Of a stretch of 64,000 nt of DNA, positions 1 to 64,000 are shown in pieces. The stretch covers positions 62,001 through 126,000 of the forward strand of contig JAJTXY010000007.1 of assembly GCA_021463865.1 (NCBI GenBank), read 5' to 3'. Numbering within the stretch: the stretch's first letter is position 1; each line of letters opens with the position of its first letter. The notes under the pieces were generated by a model. That model did no database searches. It worked only from the letters and a program-made list of their open reading frames with translations, and had not been told where the DNA came from. This DNA comes from Anaerolineae bacterium (GTDB lineage Bacteria > Chloroflexota > Anaerolineae > Aggregatilineales > J027). Position numbers and translations under genes: made by a program.

Positions 1-274
1 TATTGCTGATTTCAGCCGGGAATTTGGCGGTTTCGATGACCTTCATGCCGATGGAAATAAACATCTGCGACGCATTCCCCGCTTCGCTGGCCGCAATATC
101 ATTGAGTACATCCAGCCAGTTCTGTTGAGGATACCATTTTTCTAGTTCTACCTGTTTTAAGCCATGTTTTTCCAAAATGTCTTCAAATTCATCCACAGTG
201 ATGGCACTCATAAACATCATCATGCCCTGACCGATGGATTCGCAATCCGGACTGAACGATTGAAATTTGGACAT
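1..274 (-). CDS. Unknown protein, 5' part only (cut by window edge)
   Basis: An open frame of 91 codons runs from an ATG at 274 off the left edge, with no stop. A GGAGGG ribosome binding site lies just upstream at about 277-282. The visible N-terminus is acidic and soluble, with a run of four methionines/phenylalanine near residue 18 and a WYPQQNWLDVL segment. It loosely resembles small Chloroflexota sensor-type proteins, but I do not recognise a family and assign no function. It is divergent from the ECF sigma gene at 486. Confidence 0.7.
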   Translation of the reverse strand, partial: MSKFQSFSPDCESIGQGMMMFMSAITVDEFEDILEKHGLKQVELEKWYPQQNWLDVLNDIAASEAGNASQMFISIGMKVIETAKFPAEISN

Positions 275-485
275 GGTTCCCTCCAAAGCCCACTTGTTTG
301 TTTTTTGAAACGATATTACTAATTATAATCGGTACGTAAAAAATACTGCAATCTCCAAGTAGGGTATTTTTTGGAGAGGATGCAACCTTTCGCTGCAAAT
401 CCGGTACTAATGCAGATATAAGCGAAAGGAACAGGCATTCGGCATGGCACATTCGGCCAACCAATCCCACCAAGAGAGGTGGTTC

Positions 486-1049
486 ATGCAAAACCGATCC
501 ACCGACCCAGATCAAGGCCTGATTGCAGCGATGGCAAGCGGGGATGTGGGGGCTTTGCATGAATTGTATGTGCGGCACGGCATGGCCCTGCTCAATGTGC
601 TCATCCATGAATTGGGTGAGCGGCATCTGGCCGAAGAAGTGCTGCAAGATGTGATGTTGGCGGCGTGGCAGACAGCCGGGCGATTTCGCGGTGAAAGCCA
701 AGTCCGGACTTGGTTAATCGCCATCGCCAAACGCCAAGCCAACAAAGCCCGTGAACGTCGTCGTCCTCCCGAACATGCTCCCCTCGATGATGACCGCCCT
801 GACCCTGCCGACCAAACCAATCCGGCTGCCGTCTTTGACCAAGCCGCCGAACAGGATGCACTGCAACAGGCCATTCGCCAACTGCCCCTCGAACAACAAG
901 AGGCCCTCGAATTGGTCTTTTTTCGCGGGATGTCCGGGCCAGACGCCGCCAGTCAATTGGGGGTGCCACTGAACACCCTGAAAAGTCGCCTGCATCGCGC
1001 CCGCCAAAGCCTCCGCCAATTGCTAGGAGATGTACCCCATGCTGAATAA
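486..1049 (+). CDS. ECF RNA polymerase sigma factor (module 1)
   Basis: This 187-residue protein directs RNA polymerase to a stress or envelope regulon. Region 2 spans about residues 15-85 (LHELYVRHG, ADRHLAEEV-type helix, TWLIAIAKR) and region 4 about 120-180, with the helix-turn-helix GMSGPDAASQLGVPLNTLKSR. The start at 486 is preferred because AGAGGTGG lies directly before it; an in-frame ATG at 444 is also possible. Its 3' end overlaps the anti-sigma gene at 1039, so the two are translationally coupled. The partner most likely holds it at the membrane; that is inferred from the arrangement and the zinc-finger domain. Confidence 0.93.
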   Translation: MQNRSTDPDQGLIAAMASGDVGALHELYVRHGMALLNVLIHELGERHLAEEVLQDVMLAAWQTAGRFRGESQVRTWLIAIAKRQANKARERRRPPEHAPLDDDRPDPADQTNPAAVFDQAAEQDALQQAIRQLPLEQQEALELVFFRGMSGPDAASQLGVPLNTLKSRLHRARQSLRQLLGDVPHAE

Positions 1050-3696
1050 TCACCCACGTGACCTGCTGCCGTTTTATATCAATGGCACGTTGACCGAAGC
1101 CGAGCAGACCCTGATCGGGGCGCATTTGGCTGTCTGCCCTGCCTGCCAAGCTGATCTGAAAGAATGGCAAGCCATTGCACAGGCCGTGCAAGCCGCCGCC
1201 GAAGATTCTGCCGCCACGCTGCCGCCCCTAAAACTGCCTGCGCCATCCACCAACCGCCGGATTGTGCCGATTGCTCCCCTTATTTCTACCAAGACCCTAC
1301 CAGAACCGGAGAACCCATCCATGTTAAATCATGCTCATCTGCCTGTGTTGAAAATCCGCTATCTACGTGGCTCATTGGCGCTGATTGCCGCCTTGATTTT
1401 GGTGCTATTTGGCACATTCGTTTTGGCACAGGGCATTGACGGGCTGCTCCCAACCGAGGAGTCTGACCCAATCGTTTATCATACTGGGCAGGCGACCATG
1501 CTCGGCCAGACCGGGACGCCGCGTCCTACATTGCCGACAGCCTATGACGTATTGCAAGCCAATCCCGATCTCAGTCGCTTTGCCGCTGCAATTACCGCCA
1601 GTGGATGGTTGACCAACGTTACCCAAAGCGAACCCATTACGATTTTTGTCCTGCCAGATCGTGTTTTTGAGCCGATTCAAGCGGAGATCGCGCCGGTCAT
1701 TATGGAGGGGGCGTCGGATTGGGAAGGCTATCTGTTCAGTTATGTCGTGAATGATGCGTGGTCGCGTGACCAATTGGCGACCCTGCCCCCCGATGTACGA
1801 GGCTATTTTGAACGCGGCGGCTACAGCTATGGTAGCAAACTCCAACTGGGCTATGATGCCAATGGCGCGTTACTGCTCAATGGCATGGCGCATATCACCC
1901 AAAGCCTTGAAGCCTCCAATGGCTACGTGCATATTTTGGATGCCCCGCTGGTGACAGCTAGATCATTCCTGACCGCCTATCAAGGAATAGACAGTATCGA
2001 AACTGCGCCAACGGTGTGTGATGTACTCGCGGAAAACCCTGATTACAGCTATTTCAAGATGGCGTTAGATGGATTGCAGAATGGAAACTATTCTTGGATA
2101 TGGCACGTGGTTTGCCGAAACATGGGGCTATTCACTTTGTTTGTACCGGACAATGCTGCTATGCGTGCAACCTTCCCAAACAGCGGCACAGTAGAAGATT
2201 TTCGCCGCTTAGTCTTTTTTACACCGGAAGCCAATGAAGCCCTCCAAAATTTCGTGCTGGCCCATCTGCTCTCTGGCCTGTGGTCGCAGGAACAGTTAGC
2301 CAAGCAGGAGATAGTGCGTAGCTCGTGGGGAGCAGAGGGGCACGAATTTGTCAACACCGTCAACGCCCGTTGGAGTGATACCCAACCCTCGACCCTTATC
2401 ATCAACAACCGCGCCAAAGTGACCAAAGGCGATGTGATCGCCACTAACGGTATTATCCATTTTGTGGATACCCCAGTGGTTTCGTTCCTTGATCTGTTTC
2501 CCGATGAGGCGCTGACTGATGTGCTCCCCCCACCAATTGAGACCGCCCCGGCTGGCACACCCGCTGCATTGGCCGATGCCCTCAATGCGTTAATGGCGAT
2601 AAGTGATCCTGCCGAACGCCAGATGCGCTTGGAAACCTTATGGGATGATTGGCAGGCCGCTGGACAAATTCCGTATGTGGAGGGCAGTAAGGTGGCATTC
2701 CTCTATCGGGGTGAGGCATTGACAGTCGAATGGCGCGGTGATTTTAATGGCTGGTTGGCGGATGGCGCATTGGTTGGACAAAAGTTGAGTGGCACGGATT
2801 TGTGGATCGCAGTCGCTGAATTCCCCAGCAGCGCCCGCCTTGATTACCAAATCGTGGTCAATGGGGGGACATGGCTGCTCGACCCGGCTAATCCGCATCA
2901 GCAGTGGCGTGGCAATGGGCCAAATTCCGAACTGCGGATGCCCGATTCTATCCCTTCAGAATGGACAGAACGCCGCGAGGGTGTCCCACCGGGTACGTTG
3001 ACTGATCTCCAAACAATGGTTGCTTCAATGTCAGGCTATGCTTTGACATATCAGGTCTACACCCCCGCCGACTATGCAGAGTTGGACAATCTGCCTGTAA
3101 TCTATGTGCTGGATGGTCAGGATTATGCCGATGAGCGCTTGGGGGCACTGCCGATTATCTTGGATAATCTCATCGCGGCGGGGAAGATTGAACCGGTGAT
3201 TGCCGTGTTTGTGGATGTGCGTGCTTCCCCGAACGGGCCAGAGAATGTACGCGAAGACGCCTATACCAATAACGCCGCCTTCGCCGATTTCATGCAGATG
3301 TTGGCTGGCAGCATTGATATGGACTATTCGACGGATGCCCGCGCCAGCCGACGGTTGATTTTGGGTAATTCGCTGGGAGGGCAGGCGGCTTTGTTTACGG
3401 CCATCAAAAATCCAACGGGTTTGGTGGAGTTTGGCTTGGTTGCGGCGCAGTCGCCATCTTTCGATGACACCTTGTTGGATTTGTACCGCCAAGATATGAC
3501 CCGTCCGCTCAACATCTGGCTGAGTTATGGCACGCCGGAATGGGACATTGATGTAACCCCACTGCGAATGGTGATTGAACGGCACGGCTATCAATTGACG
3601 ACGGTAGAGGTGAATGAGGGCCATTCGTGGGGCAATTGGCGCGGACTCCTCGATGATATGCTGATTCATTTCTTCGGCACCGAGGAACGCGAATAA
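1039..3696 (+). CDS. Membrane anti-sigma factor fused to two FAS1 domains and an esterase
   Basis: This 885-residue protein starts at the ATG preceded by AGGAG at about ten bases; an ATG at 1030 is too close to that site. Residues 1-45 hold an anti-sigma zinc finger (H-x3-C-x2-C in GAHLAVCPACQ). A membrane segment follows near 112-132, then two FAS1 (fasciclin) domains at about 165-310 and 325-485. A CBM48-like E-set domain (about 560-640) and an enterochelin-esterase-like alpha/beta hydrolase (about 655-880) complete it. The hydrolase has nucleophile Ser778 in GNSLGG and His862 in EGHSW. The outer part is therefore extracellular and probably senses or modifies envelope material. Single-membrane anti-sigma factors are usually 200-300 residues, so this fusion is unusual. 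Confidence 0.85.
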   Translation: MLNNHPRDLLPFYINGTLTEAEQTLIGAHLAVCPACQADLKEWQAIAQAVQAAAEDSAATLPPLKLPAPSTNRRIVPIAPLISTKTLPEPENPSMLNHAHLPVLKIRYLRGSLALIAALILVLFGTFVLAQGIDGLLPTEESDPIVYHTGQATMLGQTGTPRPTLPTAYDVLQANPDLSRFAAAITASGWLTNVTQSEPITIFVLPDRVFEPIQAEIAPVIMEGASDWEGYLFSYVVNDAWSRDQLATLPPDVRGYFERGGYSYGSKLQLGYDANGALLLNGMAHITQSLEASNGYVHILDAPLVTARSFLTAYQGIDSIETAPTVCDVLAENPDYSYFKMALDGLQNGNYSWIWHVVCRNMGLFTLFVPDNAAMRATFPNSGTVEDFRRLVFFTPEANEALQNFVLAHLLSGLWSQEQLAKQEIVRSSWGAEGHEFVNTVNARWSDTQPSTLIINNRAKVTKGDVIATNGIIHFVDTPVVSFLDLFPDEALTDVLPPPIETAPAGTPAALADALNALMAISDPAERQMRLETLWDDWQAAGQIPYVEGSKVAFLYRGEALTVEWRGDFNGWLADGALVGQKLSGTDLWIAVAEFPSSARLDYQIVVNGGTWLLDPANPHQQWRGNGPNSELRMPDSIPSEWTERREGVPPGTLTDLQTMVASMSGYALTYQVYTPADYAELDNLPVIYVLDGQDYADERLGALPIILDNLIAAGKIEPVIAVFVDVRASPNGPENVREDAYTNNAAFADFMQMLAGSIDMDYSTDARASRRLILGNSLGGQAALFTAIKNPTGLVEFGLVAAQSPSFDDTLLDLYRQDMTRPLNIWLSYGTPEWDIDVTPLRMVIERHGYQLTTVEVNEGHSWGNWRGLLDDMLIHFFGTEERE

Positions 3697-3705
3697 TTTC
3701 CACAC

Positions 3706-3741
3706 CCCCTCATTCAAATCTACTTGGATGAGGGGTTTTTT
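3706..3741 (+). terminator. Rho-independent terminator after sigma/anti-sigma operon 1
   Basis: CCCCTCAT/ATGAGGGG arms, extended by a CAA/TTG pair, are followed by six T. It sits ten bases after the anti-sigma stop codon. Confidence 0.85.
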
Positions 3742-3855
3742 GTCCCCGCCAATACCTGCAAAAATGACCCAAAGGTACTACGCGACCTTTTTCTCCAATT
3801 TCGCTCGGTATAGCTGAACGCACGATTGGAACTTGAAACTATTTGGAGGAAACGT

Positions 3856-5529
3856 ATGTCGCAAAAGTTGCTAGGCCATTGGAGGTCTATCAGTATTGTG
3901 TTGGTTGCAATCGCCTTGCTCGTGGCAATGGCTGTACCCGCCGTTGCCCAAGAGGGGGGAACCAATTTTACACTGCGCGTCGTGGGTATTTTGGAAGAAC
4001 TCAATACGGATAATGTCGTCGTTTCGGGGCAAACCTATGATACTACCAATGCCACTGTTGCCGCCGATCTCGCAGTCGGGGATTTAGTGCAGGTGATATT
4101 CAGCCTCGATTTAGCGACGGGTGAGCGTACTGCCACCTCAGTCACCCTGTTTGAACTGCCGCCGTTCTCCACACCGGAACTCAATCTGGTGGGTGAATTA
4201 GAAGACATCGGCGCGGACTATATCGTAGTGTACGGCCTCACCTTTGATACCACCAATGCCGAAATGGATGAAGGCTTGGCGGTAGGTGATCTGGTGCGGG
4301 TGCGTTTCACGGTTGCCGAAGACGGCTCATTTGTGGCCTCGGAAGTCCACGAGACTAACCTGCCGACTCCACCCGTGCCGCCAACGGGTGAACTGGTCGT
4401 CTATGGTCGTTTGGGTGCCATTGACGCCGATTCCGTGACGGTTGCCGGACGTATTTTCGACACCACCAATGCCGAAGTCGAAGCAGGGCTTGAGGTGGGG
4501 GATTGGGTGTTGGTCACATTCACGATTGCCGAAGATGGGTCATTAATCGCCAGCAGTGTCATATTGGCGGAGTCGCCCCAACCGCCCCAACCTCCAACAC
4601 CACCTCAGCATCCCCATGTGATGGTGGGTGAATTGGAGGCCCTCAATACAGATAGCGTGGTCGTCAATGGGCAGACCTTCGTTACCACCGATGCCGAGCT
4701 TGAAACAGGCTTGGCAGTGGGGGACTGGGTGCGCGTCGAATACACCATTGCGGAAGATGGCTCATTTGTCGCCAGCAAGGTCGCTAAATTACAGTTCCCA
4801 CAACGCCCGAACATCTTCACCACCATCGGCGAACTAACCGAACTCAACACCGACACAGCAGTCATTGGTGGCCTGACATATGATATTACGGAGGCGACAA
4901 TTGAGGCAGGCGTCGAAATTGGCGATTTGGTGCGTGTGACGTTCCGTATCGAGAGCACCGATTCCACCGTTACTCTTGTCGCCATCGAAATCCAAAAACT
5001 TGCCACCCTGCCCAATCCCCCCAATCACCCGTCGGTTGGTCAACCACCTATCAATCAACCCCCGGTGAACCAACCACCCGTTAATCCGCCGCAAAATGGT
5101 GCACCGCAGAATCCTGCCAATCCACAGAATCCGCAGAATCCCGGAAGTCCAGCAGTACAGCCACCCGCCAACCAAACTCCCGTTCCGCCGAATAACTCCT
5201 CGAATATCGCCATGACTGTCATTGGTGTATTGGAGGCGCTTGGGGCGGACAGCATCACGGTTAATGGGCAGGTTATCAGCACTGTCGGTCTGAATGTCGC
5301 CCCCGATTTGCAGGTTGGCATGACGGTGCGGGCTGAAATTCGGATTATGAACGGAGTCATGGCTGGTTATGTCATCATGGTGCAGAACCAAGCCAATAAT
5401 CCCAACCAGCCACAAGTCTCGACTGTGCTGCCACCCGTTAACCAACCACCGAATGCGCCATCACCGCAGATGCCAACCATTCAACCGCCGAATAATCCAT
5501 TTCCGAATGGACAGCAGTCTCCACGCTGA
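3856..5529 (+). CDS. Secreted protein with six DUF5666-like repeats
   Basis: The 557-residue product starts after a TGGAGGA site at 3844-3850; an ATG at 3826 has no such site. A Sec signal peptide (about residues 5-35, ending VPAVAQ) is followed by five consecutive ~65-residue repeats with the pattern GELE.L..D.VVV.GQTFDTTNA...GLAVGD.VRV and ending ASxV. A linker of about 65 residues rich in Pro, Asn and Gln then leads to a sixth repeat and a Pro/Asn-rich tail. DUF5666 is a small beta-barrel domain of unknown function, common in surface proteins. The gene lies between two ECF sigma operons and could be a target of either; no function is assigned. Confidence 0.85.
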   Translation: MSQKLLGHWRSISIVLVAIALLVAMAVPAVAQEGGTNFTLRVVGILEELNTDNVVVSGQTYDTTNATVAADLAVGDLVQVIFSLDLATGERTATSVTLFELPPFSTPELNLVGELEDIGADYIVVYGLTFDTTNAEMDEGLAVGDLVRVRFTVAEDGSFVASEVHETNLPTPPVPPTGELVVYGRLGAIDADSVTVAGRIFDTTNAEVEAGLEVGDWVLVTFTIAEDGSLIASSVILAESPQPPQPPTPPQHPHVMVGELEALNTDSVVVNGQTFVTTDAELETGLAVGDWVRVEYTIAEDGSFVASKVAKLQFPQRPNIFTTIGELTELNTDTAVIGGLTYDITEATIEAGVEIGDLVRVTFRIESTDSTVTLVAIEIQKLATLPNPPNHPSVGQPPINQPPVNQPPVNPPQNGAPQNPANPQNPQNPGSPAVQPPANQTPVPPNNSSNIAMTVIGVLEALGADSITVNGQVISTVGLNVAPDLQVGMTVRAEIRIMNGVMAGYVIMVQNQANNPNQPQVSTVLPPVNQPPNAPSPQMPTIQPPNNPFPNGQQSPR

Positions 5530-5540
5530 TCAACTTGTAT

Positions 5541-5564
5541 GGGGACATAGCCTCCTATGTCCCC
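5541..5564 (+). terminator. Hairpin after the DUF5666 gene (terminator-like)
   Basis: A perfect 10-bp stem (GGGGACATAG with its complement) has a four-base loop, eleven bases after the stop codon. There is no T-run, so it may stabilise the mRNA end rather than terminate alone. Confidence 0.5.
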
Positions 5565-5679
5565 CCTCCTAATTTATTAGGCTTTGGTTATTGGCATCGC
5601 TGTAGCAACAGGGGACAATGGAAGGAAGTGATCGCGTGTGGCAGTGGCAAGACGAGAGTATCAATCACAGAGGTCAGCA

Positions 5680-6279
5680 ATGATTTTTCTGGTGCTGCCA
5701 GAACTAAGCGAAGAAGATGCGCTGATGGACGAAATGCGGGCAGGTAGTTCTGATGCCATCCTACACGTCTATCAACTCTATTTCCGACCCATTTATGAGT
5801 ATATTCGACTGCGTGTGGGAGATGCCCGGATCGCGGAGGACATCGCCAGCGAGGTTTTTTTGCGCTTGATTGACGCCGTGCGAAAACGCCAAGCTCCGCG
5901 TCACAGCCTGCGCGGATGGTTATTCAAAGTGGCTCGCACACTGATTGCTGCCCAATATCATGAGGCCAAGAAGCTGCCGACCACAACACTCGAAGAATGG
6001 ATGCCTAGCCCAACAGACGACGACCCTGAAATCACACTGATTCGCACTATCAGCCTTGAACGTGCCCGTAGCGCGATTCGCAATTTATCGGCGGATCAGC
6101 AGGAAGTGTTGATTTTGCGGTTTGGGCAGCGCCTCAGTTTGCAGGAAACCTGTGACATCATGGGGCGTAGCATGAGTGCCGTAAAATCGCTGCAATTACG
6201 GGCGATTGAATCCCTACGCAAACATCTGCGCGAGATGGGCGAACTGGGGGATGTACGTTTGGAGGGTCGCCATGTCTGA
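5680..6279 (+). CDS. ECF RNA polymerase sigma factor (module 2)
   Basis: This is a 199-residue sigma-70 family factor. Region 2 is at about residues 18-90 (YQLYFRPIYEYIRLRVGDARIAEDIASEVFLRLIDAV) and region 4 at about 130-185 (LSADQQEVLILRFGQRLSLQETCDIMGRSMSAVKSLQ). AGAGGT precedes the ATG at 5680; a GTG at 5638, after GGAAGGAAG, would add 14 residues. Its stop overlaps the start of the next gene by eight bases. It is much closer in sequence style to the factor at 22529 than to the one at 486, and both are followed by the same kind of membrane protein. Confidence 0.92.
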   Translation: MIFLVLPELSEEDALMDEMRAGSSDAILHVYQLYFRPIYEYIRLRVGDARIAEDIASEVFLRLIDAVRKRQAPRHSLRGWLFKVARTLIAAQYHEAKKLPTTTLEEWMPSPTDDDPEITLIRTISLERARSAIRNLSADQQEVLILRFGQRLSLQETCDIMGRSMSAVKSLQLRAIESLRKHLREMGELGDVRLEGRHV

Positions 6280-7264
6280 TCGCAATCTCGGGGCCATTTT
6301 TAACGATTGTATAGACCGCCTTGCTGCTGGTGAGACGATTGAGGACTGCCTGCGGACTTATCCCCGTCATGCCGCCGCCCTGCGTCCGATGTTGGAGACG
6401 GGGGAATTGGTCAATCGGGCACGAGTCGTTGGTCAAGAAGCTGTGCAAGTCGAAATGCGGGTACGAGAGCGTCTGCTGCGTGAATTGGATAACCCCACCC
6501 GCGATGGTGTAGTTTTGACCTTACCCCGCCGTCAGAATACCCAAGTGCTGCGGCTAGTGGCAATTTGGCTGGCCGTGCTTTTCTGCCTCATCAGCACCGG
6601 GGTAGGGGGGACATGGGTCGCGGCGCAATTGGGCCTGTTTGATGATAACCACGAGGGGCAGGAGGAGATTCCGCAAACCGCGACTTTTACCCTTACTCCG
6701 ACTATCACGCTGACCGCCACCGCGTCGCCAAGCCCAACCAGTACCCCGACGGTGACGATGACCCTTACCCCGACGGTCACGTTATCACCGACCCCGACCA
6801 TCACCCAAACGCCGGAGGGTGATTATGCGCCCTCAACGATCTTGCCACAACCGAATGGAGTACAGGGACCAAACGCGACACCGGCAGGCCCGAATAATCC
6901 TAACAATGGCGCTAATCCGCCCCAAAACGCCGGGACGCCGGTTGCCCCACCCCTTAATCCGCCGATCAATAACCCGCTGCCGACTCTGACGCCTACCCGA
7001 ACACTACCTATTCCGCCACAGGGCCAACAGCCACCACAGTTTTCACCCACCTTGCCCTTATGGGTCATTCAAACTATGACCGCCATCGTCCAGACACTTA
7101 CGGCTCTGCCACCACACAATCAGCATCCGATGAACCCAACCTATCTCACACCGCCGCCGCCGCCACCCAATTATCCGACGCCTATGCCGCCTCCGAGCAA
7201 TCAACTGCCGAACGGACAGCCGCCTAATATGCCGCCAACGTCGTGCCCACCAAGGTGTGGATAG
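6272..7264 (+). CDS. Membrane protein coupled to sigma module 2, probable anti-sigma factor
   Basis: This 330-residue protein starts at an ATG overlapping the sigma stop, after GGAGGG. Residues 5-45 form a helical segment (IFNDCIDRLAAGETIEDCLR, then YPRHAAALRPMLE). The same pattern occurs at the N-terminus of the protein at 23095, which also follows a sigma gene. One membrane segment is near residues 95-120. After it comes a low-complexity outer part: Thr/Pro repeats (TLTPTITLT, SPTPTITQTP), then Pro/Asn-rich sequence to the end. No zinc finger is present. Sigma-binding by the N-terminal helices is inferred from the conserved arrangement, not from a known domain. Confidence 0.75.
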   Translation: MSDRNLGAIFNDCIDRLAAGETIEDCLRTYPRHAAALRPMLETGELVNRARVVGQEAVQVEMRVRERLLRELDNPTRDGVVLTLPRRQNTQVLRLVAIWLAVLFCLISTGVGGTWVAAQLGLFDDNHEGQEEIPQTATFTLTPTITLTATASPSPTSTPTVTMTLTPTVTLSPTPTITQTPEGDYAPSTILPQPNGVQGPNATPAGPNNPNNGANPPQNAGTPVAPPLNPPINNPLPTLTPTRTLPIPPQGQQPPQFSPTLPLWVIQTMTAIVQTLTALPPHNQHPMNPTYLTPPPPPPNYPTPMPPPSNQLPNGQPPNMPPTSCPPRCG

Positions 7265-7312
7265 CACGTTTTCTGGTTGCCCATCGTGTATTATCAGTAC
7301 GCGGAGGGCAAC

Positions 7313-7522
7313 ATGCGACCAAACCTAGCGACTGAGATGGTTTTGCTAATCGCAAGTGCGACAGTCGTGGCAATTGGGGCAATGTATGGCTCACTTCAAG
7401 GCATGTTTAACGCTGGGGTCATGTACTTCGATACGGGTTATCAGCCGACTTTTTGGGAACTGGTTATACCAGCGTTGCTTGGGGGTGTTTGTTATGCTAC
7501 CATTGCTCGGCATCCAATTTGA
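7313..7522 (+). CDS. Small membrane protein, unknown (two membrane segments)
   Basis: This 69-residue protein starts at an ATG preceded by GGAGGGC at 7303-7309. It has two hydrophobic segments, at about residues 10-30 and 45-65. The next gene starts inside it in another frame with a 29-base overlap. Because that gene also encodes only membrane segments, the two could be one four-segment gene split by a frameshift near 7495-7520. No family recognised. Confidence 0.55.
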   Translation: MRPNLATEMVLLIASATVVAIGAMYGSLQGMFNAGVMYFDTGYQPTFWELVIPALLGGVCYATIARHPI

Positions 7523-7799
7523 TTTGATTGGACGTGGCTTCTGGAAAGTATTTCTAGGGATATGGGCCGTCGGATTTTTGAATGGCGCGATTTCTGTTGC
7601 CTTGATGATGGCAATATTTCAAATCAGTGCCGATTTCATGAACGATAATGTTATCTTCAGTTTGGCAATTGCCGCTGGCTTGGTTACGCTGTTGGTAGAT
7701 GGGTTAATTATCATCTATAGGTACCGTTGGGTAAGGCACTCCATCGAGGGGTATCCGCTGGGCTATTACGAACCTCCTCTCTCTTACATAGACTCCTAA
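7494..7799 (+). CDS. Small membrane protein, unknown, overlapping the previous gene
   Basis: The 101-residue product has hydrophobic stretches at about residues 15-45 and 58-82 and a charged, Tyr-rich C-terminus. GGGGGTG at 7481-7487 could serve as its ribosome binding site, which supports a separate, translationally coupled gene. The alternative is a frameshifted continuation of the gene at 7313. No known domain is visible. Confidence 0.55.
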   Translation: MLPLLGIQFDLIGRGFWKVFLGIWAVGFLNGAISVALMMAIFQISADFMNDNVIFSLAIAAGLVTLLVDGLIIIYRYRWVRHSIEGYPLGYYEPPLSYIDS

Positions 7800-7860
7800 T
7801 CGAAAAGACCCAATGCAGCGCTGCGAAAAGCGATGTTGCCTTGTAAATATCAACTTCTGT

Positions 7861-8256
7861 CTACACCCGTTGCAGATGCGTATCTTTAAACGCGGTGACA
7901 TATTTGAGGCCATAGCCGAGTGTCCGGTCAATGCCAATGTGTGCCGCCAAAATGAGTCCCAATTGCAGTAGCAGGTCAATTTCCAAGCTCCACCCCATGC
8001 CAAGCAAAATGCCCGCCGTCACGAAGGTGTGGATGGCATTGTAGACCGTCGCGCCGATCTGTGGATTTTTTAGATACCCCACCATCGAGAGATCGGGGAC
8101 AAATAACAGCAGCGCAAATAGCCATCCGCTGAAGCCTTCCATCCAATACAACGCGACTGCCCCGATGAAAATGGCGAATCCTTCCAAGTGCAGCAGCAAG
8201 CGGGGTTGCGACAGTGAAGGAGCAGTATTGGCGATGGAGGCGGTTTGGCTGGACAT
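7861..8256 (-). CDS. DUF4260 family membrane protein
   Basis: The 131-residue protein matches the DUF4260 pattern: LHLEGFAIFIGAVALYW near residue 25, LLLFVPDLSMVGYL, GATVYNAIHTF, then AAHIGIDRTLGYGLKY near the end. It has about four membrane segments. Function is unknown. The start at 8256 is preceded by AGAGGTC. It is transcribed alone and divergently from the sugar kinase gene, from a near-consensus promoter with a palindrome at the start site. That suggests control by a dedicated repressor not encoded next to it. Confidence 0.85.
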   Translation of the reverse strand: MSSQTASIANTAPSLSQPRLLLHLEGFAIFIGAVALYWMEGFSGWLFALLLFVPDLSMVGYLKNPQIGATVYNAIHTFVTAGILLGMGWSLEIDLLLQLGLILAAHIGIDRTLGYGLKYVTAFKDTHLQRV

Positions 8257-8282
8257 GATATGACCTCTGATGACTACAAATG

Positions 8283-8299
8283 TTAGCTTTCAAAGCTAA
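8283..8299. promoter_or_regulatory. 17-bp palindromic operator
   Basis: A perfect inverted repeat, TTAGCTTT-C-AAAGCTAA, touches the -10 element of the DUF4260 promoter and covers its expected transcription start. This position is typical of a repressor site. The cognate regulator is not evident. Confidence 0.6.
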
Positions 8300-8327
8300 T
8301 AATATAAGGATTCGCTTCGGTTGTCAA
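8299..8327 (-). promoter_or_regulatory. Sigma-70-type promoter for the DUF4260 gene
   Basis: Read on the minus strand it is TTGACA, a 17-base spacer, then TATTAT. The -10 is about 43 bases upstream of the start codon. Confidence 0.75.
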
Positions 8328-8410
8328 GCAGCAAATTTGGAGGACAATAAAACTGGCGATTTGAGTGAATCGTTGGTATTGCCATTTTCGAAAATGGGAC
8401 TATTCAACCT

Positions 8411-9868
8411 ATGAACACGTTGGTTTTGGATATTGGTAGTTCATCGGCCCGGGCCTTGCTTTTTGATGACCAGCTAACCGTCTTAGCTGAAACAAGCGCC
8501 CCTTATCAATTTTCGACCACCCCGCACGGCGCATCGGAAATAGACGCTGATTTCCTTCGCCAGATGACCGAGCGCTGCATAGATGAGATTTTACGTCACC
8601 CTGCCGCTGAAAATATCGGGGTTGTCGGCCTCACTAGTTTTGGTGGCAACTTGTTAGGCATGGATGCACAGGGCCGGGCGCTCACGCCAATTTACACCTA
8701 TGCCGACACACGCAGTGCCGATGATGTGGAGTATCTGCGCCGTTTGATTGACCCCGCCGAAACCCACCATCGCACCGGGGTGGTGCATCACACCGCCTAT
8801 TGGCCGGGTCGCATCGCATGGATTGAGCGCACCCAACCCCCCGTCTATCAACAGGCGGCGACTTGGCTGGATTTTGGCGCGTATCTGATGCGGCATTGGT
8901 TTGGTCAGGCCATCAGCAGCTATTCGGCGGCGGCGTGGAATGGCGTACTCAATCGGGCCAAACTGACATGGGATGATACGTGGCTCGAAATCTTGGAATT
9001 GGATCGCGCCCACCTGCCGGAATTGGCTGATTATGATCGTCTCCGGGTCGGCTTAATGCCGGATTATGCCCTGCGCTGGCCCACCCTGCGGGACATCCCC
9101 TTTACGCTCACCGTTGGTGATGGTGCGGCGGCCAATATCGGTGTCGGCGCAATTGGGCAGAATCGTTTAGCCCTCACTATTGGCACAACCGCAGCATTGC
9201 GTATAGTCATTAACCAAATAGAACAAATACCCCCTGTACCGTCGGGCCTTTGGAGCTATCGAGTCAATTCACCTCATCACCTCATCGGCGGCGCTACCAG
9301 TGAAGGCGGTAACATCTTCCAATGGGCACGTGAAACCCTAAAGCTCGACCCCGCCATGCTCGAAACCGATTTGAGAGGCCGCGAAGCCGATGAACATGGC
9401 CTCACATTCCTGCCCCTACTCAACGGTGAGCGCAGTCCGGGTTGGTGGGCCAATGCGACGGGTGGCGTCATCGGGTTGCATCTTTCGACCACCCCGCTTG
9501 ACATTGTGCAGGCCGCGCTCGAAGGGGTAGCTATCCGCCTAAGCTTGATTGCCAACCAGCTACAACCGTTGCTTGATCCGGATGCAGAGGTCATCGGTGG
9601 GGGTGGGGCGCTGGCAGCCTCCCCAGCATGGGCACAGATGATCTGCAACGCACTGAATCGGCCTTTGCATCTGACCGCCGAAAAAGAGGTCACGGCACGT
9701 GGCATGGCGATTTTGGCACGTGCCGCACTTGGCATTGGGACGCTGGAGGATTTTCCACCAACCATCACCCATACCCTGCTGCCCCAAACCGAGGCCGTCC
9801 AACGTCTGCACACCGCCCGTGAACGACAGGTGGCCTTGTATCACTATCTGAAAGGAACATCCGCATGA
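8411..9868 (+). CDS. FGGY-family carbohydrate kinase (gluconokinase/xylulokinase-like)
   Basis: This 485-residue cytoplasmic kinase phosphorylates a sugar or sugar acid with ATP. The N-terminal FGGY domain starts with DIGSSSARALLFD (residues 6-18) and contains TSFGGNLLGMD. The C-terminal domain contains the ATP-site elements GDGAAANIGVGA, LTIGTTAALRI and EVIGGGGALAASPAW. The length is normal. The layout is closest to gluconate kinases, but the substrate cannot be fixed from sequence alone. Its stop overlaps the next start (ATGA), so the DUF4241-like gene is in the same operon. Confidence 0.85.
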   Translation: MNTLVLDIGSSSARALLFDDQLTVLAETSAPYQFSTTPHGASEIDADFLRQMTERCIDEILRHPAAENIGVVGLTSFGGNLLGMDAQGRALTPIYTYADTRSADDVEYLRRLIDPAETHHRTGVVHHTAYWPGRIAWIERTQPPVYQQAATWLDFGAYLMRHWFGQAISSYSAAAWNGVLNRAKLTWDDTWLEILELDRAHLPELADYDRLRVGLMPDYALRWPTLRDIPFTLTVGDGAAANIGVGAIGQNRLALTIGTTAALRIVINQIEQIPPVPSGLWSYRVNSPHHLIGGATSEGGNIFQWARETLKLDPAMLETDLRGREADEHGLTFLPLLNGERSPGWWANATGGVIGLHLSTTPLDIVQAALEGVAIRLSLIANQLQPLLDPDAEVIGGGGALAASPAWAQMICNALNRPLHLTAEKEVTARGMAILARAALGIGTLEDFPPTITHTLLPQTEAVQRLHTARERQVALYHYLKGTSA

Positions 9869-10503
9869 AATTAGCCGAGTATTGGCAGCAGCCCTTGAGC
9901 GGAGTCGTCAATCGGCGTGGTACACAAACCGATTGGCTGGAAGTGGCCCAGATTGAGATCACCACCGGGACGCTGGCGATAGGCGACACGCTGTATTTTC
10001 CGCACTATCAGGTAGAGGCCAATGTGCCGAACGGGTTCCATCACATACAGGCCATCGTGCGTGATTATGGGGTGGCGCGCCGCATTGCCCGACTTCGTGC
10101 TGTTCTGCATACCCAATCCCTAACATATCAACCTAATCCCATCGGTCATTTCCCAGTAGATTTCGCCGGGGTGGGGGTGTGCGATTATCTGGCATTTAGG
10201 GAGGCATTTGAGACGACCTATACTTGCCAAGATGAGAAGCAGGCCCATTACATCAGCCATCTGTGGGGCGACTTTGGTGTAGTGCAGGTGGGCGGGATGC
10301 CGATGGTTTATACCAAAGCAGGTTGGGGCAGTGGCATCTATGAGGTGTTCCCGTATGTAGATGAAAGCAATAGAATCGTTGGCATTGAAGCGGTCTTTAT
10401 CGAAGACGATCCCTATTTGATGGAAGACGTTGAGAAATTTGAAATCAACACGCTACGTGAATTGCGTGACAGGGCCAACGAACGCCTTGATGATCGGGAT
10501 TGA
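9865..10503 (+). CDS. DUF4241-like protein
   Basis: The 212-residue soluble protein is translationally coupled to the sugar kinase (four-base overlap). Its C-terminal part, with SHLWGDFGVVQVGGMP, AGWGSGIYEVFPYVDES and IVGIEAVFIEDD, fits the DUF4241 pattern of a glycine-turn strand followed by an acidic strand. The N-terminal half is not recognised. No signal peptide or membrane segment. Its link to sugar metabolism rests only on the operon. Confidence 0.7.
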   Translation: MKLAEYWQQPLSGVVNRRGTQTDWLEVAQIEITTGTLAIGDTLYFPHYQVEANVPNGFHHIQAIVRDYGVARRIARLRAVLHTQSLTYQPNPIGHFPVDFAGVGVCDYLAFREAFETTYTCQDEKQAHYISHLWGDFGVVQVGGMPMVYTKAGWGSGIYEVFPYVDESNRIVGIEAVFIEDDPYLMEDVEKFEINTLRELRDRANERLDDRD

Positions 10504-10578
10504 TAAGTATTTGCTGGCTTATTGGATAGGGGCTATCATTAATCGCAGTTTATAGACTATTTTCTTTAGGATAGACCC

Positions 10579-13500
10579 ATGAATTATTCCCTCCGACGCT
10601 GGTCAAGGTTTGTGTTGGTCGGTTTTTTGATGACCTTACTTTCCCTAAATTTTAGGGAAACTGGATTTGCCAGCACCCCCTATCCGCAAACGGCAACATC
10701 ACAGCGGGTAATCGCCAATCCCGTCGCTTCGATTATCAATCCCCAACAGGCCGATGAGGAATTGGCGGCATTTTTGAGCCAACATCCTGCCGGGCGGGTC
10801 AATTTAATGATCGAGTTGGAGGGCAATCCGGCGCTGCTGGCTGGATTAGATGCCAATGGTACTTATGTTACAGCCGATCTCGTGACTCGTTTGACTCAGC
10901 AGGCCGCTAACCTCCAATCGCAGGCCCAATTGACCACGAACTTGCAGGCGATGGGGGTAACGATTCTCGGTACAACCCAACTGGTCTTTAACGGCATGGT
11001 CGTTGAAGCCGATGTTAGTCAAATCGAGGCTATCCGCGCTCTGCCAAACGTGCGGGCCGTTTTTCCCGATGTCATTTCCCGAACGGACAACGTGACGACG
11101 GTGCAATACATCGGTAGCGCCCAATTTTGGCAAAATACGGGTGGGCAAACCGGGCAGGGTATTCGCATCGGCATTATTGACACAGGCATTGATTATCGCC
11201 ATCCCAATTTTGGCGGCACTGCGAATTATGCTGGCACGGATACGACGACCTTAGCCGACGGGGGGTTTCCAAGCGCTAAAGTCGTCGGTGGCACGGATTT
11301 CGCTGGCGATGTATTCCCCAATCTCGTGCCCGACCCCGACCCGATGGAGTGCGTGGGTGGCAGCGGACATGGCACACACGTCGCCGGGACAGCCGCCGGA
11401 TTGGGTGTCACCACCGCCGGGGCGACCTATGCTGGGCCATATAACACCTCCATCTCCGGCAATACCTTTCGCATCGGGCCGGGGGTCGCGCCCAACGCCT
11501 CGCTCTATGCGCTCAAAGTTGGCTGGTGTGATGCTTTTGTCTCCAATATCGCCACTACCCAAGCATTGGAATGGGCGGTAACAAACGGGCTGCATGTCGT
11601 CAACCTGTCGCTAGGCGCTTCCTATGGTGCGGCGGCGGATATGACCTCGATGGCGGCAGATGCGGCCTCGGTTGGCGGAGTGGTCGTGGTAGCGGCGGCG
11701 GGCAATTCTGGGGATACCTTCTACATCCATGACTCACCGGGGGTCTCCTCGCGGGCCATTAGTGTTGGGGGTAGCCGCGAAGTTGAGGGCGTGGATATGG
11801 TCACGCCAACAACCACCGCCAGCTTTGGGGCACTCCCCGCCACATTTGGACCCCATTTGAACAATACTGGCCCGATTACTGCAACGGTGATTTATGTTGC
11901 CGCACCTGCCTTTGGCTGTGGCGTCATTACCCCCGTTGCCACCCCTTGGATCGCGCTGATTGATCGTGGGGGGGCGTGCAATTTCGTTCAAAAAGTCCAA
12001 AACGCACAGACGGCGGGGGCGGTTGGTGTGATTGTTGCCAACAGCACGACGGGCGTCTTAACACGTATGTCGGGCACGACTACCACCGTGACTATTCCGT
12101 CGGTAATGGTCTCCAACGCCGATGGGTTGACCCTACGAAGTCAATCGGGGGTCGCCACCGTCACCCTACGCGGCACCAGCGGCGGGGAAACGATTTTTGC
12201 TAACACCTCACGCGGGCCAGCTATCGGGATCAATGGGGCGATTCTGCTGAAGCCTGATTTGGTTGCGCCGGGGGTCGGGGTGGTGTCCAGTCGGGCCTAT
12301 GGGACAGGGGCTAATCAATCCCTGACCCTTAGCGGCTCGTCCATGTCCACGCCGCACGTCACTGGGGTGATTGCCTTACTGCGGCAGCGCTATCCGGGCT
12401 TAAGTGTGGCCCAATTGAAGGCGCTCGTCATGAACACCGCCACCAACGACATTTTCACGGGTTTTGGCGGGACGGGCAATCGTTATCCCCCCAGTCGTGT
12501 CGGGGCAGGGCGGGTGGATTTGTTGAATGTGGTCGCGGCCTTCAATAACGAAGTCATCGCCTTTAACGCCCTCAATCCTGAACAGGTCAGTGTCTCGTTT
12601 GGGGTGGTCGAGGTCGTCGGCGCGACGGCGATTTCCCGCAGCATCACCCTGCAAAATCTCTCGAATAATGATCGCTCGTATGCTGTCAATTTTGATACAC
12701 TGGCGGATTTGAACGGCGCGTCAATCACCGTATCCCCGGCGAGTGTCACCGTACCTGCGGGTGGGACGGCCTCCATTACTGTCACCCTGAGTGCCAACGC
12801 CGCCGCTATGCCCCAACCCAATACACCCCATCCCACTGTAGCGACCACCCAAGTCGGCCAGACGCGCAGTTTTGTGGCGGAGGAATCGGGTTATGTCGAA
12901 TTGGTGCCGATTCAAGTGCCCGGCCCATCGCTGCGTGTTCCGGTCTATTCCGCGCCGCGTCCGGTGTCGGGAATGCTGGTCGCCAATAATCCACTGGTGA
13001 TTGGGAATCTCAACACGGGCACAATGCCACTGCAATTAACGGGTGCGGGGGTTAATACAGGCGCGACGTATCCCGCCGATGTGATTTCGTTGGTTGCTCC
13101 TTTTGAATTGGTGCAAGAAAGCGGCGACGAACCCGATGCCCAAGCCTATGAAAATCACGCCGATATTCAATATGTCGGTATCACCAGCGATTACGAGGCG
13201 GTGGGGTCGGTCACTGGCACAACCCTCTATTTCGCCATCTCGACATGGGCTGAATGGAGTACGCTCGGCGGCGGGTCCTATCTCAACGGTGTATTTCCGA
13301 ACACCACCCCCGCTGGCAATCCCTTCCGTTTTCAAGGCACACCGGGGGATGTGTCATTTGAAGTGCAGTTTGATACCAATAACGACAATGTGGCCGATTA
13401 TGCCCTGATTACATGGGACTTGGGTGATTTTCAACGCACGGTCAATGGCACAACCGACCCCAACAGCGATGTGTTTATTGCTGTACTGGTCAATCTCAAC

Positions 13501-14469
13501 ACGGGGGTGATTAATGGCATCAACGAAGGTGCCGTCAATGTCTTGCCTGCCAGCACTCGCACCACCTATCCGTTTAACACCAATGTCCTCATCTTGCCTG
13601 TAGACGCGGTGGATTTGGGCCTGAGTGATGCTAATGCCGTCGTGCGCTATCGGGTAGCGGGTTATAGCGTGCCAACCGGTCGAGTCAATGAACCCGCCGG
13701 GTATATTGATTTCGCCCCCGCAACGGGTTTTGCGCCCTACAATGTCGCCGCCCCGGTCTACAGTTTCACCGATGCCAACGCGATTGCCAGCGGGCCTCTC
13801 ACCAATTCCCTGACCTATGAAGATTTGCCGGGGCAGGTCGTTCCAGTGGATTTTGATGTAACAGGCCTCGCTGATCCGCTGCCGTGTATCCTGTTGATTC
13901 ACCATCACAATGCACGCGGTTTCCGACCTGAACGGGTGTGTGTCTCGCGCACGGGTACAACGCCCCAGACCAATGATCTGGTGATTAGCAAAGTCGGCGC
14001 ATTGGAGGCAGGCGGGTTGGGCTTGCCGGGTGAATCGTTGACATGGGTCATTACGCTGACGAATGTCACCACCCAGACATTCAATAATTTGACTATTACC
14101 GACACTATCAGCCCGGATTTGCGGGTGGTCAACGCGACGACGGCCTCCGGTACGGCTGCGGTGAGTGGGCAAACCGTGACCTTTACCATTCCAAGCCTTG
14201 CACCGGGCCAGACCATCCAGATGCAAATCATAACGACGGTTGCCACCAGTCCGGCGAGTGGCGTGTTTGTCAACGACGCCACTGTGACCGCCAATGGCAT
14301 TACACGCACCGCCCATGCTGAAGTGCTGGCCGCGACGGGTCTCCCCGCGACGGGTTATCCGCCTGTGGAAAAGGACACATCTCTGCCAATCCTACCTATA
14401 GCGATTTTAGGATTCCTGATGATAATTGGGGTGGGGCGCTGGCTCAAATTGAAACAAGGGTGGGGATAA
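10579..14469 (+). CDS. Cell-surface subtilisin-like serine protease (S8) with PA and DUF11 domains
   Basis: This 1296-residue exported protease has a signal peptide (about residues 8-32) and an I9-type propeptide region (about 50-160). The S8 domain has catalytic Asp201 (IDTGID), His264 (GHGTHVAG) and Ser588 (GSSMSTPH), with oxyanion AGNSGD. A PA domain is inserted at about 400-530. Beta-rich modules and a DUF11 domain (about 1140-1240) follow. The C-terminus reads LPATG, a spacer, a membrane helix and a short KLKQ tail, like a sortase-type or anchoring signal. Its stop codon overlaps the start of the ATPase gene by one base. It probably digests extracellular protein; a joint role with the two downstream genes is possible but unproven. 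Confidence 0.92.
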   Translation: MNYSLRRWSRFVLVGFLMTLLSLNFRETGFASTPYPQTATSQRVIANPVASIINPQQADEELAAFLSQHPAGRVNLMIELEGNPALLAGLDANGTYVTADLVTRLTQQAANLQSQAQLTTNLQAMGVTILGTTQLVFNGMVVEADVSQIEAIRALPNVRAVFPDVISRTDNVTTVQYIGSAQFWQNTGGQTGQGIRIGIIDTGIDYRHPNFGGTANYAGTDTTTLADGGFPSAKVVGGTDFAGDVFPNLVPDPDPMECVGGSGHGTHVAGTAAGLGVTTAGATYAGPYNTSISGNTFRIGPGVAPNASLYALKVGWCDAFVSNIATTQALEWAVTNGLHVVNLSLGASYGAAADMTSMAADAASVGGVVVVAAAGNSGDTFYIHDSPGVSSRAISVGGSREVEGVDMVTPTTTASFGALPATFGPHLNNTGPITATVIYVAAPAFGCGVITPVATPWIALIDRGGACNFVQKVQNAQTAGAVGVIVANSTTGVLTRMSGTTTTVTIPSVMVSNADGLTLRSQSGVATVTLRGTSGGETIFANTSRGPAIGINGAILLKPDLVAPGVGVVSSRAYGTGANQSLTLSGSSMSTPHVTGVIALLRQRYPGLSVAQLKALVMNTATNDIFTGFGGTGNRYPPSRVGAGRVDLLNVVAAFNNEVIAFNALNPEQVSVSFGVVEVVGATAISRSITLQNLSNNDRSYAVNFDTLADLNGASITVSPASVTVPAGGTASITVTLSANAAAMPQPNTPHPTVATTQVGQTRSFVAEESGYVELVPIQVPGPSLRVPVYSAPRPVSGMLVANNPLVIGNLNTGTMPLQLTGAGVNTGATYPADVISLVAPFELVQESGDEPDAQAYENHADIQYVGITSDYEAVGSVTGTTLYFAISTWAEWSTLGGGSYLNGVFPNTTPAGNPFRFQGTPGDVSFEVQFDTNNDNVADYALITWDLGDFQRTVNGTTDPNSDVFIAVLVNLNTGVINGINEGAVNVLPASTRTTYPFNTNVLILPVDAVDLGLSDANAVVRYRVAGYSVPTGRVNEPAGYIDFAPATGFAPYNVAAPVYSFTDANAIASGPLTNSLTYEDLPGQVVPVDFDVTGLADPLPCILLIHHHNARGFRPERVCVSRTGTTPQTNDLVISKVGALEAGGLGLPGESLTWVITLTNVTTQTFNNLTITDTISPDLRVVNATTASGTAAVSGQTVTFTIPSLAPGQTIQMQIITTVATSPASGVFVNDATVTANGITRTAHAEVLAATGLPATGYPPVEKDTSLPILPIAILGFLMIIGVGRWLKLKQGWG

Positions 14470-15641
14470 TGGCACGCCTGACATCCATTAATATCAAGGG
14501 GTTTCGGCCCTTCCAAGATTTCACGGCGCAACTTGGGCCACTAGAGGTCATTGTTGGCGCGAATGGGGCAGGCAAGTCGGCACTGTTCGAGTTTCTCAAA
14601 TTTCTGCGTGACAGCACCCAACATGAAATTCCACCGGGGATTATCGAAGGGTATATAGGACAGCAGATTTTTAATCGCTTTTTCAATCTTGAGTCCATCA
14701 TATGGACTATCGGTGTGCAGTTAACACAACCAGATGTGCTGAATTATTCTTGCACCCTACATGGACCTTTAGGAAAACCAGCAATTGCATTCGAGCATGT
14801 AGAAATAGGTTTAGATTCTACGAATTCTAAAACTATTATGCAAAGGAGTGCTGATTTTGCCAATGCCGTTACAGTAGTTTTTTCCTATCCTTCGGAAACT
14901 GAAACAACAGAAGCTTATTTAGCGACTCCCAAGCCGAATCAGACCGCTTTGAGTCTAATCAACTCGCCGCAGTTAGATGTGCTGTATCAGCTTCGGGAGG
15001 CTATTTCCAATTGGGGATTTTATAGCGCATATGGATTAAAAAGTAGTAATATCCGCCGTCCCGTCTTAATTGAACAAACACCTACCTTAAGCGAAGATGC
15101 TGGTAATCTCAGTGCGGTCTTATTTTTCCTGATGACCGAACACCGCTATGCCTTTGATGAAATCCAAAATTTGATGCGCCAAATCGTGCCCGCTTTCACG
15201 GAATTGACGGTCAAAGCGCGAGGTGGCCCCGGTGAGATTATGGCGTTTTGGCGTGAGGGCGACCAAGAATTGACGCTTGCCGATGTCTCTGATGGTATTT
15301 TGCGTCTACTGTGCTGGATGGTGCTGTGTGTGATGCCCAATCCGCCGTCGCTAATCTGTATTGATGAACCCGATCAAGGTGTTCATCCACGCACCCTTCC
15401 CATTCTGGCGGGATTGTTTCGGCGGGCCAGTCAGCGTACCCAAATTTTGCTGGCGACCCACAACTCCTATTTCCTGACCCAATTTGATTTTGGTGAAATC
15501 GCGGTGATGCGGAAGAAGGATCGTAATATCGAGTTTCTAAAACCCGCCCATTCGCAGGTCTTGATAGATATGCTGGCGGATTTTGGCTCTCAAGAAGTGG
15601 AACAACTCCATCGCAGTGACGAACTGGAGTTACTGCCTTGA
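14469..15641 (+). CDS. AAA family ATPase (OLD/RecF-like, ABC-type fold)
   Basis: The 390-residue protein has Walker A GANGAGKS at residues 30-37, Walker B LICIDEPDQGVHP with Asp299-Glu300, and a switch histidine in LLATHNSYF near residue 330. This is the SMC/ABC-like ATPase arrangement found in OLD nucleases and their split relatives. There is no TOPRIM domain in this chain. The next gene, overlapping by one base, encodes a DUF4276 protein that may supply it. Pairs of this type are often placed near defence genes; a role in phage or plasmid defence is inferred. The middle of the gene (about 14700-15120) is more AT-rich than its surroundings. Confidence 0.88.
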   Translation: MARLTSINIKGFRPFQDFTAQLGPLEVIVGANGAGKSALFEFLKFLRDSTQHEIPPGIIEGYIGQQIFNRFFNLESIIWTIGVQLTQPDVLNYSCTLHGPLGKPAIAFEHVEIGLDSTNSKTIMQRSADFANAVTVVFSYPSETETTEAYLATPKPNQTALSLINSPQLDVLYQLREAISNWGFYSAYGLKSSNIRRPVLIEQTPTLSEDAGNLSAVLFFLMTEHRYAFDEIQNLMRQIVPAFTELTVKARGGPGEIMAFWREGDQELTLADVSDGILRLLCWMVLCVMPNPPSLICIDEPDQGVHPRTLPILAGLFRRASQRTQILLATHNSYFLTQFDFGEIAVMRKKDRNIEFLKPAHSQVLIDMLADFGSQEVEQLHRSDELELLP

Positions 15642-16303
15642 TGGAGGTCATGATCTATGTCGAAGGGCCATCGGATGAAGCGGCGATGCGTGCTTTATTA
15701 AAACCATTGATCGAACAAAAGCAAGCGGAGGGCATCAGCATAAATTTTTTTGAAGCACCACCCGGTCACAAAAAAGAATCTGTTCTGCAAAAAGTGCCGA
15801 TTCGCGCAGTAAATATTCTGCGAAACAATCCGAATGCGTTGGTCTTGGTACTGCCGGACTTATACCCGCCTGATGTGTCCTTTCCACACAAAACATTCCC
15901 TGAATTGGAAAAAGGACTTCGGGCTAAATTTCAGCAGGCGCTCAAGTCTAAAGGGTTGCAGGAAGATACACGCCTCATCAACCGCTTTAAAGTGTTCTGT
16001 TTTAAGCATGACATGGAAGCGCTATTGCTGGCAGCCGAAGAAGCCCTTGCGTTGGTTTTGGAAGTGGAAACGTTGGTGGTTACTTGGATAAAACCCGTCG
16101 AAGACCAAAATCATAATCACCCGCCCAAACAAATCATTGAGGCATTATTTCAGGGGCAAGGCAAACGCTATATTGAGACGAACCATGCCCCATTGATTCT
16201 AGGCCTTGTGGATTATCATGAAATTGCTTATGCCTGCCCACAATGTTTTAGGCCATTAGTCGAATTTTTAGAGGGGTTATCCCCCCATATAGAAAAACCA
16301 TGA
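15641..16303 (+). CDS. DUF4276 family protein (TOPRIM-like), partner of the ATPase
   Basis: This 220-residue protein starts at an ATG overlapping the ATPase stop (TGATG). Its first strand and acidic motif (IYVEGPSDEAAM, Glu8) and a later strand ending in LPDLYPP (about residue 75) match DUF4276. The family has been related to the TOPRIM nuclease fold, in which such acidic residues bind metal. CFKHDMEALLLA is another conserved block. Two cysteines near the end (ACPQC) are of unknown role. Coupling to the ATPase is the main clue to function: likely the effector or nuclease half of a two-gene ATPase system. Confidence 0.82.
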   Translation: MEVMIYVEGPSDEAAMRALLKPLIEQKQAEGISINFFEAPPGHKKESVLQKVPIRAVNILRNNPNALVLVLPDLYPPDVSFPHKTFPELEKGLRAKFQQALKSKGLQEDTRLINRFKVFCFKHDMEALLLAAEEALALVLEVETLVVTWIKPVEDQNHNHPPKQIIEALFQGQGKRYIETNHAPLILGLVDYHEIAYACPQCFRPLVEFLEGLSPHIEKP

Positions 16304-16311
16304 GGGGATAA
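16277..16311. terminator. Inverted repeat between convergent genes
   Basis: TTATCCCC and GGGGATAA arms, separated by 19 bases, span the end of the DUF4276 gene and face the convergent lipoprotein gene. There is no T-run, so bidirectional termination is only possible. Confidence 0.35.
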
Positions 16312-16325
16312 TTGGGTACGAATAT

Positions 16326-17684
16326 CTATTCCGACGTGCCCATGCCACCCATCATCTCATCCAGCGCACCGCTAGCAGCCAAGCCGATCAATCCGGCATA
16401 GACACTGCTGTTGGCAATTGCCCCTGTATACACGGGGGTCACTTCGCCTGTCGCAATGTTGACCTGTACCACAGATGGTGGAACGACATCGCTCTCCACA
16501 CTGGCTTCGGGGGTGCTTTCCGTATCCGTCGAGAAGCTAAACGACGCGGTGAAGCCGGTAATCATCTGTGAAATAACGCTGGTCGAGGTGACCAGAATGG
16601 ATTGACCATCGGGCATCCACACCGGGACATCCGGTAGGGCATTCAGTGGCAATTCAGCCAATAAGGTCGCGTTGGCAAAATTGCTGTCCGCGATATATAC
16701 CAAGCCGGGGAGTTGCTCTTCACCGCTATCGTTATCTTGGGTCTCGGCCCAAACCACTTTTGAGCCATCGGGGGAGGGGGCGATCCCTGTGATAGTGTTC
16801 GTGCTAGAGTACGGGATGCCCTCGGTGCTCATGATGCCAATTTGCTCCGTTACCATGTCTGCGCCCACCCAGTACAGATTGTCACCCACAAAAGTTGGGG
16901 CATAATTATAGAGGCTGTTCGAGACTTGGCTTATGCTGTTGCCCGCCACATCATAGACGAAGACATTGGTGCCGTCACCCACCACTCCTTCTTCGGGGTC
17001 ATCGGTGGGAAAAATCACAATCTTGCCGTCGCCATTGCTGTCCGTCCAGCCATTTAGGGCGACCTGCGTACCGGAGGCATTCCAACTCAGGGTATTAAAG
17101 GCGGTTGGCGCACTCGGCACAATCTCCGTCAGTGATGCGCCCGCCACGTCCACCACATAGGCTCGATAGGTAATGGCGGCGATTTGCTCATCCGTGAGTT
17201 CGCTCTCTTCAGCGTTTAGCGATTCGGGCGTAACGTCTGGCGGTAGAGCCAGCAATGTCAGGGCGAGACGGCTGCCGTCGGGTGAATATTTCATCATCGT
17301 GCCGATTCCGACAATCCCAAAGGCGTCCGCGCCGATCAAGGTGCGGGTGCTGCCGTCAGCGGGGTTGAAAATCTCGATCAGTGTACCGCCTGCTACTGAG
17401 CCAGACCGCACAAAGGCAACTTCACCGGTTGTCGGACTAACGGCATAGGCGCTGGCGGCATTATCTTCCGTGCCTTCAAACAGGGTCTGGTCTACTGTTC
17501 CACCCAACGGGGCACTTACGAGCTTGCCCGATGAACCAGATTCGGTATCCCCTCCGAGGAAATAAATCCGTGACCCGTCGGGCGAGACCGCGACCCCCGG
17601 TACGTGGAACAGGTCAATACAGCCGCTGGTCGTGATGGAAAGTGTCAGAGCAAGAAAAATGAAGACTAACGACTTCTTACGCAA
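16326..17684 (-). CDS. Lipoprotein with TolB-like beta-propeller repeats
   Basis: The 452-residue product is best started at a TTG at 17684, six bases after a strong GGAGGG. This gives an N-terminus MRKKSLVFIFLALTLSITTS followed by the lipobox Cys. The upstream ATG at 17747 would bury the signal peptide. The mature protein has WD40-like/PD40 blades, several with SPDGSRIYFLGG or SPDGSKVVWAE motifs, and is probably a lipid-anchored extracellular propeller. Pro-rich linkers are absent. The substrate or partner is unknown. It lies just downstream of the cyclase gene on the same strand (65-base gap from its stop) and may be cotranscribed with it. Confidence 0.82.
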   Translation of the reverse strand: MRKKSLVFIFLALTLSITTSGCIDLFHVPGVAVSPDGSRIYFLGGDTESGSSGKLVSAPLGGTVDQTLFEGTEDNAASAYAVSPTTGEVAFVRSGSVAGGTLIEIFNPADGSTRTLIGADAFGIVGIGTMMKYSPDGSRLALTLLALPPDVTPESLNAEESELTDEQIAAITYRAYVVDVAGASLTEIVPSAPTAFNTLSWNASGTQVALNGWTDSNGDGKIVIFPTDDPEEGVVGDGTNVFVYDVAGNSISQVSNSLYNYAPTFVGDNLYWVGADMVTEQIGIMSTEGIPYSSTNTITGIAPSPDGSKVVWAETQDNDSGEEQLPGLVYIADSNFANATLLAELPLNALPDVPVWMPDGQSILVTSTSVISQMITGFTASFSFSTDTESTPEASVESDVVPPSVVQVNIATGEVTPVYTGAIANSSVYAGLIGLAASGALDEMMGGMGTSE

Positions 17685-17749
17685 TTTGTCCCTCCAAGTT
17701 AAGTTGATACGATACCCATCCATTCTACTAGAAAATGGAGTATGCACAG

Positions 17750-19621
17750 CTAGTCAGAAATCCGGTACAACTGATGGTCGCCCTCAAAACCGCGCAAGGC
17801 TGTGCGGAAGGCTTGGGGCTGAATCTGGCGCTCGGTCAAGACTTTTTGCACCTCGCTGTCATTCAAGTAATCCCCCGTGATGACCACATCCCCGCCTGTG
17901 CTTTGGCCCTGTACCCGCGCCGCAATGTTGACTGTGCTGCCAAAATAGTCAAGGCGGTCATTCAAGTTGACGGCGATACACGGACCGGAATGGAGGCCGA
18001 TTTTCAACACTAGGGGTCGCGTTGGGTAGACCTCAGTATAGGCGGCGACACTGTTCTGCATATCAAGGGCCGCCCGAATCGCATCCGCCGGATTGCGAAA
18101 AACCGCCATCACTGCGTCGCCAATTGTCTTCACGACGGCCCCCCGATGCACGTCCACGACCTCATGCAGCAGTTCAAAATGGTCAATCACATGGGCGAAG
18201 GCGGTGGCGTCCCCCAGTTGCCGATACAAAAAGGTTGAGCCTTTGAGATCGGTAAACAAAATGGTCAGGTTTTCAATTTTGATCGAATAGCCGGGGCGCA
18301 GCGCTTCGGATGAGAATAAATCACGGAAGGTTTGCAGGGCGGTGATGTCGGCGGCGGTGGCGGCTTGGTTACTCCAACGTCCATCCTCCAAAACCAACAA
18401 CTGCTCACGTCCGGTGGTGTTGCGCATGGCTACGGTGACTTGACCAACGCCGACCTGATTTGGGGCCGCTTCCAAGTTTGCCGGAGTCATCTCGACGGTG
18501 AGTTCAGGCGCTTGTCCGGCACTGGCGGTCAACCACGGCTGGTTGGGCAGGGGGGTCAGCAGGGCCGCCGGAACGACTATTTCCCGATTGGCAAGGCGGG
18601 GCGCACGCAGCCGATAGATGCCGGGGTCAAGGCGCAGGGTGGTGGTACGTGATTCATTGGCCTCCAACTGTTGCTGCATCAAGATATGCGGGGTGGCGTG
18701 TGGCCCACCAATGCAGTAATCATGGTGTTCAATCTCCGCAATCGCCTGCCCTAAGGTAAAGGTCGCTTCGACGGAACGTTCAAAATCGGCGGTGTAGTCA
18801 ATGTTGCACGAGGGACAGTGTACAGTCTCTGGCAAATCATACAGACGGCGGACTTGGGCTTTTGCCCCACGACATTCGGGGCATAACACATCCCAACTCA
18901 AATCAATCAGGCCAATTTGGGCGGCGTGCAGGAATACTTTCAGGGTGGCTTCACGATCAGTTGTCCATTTGTCGGCGAAGGCATAGGGGCGCATCCGGGC
19001 CAACTGCGATTCCGGCGAATTGAGCAGATGATATTCAAAATGCACCAAGAGGGCCGGGTCGTGTTTGGCGGCACGGAGTTCCTTCATCATGCGGTCAAAT
19101 CGCTGGCGAGCATCCCCGCTGATTTTGACCATCGGCGCGACATAGGGGCGTTCTTGATGACCCTGCACATAGGCATCCATGCGCTTAAAGGCCCGTCCAA
19201 ACAGCACGCGACTTTGCACGCCGACCCCGAACGGCACGCTTAGTAAACCAAATAGACCATTGGCCTCCGCCCATACCTCATAACGCAAATCCGTGCCACC
19301 TTCTCTGGTTGGTGTCAGATGGGTCAAGACGCGCATCGTTTTCATCGGGAACAGGGGATAATCATAGCGCCTGAAGACCCCGAAGCGTTGCGGCTTAATC
19401 CATTCAAAGGCTGATTCTTCGCCGTACATAGGGAAAAAGCCGTACAGCTTGCCGCGAAACCGCCGATGGACTTCGTTATCTTGTCCAGCGACTTCCTCAA
19501 AAGTCAGGCTTGGCAGTCCGGTCACACGATTAAAATTTTGGGTGTCGGAAACATACGGCCACAAGGCCTCCGGAGAAGATTGCAGTTTCCAATGCCAGTC
19601 GTAATAAAAAACTTTGCCCAT
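17750..19621 (-). CDS. Adenylate/guanylate cyclase with N-terminal SRPBCC-like and DUF5939-like regions
   Basis: The 623-residue protein begins with an SRPBCC-like lipid/ligand-binding region (about residues 1-150, WHWKLQSSPEALWPYVSD). A DUF5939-type region follows (about 170-330) with a zinc-ribbon pair of CxxC motifs (CPEC, CPSC). The class III cyclase domain is at about 430-610. It keeps the metal-binding FTDLKGST and GDAVMAVF motifs and DYFGSTVNIAARV. It should therefore make cAMP or cGMP in the cytoplasm in response to a bound ligand; which nucleotide cannot be told. No membrane segment. CRP/FNR-type sites elsewhere in the window (near 61731) would be a plausible output, by inference. 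Confidence 0.87.
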   Translation of the reverse strand: MGKVFYYDWHWKLQSSPEALWPYVSDTQNFNRVTGLPSLTFEEVAGQDNEVHRRFRGKLYGFFPMYGEESAFEWIKPQRFGVFRRYDYPLFPMKTMRVLTHLTPTREGGTDLRYEVWAEANGLFGLLSVPFGVGVQSRVLFGRAFKRMDAYVQGHQERPYVAPMVKISGDARQRFDRMMKELRAAKHDPALLVHFEYHLLNSPESQLARMRPYAFADKWTTDREATLKVFLHAAQIGLIDLSWDVLCPECRGAKAQVRRLYDLPETVHCPSCNIDYTADFERSVEATFTLGQAIAEIEHHDYCIGGPHATPHILMQQQLEANESRTTTLRLDPGIYRLRAPRLANREIVVPAALLTPLPNQPWLTASAGQAPELTVEMTPANLEAAPNQVGVGQVTVAMRNTTGREQLLVLEDGRWSNQAATAADITALQTFRDLFSSEALRPGYSIKIENLTILFTDLKGSTFLYRQLGDATAFAHVIDHFELLHEVVDVHRGAVVKTIGDAVMAVFRNPADAIRAALDMQNSVAAYTEVYPTRPLVLKIGLHSGPCIAVNLNDRLDYFGSTVNIAARVQGQSTGGDVVITGDYLNDSEVQKVLTERQIQPQAFRTALRGFEGDHQLYRISD

Positions 19622-19707
19622 ATTTCACCCGGCTCGATATGATTCGGATTTGGATCAAGGGCGGGTCTGAGACCACGCCTCTACAAAATGGCGTAATCGT
19701 GCGTTTA

Positions 19708-19839
19708 GTAGGGGTCCGGTTCAGAAGGTGTCGCAAAAGTCCAACCTCACCCCCCGGCCCCCTCTCTCTATCTGGCGAGGGGGGGTTTGGGGTGAGGTCA
19801 AATTTCTGCTTTTTAGACACCCTCTGAACCTGACCCTAC
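19708..19839. mobile_element. MITE-like element with 24-25 bp terminal inverted repeats
   Basis: The left arm (19708-19732, starting GTAGGGGTCCGGTTCAG) and the right arm (19816-19839, ending GAACCTGACCCTAC) are inverted copies with few mismatches. Inside is a second inverted repeat (19745-19797, CCTCACCCC/GGGGTGAGG). TTTA flanks both ends. It carries no gene. It occupies most of the 386-base gap between the cyclase and SH3 genes. Confidence 0.6.
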
Positions 19840-20007
19840 TTTACCCACAATCGTATCATCAATATTTTCCCCCGCGCAAACGCCTATCTTGTGTACCCAC
19901 AGCGGCGCATGAGAGATGGGCAAACGTGGGGTGGATTAGACCCAAGAGTATGCTAAGATGACACGCCAGCAGTAAAGGTTCTTTCTAAAACTCAGGGAAT
20001 ATTCATC

Positions 20008-21102
20008 ATGCGACTGATTTTTATCTTGATAACCCTTGTGGCGCTGATGGGTGGTCTTTTACCCGGCCACGCCGCCGCCCAAAGCACCCCGGTTGCACAA
20101 GGGATCACGCTCGATTTTGTAAATTTGCGTTCCGGGCCGGGTGTCACCTTTGAAACCATCGCCGTTATTGACCCGGATGTGGTCGTGGATGTCTACGGAC
20201 GCAGTGCCGACGCCGCATGGTTTCAGGTGAGCACCAACGGCCAATCGGGATGGATGGCACGCACCTATGTAGCACTCTTGAGTGGCACACCCACCGGGCT
20301 GCCGATAGTAGACGCTACCATAATCCCGCAAAACAATACAACATCCGCCACCGCTACTGCCACCCCGCCAACCGTCACAACGAATAGCAGCAATACCAAT
20401 GGCGTCACCGTTTCGTGGGCCAATTTACGCTCCGGGCCGGATGTGACGTTTCCACGTGTTGCCGTACTGAGCCGCAATACCCCTCTGTCCATCACAGGCC
20501 GCACTGCCAACAGCGTTTGGTTAAAGGTGATTGCCAAAGGTCAAGAAGGGTGGGTTTTCCGTACATTGGTGCGGGTGGATGCCGCTGTCCTAGCCGCCTT
20601 GCCGATTGCCAGCGGAACGGTCTCCACCGCCGGGACAACCTCCACGACGCCCAATGCACCCACTAACAATACCCGTCCCAGTGGTACCAACACCCAAAAC
20701 GGCATGACGGTCTATCCGTTCGGGGTGGGGGGATCGGGCGCGAATCCCGAAGTTGGCGACAACGATACCGATGGGCGTATTAGCCAATTTCTCTTTACTA
20801 CTGATGCGATTATCTATTGCCGCGATTGGAATGGTTGGACAGATACCCGCACCTATGCTGGTGGTGGGATTATCGTCTATCTCTGGCAAGGGCCAGTCAC
20901 GGGTGTGGTGTTTTACGCTACCGAAGCCATGATTAACGCTACTGGAATCCCTGCCGCGCAGCCCGCCCTGATTCGCTCCGAATCTGGTTTCGCCTTATAC
21001 CGACTGCCGGGGGGTGATTTCCAGATGAACGGCCCTAACCGGGATGGCAGCACGTTTAATCTACGCTGGAGTGGGTGCAACGCCAGTTATCAAACGCAGT
21101 AA
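20008..21102 (+). CDS. Secreted protein with two SH3b domains (paralogue of 50728)
   Basis: The 364-residue product has a signal peptide ending near residue 25 (GHAAAQ) and two bacterial SH3 (SH3_3) domains (about 32-95 and 130-195). Each carries NLRSGPG-type and GQ.GW motifs and they are separated by a Thr-rich linker. A C-terminal domain (about 235-364) with TDAIIYCRDWNGW, GVVFYATEAMINATGIP and MNGPNRDGSTFNLRW is shared with the protein at 50728. SH3b domains commonly bind cell-wall peptides. The C-terminal domain is not recognised. Single gene, ended by the terminator at 21229. Confidence 0.85.
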   Translation: MRLIFILITLVALMGGLLPGHAAAQSTPVAQGITLDFVNLRSGPGVTFETIAVIDPDVVVDVYGRSADAAWFQVSTNGQSGWMARTYVALLSGTPTGLPIVDATIIPQNNTTSATATATPPTVTTNSSNTNGVTVSWANLRSGPDVTFPRVAVLSRNTPLSITGRTANSVWLKVIAKGQEGWVFRTLVRVDAAVLAALPIASGTVSTAGTTSTTPNAPTNNTRPSGTNTQNGMTVYPFGVGGSGANPEVGDNDTDGRISQFLFTTDAIIYCRDWNGWTDTRTYAGGGIIVYLWQGPVTGVVFYATEAMINATGIPAAQPALIRSESGFALYRLPGGDFQMNGPNRDGSTFNLRWSGCNASYQTQ

Positions 21103-21113
21103 GCGGAGACCAT

Positions 21114-21213
21114 TAGCGATTTCCAAGTAGGTTGACCCATTGGAACACGGGGCTAAAGCCGCCGTGCTGAATTTAGCTGGAAATGCGGGTCACTCAACAT
21201 GAGAACCACTGAT
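21114..21213. repeat. Intergenic palindromic repeat family A, copy 1
   Basis: This copy starts TAGCGATTT, contains GGTTGACCC and the core hairpin CACGGGGCTAAAGCCGCC, and ends near GGGTCACTCAAC...GAACC. It is closely similar to the copies at 24628 and 53730. It lies right after the SH3 gene. The rest of the 21103-21461 gap holds a terminator and no other gene. Confidence 0.75.
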
Positions 21214-21228
21214 GATTTGATATTCAAG

Positions 21229-21254
21229 AGGACGGCTTAAGGGTCGTCCTTTTC
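21229..21254 (+). terminator. Terminator after the SH3 gene and repeat A1
   Basis: AGGACG...CGTCCT stem with inner partial pairing, followed by TTTTCATTTT. Confidence 0.65.
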
Positions 21255-21461
21255 ATTTTATAACATCTCAACGGAGTAGATTTAGAACGTATGAGTTATA
21301 TTTTATGAGTGATGGTCATATTGGTGAGGTCGGGAGTGTCCGCTAGAGGGGCAAACGTGTTTTAGGTGGTATGTGTTCCATCGGACATCTTTCGTAATCT
21401 TGAAGAGCGACGTACACTCATACGTGTATGGATTGAGCAAACAGCGAAGGGAAAAATCACG

Positions 21462-21722
21462 ATGATTAGTTTACTGATTACCTTGCTTATCGGCGCTTTT
21501 TGCGGTTGGTTGGCAGGTCGGATTATGGGCGCAAGCAAACAAGGCCCGATTGTGGACATCATCTTAGGTTTGTTGGGGTCAGTGGTCGGTGGTTGGGTTA
21601 TTGCATTGGCAAGCGGCGACAGCGTGACCGATGATAATGGGCTGCTGGGACGTATCATTGTGGGGACGCTCGGCGCGGTCATCCTCATCGCAGTGGGGCG
21701 TGCGCTGATGGGTCGCAAGTAA
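21462..21722 (+). CDS. GlsB/YeaQ/YmgE family stress-response membrane protein
   Basis: This 86-residue protein has three membrane helices with the family pattern LLIGAFCGWLAGRIM, GPIVDIILGLLGSVVGGW and GRIIVGTLGAVILIAVGR. This matches the transglycosylase-associated/YeaQ family, often induced by general stress and of unsettled biochemical role. The start at 21462 gives the normal family length; AAGGG lies about ten bases upstream. An upstream frame from 21366 is not supported. Confidence 0.9.
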   Translation: MISLLITLLIGAFCGWLAGRIMGASKQGPIVDIILGLLGSVVGGWVIALASGDSVTDDNGLLGRIIVGTLGAVILIAVGRALMGRK

Positions 21723-21770
21723 CGATGGGTGGGAGGAAACGGGTTCCCCTCACCGATTGGAATACAACTA

Positions 21771-22307
21771 TTACGCTAGACCATTCACCATCAAATTCGA
21801 AAATTCCTGCGTGGCGGGGTTGTAATGGAACTGGAAAAAGCAATCGCCGCCATCTTCTACCATGACCAATTGGTTAGGATAATCCTCCAACAGGTTGCGG
21901 TCACATAAGAAATTGCCGTAGATATAGCGTTCCCCGTCGCGCTCAAAGCCAAAATATTGACGGGCATAGTCGGGGAGCCATGCTTCAACGGGTGGCTGAT
22001 GCTGGTAAAAATCCTCGATGTGATCGGTCAAAAATGCCTCGATATGCGCCTCAAGGGTTTGAATAGCTGATTCACTCGGCGTCCAATAGCCAGCGGGGTT
22101 TGGAAAGATGCTATAATGCCCTACATCTTGCGCCATGTCGGTATTGAAGACCATCGCTTCAAAGTCCTCCCCCGTCACGACAAAAACGGTGGGCACACTC
22201 GTTGCGGACATTCCGGCAGGACTGCCATCGGGCACGGCGTAAAAATAATTGCAGGCCAGTAGTGGGATCATGAGCATTATCAAATGCAGAGGCAATCTTT
22301 GGGTCAT
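21771..22307 (-). CDS. Putative lipoprotein, unknown function
   Basis: The 178-residue protein begins MTQRLPLHLIMLMIPLLAC, a lipoprotein signal with Cys at residue 19; GAGGT lies upstream of the ATG. The mature part is acidic and aromatic-rich (GHYSIFPNPAGYWTPSESAIQ, YIYGNFLCD, GGDCFFQFHYNPATQEF). It contains two cysteines that could form a disulphide. Not recognised as a known family. The last blocks suggest a compact secreted domain. Confidence 0.7.
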   Translation of the reverse strand: MTQRLPLHLIMLMIPLLACNYFYAVPDGSPAGMSATSVPTVFVVTGEDFEAMVFNTDMAQDVGHYSIFPNPAGYWTPSESAIQTLEAHIEAFLTDHIEDFYQHQPPVEAWLPDYARQYFGFERDGERYIYGNFLCDRNLLEDYPNQLVMVEDGGDCFFQFHYNPATQEFSNLMVNGLA

Positions 22308-22528
22308 ACGGAATACCTCGAATGGGTATAGAGGTGAGTTTGCACCCACCTCTAACAAGTGGGGGACTTTCCATGCTCCAAGACGCCAGTCGCCAGAGGA
22401 TTGTTCCCAGTGGAATCCTTTTGTGAAAAATTCTTTACAAAACATCCTCTCCAACTATTATTACAATACCCTGACATTGCAATCGGCAACTTTTTTTCGA
22501 GCCGAACGGTAATAGGATTAAGGACAGC

Positions 22529-23098
22529 GTGGCGACTCCCCATCTCCCTGAGGATGCAGAACTAGTTCGGGCTGCTCAACAAGGTGATCAGCAGGCAATT
22601 TCGACGCTCTACCAGCGCCATGTCGGTCAGGTCTATCGTTATGTCTATCTGCGGGTGTCGAACGCGGCGCTGGCCGAAGACTTGACCAGTGAAGTGTTTA
22701 TTCGAGCAATTGAAACGCTGCCCAAATATGAGGAACGTGGTGTCCCATTCTTGGGGTGGCTCTATCATATTGCGCGTGGTCTGATTATTGACCACTACCG
22801 ACGCGAAAAACGACGCGGCCCCACCACCTCATTTGACCAGTTGACGCTGCACACAGCAGGTGATTCAACGGAAGAAGCGGTGATGGCAGATATTGAAAAA
22901 AGTACCATTTTGCAGGCGCTGGAGCACTTGACCGAGGAACAACAGCAGGTCTTGATGCTGCGGTTTATACAGGGACACAATCTGGATGAGACAGCCACAT
23001 TAATGGGCAAACAAGAGGGTGCAATCAAGGCCCTACAGTTTCGGGCGCTGAGGCGACTCGCCCGATTTTTACACAGGGATTCGGATGAATCAGAATGA
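22529..23098 (+). CDS. ECF RNA polymerase sigma factor (module 3)
   Basis: The 189-residue factor starts at GTG, with AAGGA just before. Region 2 is at about residues 20-95 (YQRHVGQVYRYVYLRVSNAALAEDLTSEVFIRAIETL) and region 4 at about 125-180 (LTEEQQQVLMLRFIQGHNLDETATLMGKQEGAIKALQ). It shares the domain style of the factor at 5680. Its stop overlaps the next start (ATGA), so it is coupled to a membrane protein likely to regulate it. Confidence 0.93.
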   Translation: MATPHLPEDAELVRAAQQGDQQAISTLYQRHVGQVYRYVYLRVSNAALAEDLTSEVFIRAIETLPKYEERGVPFLGWLYHIARGLIIDHYRREKRRGPTTSFDQLTLHTAGDSTEEAVMADIEKSTILQALEHLTEEQQQVLMLRFIQGHNLDETATLMGKQEGAIKALQFRALRRLARFLHRDSDESE

Positions 23099-24429
23099 AC
23101 CCAGTAAATTTGGAAATCCAGTTGGAGGCGTGTCTACGGCGACTTGCAAAAGGGGCCACTCTTGAAGAATGCCTTGCAGCTTACCCCCACAATCGAGCCG
23201 CCCTTGAGCCGCTCTTGAGAACCGCTTTGGAATTGTCAGCCGCTGTACCGCCCTCATCGCTGCCGACCCCTGAGCAAATGGCACGGATGCAGACCAGAGT
23301 CCTAAACGGCGTAGCGGCCCAGTCAAAAGTTACCCGTTTCCCAAGCGGCATGGTTGTCCGGTTGGGATTAATGGCGGCGGGCATGATGTTGATTTTGGGC
23401 GGCTACGTGGTATTGGCTGGCGGGCAGGATGACCCAGACCAGCATGGTGAGGCCGCGATCTCGACAGCAACGGACGCTGCCACTGAGGTTGTGACATCAC
23501 CCGTCCCAACGATTGTCGCCATTGCACCGACGCAGACCGCTACCGACCTGCTATTGGCAACGGCGACCCTACCTCCATCCGAAACAGTTTCTCCTGTTCC
23601 ATCGGTTATGGCATCCTCCACCACTCGTCCAAGTGAGACACCTCCGCCTACCATAACCGATACGGTGACCCCGCCGCCGCCACCGAGCGAAACTCCGGTT
23701 GAGGTGGGGGATGCGACTGAACTCGCCGTCTATGTAGACATCACCGGGCCAGTCGCGCAGGATGAACAGGTCACCGTTGCTGGCGTGCCGATTGTCGAAG
23801 AGAACGCGGGTGATTTTGGTTTTGCCAGCGGTGATGTGGTCACCGTCAGCGGTTTGTTGTTGGATGAGGGTCAACTCTTGGTGGAAACAGCCCGGTTTGC
23901 GACCCCCGATGAACAGGCCAACGCACCGCAGTGCCCGATTGAGACACCCAAATGCGACCCGGTGCTGTTGGTACTAGGTGAAGCTCTCAGTGTCCCTTAT
24001 ACGGAATTGGAGGCGCTCAGTGCGACCCACCTCGGTAATGGTGAAATTGCGCGGATTTATCTCTTGGCCCAAGCAGGGGCGGGGGATGTCGCGTCCCTGC
24101 TTGCCCGACGTGCCGCCGGAGCCAGTTGGCGTGATTTAATGCCTGCCGATGCCAGCCCGTTGAATAATGGCGTCAATCTGGGTAACGGCAAAGGCCAAAG
24201 TATCCGTGAAAACGACTCGACCCCAATCCATCCCGGCAATAGTGGTAATGCCCCCGGCCAAACGAACCGTCCCACCCCGCGGCCCTCTAATAATGGAAAT
24301 AACGGACAGGGCAATAGTGGTAATAATGGGAACGCGAACAATGGCAACAATGGGCAGGAGAATCAGGGTAATAACGGGAACAATGGGAATAACGGACAGG
24401 GCAATAAGGGAAACAACAAAGATGATTGA
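23095..24429 (+). CDS. Membrane protein coupled to sigma module 3, with DUF5666-like domain and Asn/Gly tail
   Basis: The 444-residue protein begins with a helical segment (LEACLRRLAKGATLEECLAA, YPHNRAALEPLLRTA) matching the N-terminus of the protein at 6272. A membrane helix lies near residues 85-108 and a Thr/Pro linker at about 115-205. A DUF5666-like barrel follows (about 210-285), then a Cys-containing domain (CPIETPKCDP). The tail, about 70 residues, is almost only Asn, Gly and Gln. The N-terminus probably binds the sigma factor inside the cell while the rest is outside. A hairpin follows the stop. Confidence 0.78.
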   Translation: MNPVNLEIQLEACLRRLAKGATLEECLAAYPHNRAALEPLLRTALELSAAVPPSSLPTPEQMARMQTRVLNGVAAQSKVTRFPSGMVVRLGLMAAGMMLILGGYVVLAGGQDDPDQHGEAAISTATDAATEVVTSPVPTIVAIAPTQTATDLLLATATLPPSETVSPVPSVMASSTTRPSETPPPTITDTVTPPPPPSETPVEVGDATELAVYVDITGPVAQDEQVTVAGVPIVEENAGDFGFASGDVVTVSGLLLDEGQLLVETARFATPDEQANAPQCPIETPKCDPVLLVLGEALSVPYTELEALSATHLGNGEIARIYLLAQAGAGDVASLLARRAAGASWRDLMPADASPLNNGVNLGNGKGQSIRENDSTPIHPGNSGNAPGQTNRPTPRPSNNGNNGQGNSGNNGNANNGNNGQENQGNNGNNGNNGQGNKGNNKDD

Positions 24430-24459
24430 TGGTTGCCCTGCATTATTACGGGAAACAAA

Positions 24460-24483
24460 AAGGACGGCTTCGTGGCCGTCCTT
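24460..24483 (+). terminator. Hairpin after sigma module 3
   Basis: AAGGACGGC and GCCGTCCTT arms with a six-base loop, 31 bases after the stop. The T-run is weak (TTCCTGTT). The remainder of the 24430-24793 gap holds only the family A repeat. Confidence 0.6.
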
Positions 24484-24627
24484 CCTGTTATGGAAGGGAG
24501 GAGGAACTAACAAGATGCAAACTCCCTACTAGGGAGAATAAAGAGTCTGCATGAGGTTTAGCTAGTTTCTTGTATGCAACATACCGCCTCTGTGACTAAA
24601 AAGTTACGGGTAGTTCCTCAAGATTAT

Positions 24628-24710
24628 GGCGATTTCCAAGTAAGGTTGACCGCTATAGCCGCCGTGCTAAATCTAGCTGGAAATGCGGGTCACTCAACAT
24701 GAGAACCGCT
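24628..24710. repeat. Intergenic palindromic repeat family A, copy 2
   Basis: It begins GGCGATTTCCAAGTAAGG and ends CATGAGAACCGCT. The right half is nearly identical to copy 1 (21114), but the CACGGGG arm of the core hairpin is missing, so this copy is internally deleted. Confidence 0.7.
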
Positions 24711-24793
24711 GTAGAAATTGCAACCCCCGCCACCCATCCTGCGTACTACCACCAAACCCAACTTGTGAGTCCAAATATGGGGGATTGTGCCCA

Positions 24794-26254
24794 ATGTTAC
24801 TTCGCAAAATGATGGTGATCACTATCGGGATGGTGCTGCTGTTTGTGGCGTCGCCATCAACTTTGAAGGCCCAAGACAGCGCCTGTACCGTCTCACTGAA
24901 TGGAGAAAACGCCCAAGATTATCTGGCACGGGGTCAGCAGTATGCCCATGATACCCCCTGTGCGTTGGCCGATTTCAGCGCGGCTATTGAATTGGATGCC
25001 AGTCTGGTGGAGGCTTATGTAGGACGTGCACGGCTGTACATGGAAACGGATGCCTATGATCTGGCCCTCGCCGATTTGGATGCCGCCTATCAGCTTGACC
25101 CCCAAAACGCGACGGTCTTGGCGCTACGTGGGCGGGTTTATGCGGGGCCGAATGCGGTGGATACGTTGGGCGGGCCGTTCCTCAATCTTTACCTCGGCTA
25201 TACGGGGTATGGGGATGACTATCTTTCGGCGATTAATGACCTTGACCAAGCGGTTGGCCTTGACCCCAACAATATTGAGGTTATCTTGGCCTATGGGGAT
25301 TTTTATGGCATCAATGGGGATTATGAAAGCGCCATCAGCCAATATTCGATAGCGATTGACCTCTATCCCGATGACCCGCGTGGGTATTATTATCGGGCCT
25401 TTGCCTATCTCAAGATTGCCCGTGCCATTTCATCGGATCGCACGCTGACCCCCGAAGTGGCAGACGACCTCAATCGTGTGGTCGAACTTGCCCCCGACAG
25501 CCGATGGGGGATTTATGCACAGGGCTTCCTGTTGGATATGCACGGCGATTTTCCGGCGGCGATTGATGAATATGAGCGGGGCACACAGCTTTATCCTAAT
25601 GACGCGGCGATGCACTATCGCATGGCCTATGCCATCACTTCAATGATTTTTGGACGGCCACTGGAACGCGGCAGCAATGAACGCGGACTGGCGGCGATGG
25701 CGCGGGCAGTTGAATTGGCGCCTTTCAGTACGCTGTATTGGGTGCGGCAGGGGTTCATGGTCGTGACGTTGGATATTGATTTTACGCTGGCCCTCAGCGA
25801 CCACCAGCACGCGCTGGAAATTAGCCCGGATTTTCCGCCGGCCCTGTTGAATTTGGCGGGACTGCATACCTTCTCACAGCAGTATCGGGATTGTGAACAA
25901 TCCGCCGCCTATCTGGACGATGTACTGTTTATTTATGGGCCGGATCGGGTACGGGCTGTGCAAGAATTTAAGGATTTTGAAGCTACCTATGCCCAACGCT
26001 GTATCGAAACCGCCGGGCCAGAGATGGTAGATGTCAGCAGCCCGCTTTATCCGGCTGGGTCAATCTACACACTGGGGATACGTCCGCTGATGCTCGAAAA
26101 TGTGCCCGGCAACCCGTCTGGCATGGTCGTCTGTTCACCCGGCACAGAATCCACAGTGGTTCGCACCGCCCAAAATCCTGACGATAGTTTGACTTACGTC
26201 TACCTTCAATGTGATGGTGGGGAGGGCTGGATTTTGGAGACCCTGCTGCAATAA
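24794..26254 (+). CDS. Secreted tetratricopeptide-repeat protein
   Basis: The 486-residue protein starts at the ATG with GGGGGA upstream; this yields a signal peptide (MLLRKMMVITIGMVLLFVA...KAQ). An upstream open frame from 24683 runs through repeat A2 and is not real. About six TPR-like repeats (residues 45-400) have the ADFSAAIELDASLVEAYVGR and YESAISQYSIAIDLYPDDPR pattern. The last 80 residues (TLGIRPLMLENVPGNPSG...WILETLL) resemble an SH3b-like module. It is likely an extracellular protein-binding scaffold. Confidence 0.82.
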   Translation: MLLRKMMVITIGMVLLFVASPSTLKAQDSACTVSLNGENAQDYLARGQQYAHDTPCALADFSAAIELDASLVEAYVGRARLYMETDAYDLALADLDAAYQLDPQNATVLALRGRVYAGPNAVDTLGGPFLNLYLGYTGYGDDYLSAINDLDQAVGLDPNNIEVILAYGDFYGINGDYESAISQYSIAIDLYPDDPRGYYYRAFAYLKIARAISSDRTLTPEVADDLNRVVELAPDSRWGIYAQGFLLDMHGDFPAAIDEYERGTQLYPNDAAMHYRMAYAITSMIFGRPLERGSNERGLAAMARAVELAPFSTLYWVRQGFMVVTLDIDFTLALSDHQHALEISPDFPPALLNLAGLHTFSQQYRDCEQSAAYLDDVLFIYGPDRVRAVQEFKDFEATYAQRCIETAGPEMVDVSSPLYPAGSIYTLGIRPLMLENVPGNPSGMVVCSPGTESTVVRTAQNPDDSLTYVYLQCDGGEGWILETLLQ

Positions 26255-26332
26255 GCTGCAATAAACGACTTTTGCTGGTGTCCACTCGCCGCGTTATAGT
26301 CTAGTCACGTTTACTTCTGAACAACACCGTAT

Positions 26333-26363
26333 GGCTTCTCTCATCTTCGGATGGGCAGGAGCC
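26333..26363 (+). promoter_or_regulatory. Hairpin in the leader of the MFS gene
   Basis: GGCT...CATC-TTCG-GATG...AGCC forms an imperfect stem with a stable TTCG loop, followed by TTTT, 33 bases before the MFS start codon. It could be the terminator of the TPR gene or an attenuator; it matches no riboswitch class I know. Confidence 0.35.
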
Positions 26364-26395
26364 TTTTACATTCTCTGTGAAAGAGAGCCAGCCGC

Positions 26396-27622
26396 ATGAA
26401 TCAATGGCGACAACTACCCCGTAACGTGTGGGTTACAACGTTGACCAGTTTTCTGACCGACGTATCCAGCGAGATGATTCTCAATCTCGTGCCCCTGTTC
26501 CTCTCGAATGTCTTAGGCGTTTCAACGGCAGTCATTGGGTTAATTGAGGGTGTTGCTGAAACGACCTCTAGCATATTAAAAGCGGTGTCGGGGTGGTGGT
26601 CGGATAAGATTCAGGGGCGCAAATGGTTAGCCGTCGCCGGATATGGCCTCTCCGCCATTGCCAAACCGTTCCTCTATGTGGTGACGGGGTGGGGGGGTGT
26701 TCTGGCAGTCCGTTTTACGGATCGGGTGGGCAAGGGGATTCGCACCGCCCCGCGTGACGCCCTCATCGCAGGCAGTATTGATGACCAACATCGCGGTTTG
26801 GCGTTTGGTCTGCATCGGGCCGGTGATACGGCGGGGGCATTGCTCGGGCTAACCATCGCGCTGGGGGTCGTACTTGCCAGCCAATCGGATGCGCTGGATC
26901 TAAGCCGTGACACCTTTCGCACGCTCGTTTTAATTGGCATCATCCCCGGTTTGTTGGCCGTACTGGTGTTGGCGATTGGGGCGCGGGAGGTGGCAGCCAA
27001 GCCAAAAGCGGGTCAGACCCCTGTCGAAAAAATACCCCTCAGCCGCGATTTTAAATTCTTTTTGGTGGTGGTTGCTATCTTCACGCTCGGCAATTCGTCG
27101 GATGGCTTTTTGGTACTGTTGGCCCAACGGCGCGGCCTGCATGTCGCTGAGATTTTGGGCATGTTGATGACGTTTAACCTAGTCTATACCCTCTTTTCTG
27201 GCCCATTGGGGGCATTGTCGGACAAAATTGGGCGGCGTACCCTGATTCTCAGTGGATGGAGCATCTACGGCCTCATCTATTTGCTATTTGCCTTGACCGC
27301 GACGGGCTGGCAGGTGTGGTTGGTTTATGGCTTTTACGGCCTGTATTATGCTTCGGTGGAAGGCACGGCGAAGGCATTAGTCGCCGATTTAGTGCCGAAA
27401 ATCCAGCATGGCACGGCCTATGGCATCTACAACGCGACGATTGGCCTCATGGCGCTTCCGGCAAGTTTGTTGGCGGGGGTGTTGTGGCAGGGCATCGGCG
27501 GATGGAATGGATTCGGCCCGCGTGCGCCATTTATCGCCGGGGCAGCGTTGGCGATGATCGCGGTGGGGCTGTTGGCATGGCATAATCCGGTCAAACCAGC
27601 CGAGCCGATTCAATCAACATGA
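26396..27622 (+). CDS. Major facilitator superfamily transporter
   Basis: The 408-residue integral membrane protein has about 12 helices. N-terminal motifs TSFLTDVSSEMI and GLIEGVAETTSSILK precede the loop 2-3 motif SGWWSDKIQGRKW. DRVGKGIRTAPRDALIA and HRAGDTAGALLG follow in the first half; GALSDKIGRRTL is the equivalent loop in the second half. The pattern fits the MFS group annotated as drug/metabolite exporters with a conserved GKGIRTAPRD loop. The substrate is unknown. Its 3' end overlaps the convergent WYL regulator by 13 bases. Confidence 0.88.
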   Translation: MNQWRQLPRNVWVTTLTSFLTDVSSEMILNLVPLFLSNVLGVSTAVIGLIEGVAETTSSILKAVSGWWSDKIQGRKWLAVAGYGLSAIAKPFLYVVTGWGGVLAVRFTDRVGKGIRTAPRDALIAGSIDDQHRGLAFGLHRAGDTAGALLGLTIALGVVLASQSDALDLSRDTFRTLVLIGIIPGLLAVLVLAIGAREVAAKPKAGQTPVEKIPLSRDFKFFLVVVAIFTLGNSSDGFLVLLAQRRGLHVAEILGMLMTFNLVYTLFSGPLGALSDKIGRRTLILSGWSIYGLIYLLFALTATGWQVWLVYGFYGLYYASVEGTAKALVADLVPKIQHGTAYGIYNATIGLMALPASLLAGVLWQGIGGWNGFGPRAPFIAGAALAMIAVGLLAWHNPVKPAEPIQST

Positions 27623-28626
27623 TAGGTCGCCACAATCGCTTGCATTTCGGTGATAAACGCCTCCCGCCACGCATGGGGTTCGACGAGTTCAGCCCCATGC
27701 CCCAACCAACGCACCAATTCAAATACCCATGCCTGATTGCCTTCGCCAAAGCGCATTAAAACCGCGTCCGGCGCGATCACCTCAAATTGGGCATGACCAT
27801 AATACCAATCGCGCTGCAATCGTGCGGCTTGGGCGGGGGTCATGCGGATGACGACAGGTGACATCTCGGCCCAATTGCGAATCGCCTCATCCAGCCATTT
27901 ACGCCCTAACCAATCCGCCACATAAAATGGCGCGACCTCCCGAATCGGCTGCGGATGGTGGGTAATACTCATCACCCGATCGGCCCGCCACAGCGACGGC
28001 GACATACTGTGTCGCTGCCCGACCAGATACCAATGATTACGATCCCAGATGATGCCGTTTGGGGACACCACATAATTGCGTCGTGACTTGCTGTAGGGCG
28101 AAAAATAGTCAATTTCTACCGCGTGCCGTTCCAAAATCCCCTGTAAAAACACGGTGATGACCTGTGCCTCACTTAATTCGGATAGGCTGATTTCAGCAGC
28201 AGGCGGTTCAGGGTGAAAAACATCATGGGGCAGGCTTTCAAAACCGATCAACTGCTCGGCCTGTCGCAAAATATTGTGCAGATGGTCGGGCACAACCGCC
28301 AATAATTTCTGACGGGCCATCTCTAATTCATTGGCGAAGGGTTTGGCGCGGAGACGGTCTAATAGAGCCAGCCCAATGAGCAAAGACGTCGCCTCACCGA
28401 CTGAAAAGGCGATTGGTGAGATGAAATAGCCTTCCATCAATTTGAAACCGCCGTCGCGCCCCGGTTCGGCATACACTGGCACGCCCACTTCCGCCAGCGC
28501 CTCGACGTCGCGGTAAATAGTGCGTTTGGAGACTTCCAATCGCCGCGCCAATTCTGCTGCCGAAAGGGGCAGCTTGCTGTTCCGCAGTAGCAATAAAATC
28601 GCCATTGCCCGATCAAAACGGTTCAT
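27610..28626 (-). CDS. YafY-type transcriptional regulator (HTH-11 plus WYL domain)
   Basis: The 338-residue regulator has an N-terminal helix-turn-helix (residues 20-50, LSAAELARRLEVSKRTIYRDVEAL) and a WYL domain at about 145-215 (AVEIDYFSPYSKSRRNYVVSPNGIIWDRNHWYLVG). A C-terminal WCX region follows. WYL domains usually sense a nucleic-acid or nucleotide ligand. The start at 28626 has GGGGAG upstream. It is monocistronic and convergent with the MFS transporter; no target is evident. Confidence 0.9.
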   Translation of the reverse strand: MNRFDRAMAILLLLRNSKLPLSAAELARRLEVSKRTIYRDVEALAEVGVPVYAEPGRDGGFKLMEGYFISPIAFSVGEATSLLIGLALLDRLRAKPFANELEMARQKLLAVVPDHLHNILRQAEQLIGFESLPHDVFHPEPPAAEISLSELSEAQVITVFLQGILERHAVEIDYFSPYSKSRRNYVVSPNGIIWDRNHWYLVGQRHSMSPSLWRADRVMSITHHPQPIREVAPFYVADWLGRKWLDEAIRNWAEMSPVVIRMTPAQAARLQRDWYYGHAQFEVIAPDAVLMRFGEGNQAWVFELVRWLGHGAELVEPHAWREAFITEMQAIVATYHVD

Positions 28627-28648
28627 GGTGCTCCCCTAATGAATGATA

Positions 28649-28842
28649 ACACGGGGCTAATGACGTTTAACCTATTATTTCGGTAATCACCATCCCCAGC
28701 CCCACGCCTCCAAAGCATTAGGGAGGGGAGGAAATGCCGTATTAAAGACCTTCCCTTATTGCGATGGGGAAGGGCTTGGGATGGGGACGAATTACCGCGT
28801 TTAAAAGTTAAAGAGCATAAGCCGCCGTGCTGAAGCTAGTTA
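28649..28842. mobile_element. Family A repeat split by a family C element
   Basis: The left part of a family A core (CACGGGGCTAA, 28649-28660) and its right part (TAAGCCGCCGTGCTGAA, from 28817) are separated by about 155 bases. These contain a family C element with CGGTAAT...ATTACCG ends (28681-28797) and CCATCCCC/GGGGATGG-type arms. The TA at both junctions suggests insertion into TA. These elements fill most of the 28627-28968 gap; no gene is visible there. Confidence 0.6.
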
Positions 28843-28968
28843 ATGCAAGGAGGCCGGATTTATCCCCGCGATTGGATGCCTCAAATAAATGCTGACACAC
28901 TGCTGGCAACATTCATCCATATCCTAATTTATAGAACTTGATATTTCTATGAGGAAAGGGAATTGCAG

Positions 28969-29466
28969 ATGTCGTCTGAAGCAAAACACTTGGCGGAAGC
29001 AGTTGAGGGCTTGTTTACCACCAGCGATCACGGGTGGTTTAGTTCCTTCGTATCGGCGATGGATGGCTTGACCGCCAAACAAGCTGCCAGCGTGCCCGCC
29101 GAAAAATTCAACAGTGTGTGGGGGGTAGTCAATCATGTCCGATTTTGGCAGGAGGCCGCGTTGTTGCAGTTGCAGAAACAACCTGTAGATAATGAGACGT
29201 TGGGTGCGGCAAATGGCTGGCCCGGCGCGGGATCATCCGAAGCCGAATGGCAGGTCGCCAAGAAACGGGTCGTTGAGGCCAATGCGAAATTGGCGGCTTA
29301 TGTTGCAGGGTTGAGTGATGCTGAATTAAACGAACCGCTCAATGACAGCGGTCAATGGCACACGCGGCATCATCTCATTCAGAGTATGATCGCCCACAAC
29401 AGCTATCACACCTGTGAACTTATCAGCATCCGCAACATGCAGGGGTGGTTTTTCGATTCGCTCTAG
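28969..29466 (+). CDS. DinB superfamily protein
   Basis: The 165-residue protein fits the DinB/YfiT four-helix metal-binding fold. A first histidine lies in WGVVNHVRFWQEAALLQL (about residue 50), and a second pair in GQWHTRHHLIQSMIAHNSYHTCELISIR (about 130-155). The three His positions are those that bind metal in the family. Such proteins are often thiol-dependent transferases or hydrolases. The ATG at 28969 is preceded by GAGGAAAGGG. It stands alone between repeat elements. Confidence 0.87.
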   Translation: MSSEAKHLAEAVEGLFTTSDHGWFSSFVSAMDGLTAKQAASVPAEKFNSVWGVVNHVRFWQEAALLQLQKQPVDNETLGAANGWPGAGSSEAEWQVAKKRVVEANAKLAAYVAGLSDAELNEPLNDSGQWHTRHHLIQSMIAHNSYHTCELISIRNMQGWFFDSL

Positions 29467-29470
29467 TTGT

Positions 29471-29569
29471 ATAGAACCCCATCCCAAACCCTTCCCCAAA
29501 CATAGGGAAGGGCTTAAAAACAAGGATTTCTCCCCTCGCTAATGATTTTGGGGATGGGCCGGGGGAGCG
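29471..29569. repeat. Intergenic repeat family C copy
   Basis: CCCCATCCCAAACCCTTCCCC, with the complementary GGGAAGGG close by, then a CTCCCCTC segment and GGGGATGGG closing the element. The same arms occur at 28681, 33451, 52105 and 52736. Confidence 0.65.
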
Positions 29570-29588
29570 GTTAAGCATTATCCCCACC

Positions 29589-29618
29589 TTGACGGCCTTT
29601 TGGCAGATGGGCTAGACT
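29589..29618 (+). promoter_or_regulatory. Promoter for the fluoride-riboswitch transcript
   Basis: TTGACG, an 18-base spacer and TAGACT lie about 20 bases before the aptamer. Confidence 0.55.
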
Positions 29619-29638
29619 AGGCGATAGATTGAATCAAT

Positions 29639-29711
29639 CCCGCGATGAGGCTCGCGTAACATCTTGTGATGAGATTAATGGCTTCTACCGAACATGGGTA
29701 GAGGCTTTTTT
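29639..29711 (+). ncRNA. Fluoride riboswitch (crcB motif) with terminator platform
   Basis: The aptamer contains the family core: P1 arms CGCG/CGCG around GATGAGGCT, then TAACATCT...AGATTAATGGCTTCTACC. This aligns base for base with the blocks GAUGAGGC and UGAUGGCCUCUAC of the known Thermotoga fluoride aptamer. The pseudoknot GAGGC/GCTTC is kept, with one G-U pair. GCTTCTACC also pairs with GGTAGAGGC (29697-29705), followed by six T. So aptamer folding and the terminator compete, as in other fluoride ON switches. The next gene is a CLC-F-like exporter, which is the expected target. Recognition is from memory of the motif, without a covariance search. Confidence 0.85.
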
Positions 29712-29744
29712 GTTTATGGCGCTTGCAAGCGGGTTGCCTGTAAT

Positions 29745-29786
29745 AACACGGGGCTAAAGCCGCCGTGCTGAATCTAGCTGGAAATC
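29745..29786. repeat. Intergenic palindromic repeat family A, copy 4 (core only)
   Basis: AACACGGGGCTAAAGCC with the complementary GCCGTG arm, then CTGAATCTAGCTGG. It sits between the riboswitch terminator and the start codon of the downstream transporter. Confidence 0.75.
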
Positions 29787-29803
29787 ATCTGATTTGAGGG
29801 CCT

Positions 29804-31126
29804 ATGTCTACCTATCACAAACGTCTGATTGGCTTTTTTGAGGAATTATTCCATTTCCACCCCCAAGATTTTCGGGATTTTTTGCAGCTATTGGGCAAAT
29901 GGTCGCTGTTAGGTGGGGTGGTCGGGATTATGGCGGGGATCGCCTCGGCGATGTTCCTCGTCAGCCTCAAATGGGCCAGTGATTTTCGCATCGCCCATGC
30001 CCCCATCATTTTTTTACTGCCTGTCGCTGGATTCGCGGTGGGATGGATCTATCATCATTTTGGCAGCACGGCGTCACAGGGCAATAATTTGGTGATTGAG
30101 GAGGTCAACACCAACGCCACCCGTATTCCGCGCCGCATGGCCCCGATGGTGCTGATTGGCACGGTAGTAACACATCTTTTTGGTGGGTCGGCGGGGCGCG
30201 AAGGCACGGCGATTCAGATGGGGGCGAGTCTGGCAGATGGCCTGCGGCGGCTGTTGAAAATTAATGGCGATGACCGTCGGCTAATGATTATGGCGGGGAT
30301 AAGTGGTGGTTTCGGGTCGGTGTTTGGCACACCCGTTGCCGGATTTGTGTTTGGCATGGAAGTGCAGAGTATGGGCCGGATTCGCTACGATGGCCTTGTG
30401 CCGTGTTTGGCGGCGGCGGTGGTGGGTGATTTGACCACCCGTGCGCTCGGTGTCGAACATTCGCATTATCCCCATCTGCCGAATGTCGAAATTGACCCCC
30501 TGTTGCTGATTAAAGTCCTGATCGCCGGGGTGCTGTTTGGCCTGACGAGTATGCTATTTGTCGAATTGACCCATGCCGTCAAAGGGCTACATTTTCGCAA
30601 TGTCAGCTATCCGCCCCTGCGACCCTTTTTCGGTGGGGCGGTGGTCGTTGGTTTGGCGCTCCTGCTGGATACCCGCGATTATCTGGGGTTGAGCTTGCCC
30701 CTGATTCAAAAAACCCTAAACGGGGAAGGGGTTGTCACCTTCGCGTTTTTGTTAAAGCTGGTTTTCACCGCGATTACGTTGGGTTCGGGATTTTTGGGTG
30801 GTGAGGTCACGCCGCTGTTTGTGATTGGCTCGACGCTTGGTTACACGTTGGGGCGATTGTTGGGGGTTGACCCGATTTTTATGGCCTCGATTGGCTTTGT
30901 GGCGGTGTTCGCGGGATCAAGCAACACGCCGATTGCCTGCACCCTCATGGCGATTGAGTTATTCGGCGGCGCACCGCTCTATCTGATGCTCGGTTGCGTG
31001 GTGGCCTATCTCGCATCGGGGCATCGGGGGATTTACGTTACCCAACGCATCAGCGCCCCGAAAACGTTTCAATTGGAGGTGCTGCCAGAGGATAGCCTCA
31101 AATCGTTAGCGGAACGACGGCGCTAA
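29804..31126 (+). CDS. CLC-F type fluoride/proton antiporter (ClC family)
   Basis: The 440-residue membrane protein has the ClC fold without CBS domains. Signature elements are SQGNNLVIEEV in place of GSGIP, GGSAGREGTAIQMG with the gating Glu133, and GGEVTPLFVIGSTLG. The GNN and GREGT-AIQMG variants are those of the fluoride-exporting CLC-F branch, and a fluoride riboswitch lies directly upstream. It should export fluoride in exchange for protons to protect metabolic enzymes. The start at 29804 lacks a strong ribosome binding site; a repeat lies immediately upstream. The 3' end overlaps the convergent PadR gene by four bases. Confidence 0.88.
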   Translation: MSTYHKRLIGFFEELFHFHPQDFRDFLQLLGKWSLLGGVVGIMAGIASAMFLVSLKWASDFRIAHAPIIFLLPVAGFAVGWIYHHFGSTASQGNNLVIEEVNTNATRIPRRMAPMVLIGTVVTHLFGGSAGREGTAIQMGASLADGLRRLLKINGDDRRLMIMAGISGGFGSVFGTPVAGFVFGMEVQSMGRIRYDGLVPCLAAAVVGDLTTRALGVEHSHYPHLPNVEIDPLLLIKVLIAGVLFGLTSMLFVELTHAVKGLHFRNVSYPPLRPFFGGAVVVGLALLLDTRDYLGLSLPLIQKTLNGEGVVTFAFLLKLVFTAITLGSGFLGGEVTPLFVIGSTLGYTLGRLLGVDPIFMASIGFVAVFAGSSNTPIACTLMAIELFGGAPLYLMLGCVVAYLASGHRGIYVTQRISAPKTFQLEVLPEDSLKSLAERRR

Positions 31127-31680
31127 TTTCCATCAAGTTGTTCCAGTGCCTTTTCAATCCAGCGCTCTTGCATCTGGATGTCCATCAAGGTCGCCTCCCA
31201 AATCAATCGCTGATGGGGGGTGGCTTGGGCAATGGTGACATCAAAAAAGGCTTCACGGGCGGCTTTATAGTGGGCCGTGCCTTCCTGATAGGCTTTCAAC
31301 CACGCGATCACCTGTGTTTTCGACAGGCGGTTTTCGGCAAACAGAAATTTTAAGAGGGTGATGTCGCGTTCTTCCAAGAGTTCGCGGTTGGTCAGTGGGG
31401 CCAACAGCCATTCGTCCAACATCGCCGCGCCGGATGCCGATAGATGATACATCTTGCGTGCCCGTGCCTCATTGGGGATTTCCAATTCACCCTCAATTAG
31501 GCCCAATTGTTCCAAACGCTTGAGAATCGGGTAAATCGCGCCGGGACTGGCACTCCACCGATGCACGCCGGTCTCCAATGTGCTGATAATGCTGTACCCC
31601 GACTGCGGCTCGACTGAAATAAACCCCAGCACCACATATTCGAGCGTGGTGAGTTCGCGCTCCAATTGAATTTTGGTCAT
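31123..31680 (-). CDS. PadR family transcriptional regulator
   Basis: The 185-residue regulator has the PadR winged helix at residues 10-85 (LTTLEYVVLGFISVEPQSGYSIISTLE, SPGAIYPILKRLEQLGLIEGE) and a C-terminal helical dimerisation domain (about 95-180). PadR proteins are usually ligand- or stress-responsive repressors. The gene is divergent from the Hsp70 gene. The 216-base region between them carries direct and inverted repeats near the Hsp70 start, so control of that gene and of itself is plausible. Confidence 0.92.
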   Translation of the reverse strand: MTKIQLERELTTLEYVVLGFISVEPQSGYSIISTLETGVHRWSASPGAIYPILKRLEQLGLIEGELEIPNEARARKMYHLSASGAAMLDEWLLAPLTNRELLEERDITLLKFLFAENRLSKTQVIAWLKAYQEGTAHYKAAREAFFDVTIAQATPHQRLIWEATLMDIQMQERWIEKALEQLDGN

Positions 31681-31723
31681 ATCCCCGCCTAAAACGACTG
31701 CCAGTTAGATTGGCCTATTTGGG

Positions 31724-31766
31724 CACGGGGCTGAAGCCGCCGTGCTGAAACTAGCTCAGGGTCGGT
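31724..31766. repeat. Intergenic palindromic repeat family A, copy 5 (core only)
   Basis: CACGGGGCTGAAGCCGCC followed by GTGCTGAAACTAGCT, with one change in the loop that keeps the hairpin. Confidence 0.7.
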
Positions 31767-31842
31767 CATTAGAATAAACACAGAAACTAGTACCAACAGC
31801 CTATACGTTATCTTACGAATCGTACTATACTGAGATTACGAA

Positions 31843-31885
31843 ACGTAATATATCGTTCGAGATGTATATCTCAACGTAGTATATC
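31843..31885. promoter_or_regulatory. Operator-like repeats before the Hsp70 gene
   Basis: Two direct repeats ACGTARTATATC (31843-31854 and 31874-31885) are 31 bases apart, three helical turns. Between them is the inverted repeat GAGAT-GTAT-ATCTC (31859-31872). The cluster ends 11 bases before the Hsp70 start codon and lies downstream of the PadR promoter region. Confidence 0.5.
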
Positions 31886-31896
31886 ACAAGTGAGCT

Positions 31897-33447
31897 ATGG
31901 GACACAAACTCGCCTTCGATTTTGGTACGACCAACAGCCTGATTGCCCATTGGGACACCGATCACCCCGACTTGGTGCATCTGCCTGACTTGAGCCTTGC
32001 CTCGGATGCCATCGTGCCCTCGCTGGTCTATATGGGGCAGGGGGCAGTATTGGACACCACGCCGATGGGAGGACAGGTCGTCGCGGCGGGATTGCATCAG
32101 CGGCCCGATCACCGCCTGTTTCGCAATTTCAAACGGGGCATTGTCGTCCGGCCTGCTCCCGAACCACGCTATCTGGATAATCAGCTTTGGTCGGACAAGG
32201 CGATTGGCAGTGCTTTTATCCAGCGCATTTTAGGGAATGTGCCTTTCCCTAAACATGAGATTGATGAAATCGTGCTGACTGTGCCCGTCATCGCCTTTCA
32301 AGAATATCTGGATTGGCTGCGGCAGACGGTGAAAGAGGGAGTCAATGGCCTGCCCCTCGAAAAAATCCGTGTGGTAGATGAATCCACAGCGGCGGCGCTG
32401 GGTTATGCCGTCACCGAGCCGGATGCGCTGGTGTTGGTGTTTGATTTTGGTGGGGGCACGTTGGATGTCTCGCTGGTGCAACTCCCCAAAGATAAAGCCA
32501 GCACGGGCGGATGGTTGAGCCGATTGCGCCGGGGTGGGGAAGCCAAACTCATCGCCAAAGCGGGTGGGGCGCTTGGTGGCAGTGATGTTGACCGCTGGAT
32601 CGCCGCCAGTATTTTGCGTGATCTTGGCTTGGATGAAACCGCCGAGGGGTATCAAAGCCTCTTAACGGCCTGCGAGAGTGCCAAAATTGCCCTTTCCGAA
32701 AGCGAATCGGCCTCGATGCAATTTACGTTGGCGGGGGTCGAACATCAACACACCCTCACACGGCACGATTTAGAAACCGTGCTGCTCGAAAACGGCTTGG
32801 ATGCGGCGGTGAGTCGCGTTTTGGAACGCACACTATACACGGCCCGTCAGCAGGAAATTTTCGCCGAACACCTCAAAGATGTGTTGATGGTGGGGGGTAT
32901 GTCGCTGATGCCTGCCGTCCAAGCCATTTTGCGGCGCTATTTTCCCAATGCCACCCTGCACACCGGCAAGGTGTTTACGGCGATTGTTGAAGGGGCGCTG
33001 CAAATCGCGGTGGGGTCGGGCATTGATGACACGCTGATTCACAGCTATGGCCTGCGGCATCTGGAAAACGGCCAGCATCGCTACGATGAAATTTTGCCTG
33101 CCGGATGGAAAATCCCCACGAACCGCCCGATTGAATTGATATTGGGTGCGGCCCATCCCGAACAGACCCAGCTAGAATTGGTCGTCGGCGAAATTGACCC
33201 CGAACAATCGGCGGGTGTGACCATCCATGTGCAGGACGGCGAATTAGTGGCGCTGGCGGAGGAATTGGCGGTGGTGCCGCTTGACAATCCCATCAGCATT
33301 CCACTTAAACCCGTCGGGCAGGTGGGCGAGGAGCGCATCAAGGCGGCCTTTTCGGTAGATGCGGAACGGCAATTGCATGTCACCGTCACCGATTTGCAGC
33401 GGCGCAAGGTGGTGATTAAAGATCGGGTGGTGGGGCCGGTGCGATAA
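31897..33447 (+). CDS. Hsp70 family protein (DnaK-like, short)
   Basis: The 516-residue protein has the Hsp70 nucleotide-binding domain (about 1-370). Its phosphate-1 motif is DFGTTNS (residues 8-14), phosphate-2 is FDFGGGTLDVSLV and the adenosine motif is LMVGGMSLMPAVQAI. A beta substrate-binding-like domain follows (about 385-510). It is roughly 100 residues shorter than DnaK and lacks the C-terminal lid, so it is an Hsp70 variant rather than the housekeeping chaperone. No grpE or dnaJ is nearby; instead a HEAT-repeat protein follows. A dedicated folding or assembly role is inferred. Confidence 0.88.
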   Translation: MGHKLAFDFGTTNSLIAHWDTDHPDLVHLPDLSLASDAIVPSLVYMGQGAVLDTTPMGGQVVAAGLHQRPDHRLFRNFKRGIVVRPAPEPRYLDNQLWSDKAIGSAFIQRILGNVPFPKHEIDEIVLTVPVIAFQEYLDWLRQTVKEGVNGLPLEKIRVVDESTAAALGYAVTEPDALVLVFDFGGGTLDVSLVQLPKDKASTGGWLSRLRRGGEAKLIAKAGGALGGSDVDRWIAASILRDLGLDETAEGYQSLLTACESAKIALSESESASMQFTLAGVEHQHTLTRHDLETVLLENGLDAAVSRVLERTLYTARQQEIFAEHLKDVLMVGGMSLMPAVQAILRRYFPNATLHTGKVFTAIVEGALQIAVGSGIDDTLIHSYGLRHLENGQHRYDEILPAGWKIPTNRPIELILGAAHPEQTQLELVVGEIDPEQSAGVTIHVQDGELVALAEELAVVPLDNPISIPLKPVGQVGEERIKAAFSVDAERQLHVTVTDLQRRKVVIKDRVVGPVR

Positions 33448-33450
33448 TTT

Positions 33451-33546
33451 CATCCCCACCCCCGACCCCTCCCCACCGAGTGGAGAGGGGAGAAAAACCT
33501 GTATTAAAGCCCTTCCCTTTGTTAGGGGAAGGGTTTGGGATGGGGT
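33451..33546. repeat. Intergenic repeat family C copy
   Basis: CATCCCCACCCCCGACCCC at the left, GGAAGGGTTTGGGATGGGG at the right, with an inner CTCCCC/GGGGAG hairpin. It sits between the Hsp70 and HEAT-repeat genes. Confidence 0.7.
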
Positions 33547-33626
33547 TCTGCACCGCCAAGTTATTTTGTTTAAGCATATCAGTCGGCGTACAACAGAAAT
33601 GATCTTCCCAAAAGGAGCGTGCAAAA

Positions 33627-34625
33627 GTGACCACAGGTACGGAACCCATGTTGATGCGGCGTGACCGGGGACGGGCGTGGCGACTTTCCCCACGACGGCT
33701 GGCGACCCTGCTGACCAATCTGCCTCCCGGCGCGATTTCGTTGGAGGCGGCAGCGGAAATGTTGCAGCACGAAAATTTCAATCTGCGCTATCATGCCGCG
33801 ACCATGCTCAGTCAGCGGGGGGATCGGGAAGCGCGTCTGATTATGGAGCAGGCGTTAAATCACCCCGATGCGCCTGTCCGAACCAGTGTGGCCCGTCATC
33901 TGGATGGCTTCTCGTGGTTTGTCGCCGAGCCGATGCTGCAAAAAGCCTTGCAGGATGCCGATGCCCGTGTGCGTGAAGGGGCGGTCTATACCCTGTGTAA
34001 TATCGGCAGCGCCCCAGCCCTGCAACTGCTCAGTGAGGTGCTGGTAGATGAAGAAGATGATGTGTTGCAAGCGGCGGCGATTGGTCTCCGCAAACGCACC
34101 ACACCCGACGCCGTGCCCGTTTTGGAATTGACCCTCAACGCGATTGACCCGATGGTGCGTGGACGGGCATTGGAATCGTTGGGGGCAAATCAGACCCATG
34201 AAGCGGCGGCAGTCGTGCGGAAAGCCCTATTAAACGACCCCGACCCCGATGTGCAATATGATGCCATGCAGAGTTTGGTAGAATTATTGGCGGACGGCAT
34301 TTTGGGCGAGGTAGCCGATTTGCTTCGGCAGAGCAGCGGCCTCTATCGCCATGCCCGATTGCGCGGCTTGCTCCATGCCTGCAATTATGTGGGGGTCAGT
34401 ATCGAAACCAGCCCACATTGCGAAAAAATCTTGGAGGCCCTTGCCGATTGCAGCCATGATGAATCGGAGAGGGTACGCTTGCAAACGACGTATCTGCTGG
34501 CATGGATTAAGCACCCCCGCGCCACCGAGATTTTGGAGCAGGCCGTCGCCGCCGAAGCCGATGAGGTCTTAAAGGCCCAGATGATGAGTATCGGGGTGAG
34601 TTTGGGGGCGATTGCGGTGGATTGA
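33627..34625 (+). CDS. HEAT-repeat protein
   Basis: The 332-residue protein starts at GTG, with AAAGGAG nine bases before. It is built almost wholly of ~31-residue HEAT/PBS-lyase repeats (RYHAATMLSQRGDREARLIMEQALNHPDAPVR, VREGAVYTLCNIGSAPALQLL, VRGRALESLGANQTHEAAAVV). Such solenoids bind proteins or nucleic acids. No catalytic motif. It follows the Hsp70 gene on the same strand, separated by a repeat element, and may act as its adaptor; that is an inference from position only. Confidence 0.82.
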   Translation: MTTGTEPMLMRRDRGRAWRLSPRRLATLLTNLPPGAISLEAAAEMLQHENFNLRYHAATMLSQRGDREARLIMEQALNHPDAPVRTSVARHLDGFSWFVAEPMLQKALQDADARVREGAVYTLCNIGSAPALQLLSEVLVDEEDDVLQAAAIGLRKRTTPDAVPVLELTLNAIDPMVRGRALESLGANQTHEAAAVVRKALLNDPDPDVQYDAMQSLVELLADGILGEVADLLRQSSGLYRHARLRGLLHACNYVGVSIETSPHCEKILEALADCSHDESERVRLQTTYLLAWIKHPRATEILEQAVAAEADEVLKAQMMSIGVSLGAIAVD

Positions 34626-34746
34626 ATCGCGCAACCGTTCCGTAGCAGGTTGCCACGCCGCCATGAGGCAAAATTGAGTTTTGTGCAAGTTTTCCTCTGG
34701 TTCCCTTTGACTCGACTTTCGGGAGGGCTACCGAGTGTGGCTACTA

Positions 34747-34934
34747 ATGAGATTCAAAATTAGTAACATTTTAGGTGGAATTATTCTCCTTATATGGTTG
34801 ACGATAATAATAATTTACTTTGATGTCGAAGATTGGATCAGATTTATACCAAAAATTTTGTAGTATTGCTTGTTGTTTTAGTCGGCATGATTGTTGTAAT
34901 CCTTAGAGATTGTAACCTCTCCAAAAGAAAATAA
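34747..34934 (+). pseudogene. Frameshifted small two-helix membrane protein
   Basis: A 38-codon frame from ATG 34747 encodes a membrane helix (ILGGIILLIWLTIIIIY) and stops at 34863, just after an A5T4 run. In another frame, from 34860 to the TAA at 34932-34934, a second helix is encoded (VVLLVVLVGMIVVIL) with a basic end. The two halves look like one small membrane protein split at a homopolymer. The region is clearly more AT-rich than its neighbours and has no good ribosome binding site. The rest of the 34626-35117 gap shows only the hairpin at 35081. Confidence 0.35.
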
Positions 34935-35080
34935 GGAAGCAACCATCCCTAAAAATCGAGCCGATGAACAATAGAGCATCAAGCGAGGGTCACAAACCCC
35001 CGTCATCGCTAATATGTCAGCCACACCAGCACGTCACGCCGATTATCTACTTGAATGAATGCCCAGATTGTATCGCGCAT

Positions 35081-35106
35081 GGGGATACAACACCCGCTGT
35101 ATCCCC
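35081..35106 (-). terminator. Hairpin downstream of thioredoxin gene
   Basis: GGGGATACA and TGTATCCCC arms (9 bp, 8-base loop), 11 bases past the thioredoxin stop. There is no T-run. Confidence 0.5.
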
Positions 35107-35117
35107 GATGAAGAATT

Positions 35118-35453
35118 TCAGGCGTTTTCTAGATGCGGCAGGACTTTGGCCTCAATTCGTTCGCGTGGCACAAACCCGACAATACGCTCAACGGGTGCGC
35201 CATTTTCAAATAGAATCAGGGTGGGTAGACCCATCACCCCATACTGCTGCACAATCGTCTGGTTGGCATCGCTATCCAACAGGCCGACACGCAATTTGCC
35301 CTCATATTTATGGGCGATTTCATGCACGATGGGGGCGAGCATCTTACAGGGTGGACACCAATCCGCCGTAAATTCGATCAATACGGGTAGGCTCGATTCC
35401 AATACCTGCGGCCCGAAATTTTGCTCGGTGGCTTCAAAGGTGAGGTGGCCCAT
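35118..35453 (-). CDS. trxA: Thioredoxin
   Basis: The 111-residue redox protein has the active site WCPPC (in ADWCPPCKM) and the cis-proline loop GLPTLILF. It lacks a signal peptide, so it acts in the cytoplasm. Canonical thioredoxin has WCGPC; the Pro for Gly change alters redox potential. The start at 35453 follows AAAGGAATAGG. It is divergent from a MerR regulator, and its promoter has the 19-base spacer and central palindrome typical of MerR control. It is therefore likely an inducible thioredoxin rather than the housekeeping one. Confidence 0.92.
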   Translation of the reverse strand: MGHLTFEATEQNFGPQVLESSLPVLIEFTADWCPPCKMLAPIVHEIAHKYEGKLRVGLLDSDANQTIVQQYGVMGLPTLILFENGAPVERIVGFVPRERIEAKVLPHLENA

Positions 35454-35505
35454 GATTCCTATTCCTTTCGACAACGAATGATTTTGCGAGTTGAAACCAT
35501 CTATT

Positions 35506-35536
35506 AGGGTAGCAACTCAAGTGTACTTGAAGTCAA
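35506..35536 (-). promoter_or_regulatory. MerR-type promoter/operator of trxA
   Basis: On the minus strand: TTGACT, a 19-base spacer and TACCCT. The palindrome TCAAGT-N2-ACTTGA (35517-35530) lies inside the spacer. Over-long spacers with such a dyad are the hallmark of MerR-activated promoters. Confidence 0.8.
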
Positions 35537-35550
35537 GGGGTCAATTTTCA

Positions 35551-35958
35551 ATGGCGGAAATCAGCATCAGCGAAGTCACGCAGCAGACGTGTCTTCCTCC
35601 ATCCACCCTGCGCTATTATGAAGAAATTGGGCTAATACACCCGACGCGGCGTGTGGGGGGACGGCGGCAGTATGATGAAAGTGTGCTGCAACGTTTGGCG
35701 CTGATTCAGACCGGGCAACAGGCGGGTTTCTCGCTGGCAGAGGTCGGCGTTTTGCTCAACAATATCCTCAATGCCGGGGCAGGGAGCGCGGCGGGGTGGC
35801 ATGAATTGGTGAATCGCAAACTCAAAGAAATGGACGCCCTGCTGCACAATATCCAGAATATGAAACGGCTGTTGGAGGACATCATGGATTGTGATGATGC
35901 CAGCCTTGCCGAATGTATTGTGCTGACGGCCCAACGCCACCCCATCACGCAGCCATAA
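35551..35958 (+). CDS. MerR family transcriptional regulator
   Basis: The 135-residue regulator has the MerR winged helix (residues 3-72: ISEVTQQTCLPPSTLRYYEEIGLI, RRQYDESVLQRLALI) and a coiled-coil dimerisation helix (about 85-115). It ends with two cysteines, one in MDCDD and one in AECIV, that could sense metal or redox state. AAGGGG precedes the ATG at 35551. It is divergent from trxA, whose promoter carries a MerR-type dyad. Together they form a likely redox- or metal-responsive pair. Confidence 0.9.
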   Translation: MAEISISEVTQQTCLPPSTLRYYEEIGLIHPTRRVGGRRQYDESVLQRLALIQTGQQAGFSLAEVGVLLNNILNAGAGSAAGWHELVNRKLKEMDALLHNIQNMKRLLEDIMDCDDASLAECIVLTAQRHPITQP

Positions 35959-35962
35959 TCAG

Positions 35963-36067
35963 CTAGGCACGCAGTAGCAGAATTTGGGTGAACAGCAGCG
36001 TCAATATCAGCAGGGCCAATGTGAAGGCCAGTTTGTAGCGGTTGGTTAAATGACGACTTTGAATCAT
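35963..36067 (-). CDS. 34-residue single-span membrane peptide
   Basis: This short gene encodes MIQSRHLTNRYK followed by a hydrophobic helix (LAFTLALLILTLLFTQILLL) and RA. AGAGG lies eight bases before the ATG. It is on the same strand as, and about 108 bases downstream of, the GDP-mannose dehydratase gene, and tail-to-tail with the MerR gene. Codon use matches the neighbours. Function unknown. Confidence 0.5.
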   Translation of the reverse strand: MIQSRHLTNRYKLAFTLALLILTLLFTQILLLRA

Positions 36068-36174
36068 CTCAAAATCCTCTTGGCTGTGGTCTCTAATATC
36101 TCTACGTATTTTCGGCAAAAAGGTTTGGCGGGGGTGAGCCTACGCCGATTTTCCGTCGCCCACCCGTCAGTTAT

Positions 36175-37185
36175 TTATGTCGTCAGCAGGGCCAAATCCG
36201 AGTTGACCATTAGCCGAATGAGTTCTTCAAAGTTGGTGTGTGGCTCCCAGCCCAATTCACGTTTGGCGCGACTGTAATCCCCACGTGAGGCGGCGATTTC
36301 GGTGGGGCGCATAAACCGCTGATCGCACTCCACATGGTTTTCCCAATTCAGGCCGACTTGTTCAAAGGCCACCCGACACAAATCACGCACGGTGTAGATG
36401 GTGTTTGTGCCGATGACATAATCACGCGGTTGGTCGTTTTGCAGCATCAGCCACATGGCCTCGACATATTCTTTGGCATAACCCCAATCGCGCACCGCAT
36501 CCAAATTACCGATACGCAGTTTGCCATGTTGCACCAGCGGTTCACCCAATTCGTTGAGTGGGGGGTTTTTGATGCCGAGTTTGATGCAGGCCGCCGCCAT
36601 TGTCACCTTACGGGTCACAAAATGCAGGCTGCGCCGTTCGCTCTCGTGGTTGAACAGGATGCCGCCGCACGCGAACAGGCCATATGATTGGCGGTAATTC
36701 ACAGTCATGAGATGGGCATACTGTTTGGCGATGCCATAGGGGTTGTTGGCGGAGAAGGGGGTATCTTCGTCGCAGACCTCATAGGGCACACCGCCAAAAA
36801 TTTCGCGGCTGGTGGCCTGATAAAATCGTGCATCCGGTTTGTGGCGCAGCACGGCTTCCAACATGCGCACGACCCCGACGGCGGTGATCTCAGCCGTGAC
36901 AATCGGCTGCGTCCAGCTATCGGCGGGGACGGATTGGGCCGCGATGTTATACACCTCGTCGGGCTGATATTTTTGGACGAGCGAGCACAGCCGATCCCCG
37001 TCCATCAAATCGCCATATTCGAGGGTAATTTTGCCGATCAGGTGGTCAATATTGGGATAGCGGTAGTTGGTCGAACGCCGCGCCAAGCCGATCACACGGT
37101 AGCCTTTTTCCAGCAGCAAGTCCGCCAGATAGGAGCCGTCCTGCCCGGTGATACCTGTCACAAGGGCCGTCTTTTGCTGTGCCAT
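36175..37185 (-). CDS. gmd: GDP-mannose 4,6-dehydratase
   Basis: This 336-residue SDR-fold enzyme converts GDP-mannose to GDP-4-keto-6-deoxymannose, the first step to GDP-fucose and related sugars for surface polysaccharide. The NAD(P) motif is GITGQDGSYLADLLLEKGY (residues 8-26), then RRSTNY. The catalytic Glu is in ATSREIFGG and Tyr/Lys are in PYGIAKQYAH. NHESERR and RDWGYAKEYVEAMW are family blocks. The usual STSELYG motif reads TSREIFG, a variant. The start at 37185 has AGAGGC upstream. No GDP-fucose synthase is adjacent in this window. Confidence 0.92.
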   Translation of the reverse strand: MAQQKTALVTGITGQDGSYLADLLLEKGYRVIGLARRSTNYRYPNIDHLIGKITLEYGDLMDGDRLCSLVQKYQPDEVYNIAAQSVPADSWTQPIVTAEITAVGVVRMLEAVLRHKPDARFYQATSREIFGGVPYEVCDEDTPFSANNPYGIAKQYAHLMTVNYRQSYGLFACGGILFNHESERRSLHFVTRKVTMAAACIKLGIKNPPLNELGEPLVQHGKLRIGNLDAVRDWGYAKEYVEAMWLMLQNDQPRDYVIGTNTIYTVRDLCRVAFEQVGLNWENHVECDQRFMRPTEIAASRGDYSRAKRELGWEPHTNFEELIRLMVNSDLALLTT

Positions 37186-37341
37186 AAACGCCTCTCTTGG
37201 AAGATGCAAAAAGTGTGTAGTCAAAGGTGGATTGTAAACGCGGAGAATAGAATTGCCGAGAGGAACGGCGGTTTTTCGTAAGATAGGTAGGGAGGGCGAC
37301 GCAGAATCGCCCGTCAGCCGTAATATTTTTGTGTGACTAAA

Positions 37342-38112
37342 TCACCACCCGCCCCCAGTTGAATTAATCACCTGCCCGGTGATCCAACGGGCATCATCGG
37401 TACACAGCCATGCAATTAAACGGGCGGCGTCATCGGGTTCACCCCAACGACCCTGTGGCGAATGTTCTTTGACCAATTCATAGAGGGCGGCATCGGCATA
37501 ACCCGTATCCGTCGCGCCGGGGTTGACCGTGTTGACCGTGATCCCGCGCCGCACCAGATAATCGGACAGGCTGAGGGTTAATTGGTGAATCGCCCCTTTC
37601 GACGCGATATAGGCCAATTCACCCGACATCGGCCCCAAATGCTGTCCGGAGGTCATCATGATGACCCGCCCGCCAGAATTTTTCTGAAACTGCGCCGCGA
37701 ACGCCTTGACCAACAACAGCGTGCCGCGTACATTGGCTTGTAGATGCGCGTCAATATGTTCGGCGGTCAAGTCCTCCAATGCCCCCATCAAACTGTAGGC
37801 ATGGTTGGCGACCAAAATTTCCACATGCCCGAAGGCTTGCACCGCCGCCGCTACGACCTGTTCCACCGCATGGGGGTCAAGAAAATCGGCCTCCAGATGT
37901 TCCACACGTGGGCCAATCGTGCGGAGTTCGGCCAGCACGTTTTCAATGTTATCCGCGCCCCATGCCATCTGTGCATCGTAGCGGGTGAGCGATTGCACAA
38001 ACACATCCGCCCCCATTTCGAGCAGGCGTTTGGCGATGGCATAGCCAATCCCGATGCGACGGCTGACCCCCGTCACGATGGCGACCCGTCCTTCCAGTTG
38101 GTTTTCCGACAT
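37342..38112 (-). CDS. SDR family oxidoreductase
   Basis: The 256-residue short-chain dehydrogenase has the cofactor motif TGVSRRIGIGYAIA (residues 14-27), ANHAYS in place of NNAG, MMTSGQHLG with the catalytic Ser, and YIASKGA with Tyr and Lys. VNPGATDTGY and the C-terminal ITGQVINSTGGGW are as in 3-oxoacyl-ACP reductase-like members. Substrate unknown. It is separate from the dehydratase by about 150 bases and could be in the same transcript. Confidence 0.9.
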   Translation of the reverse strand: MSENQLEGRVAIVTGVSRRIGIGYAIAKRLLEMGADVFVQSLTRYDAQMAWGADNIENVLAELRTIGPRVEHLEADFLDPHAVEQVVAAAVQAFGHVEILVANHAYSLMGALEDLTAEHIDAHLQANVRGTLLLVKAFAAQFQKNSGGRVIMMTSGQHLGPMSGELAYIASKGAIHQLTLSLSDYLVRRGITVNTVNPGATDTGYADAALYELVKEHSPQGRWGEPDDAARLIAWLCTDDARWITGQVINSTGGGW

Positions 38113-38178
38113 AAGCTTCCTCTCTTATCTGAGATACTTTGGGTTGATAATCGCTGTTGAGCGATGGGTGAAGCCCAA

Positions 38179-38454
38179 CTATGATTTATTTTGGTATTGC
38201 CTGTTTTCCAAATACCGATCCACTATCTTAATCAGACCCAAAATCTCATCTGCTGCGCGAGAAATCGTATCTATCATTTCATCTTGGCTCAGATTTGCAT
38301 CAAGAGCCTGATATTGAGCAAGCAACATCCCTGAATAACCTCTAATCATAGAGACCGGATGCAGTAATTCTTTTTTAAATCTTGCCAATACGTCCTCTGG
38401 TAAAAGTTGAGGGTCAATATCTGGAAAACGGCTTTCATCGGTGAAATCATTCAT
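38179..38454 (-). CDS. Stand-alone HisKA-like phosphoacceptor domain protein
   Basis: The 91-residue protein contains one recognisable element, an H-box (FKKELLHPVSMIRGYSGMLL, about residues 30-49) like that of histidine kinase dimerisation domains. A second helix follows (EMIDTISRAADEILGLIKIVDRYLE). There is no ATP-binding domain. GAGGGAG precedes the ATG at 38454. It may be a phosphotransfer intermediate, a dimerisation inhibitor of a kinase, or a remnant. The large kinase at 42676 is the only full kinase nearby. Confidence 0.65.
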   Translation of the reverse strand: MNDFTDESRFPDIDPQLLPEDVLARFKKELLHPVSMIRGYSGMLLAQYQALDANLSQDEMIDTISRAADEILGLIKIVDRYLENRQYQNKS

Positions 38455-38544
38455 GTCCAAACTCCCTCAAAAAAGCACTGATCATTGATTGGCAATGCCC
38501 AGTGCCTTCTTCTTATAGTTCCCCAAAATACCTTGACCTCTAAG

Positions 38545-38660
38545 CTACTGTGCGACCCCGCTGGCCCGTACCGTCGCCCACGTATTGACATCTTGAATGC
38601 CTTCCGGGTCGAAAGGATTACCGGGTGGGCCGGATAGGGCATGTTGATTCAGTGTAAGTG
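38545..38660 (-). pseudogene. Fragment of a patatin gene 3' end
   Basis: About 35 codons (ending TAG at 38545) read LTLNQHALSGPPGNP... followed by GIQDVNTW. 72 bases (38578-38649) are identical to 39444-39515, the tail of the patatin gene. After the identity the fragment ends in a different short tail (ATVRASGVAQ). It directly follows the stop of the membrane protein at 38662. Confidence 0.75.
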
Positions 38661-38661
38661 A

Positions 38662-39417
38662 CTAGAGATCTGCCAACACCTCCCAGCCGCCGAGCCAGCA
38701 TATCCAGATCAACCAGCCTGACAAAATAATCATTACTCCTAAGGTTAATGGAGTGGCGACGAACTTTTCTATCGCTTGGTATTTCTGCCATTGAGTAAGA
38801 AAGACATAATGTGGGATGACGGTTAGCACAACCATCGGGATGAACAAGGCAAGCACCAATGCTTCTATGAAACTGTCTAGACTTGACGCTATCCCTACCC
38901 ACACTCCTAATACTCCCATCGCAGACATACCCATCGCGTATTGGCAGCGATATCCAGCACTAACATAGGTGGTAATAACCTGAAACAGCCCCACTAGTCC
39001 GAGTGTGATGACGAGGGGAATATAGGGGTCGGGTGGAAGGCGGGCAGCAACCCCAAAGGGAATTAGCAGGCCTACGACAACGCTACGAAATTGAGTTCTG
39101 GTGGTGAGATTGGGATTGAAAAAATCAAGGCTGAACGAGACTCCCCAAAGCAAAATCGTGAATCCCAAAATGCTTGTGGCAGAGGCACGGGGCGCAAGAT
39201 GTTCACGGTACGGCAATTCACCGAGCACACAGCCAATAACCAATATCATAATGGGCATCCAGACTAAAAAGTTTGCTAGAAATGCCCCTACTTTGTGCAA
39301 AGCTGTTTCGCCATATATCGCTTGGTAATGTGTTAATCTATTGGGGGCAAAAAACATCCATACCCCCAAGCGTACCCAATCTAGGGGGTTCAATGGATGA
39401 AGGCGTCTAGGTTCCAT
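38662..39417 (-). CDS. Polytopic membrane protein, unknown
   Basis: The 251-residue protein has about six to seven hydrophobic helices (FLVWMPIMILVIGCVLG, ATSILGFTILLWGVSF, YIPLVITLGLVGLFQV, AMGVLGVWVGIASSL, ALVLALFIPMVVLTVI, LGVMIILSGWLIWICW). No family is recognised. Its start overlaps the patatin stop by one base (TAATG), so the two are coupled. It is bracketed by patatin-tail sequence on both sides, which suggests it arrived by a rearrangement at the end of that gene. Confidence 0.75.
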   Translation of the reverse strand: MEPRRLHPLNPLDWVRLGVWMFFAPNRLTHYQAIYGETALHKVGAFLANFLVWMPIMILVIGCVLGELPYREHLAPRASATSILGFTILLWGVSFSLDFFNPNLTTRTQFRSVVVGLLIPFGVAARLPPDPYIPLVITLGLVGLFQVITTYVSAGYRCQYAMGMSAMGVLGVWVGIASSLDSFIEALVLALFIPMVVLTVIPHYVFLTQWQKYQAIEKFVATPLTLGVMIILSGWLIWICWLGGWEVLADL

Positions 39418-40583
39418 TATTCCACCAGCTTACGAACGATGCGCCACGTATTGACATCTTGAATGCCTTCCGGGTCGAAAGGATTACCGGGTGGGCCGGA
39501 TAGGGCATGTTGATTTAACTGGATACGTTCGCGCAGTTGCAAGCCCAACGTTTTGAGTACCCCATTGATTTCATTAAAGTTATCCGCTGCCACCTGTTTT
39601 TCCAGCGTCGTCTGGAAGCGGCGAAAATCGAGGCCGGGGTATTGGGCGACCACATCGCGTGAGGCATCCCGCAGGGCATCATTGATAAATAAGTCGGGGG
39701 TGCGGAGTGCCCAATCGAGCGCCCACCATTTGGTGACCGGGTTGGCGGCTTGGCGATAGGCTTCTTCTGGCAGATACCCCGTCCCGAACGAAAACAAGGT
39801 GACGTTATTGGGGTCAATATGCTGATCGGCATAGGGGTGCATCAGTTCACGCGCCACGACCTCCGCCGGATTACCAAAATTGCCGACCCCGCCATCCACC
39901 AAAAAGCGTTTGCCGTCGCCCGTCGGCACCGGGATGGGATCCCAGAAAGTGGGAATACAGGACGATGCCAAGACCGCCTCGACCAATTTCATGTCGGCGA
40001 ATTCGTCGGTGCTGGTGGATTTAATGAAACGAGTTTGCCGCGCCGCCACTTCGACGGCTGTCATTACGATACGCGGCTGATGGGGTTTGCCACTGAGATA
40101 TTGACCGAGTTCGCGCACCGTTGGGTGGGTGTTGGGGGCAGGGTGCTTGGCAAGCTGTTTCAACATGACTTCGCGCAGGGGGTCAAATGAATAACGGGCG
40201 GGCAGGAGCATGTAGAGGAAAAATTCGCCAATATCGAGGGGCAGCTTGTCCAAAAAGCGCACCAAGCCAATCGGCAGATGCAGCCGACTCAGCAGGGGGA
40301 TGGTCGCGCCAAATGGTCGAAACCGACCCGCTTTGGAAAAGACATGCTGACCCAACTGCTCATATAAATCCAAAATCTCTTGTCCGGTCATGCCAATCGC
40401 CAATGACGCCGCGATGACCGCCCCGGTGCTGGTTCCGGCGATGACCTTGACACGTGGGTCGTTAATCAAGGGGCGTGTGCCCAATTGATCTTCAAGCTCG
40501 ATCAGGCCATGCGCGACAATCGCTCCTTTGACGCCACCGCCATCTACCGCAATGCCGATATTTTCGCGGACAGGTGCAAACAT
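39417..40583 (-). CDS. Patatin-like phospholipase
   Basis: The 388-residue lipid acyl hydrolase has the oxyanion loop DGGGVKG (residues 14-20), nucleophile Ser52 in AGTSTGAV and catalytic Asp230 in VDGGVGN. The Ser-Asp dyad is complete. A helical insertion (about 80-150) is larger than in minimal patatins. Soluble, no signal peptide, so cytoplasmic and probably acting on membrane lipids. Start at 40583 after GGGGGTAG. It is coupled to the downstream membrane protein; patatin/membrane pairs may act together, but no partner role is known here. Confidence 0.92.
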   Translation of the reverse strand: MFAPVRENIGIAVDGGGVKGAIVAHGLIELEDQLGTRPLINDPRVKVIAGTSTGAVIAASLAIGMTGQEILDLYEQLGQHVFSKAGRFRPFGATIPLLSRLHLPIGLVRFLDKLPLDIGEFFLYMLLPARYSFDPLREVMLKQLAKHPAPNTHPTVRELGQYLSGKPHQPRIVMTAVEVAARQTRFIKSTSTDEFADMKLVEAVLASSCIPTFWDPIPVPTGDGKRFLVDGGVGNFGNPAEVVARELMHPYADQHIDPNNVTLFSFGTGYLPEEAYRQAANPVTKWWALDWALRTPDLFINDALRDASRDVVAQYPGLDFRRFQTTLEKQVAADNFNEINGVLKTLGLQLRERIQLNQHALSGPPGNPFDPEGIQDVNTWRIVRKLVE

Positions 40584-40649
40584 ACTACTACCCCCTAACA
40601 GATTAATAGATAATAGTTTGATTCTAACTACTTCAAAAACGGGGATCGG

Positions 40650-41144
40650 TCAAATCAGTACCAAGATAATCAACAGGGCATAAGCCGCGATGACCCCCCG
40701 CGAAAAATTGAGCATCGCTTTGGGCGATTGGCCCGCCTCCGTGTAACCTGTGGTCGTCAAAAATCGCTGTTTGATGATCTCCCCGATGATATACGCCGCG
40801 CCGAACAATATCGCATAGATTTCTTGGTCGGGTTGGCGTACCAGAGCCAAAAACAGTGCCGCGTGTCCTAGAAAATTGAACACGGCATAGGCCATCGAAA
40901 TGATTTCTTTTTGGATATATCGCAAGCCAAGCGGGGCGACCATGCCGAGTGTCAGCAATCCCAAGAGGATGACGGCGGCGAGGTGGGGATTGTCCCCGAT
41001 GATGAATTTGTCTGCACCGAGGCTATCCACAAACGCGACAAATGCCAACAATATGCCGATTCCTTTGACCGCCGTTTCCAGCCAGCCCAATAGACCCCAA
41101 TTGGCGATATGCCATTGCTTGGATGAGGTAGCTTCTGATTGCAT
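40650..41144 (-). CDS. Small polytopic membrane protein, unknown
   Basis: The 164-residue protein has four hydrophobic helices (GIGILLAFVAFVDSL, LAAVILLGLLTLGMVAPLG, AVFNFLGHAALFLALV, GVIAAYALLIILVLI). GGGAG precedes the ATG at 41144. No family recognised. Same strand and 66 bases upstream of the patatin gene, so possibly cotranscribed with it. Confidence 0.75.
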   Translation of the reverse strand: MQSEATSSKQWHIANWGLLGWLETAVKGIGILLAFVAFVDSLGADKFIIGDNPHLAAVILLGLLTLGMVAPLGLRYIQKEIISMAYAVFNFLGHAALFLALVRQPDQEIYAILFGAAYIIGEIIKQRFLTTTGYTEAGQSPKAMLNFSRGVIAAYALLIILVLI

Positions 41145-41173
41145 GGTTGCTCCCACTTTGCTGTTGATCGGAT

Positions 41174-41989
41174 TTATCGGATAGATTCTAGCAAGGTTTT
41201 GAGCGATTCCACATCGGCGACCCACCACCCAATCGAATCGGCTTGGCCTTGTTCATTGGTGAAATTGAGTTTTATCAATGGGCTGCCGATGGATTTACCC
41301 ATATATTTATCGGGCGTCTCAATAGATTGGATGCTGCTTAGGGGAATATGAAATTCGGCTTTGGGCAGATAGCGCTCAAAACAAATCTCGCTGTCCGTCA
41401 CCACCAACATGCCTGTCCCGCCAATCTGACCCACCCCTTTGGATTCCTGCCCGAATAAATTGGCGTCGGTAATGATGGTCTTAGCACCGGGGAAACGTTC
41501 GCGGGCGACGGCCTCGCTTTGTTGGCTCATGCTAGGAGGTGGGGTGGAGGGCTGACGCAGAGCTTCAATGGTTTGTAACACCTCATCAAGGTTTCGCACC
41601 CACCATGCCACCGTATCTATCCGGCCTTCGGGGTTGATATAGCGGATTTTGAGCAAGGGCCTGCCGATGGATTTGCCCAGATGCGATTTGACTGTCTCCA
41701 CTATTTGAATACTGCCCAACGCGATATGCCATTCCCTATTGGTGACCAACTGCTGAAAATAGACCTCGCTGCTGGTGATGACCATGATGCCATTGCCGCG
41801 CAGTTGAGCCGCGCCTTTGGATTCTTGCCCGAAAAAATTCGCCATCGGGACGATCAATTTGGTATTCGGAAAACGCTCGGCAATGAGGGCGGCGCGTTTT
41901 CGGGTGATGCGACCCAATGCCCAAAATACCCCCACTAATGTCACCAAGATGACCGCTACGATAATGACTACAATGAGAATAGCGTCCAT
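41174..41989 (-). CDS. Membrane-anchored protein with two PH-like repeats
   Basis: The 271-residue protein has one N-terminal membrane helix (residues 3-25) and two copies of a ~115-residue domain. Each copy carries FPxxKxIxxDANxFGQESKG, a GNGIMVITSSEVYF strand and GKSIGxPLxKxxxxNxxG, then a closing helix after AWWV or GWWV. The pattern suggests bacterial PH/GRAM-like domains arranged in tandem. The repeats are joined by a Pro/Ser/Gln linker near residue 150. It may scaffold membrane lipids or proteins; function unknown. CGAGGG precedes the ATG at 41989. Confidence 0.72.
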   Translation of the reverse strand: MDAILIVVIIVAVILVTLVGVFWALGRITRKRAALIAERFPNTKLIVPMANFFGQESKGAAQLRGNGIMVITSSEVYFQQLVTNREWHIALGSIQIVETVKSHLGKSIGRPLLKIRYINPEGRIDTVAWWVRNLDEVLQTIEALRQPSTPPPSMSQQSEAVARERFPGAKTIITDANLFGQESKGVGQIGGTGMLVVTDSEICFERYLPKAEFHIPLSSIQSIETPDKYMGKSIGSPLIKLNFTNEQGQADSIGWWVADVESLKTLLESIR

Positions 41990-42138
41990 AGTCCCTCGCA
42001 ATGAAAGTGTTATTTCTCCGTATTGTAAACCGACATGCCCCCTTTCGACCAAATTCACCCCGATGAGATTTTTATGTATCCGAGAACCGCAAGCCGTTTA
42101 GTGTGTAAACAAGGTACACAAGGAGGCAGGGCAGACTT

Positions 42139-42669
42139 ATGACGACCAAAATTCCAGCCCGGATACAATGGGCGGTAGAGACATTAGCGGTAGCACCAGA
42201 CGACCACCTCTTGGAAATCGGTTGTGGGACGGGAGTCGCGGTTGCATTGATTGCGGAACACCTGTTAGGCGGAAAAATCGTTGCCATTGACCGTTCGGAA
42301 AAGATGATTGCCCAAGCCCGCAAAAAGAATCAGGCATTGGTCGAGGCGGGGCAGGTGGATTTTCAGGTGGCCGATGTGGAGACTATGGATTTTGGGGAGA
42401 TGCGCTTCAACAAAATCTTCGCGGTCAATGTCAATCTATTGTGGACAAAACCCGCTGCTGAACTTCAAGGCGTGATAAAAAGGCTAAAATCATGCTTACA
42501 GACAGGTGGCACTCTCTCTCTATTTTATGAGCCGCCCGACATTAGCCAAACCCAAATAATTGCCGACATGGTAACGGGGGTATTGGTGTCGCATGATTTC
42601 ATCATCCGCGAAGTGTTATTCAAGGACTTGGGGACAGCACGCGGGGTCTGCATCATCGCGCATGTCTAA
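42139..42669 (+). CDS. Class I SAM-dependent methyltransferase
   Basis: The 176-residue methyltransferase has motif I LLEIGCGTGVAVALIA (residues 24-39), motif II VAIDRSEKMIAQA and motif III-like DFQVADVETMDF. A short C-terminal substrate region follows. It is a minimal Rossmann methyltransferase; the acceptor cannot be deduced. Its 3' end lies six bases from the end of the convergent histidine kinase gene. Confidence 0.88.
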   Translation: MTTKIPARIQWAVETLAVAPDDHLLEIGCGTGVAVALIAEHLLGGKIVAIDRSEKMIAQARKKNQALVEAGQVDFQVADVETMDFGEMRFNKIFAVNVNLLWTKPAAELQGVIKRLKSCLQTGGTLSLFYEPPDISQTQIIADMVTGVLVSHDFIIREVLFKDLGTARGVCIIAHV

Positions 42670-42675
42670 ACTGTT

Positions 42676-45600
42676 TTATCGTTTGATGTTGATTGGAAAG
42701 TATACTCTAAATTCCGATCCCTTGCCTTCTTCGCTTTCGACCTCAATTCTGCCGCCGTGCAGTTCCACGATTTTTTTGACAATCGGCAGACCCAAGCCTG
42801 TGCCAGCGGTTTTGCGACGGGCCGATGGCGTGCGATAGAAGCGGTCAAATATGCGGGTTAATTCGATGGGTGAGATGCCAATCCCTGTATCTTTGACAGA
42901 AAAAATGATTTCACTTTGCTGCCGACTTACCTGCACATGCACTTGTCCACCGTCGGGCGTATAAGTCAGGGCATTGGCAACCAAATTGACAATGACCCGC
43001 TCAATTGCCTGCACGTCTCCTATGAGGGGCGGGGTGTCGTCTGGTAAATCCGCCGTCAGATGAATTTGCTTTTGTGAGGCCAACAACTGTTGCCCCTGCA
43101 CAATTTGACCCACCAGTTGAACAAATGGAATGTAGGAAGCATCTACCAACTCAACTTCACGGTCAAGCTGCGAAATGGTCAGCAAATCTTTAACCAGCGC
43201 ATCCAACCGCTTGACTTGATATTCTAGGATGGGCAGGCGTTGTTCAAGCTGGGCAGGCGCGTGGCGCAGCATATATAGACTGGTGTTGAGTACCGCTACT
43301 GGATTACCCAGATCATGCGCGGCATCGGCCACAAAGCGTTCCTTAAGCGCATCCAATTCGCGCAGGGCCGTTACATCACGCTGCACCCCGACATAATGTT
43401 GGATGTTGCCCTCGGCGGAATGCACCGGAACAATCACCAGTTCTGCGACGTACAAGCTACCATCTTTGCGCCGATTTTTCAAATCGCCTTTCCATGTTTT
43501 GCCGCTGGTGATGGTATTCCACATGGCTTGATAGACGGCCAAAGGTGTCTCGCCACTTTGGATCAGGTTTGATCGCCGCCCCTGTACTTCGTCTAAGGTA
43601 TAGCCGTTTAGTTTTTCCCACGCCGGGTTGACGTACAGGATATAACCCTTATCGTCAGTGAAGACAATCGCATCAGCGATATAACGCAGCATGATCTCGG
43701 AGCGTTCTTGTTCGACGGCTAATTCTTGGGTGCGGGTGCGTACCAACTCCTCCAAATTTTCAAAAAGCTGGGCGTTGGCAATGGCGATGCCCGCTTGTTG
43801 GGCCACCGCATAGGCGAGTTGGGCGTAATCCTCGGTAAAAAAGCCGACATCCCGATGATCCAAATTTAGCACCCCCAGCAGCACATCCCGATGTATCAGC
43901 GGAATCCCAAGCCAACTGTGGATAAGTTCGTCGCCGGGGGTGTAGATTTTCCAATCGTCGTTTGTCTGTACATCATTGATGATGACAGGCCGTCCCTGAT
44001 TTTTTGTATACTCCTGCGGCGCAATCAGGGCCTCGATAGTCTGCCACGGTACGTCGTCCGGTAGGCCGCGCCATTTGGTGAATTTCAACTGACCCGCTTC
44101 CATGAGCATAATGGTGGCCCGCGTATAGGGAATCAGGTTTGCCAGTTGGTCGAGCAAAATATCTAGCACCTCATCCAGTTTGATTGACCCGCCAACCGCG
44201 ACTGCGATGCGCTGCATAGCTTCCAGTTTGCGGACGTGCTGTTCCAAGCGGTCTTGGTCTTCTTTTTGCGCGGTGATGTCTCGCACAATCCCGCCATAGT
44301 AGATTTGTTTTCCGGCCACAATCGGAAAGATGACATTATCTATATAGCGGATGGTGCCGTCTGGTCGTTGAATACGGCGCGATGGGATATAGCGGGGTGG
44401 TTTTTGCTCTTGATCGGGGAAATATTCGCTGAGTTCCCGTTCCATCTGGGCGAAGACTTCGGGTGACTGCATCTCACTGGGTATCAGCCGTTTTTGAATT
44501 TCAATGAGGGGCTTGCCAATGGCGTCGTCCGCTGAAATGCCAGTAATGCGTTCGCTGCTGGGGTTCCATTCTTGAAGGATGCCATTTTGATCTACCAAAC
44601 GAATCCCTTCAAACGCTTGCTCAACAAAACTGCGATATTTCTGTTCACTGGTTGCGAGGGCGGATTCGGCGGTCTCAAGATGTTGAATCCGATCTTCAAG
44701 GCTGGCGATCAGCTCTTGGATTTTGTGACGCATCTGGATAAAAGCCAATGTCAGCCGACCTACCTCATCCAAATCACGTGGCGGGGCAATATCCACCGTC
44801 CAGACATCGGTCTGTAGGGCGGTTACACTCCGTGTGAGGTGATAGATGGGGCGCGTCACACGCGATGTCACCCACAGCGCAAACAGCGACGCCAACACTA
44901 TGAGCACCGCCGAGAGTGCCACACTGGTCTGCCACGCCTTGTTGATGGGGCGCATGACGACATCCAAAGGCTGGCGATGAATGAGCGTCCAAGCCTCCTG
45001 TTGACCTAGCCCTTTGACTTTATGAAACGACAATAGATCGTCGGGCGCGGGAGGGGCACCAAACAACACCCCACTTGTGCCTGTCACTCGTAAATCGGCT
45101 TGTTCTGGATTGGCCTCCGATAGGTTAACTTCTCCATAATCCGGGTTGGAATGATACAGATAATTCCCCTCGGCATCCACCACATAGACCATCTCACTGT
45201 CGTCGTGTGTGACTGCTTGCTGGAACAAGGGTGTCAGTCGAAGGTCAAGCACCAGCACGCCGACCAGTCTGCCACTGTCGGACAGCAGACGGGTCGCGTA
45301 ATGGGAGACGAGTTCAATGGAAACATTACCGGAATGGACATGCCACTCCGCCTCCGAAACAAAGACCAGCGGCTGCCCTGTCGAGATACCCCCTTGCATG
45401 GTCGTGCCATGAAAATAGCTGCTCTCACTACGATCCAGCAGTTCTTCGACTGGAACGCTATAAATGTGCTGATCTTCGTTATTGACACACAAGGTTTCAT
45501 GCCCAATGGCGTCCATCAGGCACGCACTTTTATATCTGTCACTATATTGTAGGAGAAATAAGCGAAACAGGGTTTTGACATCGGGAATGTAGTCGAGCCG

Positions 45601-45873
45601 ATTTTCGGGGAGGGCGTTGGCATAGCGCCGGATTTCGACACTCTGGCTTAAAAACAATACATCGGCGTTGGCTTCGTTGAGGGTCGTCTCGATCTCAGCC
45701 GCTTCCGCCTCCAAAATCCGTGATTGCTTGAGCCGCACTTCTTCCCGAAGGGCCGCCGAAAATTCACGTATATGGTTAAATGTCAGTAGGATGGTGGGCG
45801 CAATGAGAACCACAATAAAGGCAACCCACCAGCGGACGCGCATGTTTTCTCGAAACAGTCTCAGCATACGCAT
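42676..45873 (-). CDS. Membrane sensor histidine kinase (dCache-HAMP-PAS-GAF-PAS-HisKA-HATPase)
   Basis: The 1065-residue kinase has a membrane helix near 13-33 and a dCache-type extracellular sensor (about 40-310). A second helix lies near 318-340, then HAMP (about 340-395) and a short coiled coil. PAS (about 410-535), GAF (about 560-710) and a second PAS (about 735-850) follow. HisKA has phosphoacceptor His853 (AAHDLGNPVAV). The HATPase domain has NALTYTPDGG, KDTGIGI and GTGLGLPIVKK. No receiver domain is attached and no response regulator gene is adjacent, so its partner lies elsewhere. The H-box reads HDLGNP rather than HELRTP, a minor variant. Confidence 0.92.
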   Translation of the reverse strand: MRMLRLFRENMRVRWWVAFIVVLIAPTILLTFNHIREFSAALREEVRLKQSRILEAEAAEIETTLNEANADVLFLSQSVEIRRYANALPENRLDYIPDVKTLFRLFLLQYSDRYKSACLMDAIGHETLCVNNEDQHIYSVPVEELLDRSESSYFHGTTMQGGISTGQPLVFVSEAEWHVHSGNVSIELVSHYATRLLSDSGRLVGVLVLDLRLTPLFQQAVTHDDSEMVYVVDAEGNYLYHSNPDYGEVNLSEANPEQADLRVTGTSGVLFGAPPAPDDLLSFHKVKGLGQQEAWTLIHRQPLDVVMRPINKAWQTSVALSAVLIVLASLFALWVTSRVTRPIYHLTRSVTALQTDVWTVDIAPPRDLDEVGRLTLAFIQMRHKIQELIASLEDRIQHLETAESALATSEQKYRSFVEQAFEGIRLVDQNGILQEWNPSSERITGISADDAIGKPLIEIQKRLIPSEMQSPEVFAQMERELSEYFPDQEQKPPRYIPSRRIQRPDGTIRYIDNVIFPIVAGKQIYYGGIVRDITAQKEDQDRLEQHVRKLEAMQRIAVAVGGSIKLDEVLDILLDQLANLIPYTRATIMLMEAGQLKFTKWRGLPDDVPWQTIEALIAPQEYTKNQGRPVIINDVQTNDDWKIYTPGDELIHSWLGIPLIHRDVLLGVLNLDHRDVGFFTEDYAQLAYAVAQQAGIAIANAQLFENLEELVRTRTQELAVEQERSEIMLRYIADAIVFTDDKGYILYVNPAWEKLNGYTLDEVQGRRSNLIQSGETPLAVYQAMWNTITSGKTWKGDLKNRRKDGSLYVAELVIVPVHSAEGNIQHYVGVQRDVTALRELDALKERFVADAAHDLGNPVAVLNTSLYMLRHAPAQLEQRLPILEYQVKRLDALVKDLLTISQLDREVELVDASYIPFVQLVGQIVQGQQLLASQKQIHLTADLPDDTPPLIGDVQAIERVIVNLVANALTYTPDGGQVHVQVSRQQSEIIFSVKDTGIGISPIELTRIFDRFYRTPSARRKTAGTGLGLPIVKKIVELHGGRIEVESEEGKGSEFRVYFPINIKR

Positions 45874-46260
45874 GACCTTTGAAACTGATGTCGAGTAATT
45901 GCCCGACCACCCCGACCCGTTGTATTTACATAAGTATCATACCCAACGATGAATTTATGAATTTCTAATTTCATAAAAGATTCCAGTAACGCCAGACGAT
46001 TTCTTCCACTTTACCCTAAGTTGCTATTCCGTGCATGTCCGGCTTTACAGCGACTTCAACCCCTCCTATAATTATCCCCATGCGCCGACGAAAACGTACC
46101 TTTACTCACAACCTGCCCCTATTTAGAACAACCTGTTTGGCCCGCCCCGGCCCACGCTGACGGCTTCCTATTCCCAAAGACATTCCACTGTTTGAGTTAC
46201 TTTGTGCCCTCGCTGGCCCAACGTCTGATCGTCATTTGCATTAGTCATGGGAGTCGTTCA
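45874..46260. other. Gap between kinase and ClC genes
   Basis: This 387-base divergent region must hold both promoters. I saw no clear promoter pair, repeat or riboswitch-like structure; an open frame reading into the ClC gene from 46192 lacks a ribosome binding site. Confidence 0.4.
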
Positions 46261-48099
46261 ATGAATGGAAATGGGGTATCGTCGTCCCACTCAAGTTTTA
46301 GCATCGTCAAAGTTGGCCTCTTGGCCGCGATCATTGGAGTTATCGGTGGAGTCGCCGCCGAGGGCCTGCACCGCCTCATCGGCCTCGTCACCAATCTGGT
46401 CTTTTATCAACGCTTTGGCACGCATATCGAAAGCCCACTCGAAAGCCCGTTGGGAGTGGGGATTATTTTCATCCCCTCCATTGGCGGCCTCATTATTGGC
46501 CTGATAGCGAAATATGGCACGCCGTTGGTGCGTGGTCATGGCATCCCCGAAGCGATGGAAGCCATCCTTTCAAAACGCAGCAAAATCCCGCCACGTGTCG
46601 CCTTGCTCAAACCCCTCAGTGCGGCGATTTCGATTGGCTCAGGTGGGCCATTTGGCGCGGAAGGCCCGATTATTCAGACCGGTGGGGCGTTGGGGTCGCT
46701 CTTGGGGCAGGCCGTGCATATGACGGTAGCCGAGCGCAAGGTCTTACTCGCATGTGGGGCGGCGGCGGGTCTATCGGCCACCTTTGGCACGCCGGTTGCG
46801 GCAGTGATTTTTGCCATTGAACTGCTGCTCTTTGAATTTCGCACTCGGTCATTTATTCCATTGGTCATCGCCAGCACTATTGCCGCTGAGATGCACATTG
46901 TCTTTATCGGGCCGGAGCCAGTATTTGCTGTGCCAGCAGGTGAATTCGGCGATCCATTGAACCTGCTGTTTTTCCTAGTGTTAGGTTTGTTATGTGGCGG
47001 CACGGCCATTGTCCTAACCCGTTCGTTGCATTGGGTTGAGGACGGCTTTCATCGCCTGCCCATCAATCATTATCTGTTTCCGGCGGTGGGTGGTCTATTT
47101 GTCGGTGCGGTAGGTTATGCCGTTCCGCGTCTGACCTATCATGGGCTGGATGTCTTTGGGCCGGGGTACACGGTGATTGAAAATACTGTGACGGGACAAT
47201 ATGCCCTCGGGTTTCTGCTCATCTTGCTGTTCAGCAAGGCGGCAGTCTGGTTAGTTGCGTTGGGGTCGGGTACATCCGGTGGAACATTGGCCCCCATTTT
47301 TATGATCGGTGCGGCATTGGGTGCGGCATTCGGGCTCACGCTCAAAAAAACCTTCCCTGACTTGGATGTCTCCACTACCTCATTCGCATTAGCGGGGATG
47401 GCGGCGGTGTTTGGTGGTTCGACCCGTGCCACCTTTGCCTCGATTGTGTTCGCCTTTGAGATGACCCATGATTACGAATCCCTTTTGCCGATTATGTTTA
47501 CCTGCGTGATTGCCGACCTGATTGCGGCTCGTTTTATGGAAACTAGCCTGCTGACCGAACAGCTTCGGCGGGGTGGGGTGCTCGTGCATCATGAATATGA
47601 GGCTGATTTGTTGGGCATGGTGAAGGTTGCAGCGACAATGGAGACCCGTTTAGTGACAGTGCCCGCCTCAATGACGGTGCGTGAATTAGCTGACCGTATC
47701 CATCAGCATGACCCTCAACTGACACGCCATCAAGGGCTGCCGATTCTCAATGTTGAGGGTGAATTGGTTGGTATAATCACCCGCAGCGATATGCGCCTTG
47801 CTTTGCTAGAGGGCTATGGTGATATGTCGGTCTTGGAGGCAGGCACACATCCAGTGGTGACGATTACCCCCAACGCCAGCCTGCAGGACGCCATTTTACG
47901 CATGTTTCAATATGATATTGGTCGCCTGCCCGTTGTGGAAGGTGAGGGGTCAAATCGCCTAGTCGGGTATTTATCGCGCACGCATGTCATTCGGCCCTAC
48001 TTGCAGCGGCTTCACGACGAACAAAATCTGGAGGCAGGGTGGATACAAGCTTATTTTGAGCGTTGGGCACGAATACCCCGTCATGAATTGAGGAAGTAA
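46261..48099 (+). CDS. ClC family chloride channel/antiporter with CBS domains
   Basis: The 612-residue membrane protein has the ClC signatures GHGIPEAMEAI (GSGIP-type), GSGGPFGAEGPIIQTGG with gating Glu134, and GSGTSGGTLAPIFMIG. A cytoplasmic CBS pair lies at about 470-600 (VRELADRIH, GIITRSDMRLALLE, DAILRMFQYDIGRLPVVE). This is the classical chloride type, unlike the CLC-F protein at 29804. The CBS pair may bind nucleotide and gate transport. The start at 46261 has GGGAG seven bases before it. Confidence 0.92.
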   Translation: MNGNGVSSSHSSFSIVKVGLLAAIIGVIGGVAAEGLHRLIGLVTNLVFYQRFGTHIESPLESPLGVGIIFIPSIGGLIIGLIAKYGTPLVRGHGIPEAMEAILSKRSKIPPRVALLKPLSAAISIGSGGPFGAEGPIIQTGGALGSLLGQAVHMTVAERKVLLACGAAAGLSATFGTPVAAVIFAIELLLFEFRTRSFIPLVIASTIAAEMHIVFIGPEPVFAVPAGEFGDPLNLLFFLVLGLLCGGTAIVLTRSLHWVEDGFHRLPINHYLFPAVGGLFVGAVGYAVPRLTYHGLDVFGPGYTVIENTVTGQYALGFLLILLFSKAAVWLVALGSGTSGGTLAPIFMIGAALGAAFGLTLKKTFPDLDVSTTSFALAGMAAVFGGSTRATFASIVFAFEMTHDYESLLPIMFTCVIADLIAARFMETSLLTEQLRRGGVLVHHEYEADLLGMVKVAATMETRLVTVPASMTVRELADRIHQHDPQLTRHQGLPILNVEGELVGIITRSDMRLALLEGYGDMSVLEAGTHPVVTITPNASLQDAILRMFQYDIGRLPVVEGEGSNRLVGYLSRTHVIRPYLQRLHDEQNLEAGWIQAYFERWARIPRHELRK

Positions 48100-48238
48100 G
48101 GGAGAAGGGGGATTTGTGTGGCTGGAAAATAATCAGCCATGTACCGCCGAGCAGCTTGCCATGTGGTTGAGCCAACTCAGCAACACCAGCGTCGGCCTGA
48201 CGATGATGCCATCCCTACCTGTGAAATAAGGCAAAAGA

Positions 48239-48265
48239 GATTGGGGCATCTTAAAGCTCCCAATC
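48239..48265 (-). terminator. Terminator of the DUF1003 gene
   Basis: Read on the minus strand, GATTGGGAGC and GCCCCAATC arms around an eight-base loop are followed by TCTTTT. It lies just after the stop codon. Confidence 0.6.
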
Positions 48266-48280
48266 CCTTCGATGATCCGT

Positions 48281-48955
48281 TCATTGCACCACACCATCCA
48301 TTGCTTGCACAGTGGCGACAGCTTGATCCATCACGCGGTTATGCCCATTGCTGCGCTGGGTTTCAATCAGCCGGACGGTGGCGCTTAATTCCTGCCGACG
48401 AGCCGCGACGAGGGCATTCACCAAACGGGTCTGCATCGCCATGCCTTCAATCATCGCGTCCACTTTGCGGTGCATGTCGGCGATTTCCAATTCGTTTTTC
48501 AAGTTAACTTGATAGTCGTTTTTGGCAACGGCTCGGTCTTTTTCGGCCTGCCGATTTTGGGCCATCAAAATGACCGGGGCTTGCAGGGCGGCGAGTGTGC
48601 TGAGGGTCAGGTTCAACAGGATAAACGGAAAGGGGTCAAATGCTTTGCCACCCATCAGGCCGTTAATGCCAATCCAGACTGCCATCAGGAAGCCGAAGGA
48701 CAGAATGAACGTCCAACTCCCGGCAAACAGGGCCATTTTATCGGCGACCCGTTCGCCAAAGGTCGCGGTTTCATCAATTTCTTCATAGACGTCGTCAGTA
48801 ACGGGGCGCGGACGTAGATCACGGATCAAGTCTTGCGCGGCGGGTGAGAGGAGGCTTTCGAGTTCCTCAATCTCATCAATCAATACCTGAATACGCGCAT
48901 CATCATCGTCGTCTACAGGCACAGTGAGGCGGTCAATCAAGAGATCGTTGTACAT
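48281..48955 (-). CDS. DUF1003 family membrane protein
   Basis: The 224-residue protein matches DUF1003: FAGSWTFILSFGFLMAVWIGIN, FDPFPFILLNLTLSTLAALQAPVILMAQNRQAEKDR and NDYQVNLKNELEI. It has two membrane helices and a long cytoplasmic helical C-terminus. The N-terminal 75 residues are acidic. In other bacteria DUF1003 genes are sometimes near magnesium transporters, but its function is not known. AAAGGAAT precedes the ATG at 48955. The 5' leader is unusually long and rich in inverted repeats. Confidence 0.88.
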   Translation of the reverse strand: MYNDLLIDRLTVPVDDDDDARIQVLIDEIEELESLLSPAAQDLIRDLRPRPVTDDVYEEIDETATFGERVADKMALFAGSWTFILSFGFLMAVWIGINGLMGGKAFDPFPFILLNLTLSTLAALQAPVILMAQNRQAEKDRAVAKNDYQVNLKNELEIADMHRKVDAMIEGMAMQTRLVNALVAARRQELSATVRLIETQRSNGHNRVMDQAVATVQAMDGVVQ

Positions 48956-49083
48956 GCTGGTTATTCCTTTCGGCTCAAGGCTCAGGCCGCGTATCACCCT
49001 CATAGCCGCCACATACGGCAGGGCATGTCGTCCTGAATTTGAAAACGTATAGAGTTGTGGGTTTTCCTTGATCGAAAGTGGCC

Positions 49084-49250
49084 GGGTTTTGCCTCACTCG
49101 CACTTAGACTTGCGCCTTGGCGGTGGGGCGGGCAGCAGGCTTCTCATGCTGACCCTCCGGCAAAACTAGGGGGGATCAGTCGAGGGCGCTACTGCCACCA
49201 GATAAGGGCGGCACGCTTTCGGTTATGGGACTACTACCCTCTGACATTTC
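49084..49250 (-). promoter_or_regulatory. Long structured leader upstream of DUF1003 (candidate RNA regulator)
   Basis: Two nested-stem domains lie on the minus strand. The proximal one is closed by GTTTTGCC/GGCAAAAC and contains hairpins CAGCA/TGCTG and CGCA/TGCG. The distal one is closed by TCAGAGGG/CCCT..CTGA with an inner TGCCGCC/GGTGGCA hairpin. The arrangement resembles a riboswitch. Short blocks (CTGCTGCCC, CGCCAAGG) recall the magnesium M-box but the rest does not fit. No gene is visible between 49013 and 49411. Confidence 0.35.
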
Positions 49251-49411
49251 ATTCCTTCTTACTTGATCGGACAGACGTAATGGGGCAAAAAATCTCCCTA
49301 TCACAAGGGTCATTATACATCCGTTTTAGCAATTTGCACCCATTGGTGATGTGAATTTTGCACGAAAACTGCCTACCTCTTGATAGGTAAGCAGTCTCCG
49401 CTAGGAATACA

Positions 49412-50542
49412 CTATTGTCCAGCGTCCGGTGCTTTGGAGCAGTCGGTACAGGCCACGCTGTCAACGGGTTCACCATTGGCAAGGTTCGTTACCCAATCCA
49501 CCACGCGCACCCCTTCCACTGCATATGTATAGAATTCGGGCATCCGCAAAATGGTGTGCAGTGTGCCCCCAGCAATATAGCTAGCAAAGTTGGGCACGGC
49601 AGCGGCGATGTCGGCGTTATTGAGTTGGATACGCTCCAACAGGGGCATACTGCCTGCGCCCAAGACCGCAAGGAACAGATTTTGGGTGGAATCATTCGCC
49701 GTGTTATAGGTCGCCATTGTGATGTCGGGGAAGCGGGCCGCCGTCGCCAGATAGTACGATTCAAAGACCATCGTTTCGGGCGTGGCATTGGCATATTGTT
49801 CCCAATCGGGCCAAGTGCTGGCGACCCCCCACGCTTCATTCACCAACGCGGCTCCCTCTGGCGCACGATAGCCACCCGAACCATCCCCCAGTTGGGTAAT
49901 CCGCGCATCGGGATACTGCTCGGCGACCAATCCGGCATAAAATGGTGAGGCGATTGAACCCGCGCTGCTGCCTGCCACAAAAATCGTATCCGGCGCGGTG
50001 AAATTTTCGAATGTCCAATTGAGGGCGCTCATGGCGTTTTTATAACCATAGTGGTAGATGGTGATTTCCTGAGTGCCAGAGCCATCAGAAGCCTCGACTT
50101 CATAGGTGGCCTCGCGGTTGCCGATATGCACGTCGCCGGTGCAGTAGGGGACAAAGACCATGTTGTAATCGGCAAAAGGATTTTCAGGGTTTTCGAGGTC
50201 AAAAATCCCACCCGGCAGGGTAGTAGGATTATTGGAGTCATTGTCGGCGGCGGGGTTATAAGTAGATGACCCCTCGTTACAAATTCGGCCAAACCAACAC
50301 GCCCCACCGCCATTAAAAAAAATGAGCAGATGACTGCTTTCGGCTTTACGGACGTGGAAGGAATATTCGGTGCCGTGTGCGCACTTGGTTTCCCCGCCGG
50401 GAAACAGGGTATTCCATCCGGCATTCAATTGATCAAGGGTGGGGAGACTGTCCTCTTGGGCTTTGATAGACGGGGGCTGTGTCCCCAAGGCGGAAACGAG
50501 TAATGCAAAGGCAAGCATCAAGACTGAAAAAGATTTTTTCAT
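49412..50542 (-). CDS. Secreted pectin-acetylesterase/Notum-family hydrolase
   Basis: The 376-residue alpha/beta hydrolase has a signal peptide (residues 1-29, ending SIKAQ). The family blocks are HLLIFFNGGGACW, FVPYCTGDVHIG and the nucleophile motif VAGSSAGSIAS. Several cysteines, including pairs in ACWFGRIC and ACTDCS, could form disulphides. Family members remove acetyl or acyl groups from polysaccharides or proteins. An extracellular esterase role is likely; the substrate is unknown. Monocistronic and divergent from the SH3 gene. Confidence 0.88.
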   Translation of the reverse strand: MKKSFSVLMLAFALLVSALGTQPPSIKAQEDSLPTLDQLNAGWNTLFPGGETKCAHGTEYSFHVRKAESSHLLIFFNGGGACWFGRICNEGSSTYNPAADNDSNNPTTLPGGIFDLENPENPFADYNMVFVPYCTGDVHIGNREATYEVEASDGSGTQEITIYHYGYKNAMSALNWTFENFTAPDTIFVAGSSAGSIASPFYAGLVAEQYPDARITQLGDGSGGYRAPEGAALVNEAWGVASTWPDWEQYANATPETMVFESYYLATAARFPDITMATYNTANDSTQNLFLAVLGAGSMPLLERIQLNNADIAAAVPNFASYIAGGTLHTILRMPEFYTYAVEGVRVVDWVTNLANGEPVDSVACTDCSKAPDAGQ

Positions 50543-50727
50543 GGGTACGATTATTCTCCTAAAATCTCTAGTAGCACCGTGAATGATACTCTAAGTATTT
50601 GAAGATTGCGACAATAATCCAAGAGTACGGAAAGGGTAGGGTAAGCTGTCGGGATGTCTATAGCGATGCGGCGCGGGTTGTGTTACTATCCCTTCGACTA
50701 GATTTACAATTTTTGGAGCCTCGAACC

Positions 50728-51810
50728 ATGCGAAAACATCAATACCATTTTTTGGTCATGCTGTTGATACTGGCCGTGACCGTGACTGGGTTGGCGATTA
50801 AAGGCCAGAATGTCAGCGCACAGACCTCGACTGCACGCGGCATTACCCGTGATTTTGTCAATCTACGCAGTGGGCCGGGTCTCAGTTTCCCGACTCTTGT
50901 GATTATCCCACCCGAACGCTCAGTGGATATTGTCGGGCGCAACGCCGAAGGAAATTGGCTGCAAGTCACGGTAGATGGGCAGAATGGCTGGCTGTTCCGC
51001 TCATATGTTAGCCTTACCTCCGGCTCGATTGCGGCGCTGCCTGTGACCAGCGGCGAAACCACACCACCACCGACCACCAATACCGGGACAGGCACGACGA
51101 CCACGACGACTACAACGACCACCCCTATTACGGGATCGGTGACGGGGGTTACGACCACATTTGTCAATTTGCGTAACAACGCGACCTCAACCTCAGCAGT
51201 GATTGCCGTCATTGACCCCAACACCAATGTCGAAATTGTGGGGCGCAGCGGCAACAATCGCTGGCTGAAGGTCATTGCCAATGGGCAAGAAGGCTGGATG
51301 TTTAAATCGTTGGTGCGGTTTAACTCGACTGTATTAAGCAGCCTGCCTGTTCTGTCTGGTACAACATCTACCACTGGCACGACCTCGACGGGGACAACCC
51401 CCTCAACGGGTACGACCAGCATAGGGGTTTCGACCTATCCATTTGGGGTAGGGGGCGCTCCCGGTTGGACAGGCGATGATGGGCGTATCAATCCCTATAC
51501 CTATAATACGGATGCCATTATCTACTGCCGCGACTTTAATGGGCATACTACCTCCCGTACCTATCAGGGCGGGGGGATTATGGTGTATCTGTATCAAGGG
51601 GCGGTGACGGGGGTGGTGTTTTATGCGACGGAAGCGCAGATTAATGCGGCGGGGATTCCCTCTGGCAACCCAGTGTTGATCCGGGCGGAATCGGGATTTT
51701 CGCTGTTCCGGCTATCTACAGGGGCGTTCCAGATGATTGGCCCCAATCGCGGTGGCGGGAATTTTAATATTTCGTGGGAGTATTGCTTCTCGACGAGTGA
51801 AGGCGAATAG
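50728..51810 (+). CDS. Secreted protein with two SH3b domains (paralogue of 20008)
   Basis: The 360-residue protein has a signal peptide (about residues 8-33), two SH3b domains (about 35-100 and 145-210, NLRSGPGLSFPTLVII, NLRNNATSTSAVIAV) and Thr-rich linkers. Its C-terminal domain has TDAIIYCRDFNGH, GVVFYATEAQINAAGIP and MIGPNRGGGNFNISWEYC. The order and spacing match the protein at 20008, so the two arose by duplication. Start 50728 follows TTGGAG; the longer upstream frame is not supported. A strong terminator follows. Confidence 0.85.
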   Translation: MRKHQYHFLVMLLILAVTVTGLAIKGQNVSAQTSTARGITRDFVNLRSGPGLSFPTLVIIPPERSVDIVGRNAEGNWLQVTVDGQNGWLFRSYVSLTSGSIAALPVTSGETTPPPTTNTGTGTTTTTTTTTTPITGSVTGVTTTFVNLRNNATSTSAVIAVIDPNTNVEIVGRSGNNRWLKVIANGQEGWMFKSLVRFNSTVLSSLPVLSGTTSTTGTTSTGTTPSTGTTSIGVSTYPFGVGGAPGWTGDDGRINPYTYNTDAIIYCRDFNGHTTSRTYQGGGIMVYLYQGAVTGVVFYATEAQINAAGIPSGNPVLIRAESGFSLFRLSTGAFQMIGPNRGGGNFNISWEYCFSTSEGE

Positions 51811-51847
51811 GCCGTCAAACCGCCATTTCCAACACATTGAAGAATTG

Positions 51848-51888
51848 AATACCCCTCTCGGCGATGGTTGTTGGGAGGGGTATTTTTT
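51848..51888 (+). terminator. Rho-independent terminator after the SH3 gene
   Basis: AATACCCCTC and GAGGGGTATT arms followed by a T-run (six T in total), 38 bases after the stop codon. Confidence 0.85.
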
Positions 51889-51993
51889 GTGGTAACGGTG
51901 TTGTGTTTGGGTGTAATGAGGGTTCAGGAAGGGTTAGTAGGTTTCATAATGGGTAATAGACAGGGGTGTGAGTGGGCGGTGCGAAACGGGATG

Positions 51994-52006
51994 CACTTGT
52001 CAAGTG
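51994..52006. promoter_or_regulatory. Palindrome CACTTG-T-CAAGTG
   Basis: A perfect 13-base inverted repeat in the 386-base gap before the gene at 52197, followed by another CACTTG half-site ten bases on. Operator-like; no regulator is assigned. Confidence 0.3.
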
Positions 52007-52104
52007 GTGTCACTTGATATGGGAGTGGGTTATATTTGGCCGTAAAGATGCGGAAAATGTGATAGGGGCTGCTATGCTGTTGGTGCCAAAATCCGGTAAA
52101 AGCT

Positions 52105-52168
52105 GTCCCCATCCCAAACCCTTCCCCATCGCAATAGGGAAGGGCTTCCAGACAAGATTTTCGCCTGA
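52105..52168. repeat. Intergenic repeat family C, half copy
   Basis: TCCCCATCCCAAACCCTTCCCC and the complementary GGGAAGGGC hairpin arm, as in the copies at 29471 and 33451, but without the second half. Confidence 0.65.
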
Positions 52169-52196
52169 ATAAGCACTTCTAATGGGATAGGGAGTC

Positions 52197-52574
52197 ATGA
52201 CAAGCAACATGGAATATACAGAGGAAGAGAAGCGGCGGATTCTGCTGGAAGCGCGGTATTTATATACAGAAGCCGAGTTGTGTCAGAAATGGAATTTAAC
52301 GCGCTATCGGGTGAAGCAGTGGAAAAAAGCGGCGAACTATGCCTATCTGATCGGGACGGTACGCGAGATGGTGATTGTCGCGCTGCATAATGGAGCCAAC
52401 AGCATCCCCGCCATCATCGGCACCGTGGATTATTTGAATCATGCGGTCTATACGGAAGCCGAAATTGAAACACTCCTGAATGGCCTGCGTGAAGAAGGTA
52501 TTGCACAGGAGCAGGCGGGTGTCTGGTCATATAATCGGGCCTATTCCAAAGATGATACGTCGTTTATCTTTTAG
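52197..52574 (+). CDS. Small putative DNA-binding protein, unknown
   Basis: The 125-residue soluble protein has an N-terminal helical part with a possible helix-turn-helix (EAELCQKWNLTRYRVKQWKKA, about residues 27-46). Long helices follow (IPAIIGTVDYLNHAVYTEAEIETLLNGL), suggesting a winged-helix end. GGGATAGGGAG lies directly before the ATG. No named family recognised. It stands between two repeat elements. Confidence 0.6.
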   Translation: MTSNMEYTEEEKRRILLEARYLYTEAELCQKWNLTRYRVKQWKKAANYAYLIGTVREMVIVALHNGANSIPAIIGTVDYLNHAVYTEAEIETLLNGLREEGIAQEQAGVWSYNRAYSKDDTSFIF

Positions 52575-52735
52575 AGAACCCCACCCCCAGAGGCTTGTTC
52601 GACATTCGATTTAGGACAATGCTCAGAACACCGCATGGATACGGGGTTTTGAGTACGGACGCAACATGTTGCGTCCCAACGAAGTGTCTAGTGCAGCTGT
52701 TCCAATCCCCTTTTTTCATGCGATTTCCATCGGTA

Positions 52736-52790
52736 TGAGGCAAATCTCCAGCCCCTCTCAAACATAGGGAGGGGAGAAAGCTCGTGTTTT
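52736..52790. repeat. Intergenic repeat family C, partial copy
   Basis: AGCCCCTCTC and GGGAGGGGAG hairpin arms. It lies directly upstream of the EamA gene and leaves no normal ribosome binding site between it and the ATG. Confidence 0.55.
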
Positions 52791-52793
52791 CTT

Positions 52794-53729
52794 ATGTCGC
52801 GGTTAACGAAGGGTTATCTTATTGCGCTTACGGCCATCACCATTTGGTCTACGACGGGTATTCTGATTGATTATCTGATTTCCCATTATGACATGCCCGC
52901 CCTGCTGCTGTCCTTCTGGCGGAATGTGTTGGTGTGTATCGCGCTCGTACCTGCCTCAGCCATCATCCGGCGTTCGCTGCTGCGGATTGAAAGGACACAA
53001 ATCCGGTTTTTTGTGTTTTATGGGGTGGTGTTGGCCCTGTTTAACTCCATCTGGACGCTCTCGGTACAAGAAAATGGGGCGGGGGTGGCGACGGTGCTGG
53101 GATATAGCTCGGCGGGATTTACGGCTATTTTCGCGTGGTGGATTTTTAAAGAGCGGCTGGGGGCTTTTAAAATCACGGCGATTAGTTTGAGCCTGACGGG
53201 GTGTGTGCTGGTCGCTAATGCTTATGACCCGGAGATGTGGAAGCTTAAGCTGTTGGGGGTGACGACGGGGTTGTTATCGGGGGTGTTGTTTGCCAGCTAC
53301 AACATGATGGCGAAAGAGGCCACCAAGCGCGGCATTAATGCGTGGACATCCTTGTTATATTCGTTTGCGTTTGGGGCGGTTTTCATCTTGATTTTCAATT
53401 TTCTCCCACTGCCCGGTGCGGCGGGGTCGCTTGCTGCCATTCCGCCAGACCTGCCCAGTGATGGGTGGCTCGCCCTTATCGTCCTGTCGTTTATTCCGAC
53501 GCTGTTCGGTTATGGCCTCTACAACACATCTATGCACTATTTGTCTGCGAGTGTTGCCAGCCTGCTTGCCACGATTGAACCCTTGATGACGTCGGTAGAA
53601 GCCTATCTGCTCTTGGGTGAACGCATGACGATGGTACAGGTTATCGGCAGCGTACTCATCGTATTGGGGGTGATTGTGATGCGATTTGAGAAGGAGGAGC
53701 GATCTGTTTTGGTGGCAAGTGCGGGGTAG
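52794..53729 (+). CDS. EamA/DMT family transporter
   Basis: The 311-residue membrane protein has ten helices and two EamA repeats (about residues 8-140 and 155-300). Typical positions are AITIWSTTGILIDYL, VLGYSSAGFTAIFAWWIFKERL in the first half and SASVASLLATIEPLMTSVEAYLLLGE in the second. It is a drug/metabolite or amino-acid exporter by family; the substrate is unknown. A MITE starts immediately after its stop codon. Confidence 0.9.
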   Translation: MSRLTKGYLIALTAITIWSTTGILIDYLISHYDMPALLLSFWRNVLVCIALVPASAIIRRSLLRIERTQIRFFVFYGVVLALFNSIWTLSVQENGAGVATVLGYSSAGFTAIFAWWIFKERLGAFKITAISLSLTGCVLVANAYDPEMWKLKLLGVTTGLLSGVLFASYNMMAKEATKRGINAWTSLLYSFAFGAVFILIFNFLPLPGAAGSLAAIPPDLPSDGWLALIVLSFIPTLFGYGLYNTSMHYLSASVASLLATIEPLMTSVEAYLLLGERMTMVQVIGSVLIVLGVIVMRFEKEERSVLVASAG

Positions 53730-53827
53730 TAGCGATTTTAAGTAGGTTGACCTACTAAAACACGGGGCTAAAGCCGCCGTGCTGAATCTAGCCGGGGTCA
53801 ACCATGATGAAAAGATGACAATCGCTA
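53730..53827. mobile_element. Family A element, copy 6 (full length, TA-flanked MITE)
   Basis: This 98-base element begins TAGCGATT and ends AATCGCTA. Inner arms GGTTGACC/GGTCAACC flank the CACGGGGCTAAAGCC core hairpin. TA at each end is consistent with a TA target duplication, as used by Tc1/mariner-IS630 elements. It is the most complete copy in the window. Confidence 0.7.
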
Positions 53828-54302
53828 TAAACCTATCACCCAAAAATCGCTGAAGATCATCCCACAGTGGCTTATAGACATGCCAAAACTGAAGCATTAT
53901 CAGCGCAATCATGTACGATCCCCCAAGATAAAGCGCGAGGGCAAGATCATTGGTTCTTAGGCTAGTCGAGAAAGTCAAAAAAGCCGCGAAAGCTCCGAGA
54001 AAACAAGGAAAAGCAATTTCAAGTAGGATGTTCTTTACCGACCCTATTTGCTTTTGAGTACCATTGCTGTTGTCGTGCTCCCCCAAATGTGCAATTTCTA
54101 TCCAAGGAATTGCGAAAACGATCATCAACGGAAAAAACCAGAGGGCATGGATGCGGAAAGCCTCATGTTTTTCGTTGGCGATGGCGGCGACCTGAACAAA
54201 TACCAGCACGGCGACATTGGTGACAAGATAGCGGAAATGGAAAATGGCGTTATGTATGAAGAGAAGTTGGTCGGTATTTGCGATAGGGCTTCCAAAACGG
54301 GC
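53828..54302 (-). pseudogene. Broken four-helix membrane protein gene
   Basis: An open frame from 54302 down to the MITE encodes at least three or four hydrophobic helices (YLVTNVAVLVFVQVAAIA, LWFFPLMIVFAIPWIEIA, IAFPCFLGAFAAFLTF, ALYLGGSYMIALIMLQFW). The only start in frame is a GTG at 54209 inside the first helix, with no ribosome binding site. At the other end the frame runs through the MITE and into the antisense of the EamA gene. The true start and stop both seem lost. It overlaps the 3' end of the gene at 54250 in another frame. Confidence 0.5.
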
Positions 54303-54726
54303 TTATCATGCAACCCCACAAAACAGCATATGGCACCATGCCATAGTAGGTTGCTTTTTCACGGGGGAAGGTGAGGTTGGTCGCTATATAACTGAAGGAT
54401 GGTTCGTCTGGCAGATAAAGAATCGAAACGTGATCGCCAAAATTGTAGGTGGGGTCTCCGGTATCATAGCCATAGATATGTTCGTCAAGAGTGTGAAAGA
54501 TTTTGTCGTCCACCACATAGTCGTAATTCACCGAATAAAAGCCGCAGGTATTTTGGACACAGTTAAACTGATCGCCTGTGATGGTCGCGTCCGTAGTTTT
54601 GCCTTCCGTCAAAAGTCGTCGAAATTGTTCATGGTCGTTCCACGAATTGACTTGCAGTAGAGCGCCCGCTACAAACAGGACGGCAAACACAATTGGCATA
54701 ATGAAAGGGACAAGTTTGAAAATCAT
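54250..54726 (-). CDS. Small membrane protein, DUF3592-like
   Basis: The 158-residue protein has an N-terminal helix (MIFKLVPFIMPIVFAVLFVAGALL) and a globular outer part with two cysteines. YSVNYDYVVDDKIFHT and YDTGDPTYNFGDHVSILYLPDEPSFS follow, then a C-terminal helix (VPYAVLWGCMISPFW). The pattern of GDxVxVxYxPxxPxxS between two helices is that of DUF3592 proteins. Function unknown. GGCAGGG lies before the ATG at 54726. Confidence 0.7.
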   Translation of the reverse strand: MIFKLVPFIMPIVFAVLFVAGALLQVNSWNDHEQFRRLLTEGKTTDATITGDQFNCVQNTCGFYSVNYDYVVDDKIFHTLDEHIYGYDTGDPTYNFGDHVSILYLPDEPSFSYIATNLTFPREKATYYGMVPYAVLWGCMISPFWKPYRKYRPTSLHT

Positions 54727-54818
54727 AGACCCTGCCAAGCCGATGAACAAGAATAAGCAGGGTCAACATTATACTGCATTTTTGGAATTTGAAGTATTAC
54801 AGAATTAATATCGCCCAT

Positions 54819-55946
54819 CTACTGCAAAAACATCAGAGTCCATGCCTGACCGCCGCCGGTGCGATAAATGCCGCCAGAGCCTGCGGTGAAATAGACCCGT
54901 TCGCCGCTGGTATCAATGGCCCGCTGCAAGACCCCGGTATACTGCACGACATCGGAGGTGGCCCAACCGAGGGCATTGCGTACCTCTTCATTGACGCGCC
55001 ACGCATAATAGAATGAGCCGCTGGGTTGGTGCATCCCTTGTGGGACGGCGGCATCTAGCCCAACATCTTTGAGGGGCATCCCCGGCAGATAGCTGTCGCC
55101 AATTTTGATGGCGGGTTGACCGTCAATCAGCAGATAATTCACACCCAATGTCGGCAGATAGACAATGCGCCCGCGTTCAAAGGTCTGTTCCTGAAAGGTC
55201 GTGACCAGCGATGGGGTGGGGCAGCCGGATGGGGTAGGGGCAAAAAACCAGCTTTGACCACAGGCCACTTTGACGACTGTTTGGGCCGCGACCTCTTGGA
55301 CGCCGTCACCCACGCGCACCATCAGGGTCATTTCCTGTCGTCCGTCGTCGGGAACGGTAAACTGCCATGTGCCGATCTTGGGCAGATTGCGGGTTTCTTC
55401 GATAAATTGACCGTTATAGACCCAACCGACCCGCACCGAAACGACTGGCCCTTGGCCCTGCCACGTCAGATTAACCTTGCCGCCTGCGGTGACACTGGGG
55501 GGGTCTACGACGATGGCACTGATGCCGAGGGGCAGTAGGGTTTCGGGGGCGCTGCCAGCGACAGACGGTGGTACATATAAAATATGGCCGACGCTCAAGA
55601 CCGTGCCGGCAGCTAGACAATTCGCGGCTAAAATTTGATCGGCGGTATATTCACCACGTGCGGCAATGCTGTAGGGGGTTTCATTGATTTGCAGTTGGTA
55701 GGGCTGCCAACCCGACGGATAGGTGCATACGGTTTGGGATTGGGGGTTGTTGATAGGCCCACCAATGCTGTTGGCCGCTAATTGCATCTGATCTTGGTTA
55801 TTTTGGGCGGACTTGGTCTTAATAATATTTTCTTCCGGGAGTGTGGGAGCCGCCGCCGAAGGTTTGGCGCCATCATCAAACATACAGCCGCATAGGACGC
55901 TGGTCAAAATTATCAGTGCTAGGGCGTAGATTTTTTTGGACGACAT
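54819..55946 (-). CDS. Lipoprotein with a LysM-like domain
   Basis: The 375-residue protein has a lipoprotein signal (KKIYALALIILTSVLCGC, lipid Cys about residue 21). A LysM-like region is at about 80-125 (YQLQINETPYSIAARGEYTADQILAANCLAAGTVLSVGHILYVPP). An Ig-like domain follows (about 140-230, VDPPSVTAGGKVNLTWQGQGP) and then a C-terminal domain of unknown type. LysM binds peptidoglycan or similar glycans, so it is probably a wall-associated surface protein. An ATG at 55958 would add four residues. Confidence 0.8.
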   Translation of the reverse strand: MSSKKIYALALIILTSVLCGCMFDDGAKPSAAAPTLPEENIIKTKSAQNNQDQMQLAANSIGGPINNPQSQTVCTYPSGWQPYQLQINETPYSIAARGEYTADQILAANCLAAGTVLSVGHILYVPPSVAGSAPETLLPLGISAIVVDPPSVTAGGKVNLTWQGQGPVVSVRVGWVYNGQFIEETRNLPKIGTWQFTVPDDGRQEMTLMVRVGDGVQEVAAQTVVKVACGQSWFFAPTPSGCPTPSLVTTFQEQTFERGRIVYLPTLGVNYLLIDGQPAIKIGDSYLPGMPLKDVGLDAAVPQGMHQPSGSFYYAWRVNEEVRNALGWATSDVVQYTGVLQRAIDTSGERVYFTAGSGGIYRTGGGQAWTLMFLQ

Positions 55947-56098
55947 GGTTACACCCATTTCTCTAAATCAATTTATAACCAGTGTACCGCCTTCAAACTT
56001 AGTGGGCATGACGCCGCTTCTACGACCTACAAGCGAATCACTAACAAAAACCTAACCTTATCTGACAAACAACTTACATGGTGATTTCTGCGTATAGG

Positions 56099-56118
56099 AT
56101 TGTGCATTTTTGCACGAT
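56099..56118. promoter_or_regulatory. Inverted repeat ATTGTGCA-TTTT-TGCACGAT
   Basis: Near-perfect eight-base arms in the divergent region between the LysM lipoprotein and the gene at 56180. It could be an operator. Confidence 0.3.
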
Positions 56119-56179
56119 TTTAAATTGCTGCGGTACGGTAGAATCGCAGATTATTAGCGTATGGGAAGGTGATGCAGGC

Positions 56180-56689
56180 ATGATTCAGGATGATAATTTG
56201 AAAGTTGTTAAACCCCGACATGATTCCATTTGGGACATCGTAGGTCGGAAAATTGGGTATTTTGTCACCATCGTTGTGACCATGATTGGGGTGGTGGTGG
56301 TTAGTATGGTGCCGGATTGGGATTTGAGTTTTATTCGCAATGCCAAGTTTGAAGATTGGCTACCCTATTTTTACCTCTCCTGCGCGGCGACGGTTTTGGC
56401 AAATGCGCTGTTGCTGGGCCTTGATCCCTATCGCCTGCGCCATTTGATGCAAATTGTCACCAACGTGTTTTCGCTGGTGTCTCTGCTGGCCTTCATCTCG
56501 ATTTATCCACTCCGTATCCAAGATGACACGCTGGACACGGTGGTGCATATTGCGTTGTGGTTGGGGGTGCTGGGTATCGGTGTCAGTTTTATCACCGAAG
56601 GCGTCAAGGTACTCGTCGGTCAGCGGGAAAAACCGTCGAAGGGCAAGGTCAAGGTCAAGGCCAAACACGACGAAGCCATAGCTCAATAA
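56180..56689 (+). CDS. Membrane protein, unknown (four helices)
   Basis: The 169-residue protein starts at 56180 with GGAAGGTG upstream; the longer frame from 56078 is not supported. Four hydrophobic helices (IGYFVTIVVTMIGVVVVSM, YLSCAATVLANALLLGL, IVTNVFSLVSLLAFISI, VHIALWLGVLGIGVSFI) are followed by a basic Lys-rich tail. No family recognised. Convergent with the SDR gene, seven bases apart. Confidence 0.75.
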   Translation: MIQDDNLKVVKPRHDSIWDIVGRKIGYFVTIVVTMIGVVVVSMVPDWDLSFIRNAKFEDWLPYFYLSCAATVLANALLLGLDPYRLRHLMQIVTNVFSLVSLLAFISIYPLRIQDDTLDTVVHIALWLGVLGIGVSFITEGVKVLVGQREKPSKGKVKVKAKHDEAIAQ

Positions 56690-56696
56690 ATTTAGC

Positions 56697-57626
56697 TTAG
56701 AATGCGAAACGCACCCCGGTCACCGCTTCGGATTTTTCCCAGAGCCGCTTGGCAACTTGCTCGTCATGTGAGCGGCGGGAGGAGCGATTCTTGGCAGGGT
56801 AGCCCCACATTTGGAAACGGCTGACCCCGTAATATTCGCCACCCTGCGCTTCGGGGGCGGCGGCGGCATATAGAAGGGGTAGCGCACCAAGCTCCTGACG
56901 CTGCGAGATAAGTTCAAAAAACGCATTCAGGTAGCGGTGAAAGAGGTTGCGCTCCGTCGGCATGACACTGACACGCAAATTGGTGCGGGCAAAGCCGGGA
57001 TGAGCACCCATTGCCTGCGCTTGGTAGCCATGCTGCTGAAAACGCCGATTGAGTTCATAGGCGAACATTAACTGGGCGAGTTTGCTGTGACCGTAGGCCA
57101 TCCAACGTTCATAGCGTTTTTCGTAGTCAAAATCCGCCAACAATGATTCAATATTGCCGTATTTCTCCGCTTCACTGGCGACGGCAATCACACGCGCACC
57201 GGGGGTCTGTTTGATGAGGGGCAGCAGAAGTCCGGTTAGGGCAAAGTGTCCAAGATAGTTGACGCCGATGTGCATCTCAAAGCCATCTTTGGTTTTGCCA
57301 AACGGCACAGCCATAATCCCGGCATTATTGACCAATATATCCAACCGCTGATACTTGCGCTGAAACTCCTCGGCGAATTGGCGGACACTTGTTAGATCAT
57401 CCAATTGGAGGGACATGACCTCGAATCTGCCATTGGGATTAATCTGGCAAAATTCGGCGATACGTTCTTGCCCAAGCGTCATGTTACGAACGGCCAGAAT
57501 AAGGGTGGCGTTTTTGGCCGCAAAGCCTTTTGCCACTTCATAACCCAAGCCGTGTGTGGCACCCGTTACGATGACCACCTTGCCAGTTTGATCGGGCATG
57601 TTTTCCAAAGTCCAATGGTCGGCCAT
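56697..57626 (-). CDS. SDR family oxidoreductase (retinol-dehydrogenase-like)
   Basis: The 309-residue enzyme has the cofactor motif TGATHGLGYEVAKGF (residues 21-35), NNAGIMA, the catalytic Ser in VIAVASEA and Tyr/Lys in AYGHSKLAQ. The length and the NMTLGQ and LVNNAGIM blocks fit the extended-classical SDR group that includes retinol and protochlorophyllide-type reductases. Substrate unknown. The gene is divergent from a TetR regulator with three palindromic operators between them, so it is the likely regulated target. Confidence 0.9.
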   Translation of the reverse strand: MADHWTLENMPDQTGKVVIVTGATHGLGYEVAKGFAAKNATLILAVRNMTLGQERIAEFCQINPNGRFEVMSLQLDDLTSVRQFAEEFQRKYQRLDILVNNAGIMAVPFGKTKDGFEMHIGVNYLGHFALTGLLLPLIKQTPGARVIAVASEAEKYGNIESLLADFDYEKRYERWMAYGHSKLAQLMFAYELNRRFQQHGYQAQAMGAHPGFARTNLRVSVMPTERNLFHRYLNAFFELISQRQELGALPLLYAAAAPEAQGGEYYGVSRFQMWGYPAKNRSSRRSHDEQVAKRLWEKSEAVTGVRFAF

Positions 57627-57660
57627 TTTTGTTTACTCCCACTTTGTGTCCAAGACTTTA

Positions 57661-57734
57661 ATGACCAATGGTCATTTGTTATACTGTAACTGACTGATGG
57701 TCAGTATGTCAAGTAGCAAATGACTATCAGTCAT
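57661..57734. promoter_or_regulatory. Three phased TetR-type operators
   Basis: Three related palindromes lie at 57661-57675 (ATGACC-AAT-GGTCAT), 57689-57705 (ACTGACTGATGGTCAGT) and 57720-57734 (ATGACT-ATC-AGTCAT). Their centres are 29-30 bases apart. They cover the divergent SDR/TetR promoters. Confidence 0.75.
57683..57712 (-). promoter_or_regulatory. Promoter of the SDR gene
   Basis: Minus strand TTGACA, an 18-base spacer and TACAGT. The middle TetR-type operator fills the spacer, so repressor binding should block polymerase. Confidence 0.55.
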
Positions 57735-57754
57735 CAACGAAATGGGACATCATC

Positions 57755-58381
57755 ATGAAACGCGCCTATAGCGACAAAGCCAAACAAGAACGTGAAGATC
57801 AGATTATTGCCGCCGCCGAAAACCTCCTGATTGAGAAGGGCTATCATGCGATCAATATGGATCAGGTGGCGCGTGCTTCGGGGTTGGCAAAGGGAACAGT
57901 GTACCTTTATTTCAAGACGAAGGAAGAGGTATTCTTGAAGGTCTTTGAACGGCAGGGGGGTCTATGGGGAGATGAGATTGAGCAGACCCTTTTGACTATC
58001 GAGCCGACCCATGAGCCGACACAAGCGGGTCTTGTGGAACTTCTCGTCCATTCACTCGTATCCAGACCACTTTTCACACGGCTGGTGGCTCTGTCACCGA
58101 TCATTTTTGAGTATAACATTGCGCCAGAACAACTGCGTGCCAACAAATTGTGGGTGTATGACAACCTGCGTCGTCTCGGTGATCGGATTGAGGAGGTATT
58201 TCACTTACGATCTATTAGAGGGGCACAACTGTTATTGCGGTTGTTCGTCATCGTGGCGGGCTTGGAAGGATTTGCACACCCATCGCCGATTGCCAAAGAG
58301 ATTTACGATAGCGAACCAACCCTGCCGAAAATTGATTTTGAGACTGAATTGCGGACGCTGCTTACTCTGTTATTGCAATGA
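57755..58381 (+). CDS. TetR family transcriptional regulator
   Basis: The 208-residue repressor has the TetR helix-turn-helix at residues 12-60 (IIAAAENLLIEKGYHAINMDQVARASGLAKGTVYLYFKTKEEVF). The C-terminal ligand domain is of the type found in lipid- and drug-responsive members. It is divergent from an SDR gene and separated from it by three palindromes, so it very likely represses that gene and itself. Its stop codon touches the end of the convergent recombinase gene. Confidence 0.93.
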   Translation: MKRAYSDKAKQEREDQIIAAAENLLIEKGYHAINMDQVARASGLAKGTVYLYFKTKEEVFLKVFERQGGLWGDEIEQTLLTIEPTHEPTQAGLVELLVHSLVSRPLFTRLVALSPIIFEYNIAPEQLRANKLWVYDNLRRLGDRIEEVFHLRSIRGAQLLLRLFVIVAGLEGFAHPSPIAKEIYDSEPTLPKIDFETELRTLLTLLLQ

Positions 58382-59332
58382 TCAGGGCATGGGCAAGGAA
58401 ATGAGGTCGGCGGCCTTGCGTTTAGCATCTTCGGGACGGCGGTCATAGCGGCGGGTGGTGTTGACATCGGCATGACCTAAAATCCCCGCCACCGTCACAA
58501 TATCGGCGCCGCGATCCAACATATCTCCGGCAAAGGTACGACGAAAATCGTGTGGGCTGAAATCGCGCACCCCGGCTTGGTGGGCACGCTTGGCAAGAAT
58601 GTCATAGATGCTCTGCGGGGTGAGGGAGTTCAGGGTGATATGCCCCCCCTTGCGGATGACGGTCAACAGCGGCCCGTCGGTGTCCCCACGTAATTCCAAC
58701 CAGCGTGTCAGATAGAAGCGAGCCGATTCGGGAACATAGACAGCCCGTTCTTTCCGCCCTTTGCCATGAATGACCAGACGGCGGGTCGAGGTGGCATAGT
58801 CCTCGATTTGCAGTCGCACGACTTCGGCGCGGCGCAACCCCGTCGCCCGCAAAATGGCGATCAGGGCGGCGTCACGGATGCCGAGCGCGGTGGCATCCAG
58901 ATTACACGCCCGAAAGAGTTCGACAATTTCTCCAGCGGTCAGTTCACGTCCGGCGGGGAGGGTGGTGTTTTTGACATTAGCAACGTCAGTGGCGCGGTGG
59001 TAATCCTCGGCAGACATTAGCCCCAACTTCCAACACTCTTTTAAGACACCCCGTAGTGCTGCCAGCATAACATTGACGGTGGCAGGTTTGTAGTCGAGTT
59101 CGAGCAGGTGGGTACGAATCATGGCGGTGTGGGCATAGCGCAAATATTCCCATTGAAATTGGAGGGCGTCGAGGTCGGGGGCGATCATTTTGGCGATGGT
59201 GTCGAGGGCGTGGTGCATGGTGCGTCGGCTGTGTTCGGAGGGTTTGCTGGCAATAAAGATCGCGGCAGGATTTTGATCGAGAGAGTCAATGGCCTGTAGG
59301 TGTAACATAAGATTAAAAATATCATCTTCCAT
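58382..59332 (-). CDS. Tyrosine recombinase (XerC/D-like integrase)
   Basis: The 316-residue recombinase has a SAM-like core-binding domain (about 20-125) and a catalytic domain (about 140-305). Catalytic residues are Arg in TGLRRAEVVRL, Lys in HGKGRKERAV, His-x-x-Arg in PHDFRRTF, His in LGHADVNTT and the nucleophile Tyr in RRYDRR. The set is complete, so it should be active. It is not next to a tRNA, and no attachment-site repeats or phage genes are seen. Neither the ATG at 59332 nor that at 59347 has a good ribosome binding site. Confidence 0.9.
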   Translation of the reverse strand: MEDDIFNLMLHLQAIDSLDQNPAAIFIASKPSEHSRRTMHHALDTIAKMIAPDLDALQFQWEYLRYAHTAMIRTHLLELDYKPATVNVMLAALRGVLKECWKLGLMSAEDYHRATDVANVKNTTLPAGRELTAGEIVELFRACNLDATALGIRDAALIAILRATGLRRAEVVRLQIEDYATSTRRLVIHGKGRKERAVYVPESARFYLTRWLELRGDTDGPLLTVIRKGGHITLNSLTPQSIYDILAKRAHQAGVRDFSPHDFRRTFAGDMLDRGADIVTVAGILGHADVNTTRRYDRRPEDAKRKAADLISLPMP

Positions 59333-59477
59333 AACTAGCATTATCATAGATAATTATAGCGCATAAATTGAAATTTTGAACATGATGGCCCACACGTAGA
59401 GTTGGGCTGAGAATCAGCAGCGACCTAACTTTCCAGAAGAAATGTTCTGGTACAGGACTGTCGCACTATTCAAACTC

Positions 59478-59510
59478 ACCCAAACGCCTTAAGGGTGAAA
59501 GCGTTTGGGT
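59478..59510 (-). terminator. Strong hairpin after the peptidase operon
   Basis: ACCCAAACGC and GCGTTTGGGT arms (10 bp), 15 bases past the stop of the small gene. No T-run. A shorter CCAGAA/TTCTGG hairpin lies nearby. Confidence 0.5.
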
Positions 59511-59524
59511 AAGCGAAAGCCCCT

Positions 59525-59887
59525 TCAAAGCGCTTGATTGGTCAGCAAAGGCCAATCGGGAACGGCCTGCCCCTGCCAAGCCAACCGAAACGTCTCTGGG
59601 ATAGGTGAGCGATAGGGCGGGAAAAAATTACCCTCTATCTGCTCCATGTTGCCTGTCTCAGGTTCGATAAAAAGAAAACGGGCGGGATGTGACCAATTCG
59701 CTTCGGGTTGCAAATCCACAAACGCTAGGACGACTGAGCTATCCACCACCCGTGTCCCCCGATTAAACGGCACTTCGTCCCCTGCCTCATAGATCCGCTT
59801 GTCTAGGTATACGACGCTCGTTTGGAGTTCTGGCTCACTCAGGCTATCGCGGGCCACTGCCACCAATTGATCCCAATCTAGTGTCAT
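59525..59887 (-). CDS. Small protein homologous to the N-terminal domain of the adjacent peptidase
   Basis: The 120-residue soluble protein aligns with residues 20-115 of the peptidase at 59948. The shared core is VLAFVDLQPEANWSHPARFL against VMVFADDMPLANWAHPCRYL, and both have FFPPY/LFPPY about 20 residues further on. GGAAGG precedes the ATG. It is 60 bases downstream of the peptidase and on the same strand. It lacks the catalytic domain, so it could be an inhibitor, a prodomain mimic or a cofactor. Family not recognised. Confidence 0.75.
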   Translation of the reverse strand: MTLDWDQLVAVARDSLSEPELQTSVVYLDKRIYEAGDEVPFNRGTRVVDSSVVLAFVDLQPEANWSHPARFLFIEPETGNMEQIEGNFFPPYRSPIPETFRLAWQGQAVPDWPLLTNQAL

Positions 59888-59947
59888 GTCAAGGCCTTCC
59901 GATTGTTAGGCAATTCATCAAAACGATGCTACTCGGCCACCTGCCAA

Positions 59948-61336
59948 CTATTTTTGCTGCTGTCCAGCCCGTCGAACAATGGCAGACGCACGCCGCACGA
60001 TCATTTTATCCAGTGCAGCATATTCTGGCTCATATTCATCCGCCAATTTTTCCAATTCGGGTAATGCAGCTTCGACCCGCCGATAAAATTCCTCGGGTTT
60101 GACCCGTTCCCAAATTGGCTCGAACAGACGAAATACCTCATAGTAAATCGGGAATTTGATCCATGCCCAAGAGATACCCAAGTGGCAACCACGCGCCCCA
60201 TTTGAGGAGACGCTGAAATTCGGCGTATCGTGTGGATGGTGAATCGAATCGGCATAGTTATAGGCTTCGGCGGCGGTCACGGTACCATTATTATTCGTGT
60301 CGGGGTCGCTGACCAAAGCATTGCCATAGGGGTCAGCCCCGGCCATCGCTGCAATCCAGTCTCGAGCAAAGGGATCAAAATGTGCTCCACCAATCGAGGT
60401 TTGGGTTGCAATGGCGGCGGATGCCACACTCGTATAACTAGCGGGGCTGTTATTGATAATCGGCTGATTGAATCCGCCTGCAAAACATTGCTCCATCATG
60501 ACGACAAGGCAACGGAATCTGGGCAGTTCGGCTAATTTGGCCGCAAAATCACTTGCCAGATAGTCGGCTCCATAACAACATAACACCGATTCCGAACCGC
60601 TCGTCGTGCCGTGATTATTGGTGTGAATCAGCAAGCTATCATTTGCCTTTAGGCGTTTTTTGAGATCATCCAACGCATTGTTGAGTTCAGTTTTACTGCC
60701 TGCCGCATTGACGGGCATCTGATAGGCCGTGTTGTCGCCGGGCCATGTCGTCGCGGGTTGTGGGTTGCCGCTATAGTTGAGGGTGCCATCGTAATTCAGC
60801 ACATAGATGTTTGCGGCTGGGACACCATAGACGCCGCGTAAGGTGCGGTACAAAAATTCGAGGTCATTGGTGTGCCGATTGTTGGAATCGCCTGAAAACA
60901 AGATGGCATAACGATTGCCCCATCGGATGGGCCAGCGCAATTCAAGGCGGGGTTTCACCGGATAGTAAGCAAGTTCTGCATACTTGATGGGTTGATGAAA
61001 TGCGGTATAGGTGCGGGGAGTCTCTTTTGCATCCATATAGGGCGGAAAAAGGGCATCCACTGTGCGATACAACTCACCCGATTCCGCATCATGGAGCAGA
61101 TAGCGACAGGGGTGCGCCCAATTTGCGAGTGGCATATCATCGGCAAAAACCATCACGGTATCCCGGTCTAGCTTAATTTGCTGTTGGCGGGCTTTGATAG
61201 ATGTGTTACGGGGCAACACATCCCGCTGGAGATAGAAATTAGTGGTATGAACCTCGGAATAGTTGCTTTGGCGCAGCACGGTCTCCTGCACTTTGCGGAA
61301 AAAAGTGCTGGGTTTGGTAGAGGGTTGGTCTGGCAT
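59948..61336 (-). CDS. Legumain/caspase-like (clan CD, C13-type) cysteine peptidase with EF-hand-like loop
   Basis: The 462-residue protein has an N-terminal domain (about 20-120) shared with the small downstream gene. A clan CD peptidase domain follows (about 145-400): YAILFSGDSNNRHTNDLEFLYRTL begins the fold, then His242 in TNNHGTTSG and Cys284 in MMEQCFAGGF. The 42-residue His-Cys spacing matches C13 legumains more than caspases. Residues 346-357 (DTNNNGTVTAAE) match an EF-hand calcium loop, which hints at calcium control. The C-terminus (about 405-462) is helical. No signal peptide, so it is cytoplasmic. AAGGAGG precedes the ATG. Role in regulated proteolysis or cell death is inferred. 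Confidence 0.82.
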   Translation of the reverse strand: MPDQPSTKPSTFFRKVQETVLRQSNYSEVHTTNFYLQRDVLPRNTSIKARQQQIKLDRDTVMVFADDMPLANWAHPCRYLLHDAESGELYRTVDALFPPYMDAKETPRTYTAFHQPIKYAELAYYPVKPRLELRWPIRWGNRYAILFSGDSNNRHTNDLEFLYRTLRGVYGVPAANIYVLNYDGTLNYSGNPQPATTWPGDNTAYQMPVNAAGSKTELNNALDDLKKRLKANDSLLIHTNNHGTTSGSESVLCCYGADYLASDFAAKLAELPRFRCLVVMMEQCFAGGFNQPIINNSPASYTSVASAAIATQTSIGGAHFDPFARDWIAAMAGADPYGNALVSDPDTNNNGTVTAAEAYNYADSIHHPHDTPNFSVSSNGARGCHLGISWAWIKFPIYYEVFRLFEPIWERVKPEEFYRRVEAALPELEKLADEYEPEYAALDKMIVRRASAIVRRAGQQQK

Positions 61337-61720
61337 ATGTGCCTCCTTATAGAGTCATTGCGTGTCTCTATCTCTATATAAAGGGTGTCAACAGGTTGTT
61401 TATCACGTCCCCTAAGCGTTAATCGGGCCACGCTCACGAAAAGCGGCGACAGGGAGAGTCCTTATGTGAAATGAATGCGTGTTGATCAGACTGTGGGTAA
61501 GTTGCTAGGTAGCGAAAATCCACCAGCTAATACTCCGAGTGTAGTATGCAAAAGGCGTGCTGCCGCCCTATAATTATCTTAAGCCTGATCCTCATCGGTG
61601 TTTAAGTGTGTCAGATGAGTGGCGGATTTTGCTTGTTGACACAAGACGATGATTCTACTGTTCTCCCAGCGGTTTTCTCAGCACGGCAATGATATGAAAT
61701 TAACGAAAATTGATATTAAG
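61337..61720. other. Gap between peptidase and cydA
   Basis: No gene is visible. It must hold the peptidase promoter at its left end; a TTGACA at about 61635 has no convincing -10 partner. The AT-rich right end leads into the cydA regulatory region. Confidence 0.4.
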
Positions 61721-61754
61721 TGATATATTTTGTGATATTTATCATAATATATCA
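61721..61754. promoter_or_regulatory. Nested palindromes upstream of cydA (CRP/FNR-like)
   Basis: Outer arms TGATATATT/AATATATCA (nine bases each) enclose TGTGA-N6-TCATA (61731-61746), close to the CRP-type consensus. TTGAT half-sites lie just upstream at about 61710. A redox or cyclic-nucleotide regulator would fit a cytochrome bd operon. Confidence 0.5.
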
Positions 61755-61825
61755 TGCCTTCTTTACTTTGATTGTCCAAGATGCGAAGTAAGAATAGGCA
61801 GAATTTCATATTAAGGAGGAGTTGA

Positions 61826-63253
61826 ATGGATGTTTTAGACCTTTCAAGACTACAATTTACAGTCACCACAATTTACCACTTCTTTTTTGTCCCCCTCTCG
61901 CTCGGACTCACGGTTCTGGTCGCCATTATGCACACGGCTTATGCCCGTACTGGCAAAGAAGAATATAAGCGGATGACGAAGTTTTGGGGGAAACTGCTCG
62001 TCATCAATTTTGCGATGGGGGTCGTAACCGGGATTGTCATGGAGTTTCAGTTCGGTATGAACTGGTCGGAATATGCCCGTTTTATGGGGGATATTTTTGG
62101 CGCTCCATTGGCGATTGAAGCATTAATGGCTTTCTTTTTGGAATCCACCTTTTTAGGTGTTTGGATTTTTGGGTGGAATAAACTACCCAAAGGGCTGCAC
62201 GCGCTTTCGATTTGGATGGTCGCGCTCGGCACGAACATATCGGCACTCTGGATTTTGATCGCCAACTCTTTTATGCAGCAACCCGTCGGTTACAAGCTCG
62301 TGCAATATACGCTGCCCAATGGTGAGGTGGCGAACCGGGTCGAAATGAAAGATTTCCTTGCCATCGTCACCAATCCCAACATTTTTGTACAGTACCCGCA
62401 TGTGCTTTCGGGGGGGATGGTCACCGCCGCGTTTTTTGTGATGGGCATTAGCGCCTACCATCTACTCCGCAAGAATGAAAATACGACTATTTTTAAGCGT
62501 TCGTTTCAAATGGCAAGCATCTATGGGGCTGTCGGCATTTTTATTGTGTTGGTCGGTGGACACGACCAAGCCCAGCACATGGTTGAAGCGCAGCCAATGA
62601 AAATGGCCGCCGCCGAGGCCTTGTGGGATAACGAAGACCCAGCCTCGATGTCCTTGTTTACCATCGGCGATGAGAAAAACCGTGAAGACGTGTTTGCCAT
62701 TCGCCTCCCCAGTCTGTTGAGCATTCTTGCCTATAACGACTCTACCGCCGAAGTCAAAGGGATTAATGACCTACAAGCTGAATATGAAGAAAAATATGGT
62801 GAGGGCGATTATGTGCCACCTGTGGGAGTCTCCTATTGGAGTTTTCGTATCATGGTCGGCGCAGGGTTCTTGATGTTAGGCATCTTGATTTTTGCCTTGT
62901 ATCTCAATTTTGAAGGCCAAGTCGAGCGCTACCGCCGTTTCCTCAAGTTCCTGCTGCCTGCGATGGCACTGCCTTACCTTGCCAATGCGTCTGGTTGGAT
63001 ACTCGCCGAGGTAGGCCGCCAGCCTTGGATTGTGTTTGGTCTACAAAAGACCGCCGATGCCGTTTCACCCAACATTTCGACAGGAACGGTATGGTTCTCG
63101 CTGATCGTCTTTACGCTCATTTACGGGGCGTTGGCGGCAGTGGATATTTATTTGCTGCGGAAATATGCCACCCAAGATGCGGGTGACGAGATTATCCCCA
63201 TGCCCAAAGAAACCCTGACCCCTGTCCAACAGGGTGCATTTTCTGGGGACTAA
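61826..63253 (+). CDS. cydA: Cytochrome bd ubiquinol oxidase subunit I
   Basis: The 475-residue membrane subunit binds hemes b and d and oxidises quinol while reducing oxygen. The heme ligand His is in TIYHFFFVPLSLG (residue 18), a second is in QYPHVLSGGM (about residue 193), and the quinol-site block GHDQAQHMVEAQPMKMAAAEALW keeps the Lys and Glu of the Q-loop. The length is short of E. coli CydA, so it is the short-Q-loop type. AAGGAGGAG gives a strong ribosome binding site. cydB follows 15 bases later. Confidence 0.96.
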   Translation: MDVLDLSRLQFTVTTIYHFFFVPLSLGLTVLVAIMHTAYARTGKEEYKRMTKFWGKLLVINFAMGVVTGIVMEFQFGMNWSEYARFMGDIFGAPLAIEALMAFFLESTFLGVWIFGWNKLPKGLHALSIWMVALGTNISALWILIANSFMQQPVGYKLVQYTLPNGEVANRVEMKDFLAIVTNPNIFVQYPHVLSGGMVTAAFFVMGISAYHLLRKNENTTIFKRSFQMASIYGAVGIFIVLVGGHDQAQHMVEAQPMKMAAAEALWDNEDPASMSLFTIGDEKNREDVFAIRLPSLLSILAYNDSTAEVKGINDLQAEYEEKYGEGDYVPPVGVSYWSFRIMVGAGFLMLGILIFALYLNFEGQVERYRRFLKFLLPAMALPYLANASGWILAEVGRQPWIVFGLQKTADAVSPNISTGTVWFSLIVFTLIYGALAAVDIYLLRKYATQDAGDEIIPMPKETLTPVQQGAFSGD

Positions 63254-63268
63254 AGGGAGGAAAAAACA

Positions 63269-64000
63269 ATGGATATTGATCTAAATACAATCTGGTTTAC
63301 CTTGATCGCGGTGCTGTTCAGCGGATTCTTTCTACTAGAAGGCTTCGACTATGGCGTGGGTATCCTCCTGCCGTTTTTGGCAAAGCATGATGCTGAACGG
63401 CGGATGATGATTAACACCATTGGCCCATTCTGGGATGGCAATGAGGTGTGGATGATTACGGCTGGGGGGGCGATGTTTGCTGCTTTCCCGAACTGGTATG
63501 CGACCATGTTCAGCGGTTTCTATCTTGCTTTGACCCTCATGCTCTCGGCCCTGATTTTGCGCGGGGTGGCCTTTGAATTTCGCAGCAAGGATAAATATCC
63601 CCAATGGCGGCGATTCTGGGACGGGGCAATCTTCTTTGGCAGTGCGGTACCCGCGTTATTATGGGGGGTTGCGGTTGCCAATATCGTCAAAGGTGTGCCG
63701 ATTAATGGGCGCATGGCCTATACAGGTGACTTTTTTGACCTCTTGAATGTCTATACACTGTTGGGTGGTCTGGTCACATTTTTCATGTTCTTGCTGCACG
63801 GTGCGATTTTCCTCAACCTCAAAACAGATGGGGTTATTCGGGAGCGTGCCCACGAAACGGCAAAGCGGGTGTGGGTTCCAACCACCGCAGTCGTGGTCGC
63901 TTTTGTGGCTCTCAGCTATAGCCAGACCGACATCTTTGAGCAACTGGGCGTGAATCCGGGGATTACGGCTCTCGGTGCCGGGGTAGCCCTCGTCGCGGCG
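63269..64000 (+). CDS. cydB: Cytochrome bd oxidase subunit II, 5' part (cut by window edge)
   Basis: An open frame of 244 codons from ATG 63269 (after AAGGGAGGA) continues off the right edge. It begins MDIDLNTIWFTLIAVLFSGFFLLEGFDYGVG and contains GPFWDGNEVWMITAGGAMFAAFP, GVAFEFR, FWDGAIFFGSAVPALLWG and FFMFLLHGAIFLNLKT. All of these are CydB signatures. Same operon as cydA. Confidence 0.95.
   Translation, partial: MDIDLNTIWFTLIAVLFSGFFLLEGFDYGVGILLPFLAKHDAERRMMINTIGPFWDGNEVWMITAGGAMFAAFPNWYATMFSGFYLALTLMLSALILRGVAFEFRSKDKYPQWRRFWDGAIFFGSAVPALLWGVAVANIVKGVPINGRMAYTGDFFDLLNVYTLLGGLVTFFMFLLHGAIFLNLKTDGVIRERAHETAKRVWVPTTAVVVAFVALSYSQTDIFEQLGVNPGITALGAGVALVAA

Follow-up and report, generated by a model that had tools for sequence, protein, structure and literature searches.

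A legumain-type peptidase gene paired with a free homologue of its N-terminal domain in bacteria and an archaeon

Legumains are studied in eukaryotes, as enzymes of the lysosome or vacuole that in plants have a part in cell death. The window analysed here (the whole 64,000-nucleotide stretch of Anaerolineae DNA, numbered from its first letter) encodes a legumain-type cysteine peptidase and, after a gap of 60 bases on the same minus strand, a small protein that corresponds to the N-terminal domain of that peptidase and to nothing else in it (Table 1). This arrangement raises the question of why a protease should be encoded next to a free relative of one of its own domains, and whether the two genes form a unit. 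A paired, mobile prokaryotic form would offer a simple genetic system for clan CD protease control and would add a new domain family without a solved relative. Such pairs could also yield legumain inhibitors, or proteases and ligases specific for Asn, and may represent a class of conflict modules that are built on a protease and comprise only two genes. No earlier description of the pair was found in the literature searched, outside which most subscription journals lie.

Table 1 Features of the peptidase-partner locus in the window
Feature	Position	Strand	Basis or remark
C13 (legumain-type) cysteine peptidase, 462 aa	59948..61336	-	First gene of pair; ORF and PF01650, E 8.5e-9
Free N-domain partner, 120 aa	59525..59887	-	Second gene of pair; ORF; conserved family
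Peptidase N-terminal domain (residues 25-109), homologous to free partner	61010..61264	-	
Conserved N-domain loop DDMPLANWAH (peptidase residues 66-75)	61112..61141	-	Alignment of 24
Catalytic His242 codon	60611..60613	-	24/24; Pfam and PDB alignments
Catalytic Cys284 codon, within MMEQC	60485..60487	-	24/24
EF-hand-type loop DTNNNGTVTAAE (peptidase residues 346-357)	60266..60301	-	Sequence
Conserved loop of partner, DLQPEANWSH (residues 58-67), including Asn64	59687..59716	-	Alignment and model
Inverted repeat, possible terminator, directly past small gene	59475..59513	-	Stem ~16, loop ~7
Cassette	59428..61417	-	94% identity with L014, unrelated flanks; 61417 is also the homology end versus L013

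The peptidase and its free partner

The first-pass annotation of the locus had recognized a legumain- or caspase-like peptidase with a His242/Cys284 dyad, and both observations hold. Residues 142-361 match Pfam Peptidase_C13 (PF01650) at 35.8 bits against a curated cut-off of 22.8, and plant legumains match the peptidase by sequence (E 5e-6). The best fold match of its model is legumain (5obt; Z 16.9, rmsd 2.9 over 177 residues), followed by PIG-K (Z 15.7), metacaspases (14.8 and below) and caspase-7 (11.7), a ranking in which neighbouring Z values overlap and which rests on a moderately confident model (pLDDT 65.7). All 24 paired peptidases aligned have His242 and Cys284, and also the other residues of the H-G and E-x-C dyad motifs, Gly243 and Glu282. 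The zwitterionic S1 pocket of legumain consists of Arg44, His45, Ser216 and Asp231 (PMC4357240). R154 and H155 of the window peptidase align with Arg44 and His45, and S314 and D326 are the probable equivalents of Ser216 and Asp231, by motif only; these four positions are conserved in 24, 23, 24 and 23 of the 24 peptidases, respectively. The S1-pocket residues of legumain therefore appear to be conserved, and since these candidate residues are kept, the peptidase is likely to cut after Asn.

The window peptidase thus shares with legumain, or vacuolar processing enzyme (C13), its Pfam family, the HG and ExC motifs, the nearest solved folds and the aligned Arg and His of the S1 pocket. Unlike legumain, however, the family is bacterial and archaeal, mostly lacks a signal peptide and is genetically linked to a free copy of one of its domains, and where legumain has a short propeptide the window peptidase has a beta-rich N-terminal domain. 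Neither window protein has a signal-peptide-like start or a hydrophobic N terminus. The C-terminal 60-90 residues of the peptidase are helical in the low-confidence model and were compared with the helical prodomain of legumain (activation peptide/LSAM); among relatives this part differs greatly, some having a short helical tail and others long extensions of repeat or CARDB-like type (named by eye). The EF-hand-like loop noted at first pass, DTNNNGTVTAAE, is present in the window peptidase and in 19 of 24 relatives. It is absent from five others (L034 and L113-L116) that nevertheless keep the pair, so a calcium-tuned switch, as had been suggested, is so far unsupported as a defining feature.

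The small protein is homologous to the N-terminal domain of the peptidase (N-domain), with 28-30% identity (E ~1e-8 in single-sequence searches, per genome) and a profile-profile (hhalign) probability of 99.4 (E 3.2e-21). Its model (pLDDT 88.7) comprises two helices and seven strands, and the order of helices and strands is the same in the N-domain of the peptidase model. Both the homology claimed at first pass and the structural similarity on which that claim had been staked are thereby borne out. Residues Y27, F56, D58, P61, N64, W65, H67 and P90 are identical in all 24 partners. The segment bracketed by D58 and H67 is predicted to form a coil between strands 52-58 and 67-74, and in the corresponding loop of the N-domain D66, P69, W73 and H75 are invariant (24/24) and N72 nearly so (23/24). 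The partner has no match in Pfam, NCBIfam, PHROGs or PADLOC, the N-domain has no Pfam relative, and the domain profile finds no sequence relative in the PDB. In fold searches with the domain, PDB matches never fell below E 0.19 or exceeded Z 3.2, and viral models gave nothing useful. As modelled, the domain is without a convincing fold match, which does not by itself prove a new fold. The inverted repeat past the small gene was missed by a terminator pattern scan because it has no T-run.

Distribution, age and mobility of the pair

The association of the two genes extends well beyond the window. A search of the peptidase against 84,980 species genomes yielded 24 loci, and the partner adjoins the peptidase in 22 of these, in at least five bacterial phyla; both genes are intact and adjacent in 21. 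One locus has a peptidase broken by stops and frameshifts beside an intact partner (L036), one has an intact peptidase and no partner within its 9.6 kb contig (L027), and one has a frameshifted peptidase and no partner (L029). Hosts of the pair include Chloroflexota, Nitrosomonas and other Pseudomonadota, Chlorobiaceae, other Bacteroidota, Desulfobacteraceae and Terriglobia; relatives 94-97% identical to the window are labelled Chloroflexi and Anaerolineae. In the archaeon Methanomethylovorans hollandica the pair resides on plasmid pMETHO01 (L040), where the small gene (6537-6872) is unannotated, being missing from the gene table. When the domain profile alone was run against draws of 300-400 genomes per phylum, pairs emerged in five of six further genomes (G455, G1083, G976, G992 and G1328), along with one strong single match, a secreted protein of T9SS type encoded close to the start of its contig (G948). 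The co-occurrence elsewhere that the first reading of the locus had left to be checked is therefore found, although strong domain matches are patchy (2/398, 7/345 and 2/307 genomes of the draws). Gene order varies: the peptidase comes first, often with a 4-base overlap that suggests coupled translation, or the partner does (L028, Bacteroidota, L115/L116, L136 and the archaeon). No other neighbouring gene is generally conserved around the pair.

In a tree of 48 domains, which has few columns and whose finer forks are unsure, the N-domains form one clade apart from the partners (support 96/95), with the exception of the long-branched N-domain of L092. This separation places the duplication before the spread of the pair. 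By this phylogeny the duplication is ancient, and the partner did not arise lately from the N-domain of the peptidase beside it. Both genes are under purifying selection (dN/dS 0.04-0.29; 0.09-0.18 for the partner between the three genomes of the genus), and together the tree and these ratios rule out an annotation artefact or a recent local duplication. Pairwise distances among catalytic domains correlate with those among partners (r 0.60) and among N-domains (r 0.85), and in neither case was a value as high reached in 2000 permutations.

The boundaries of the conserved DNA coincide closely with the two genes. The window and L014, from the same genus, have 1,990 bases in common and nothing on either side, and homology to L013 ends at the same upstream point and continues for 4.7 kb downstream. 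DNA-level similarity over the pair was also seen between L020 and L021 (both Chlorobiaceae), between the Propionivibrio-labelled L015 and the Methylococcaceae L018, and between the archaeal L040 and L136 from the Desulfobacterota draw. In these comparisons the pair behaves as a horizontally moving cassette; no terminal inverted repeats or target duplication were recognized at its ends. A tyrosine recombinase gene (58382-59347, minus strand) lies downstream of the window pair; its membership of the unit is not supported, as it is common to L013 and absent beside the pair in L014. We also note a short dispersed repeat near several gene ends (L013:2218-2280; window near 33485-33547, 29475-29541, 28700-28786 and 52107-52162) that is common to the window and related genomes.

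Possible action of the free domain

An inhibitor or subunit role for the free domain, as first suggested, is plausible. Our leading interpretation, which we hold tentatively, is that the free domain acts in trans on the legumain-like protease, most likely inhibiting it through substrate mimicry, and that the two constitute one mobile unit. In the mechanism that we infer, an intracellular legumain-type protease and a free paralogue of its beta-rich N-terminal domain would travel together, and the free domain would bind the catalytic domain and keep the protease inactive. The invariant Asn-Trp-x-His loop would sit in the Asn-specific active site as a substrate mimic, and the protease would be released on a stress or invader signal. 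In gingipain, an Arg in a loop of the prodomain occludes S1 (PMC4357240), and mycocypins block legumain via a strictly conserved P1-Asn loop, backed by exosites (PMC9579014). By analogy, the invariant Asn in the predicted loop of the partner suggests the same trick, with the Asn64 loop as a putative substrate mimic. Gingipain R (C25) is likewise a clan CD enzyme, and its large N-terminal prodomain inserts a P1-like residue, carried on a loop, into S1 (PMC4357240). This prodomain acts in cis and is removed, however, and gingipain belongs to another peptidase family and has no free prodomain gene; the likeness drawn here is one of mechanism. Mycocypins and type 2 cystatins embody the same idea, inhibition of legumain by a P1-Asn reactive loop (PMC9579014), but are not co-encoded with the enzyme and may be unrelated to the partner in fold.

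Two variant loci show the pair in a split and in a probably secreted form. In L143 (G1518:C320, from the Planctomycetota-phylum draw) the peptidase starts at the catalytic domain, without an N-domain, and a separate domain gene precedes it with a 4-base overlap. An ATPase matching Septu PtuA (E 2e-46) precedes the domain gene and a Schlafen-type helicase gene follows the peptidase (operon at 3808-6234). The stop-start overlap looks natural, with an assembly frameshift possible. Since domain and catalytic part are on separate genes here, the domain can act in trans. In L092, from the Nitrosomonas-genus draw, the pair is divergent, the peptidase has a dockerin match and both proteins have hydrophobic, signal-peptide-like starts, so both would stay in the same compartment.

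Retention of the pair across genomes, the trans-capable split form and the distance correlation favour the inhibitor model, and a broken peptidase beside an intact partner (L036) is what an inhibitor would allow. Counting against it, the loop recurs in the N-domain of the peptidase itself, which leaves two candidate inhibitors for one active site, and L027 has an intact peptidase without a partner on its contig. The motif-based placement of S314 and D326 and the pLDDT of the peptidase model also weigh against it, as does loss of the loop Asn in distant relatives. In these relatives, which are mostly secreted, Gly, Arg, Ser, Asp or Gln takes its place. Loop Asn accompanies EQC, GQC or MQC at the catalytic Cys, and Arg accompanies DAC in L140, a tally that is suggestive with far too few cases for a claim. 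Large proteins with a related N-domain before a diverged caspase-like region are encoded in L042 (G183), L118 (G377:C147), L140, L144 and L145, and L042 seems to have lost the His and Cys positions. Stand-alone distant domains with Arg in place of the loop Asn occur in L141 (5014-5982) and L142 (4841-5362), and no C13 peptidase was detected in the stretches fetched around them.

Biological role and competing explanations

A possible, if rather doubtful, explanation is that the pair is an anti-phage or toxin-antitoxin unit, in which the protease would kill or arrest the infected cell, the free domain would be its antidote or sensor, and phage copies would serve as counter-defence. Two adjacent or overlapping genes, one of them small, that are mobile and patchily distributed have the genetic layout of a toxin-antitoxin pair, and particular loci add to this. 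The operon of L143, with its PtuA-like ATPase, might be a protease-containing version of a Septu-like system, judging by its gene content. A Fic/Doc gene (L115:5888-6283) lies just upstream of the pair and AbiEi/AbiEii (13278-15001) downstream, and a TIR gene lies near L114. Patchiness, cassette behaviour and the contexts of L143, L115 and L114 would fit a conflict or toxin-antitoxin role. However, AAA ATPases of the L143 type are common, the neighbours of the pair are mostly housekeeping genes, and PADLOC (2023 set) has no family for either gene at E up to 1. The cell-death module envisaged at first pass is so far not supported, as defence or toxin-antitoxin genes are found close to only a few of the loci. 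A general defence-island location is likewise unsupported, most loci having ordinary neighbours.

Homologues on phage-labelled contigs are also in line with a defence role. The N-W-x-H domain is encoded in L037/L038 (5512-6204; 99.98% identical to each other) and in L039 (5539-6186), which represent two distinct groups, and it is recognized at E ~1e-11 by a profile built without these proteins, in a small search set. No C13 catalytic domain is present in the stretches fetched, and the phage searches found no peptidase. The phage-encoded domain proteins could be decoys. The most elaborate scenario, a mobile bacterial and archaeal legumain-type death or defence protease whose detached prodomain paralogue would be a substrate-mimicking antidote, with the antidote domain taken up by phages as counter-defence, strikes us as improbable.

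We regard it as unlikely that the free domain is instead an obligate structural or sensing subunit that activates, oligomerizes or targets the peptidase, either by pairing with the peptidase's own N-domain or through a ligand shared in the conserved D-P-N-W-H loop. Both domain copies conserve this loop, as such a subunit would have it, and if the domain is essential, the split form in L143 must use the free copy as a subunit. The effector-associated domains (EADs) of bacterial conflict systems offer a precedent, being small domains common to a caspase-like effector and a second gene and thought to join effector and partner by homotypic contact (PMC7159879). In EAD systems, however, the second copy is part of a larger fusion with a core NTPase or another component, and copies that are neighbours are most closely related to each other, whereas the free domain of the window stands alone and is anciently diverged. 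No NTPase is linked to the window pair, and across the loci a sensor or NTPase gene is not generally linked to the pair; L143, with its PtuA-like ATPase, is the sole exception.

The inhibitor reading must also be set against one in which the free domain is a substrate, cleaved or ligated by the peptidase after the loop Asn to give a product that acts as a signal, to which we assign little probability. The loop Asn is invariant among the partners, and legumains cleave after Asn and can ligate (PMC4357240; PMC4506564). Against this, the loop is short and, in the model, lies between two core strands, and the Trp and His around the Asn are equally fixed, which cleavage alone would not need.

That the pair serves an extracellular contractile injection system, either as its cargo or as an accessory, is very improbable. 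In Nitrosomonas a Pvc16_N gene lies directly downstream of the pair with a DNRPEAAAQ-type protein nearby, and among 23 records that contain the pair or relatives of it, 10 have a Pvc16_N gene. Such genes are equally common in relatives without the pair (21/61 and 28/61 genomes), for which reason the system is rejected as a general link, and Nitrosomonas relatives keep Pvc16_N and the next gene without the pair. In Nitrosomonas (L016, L017, L019 and L035; 7875-9365), the Pvc16_N gene makes up a unit together with a conserved 286-aa gene, whether or not the peptidase pair is present, and beyond this unit L016 encodes a DNRPEAAAQ-type protein of 484 aa.
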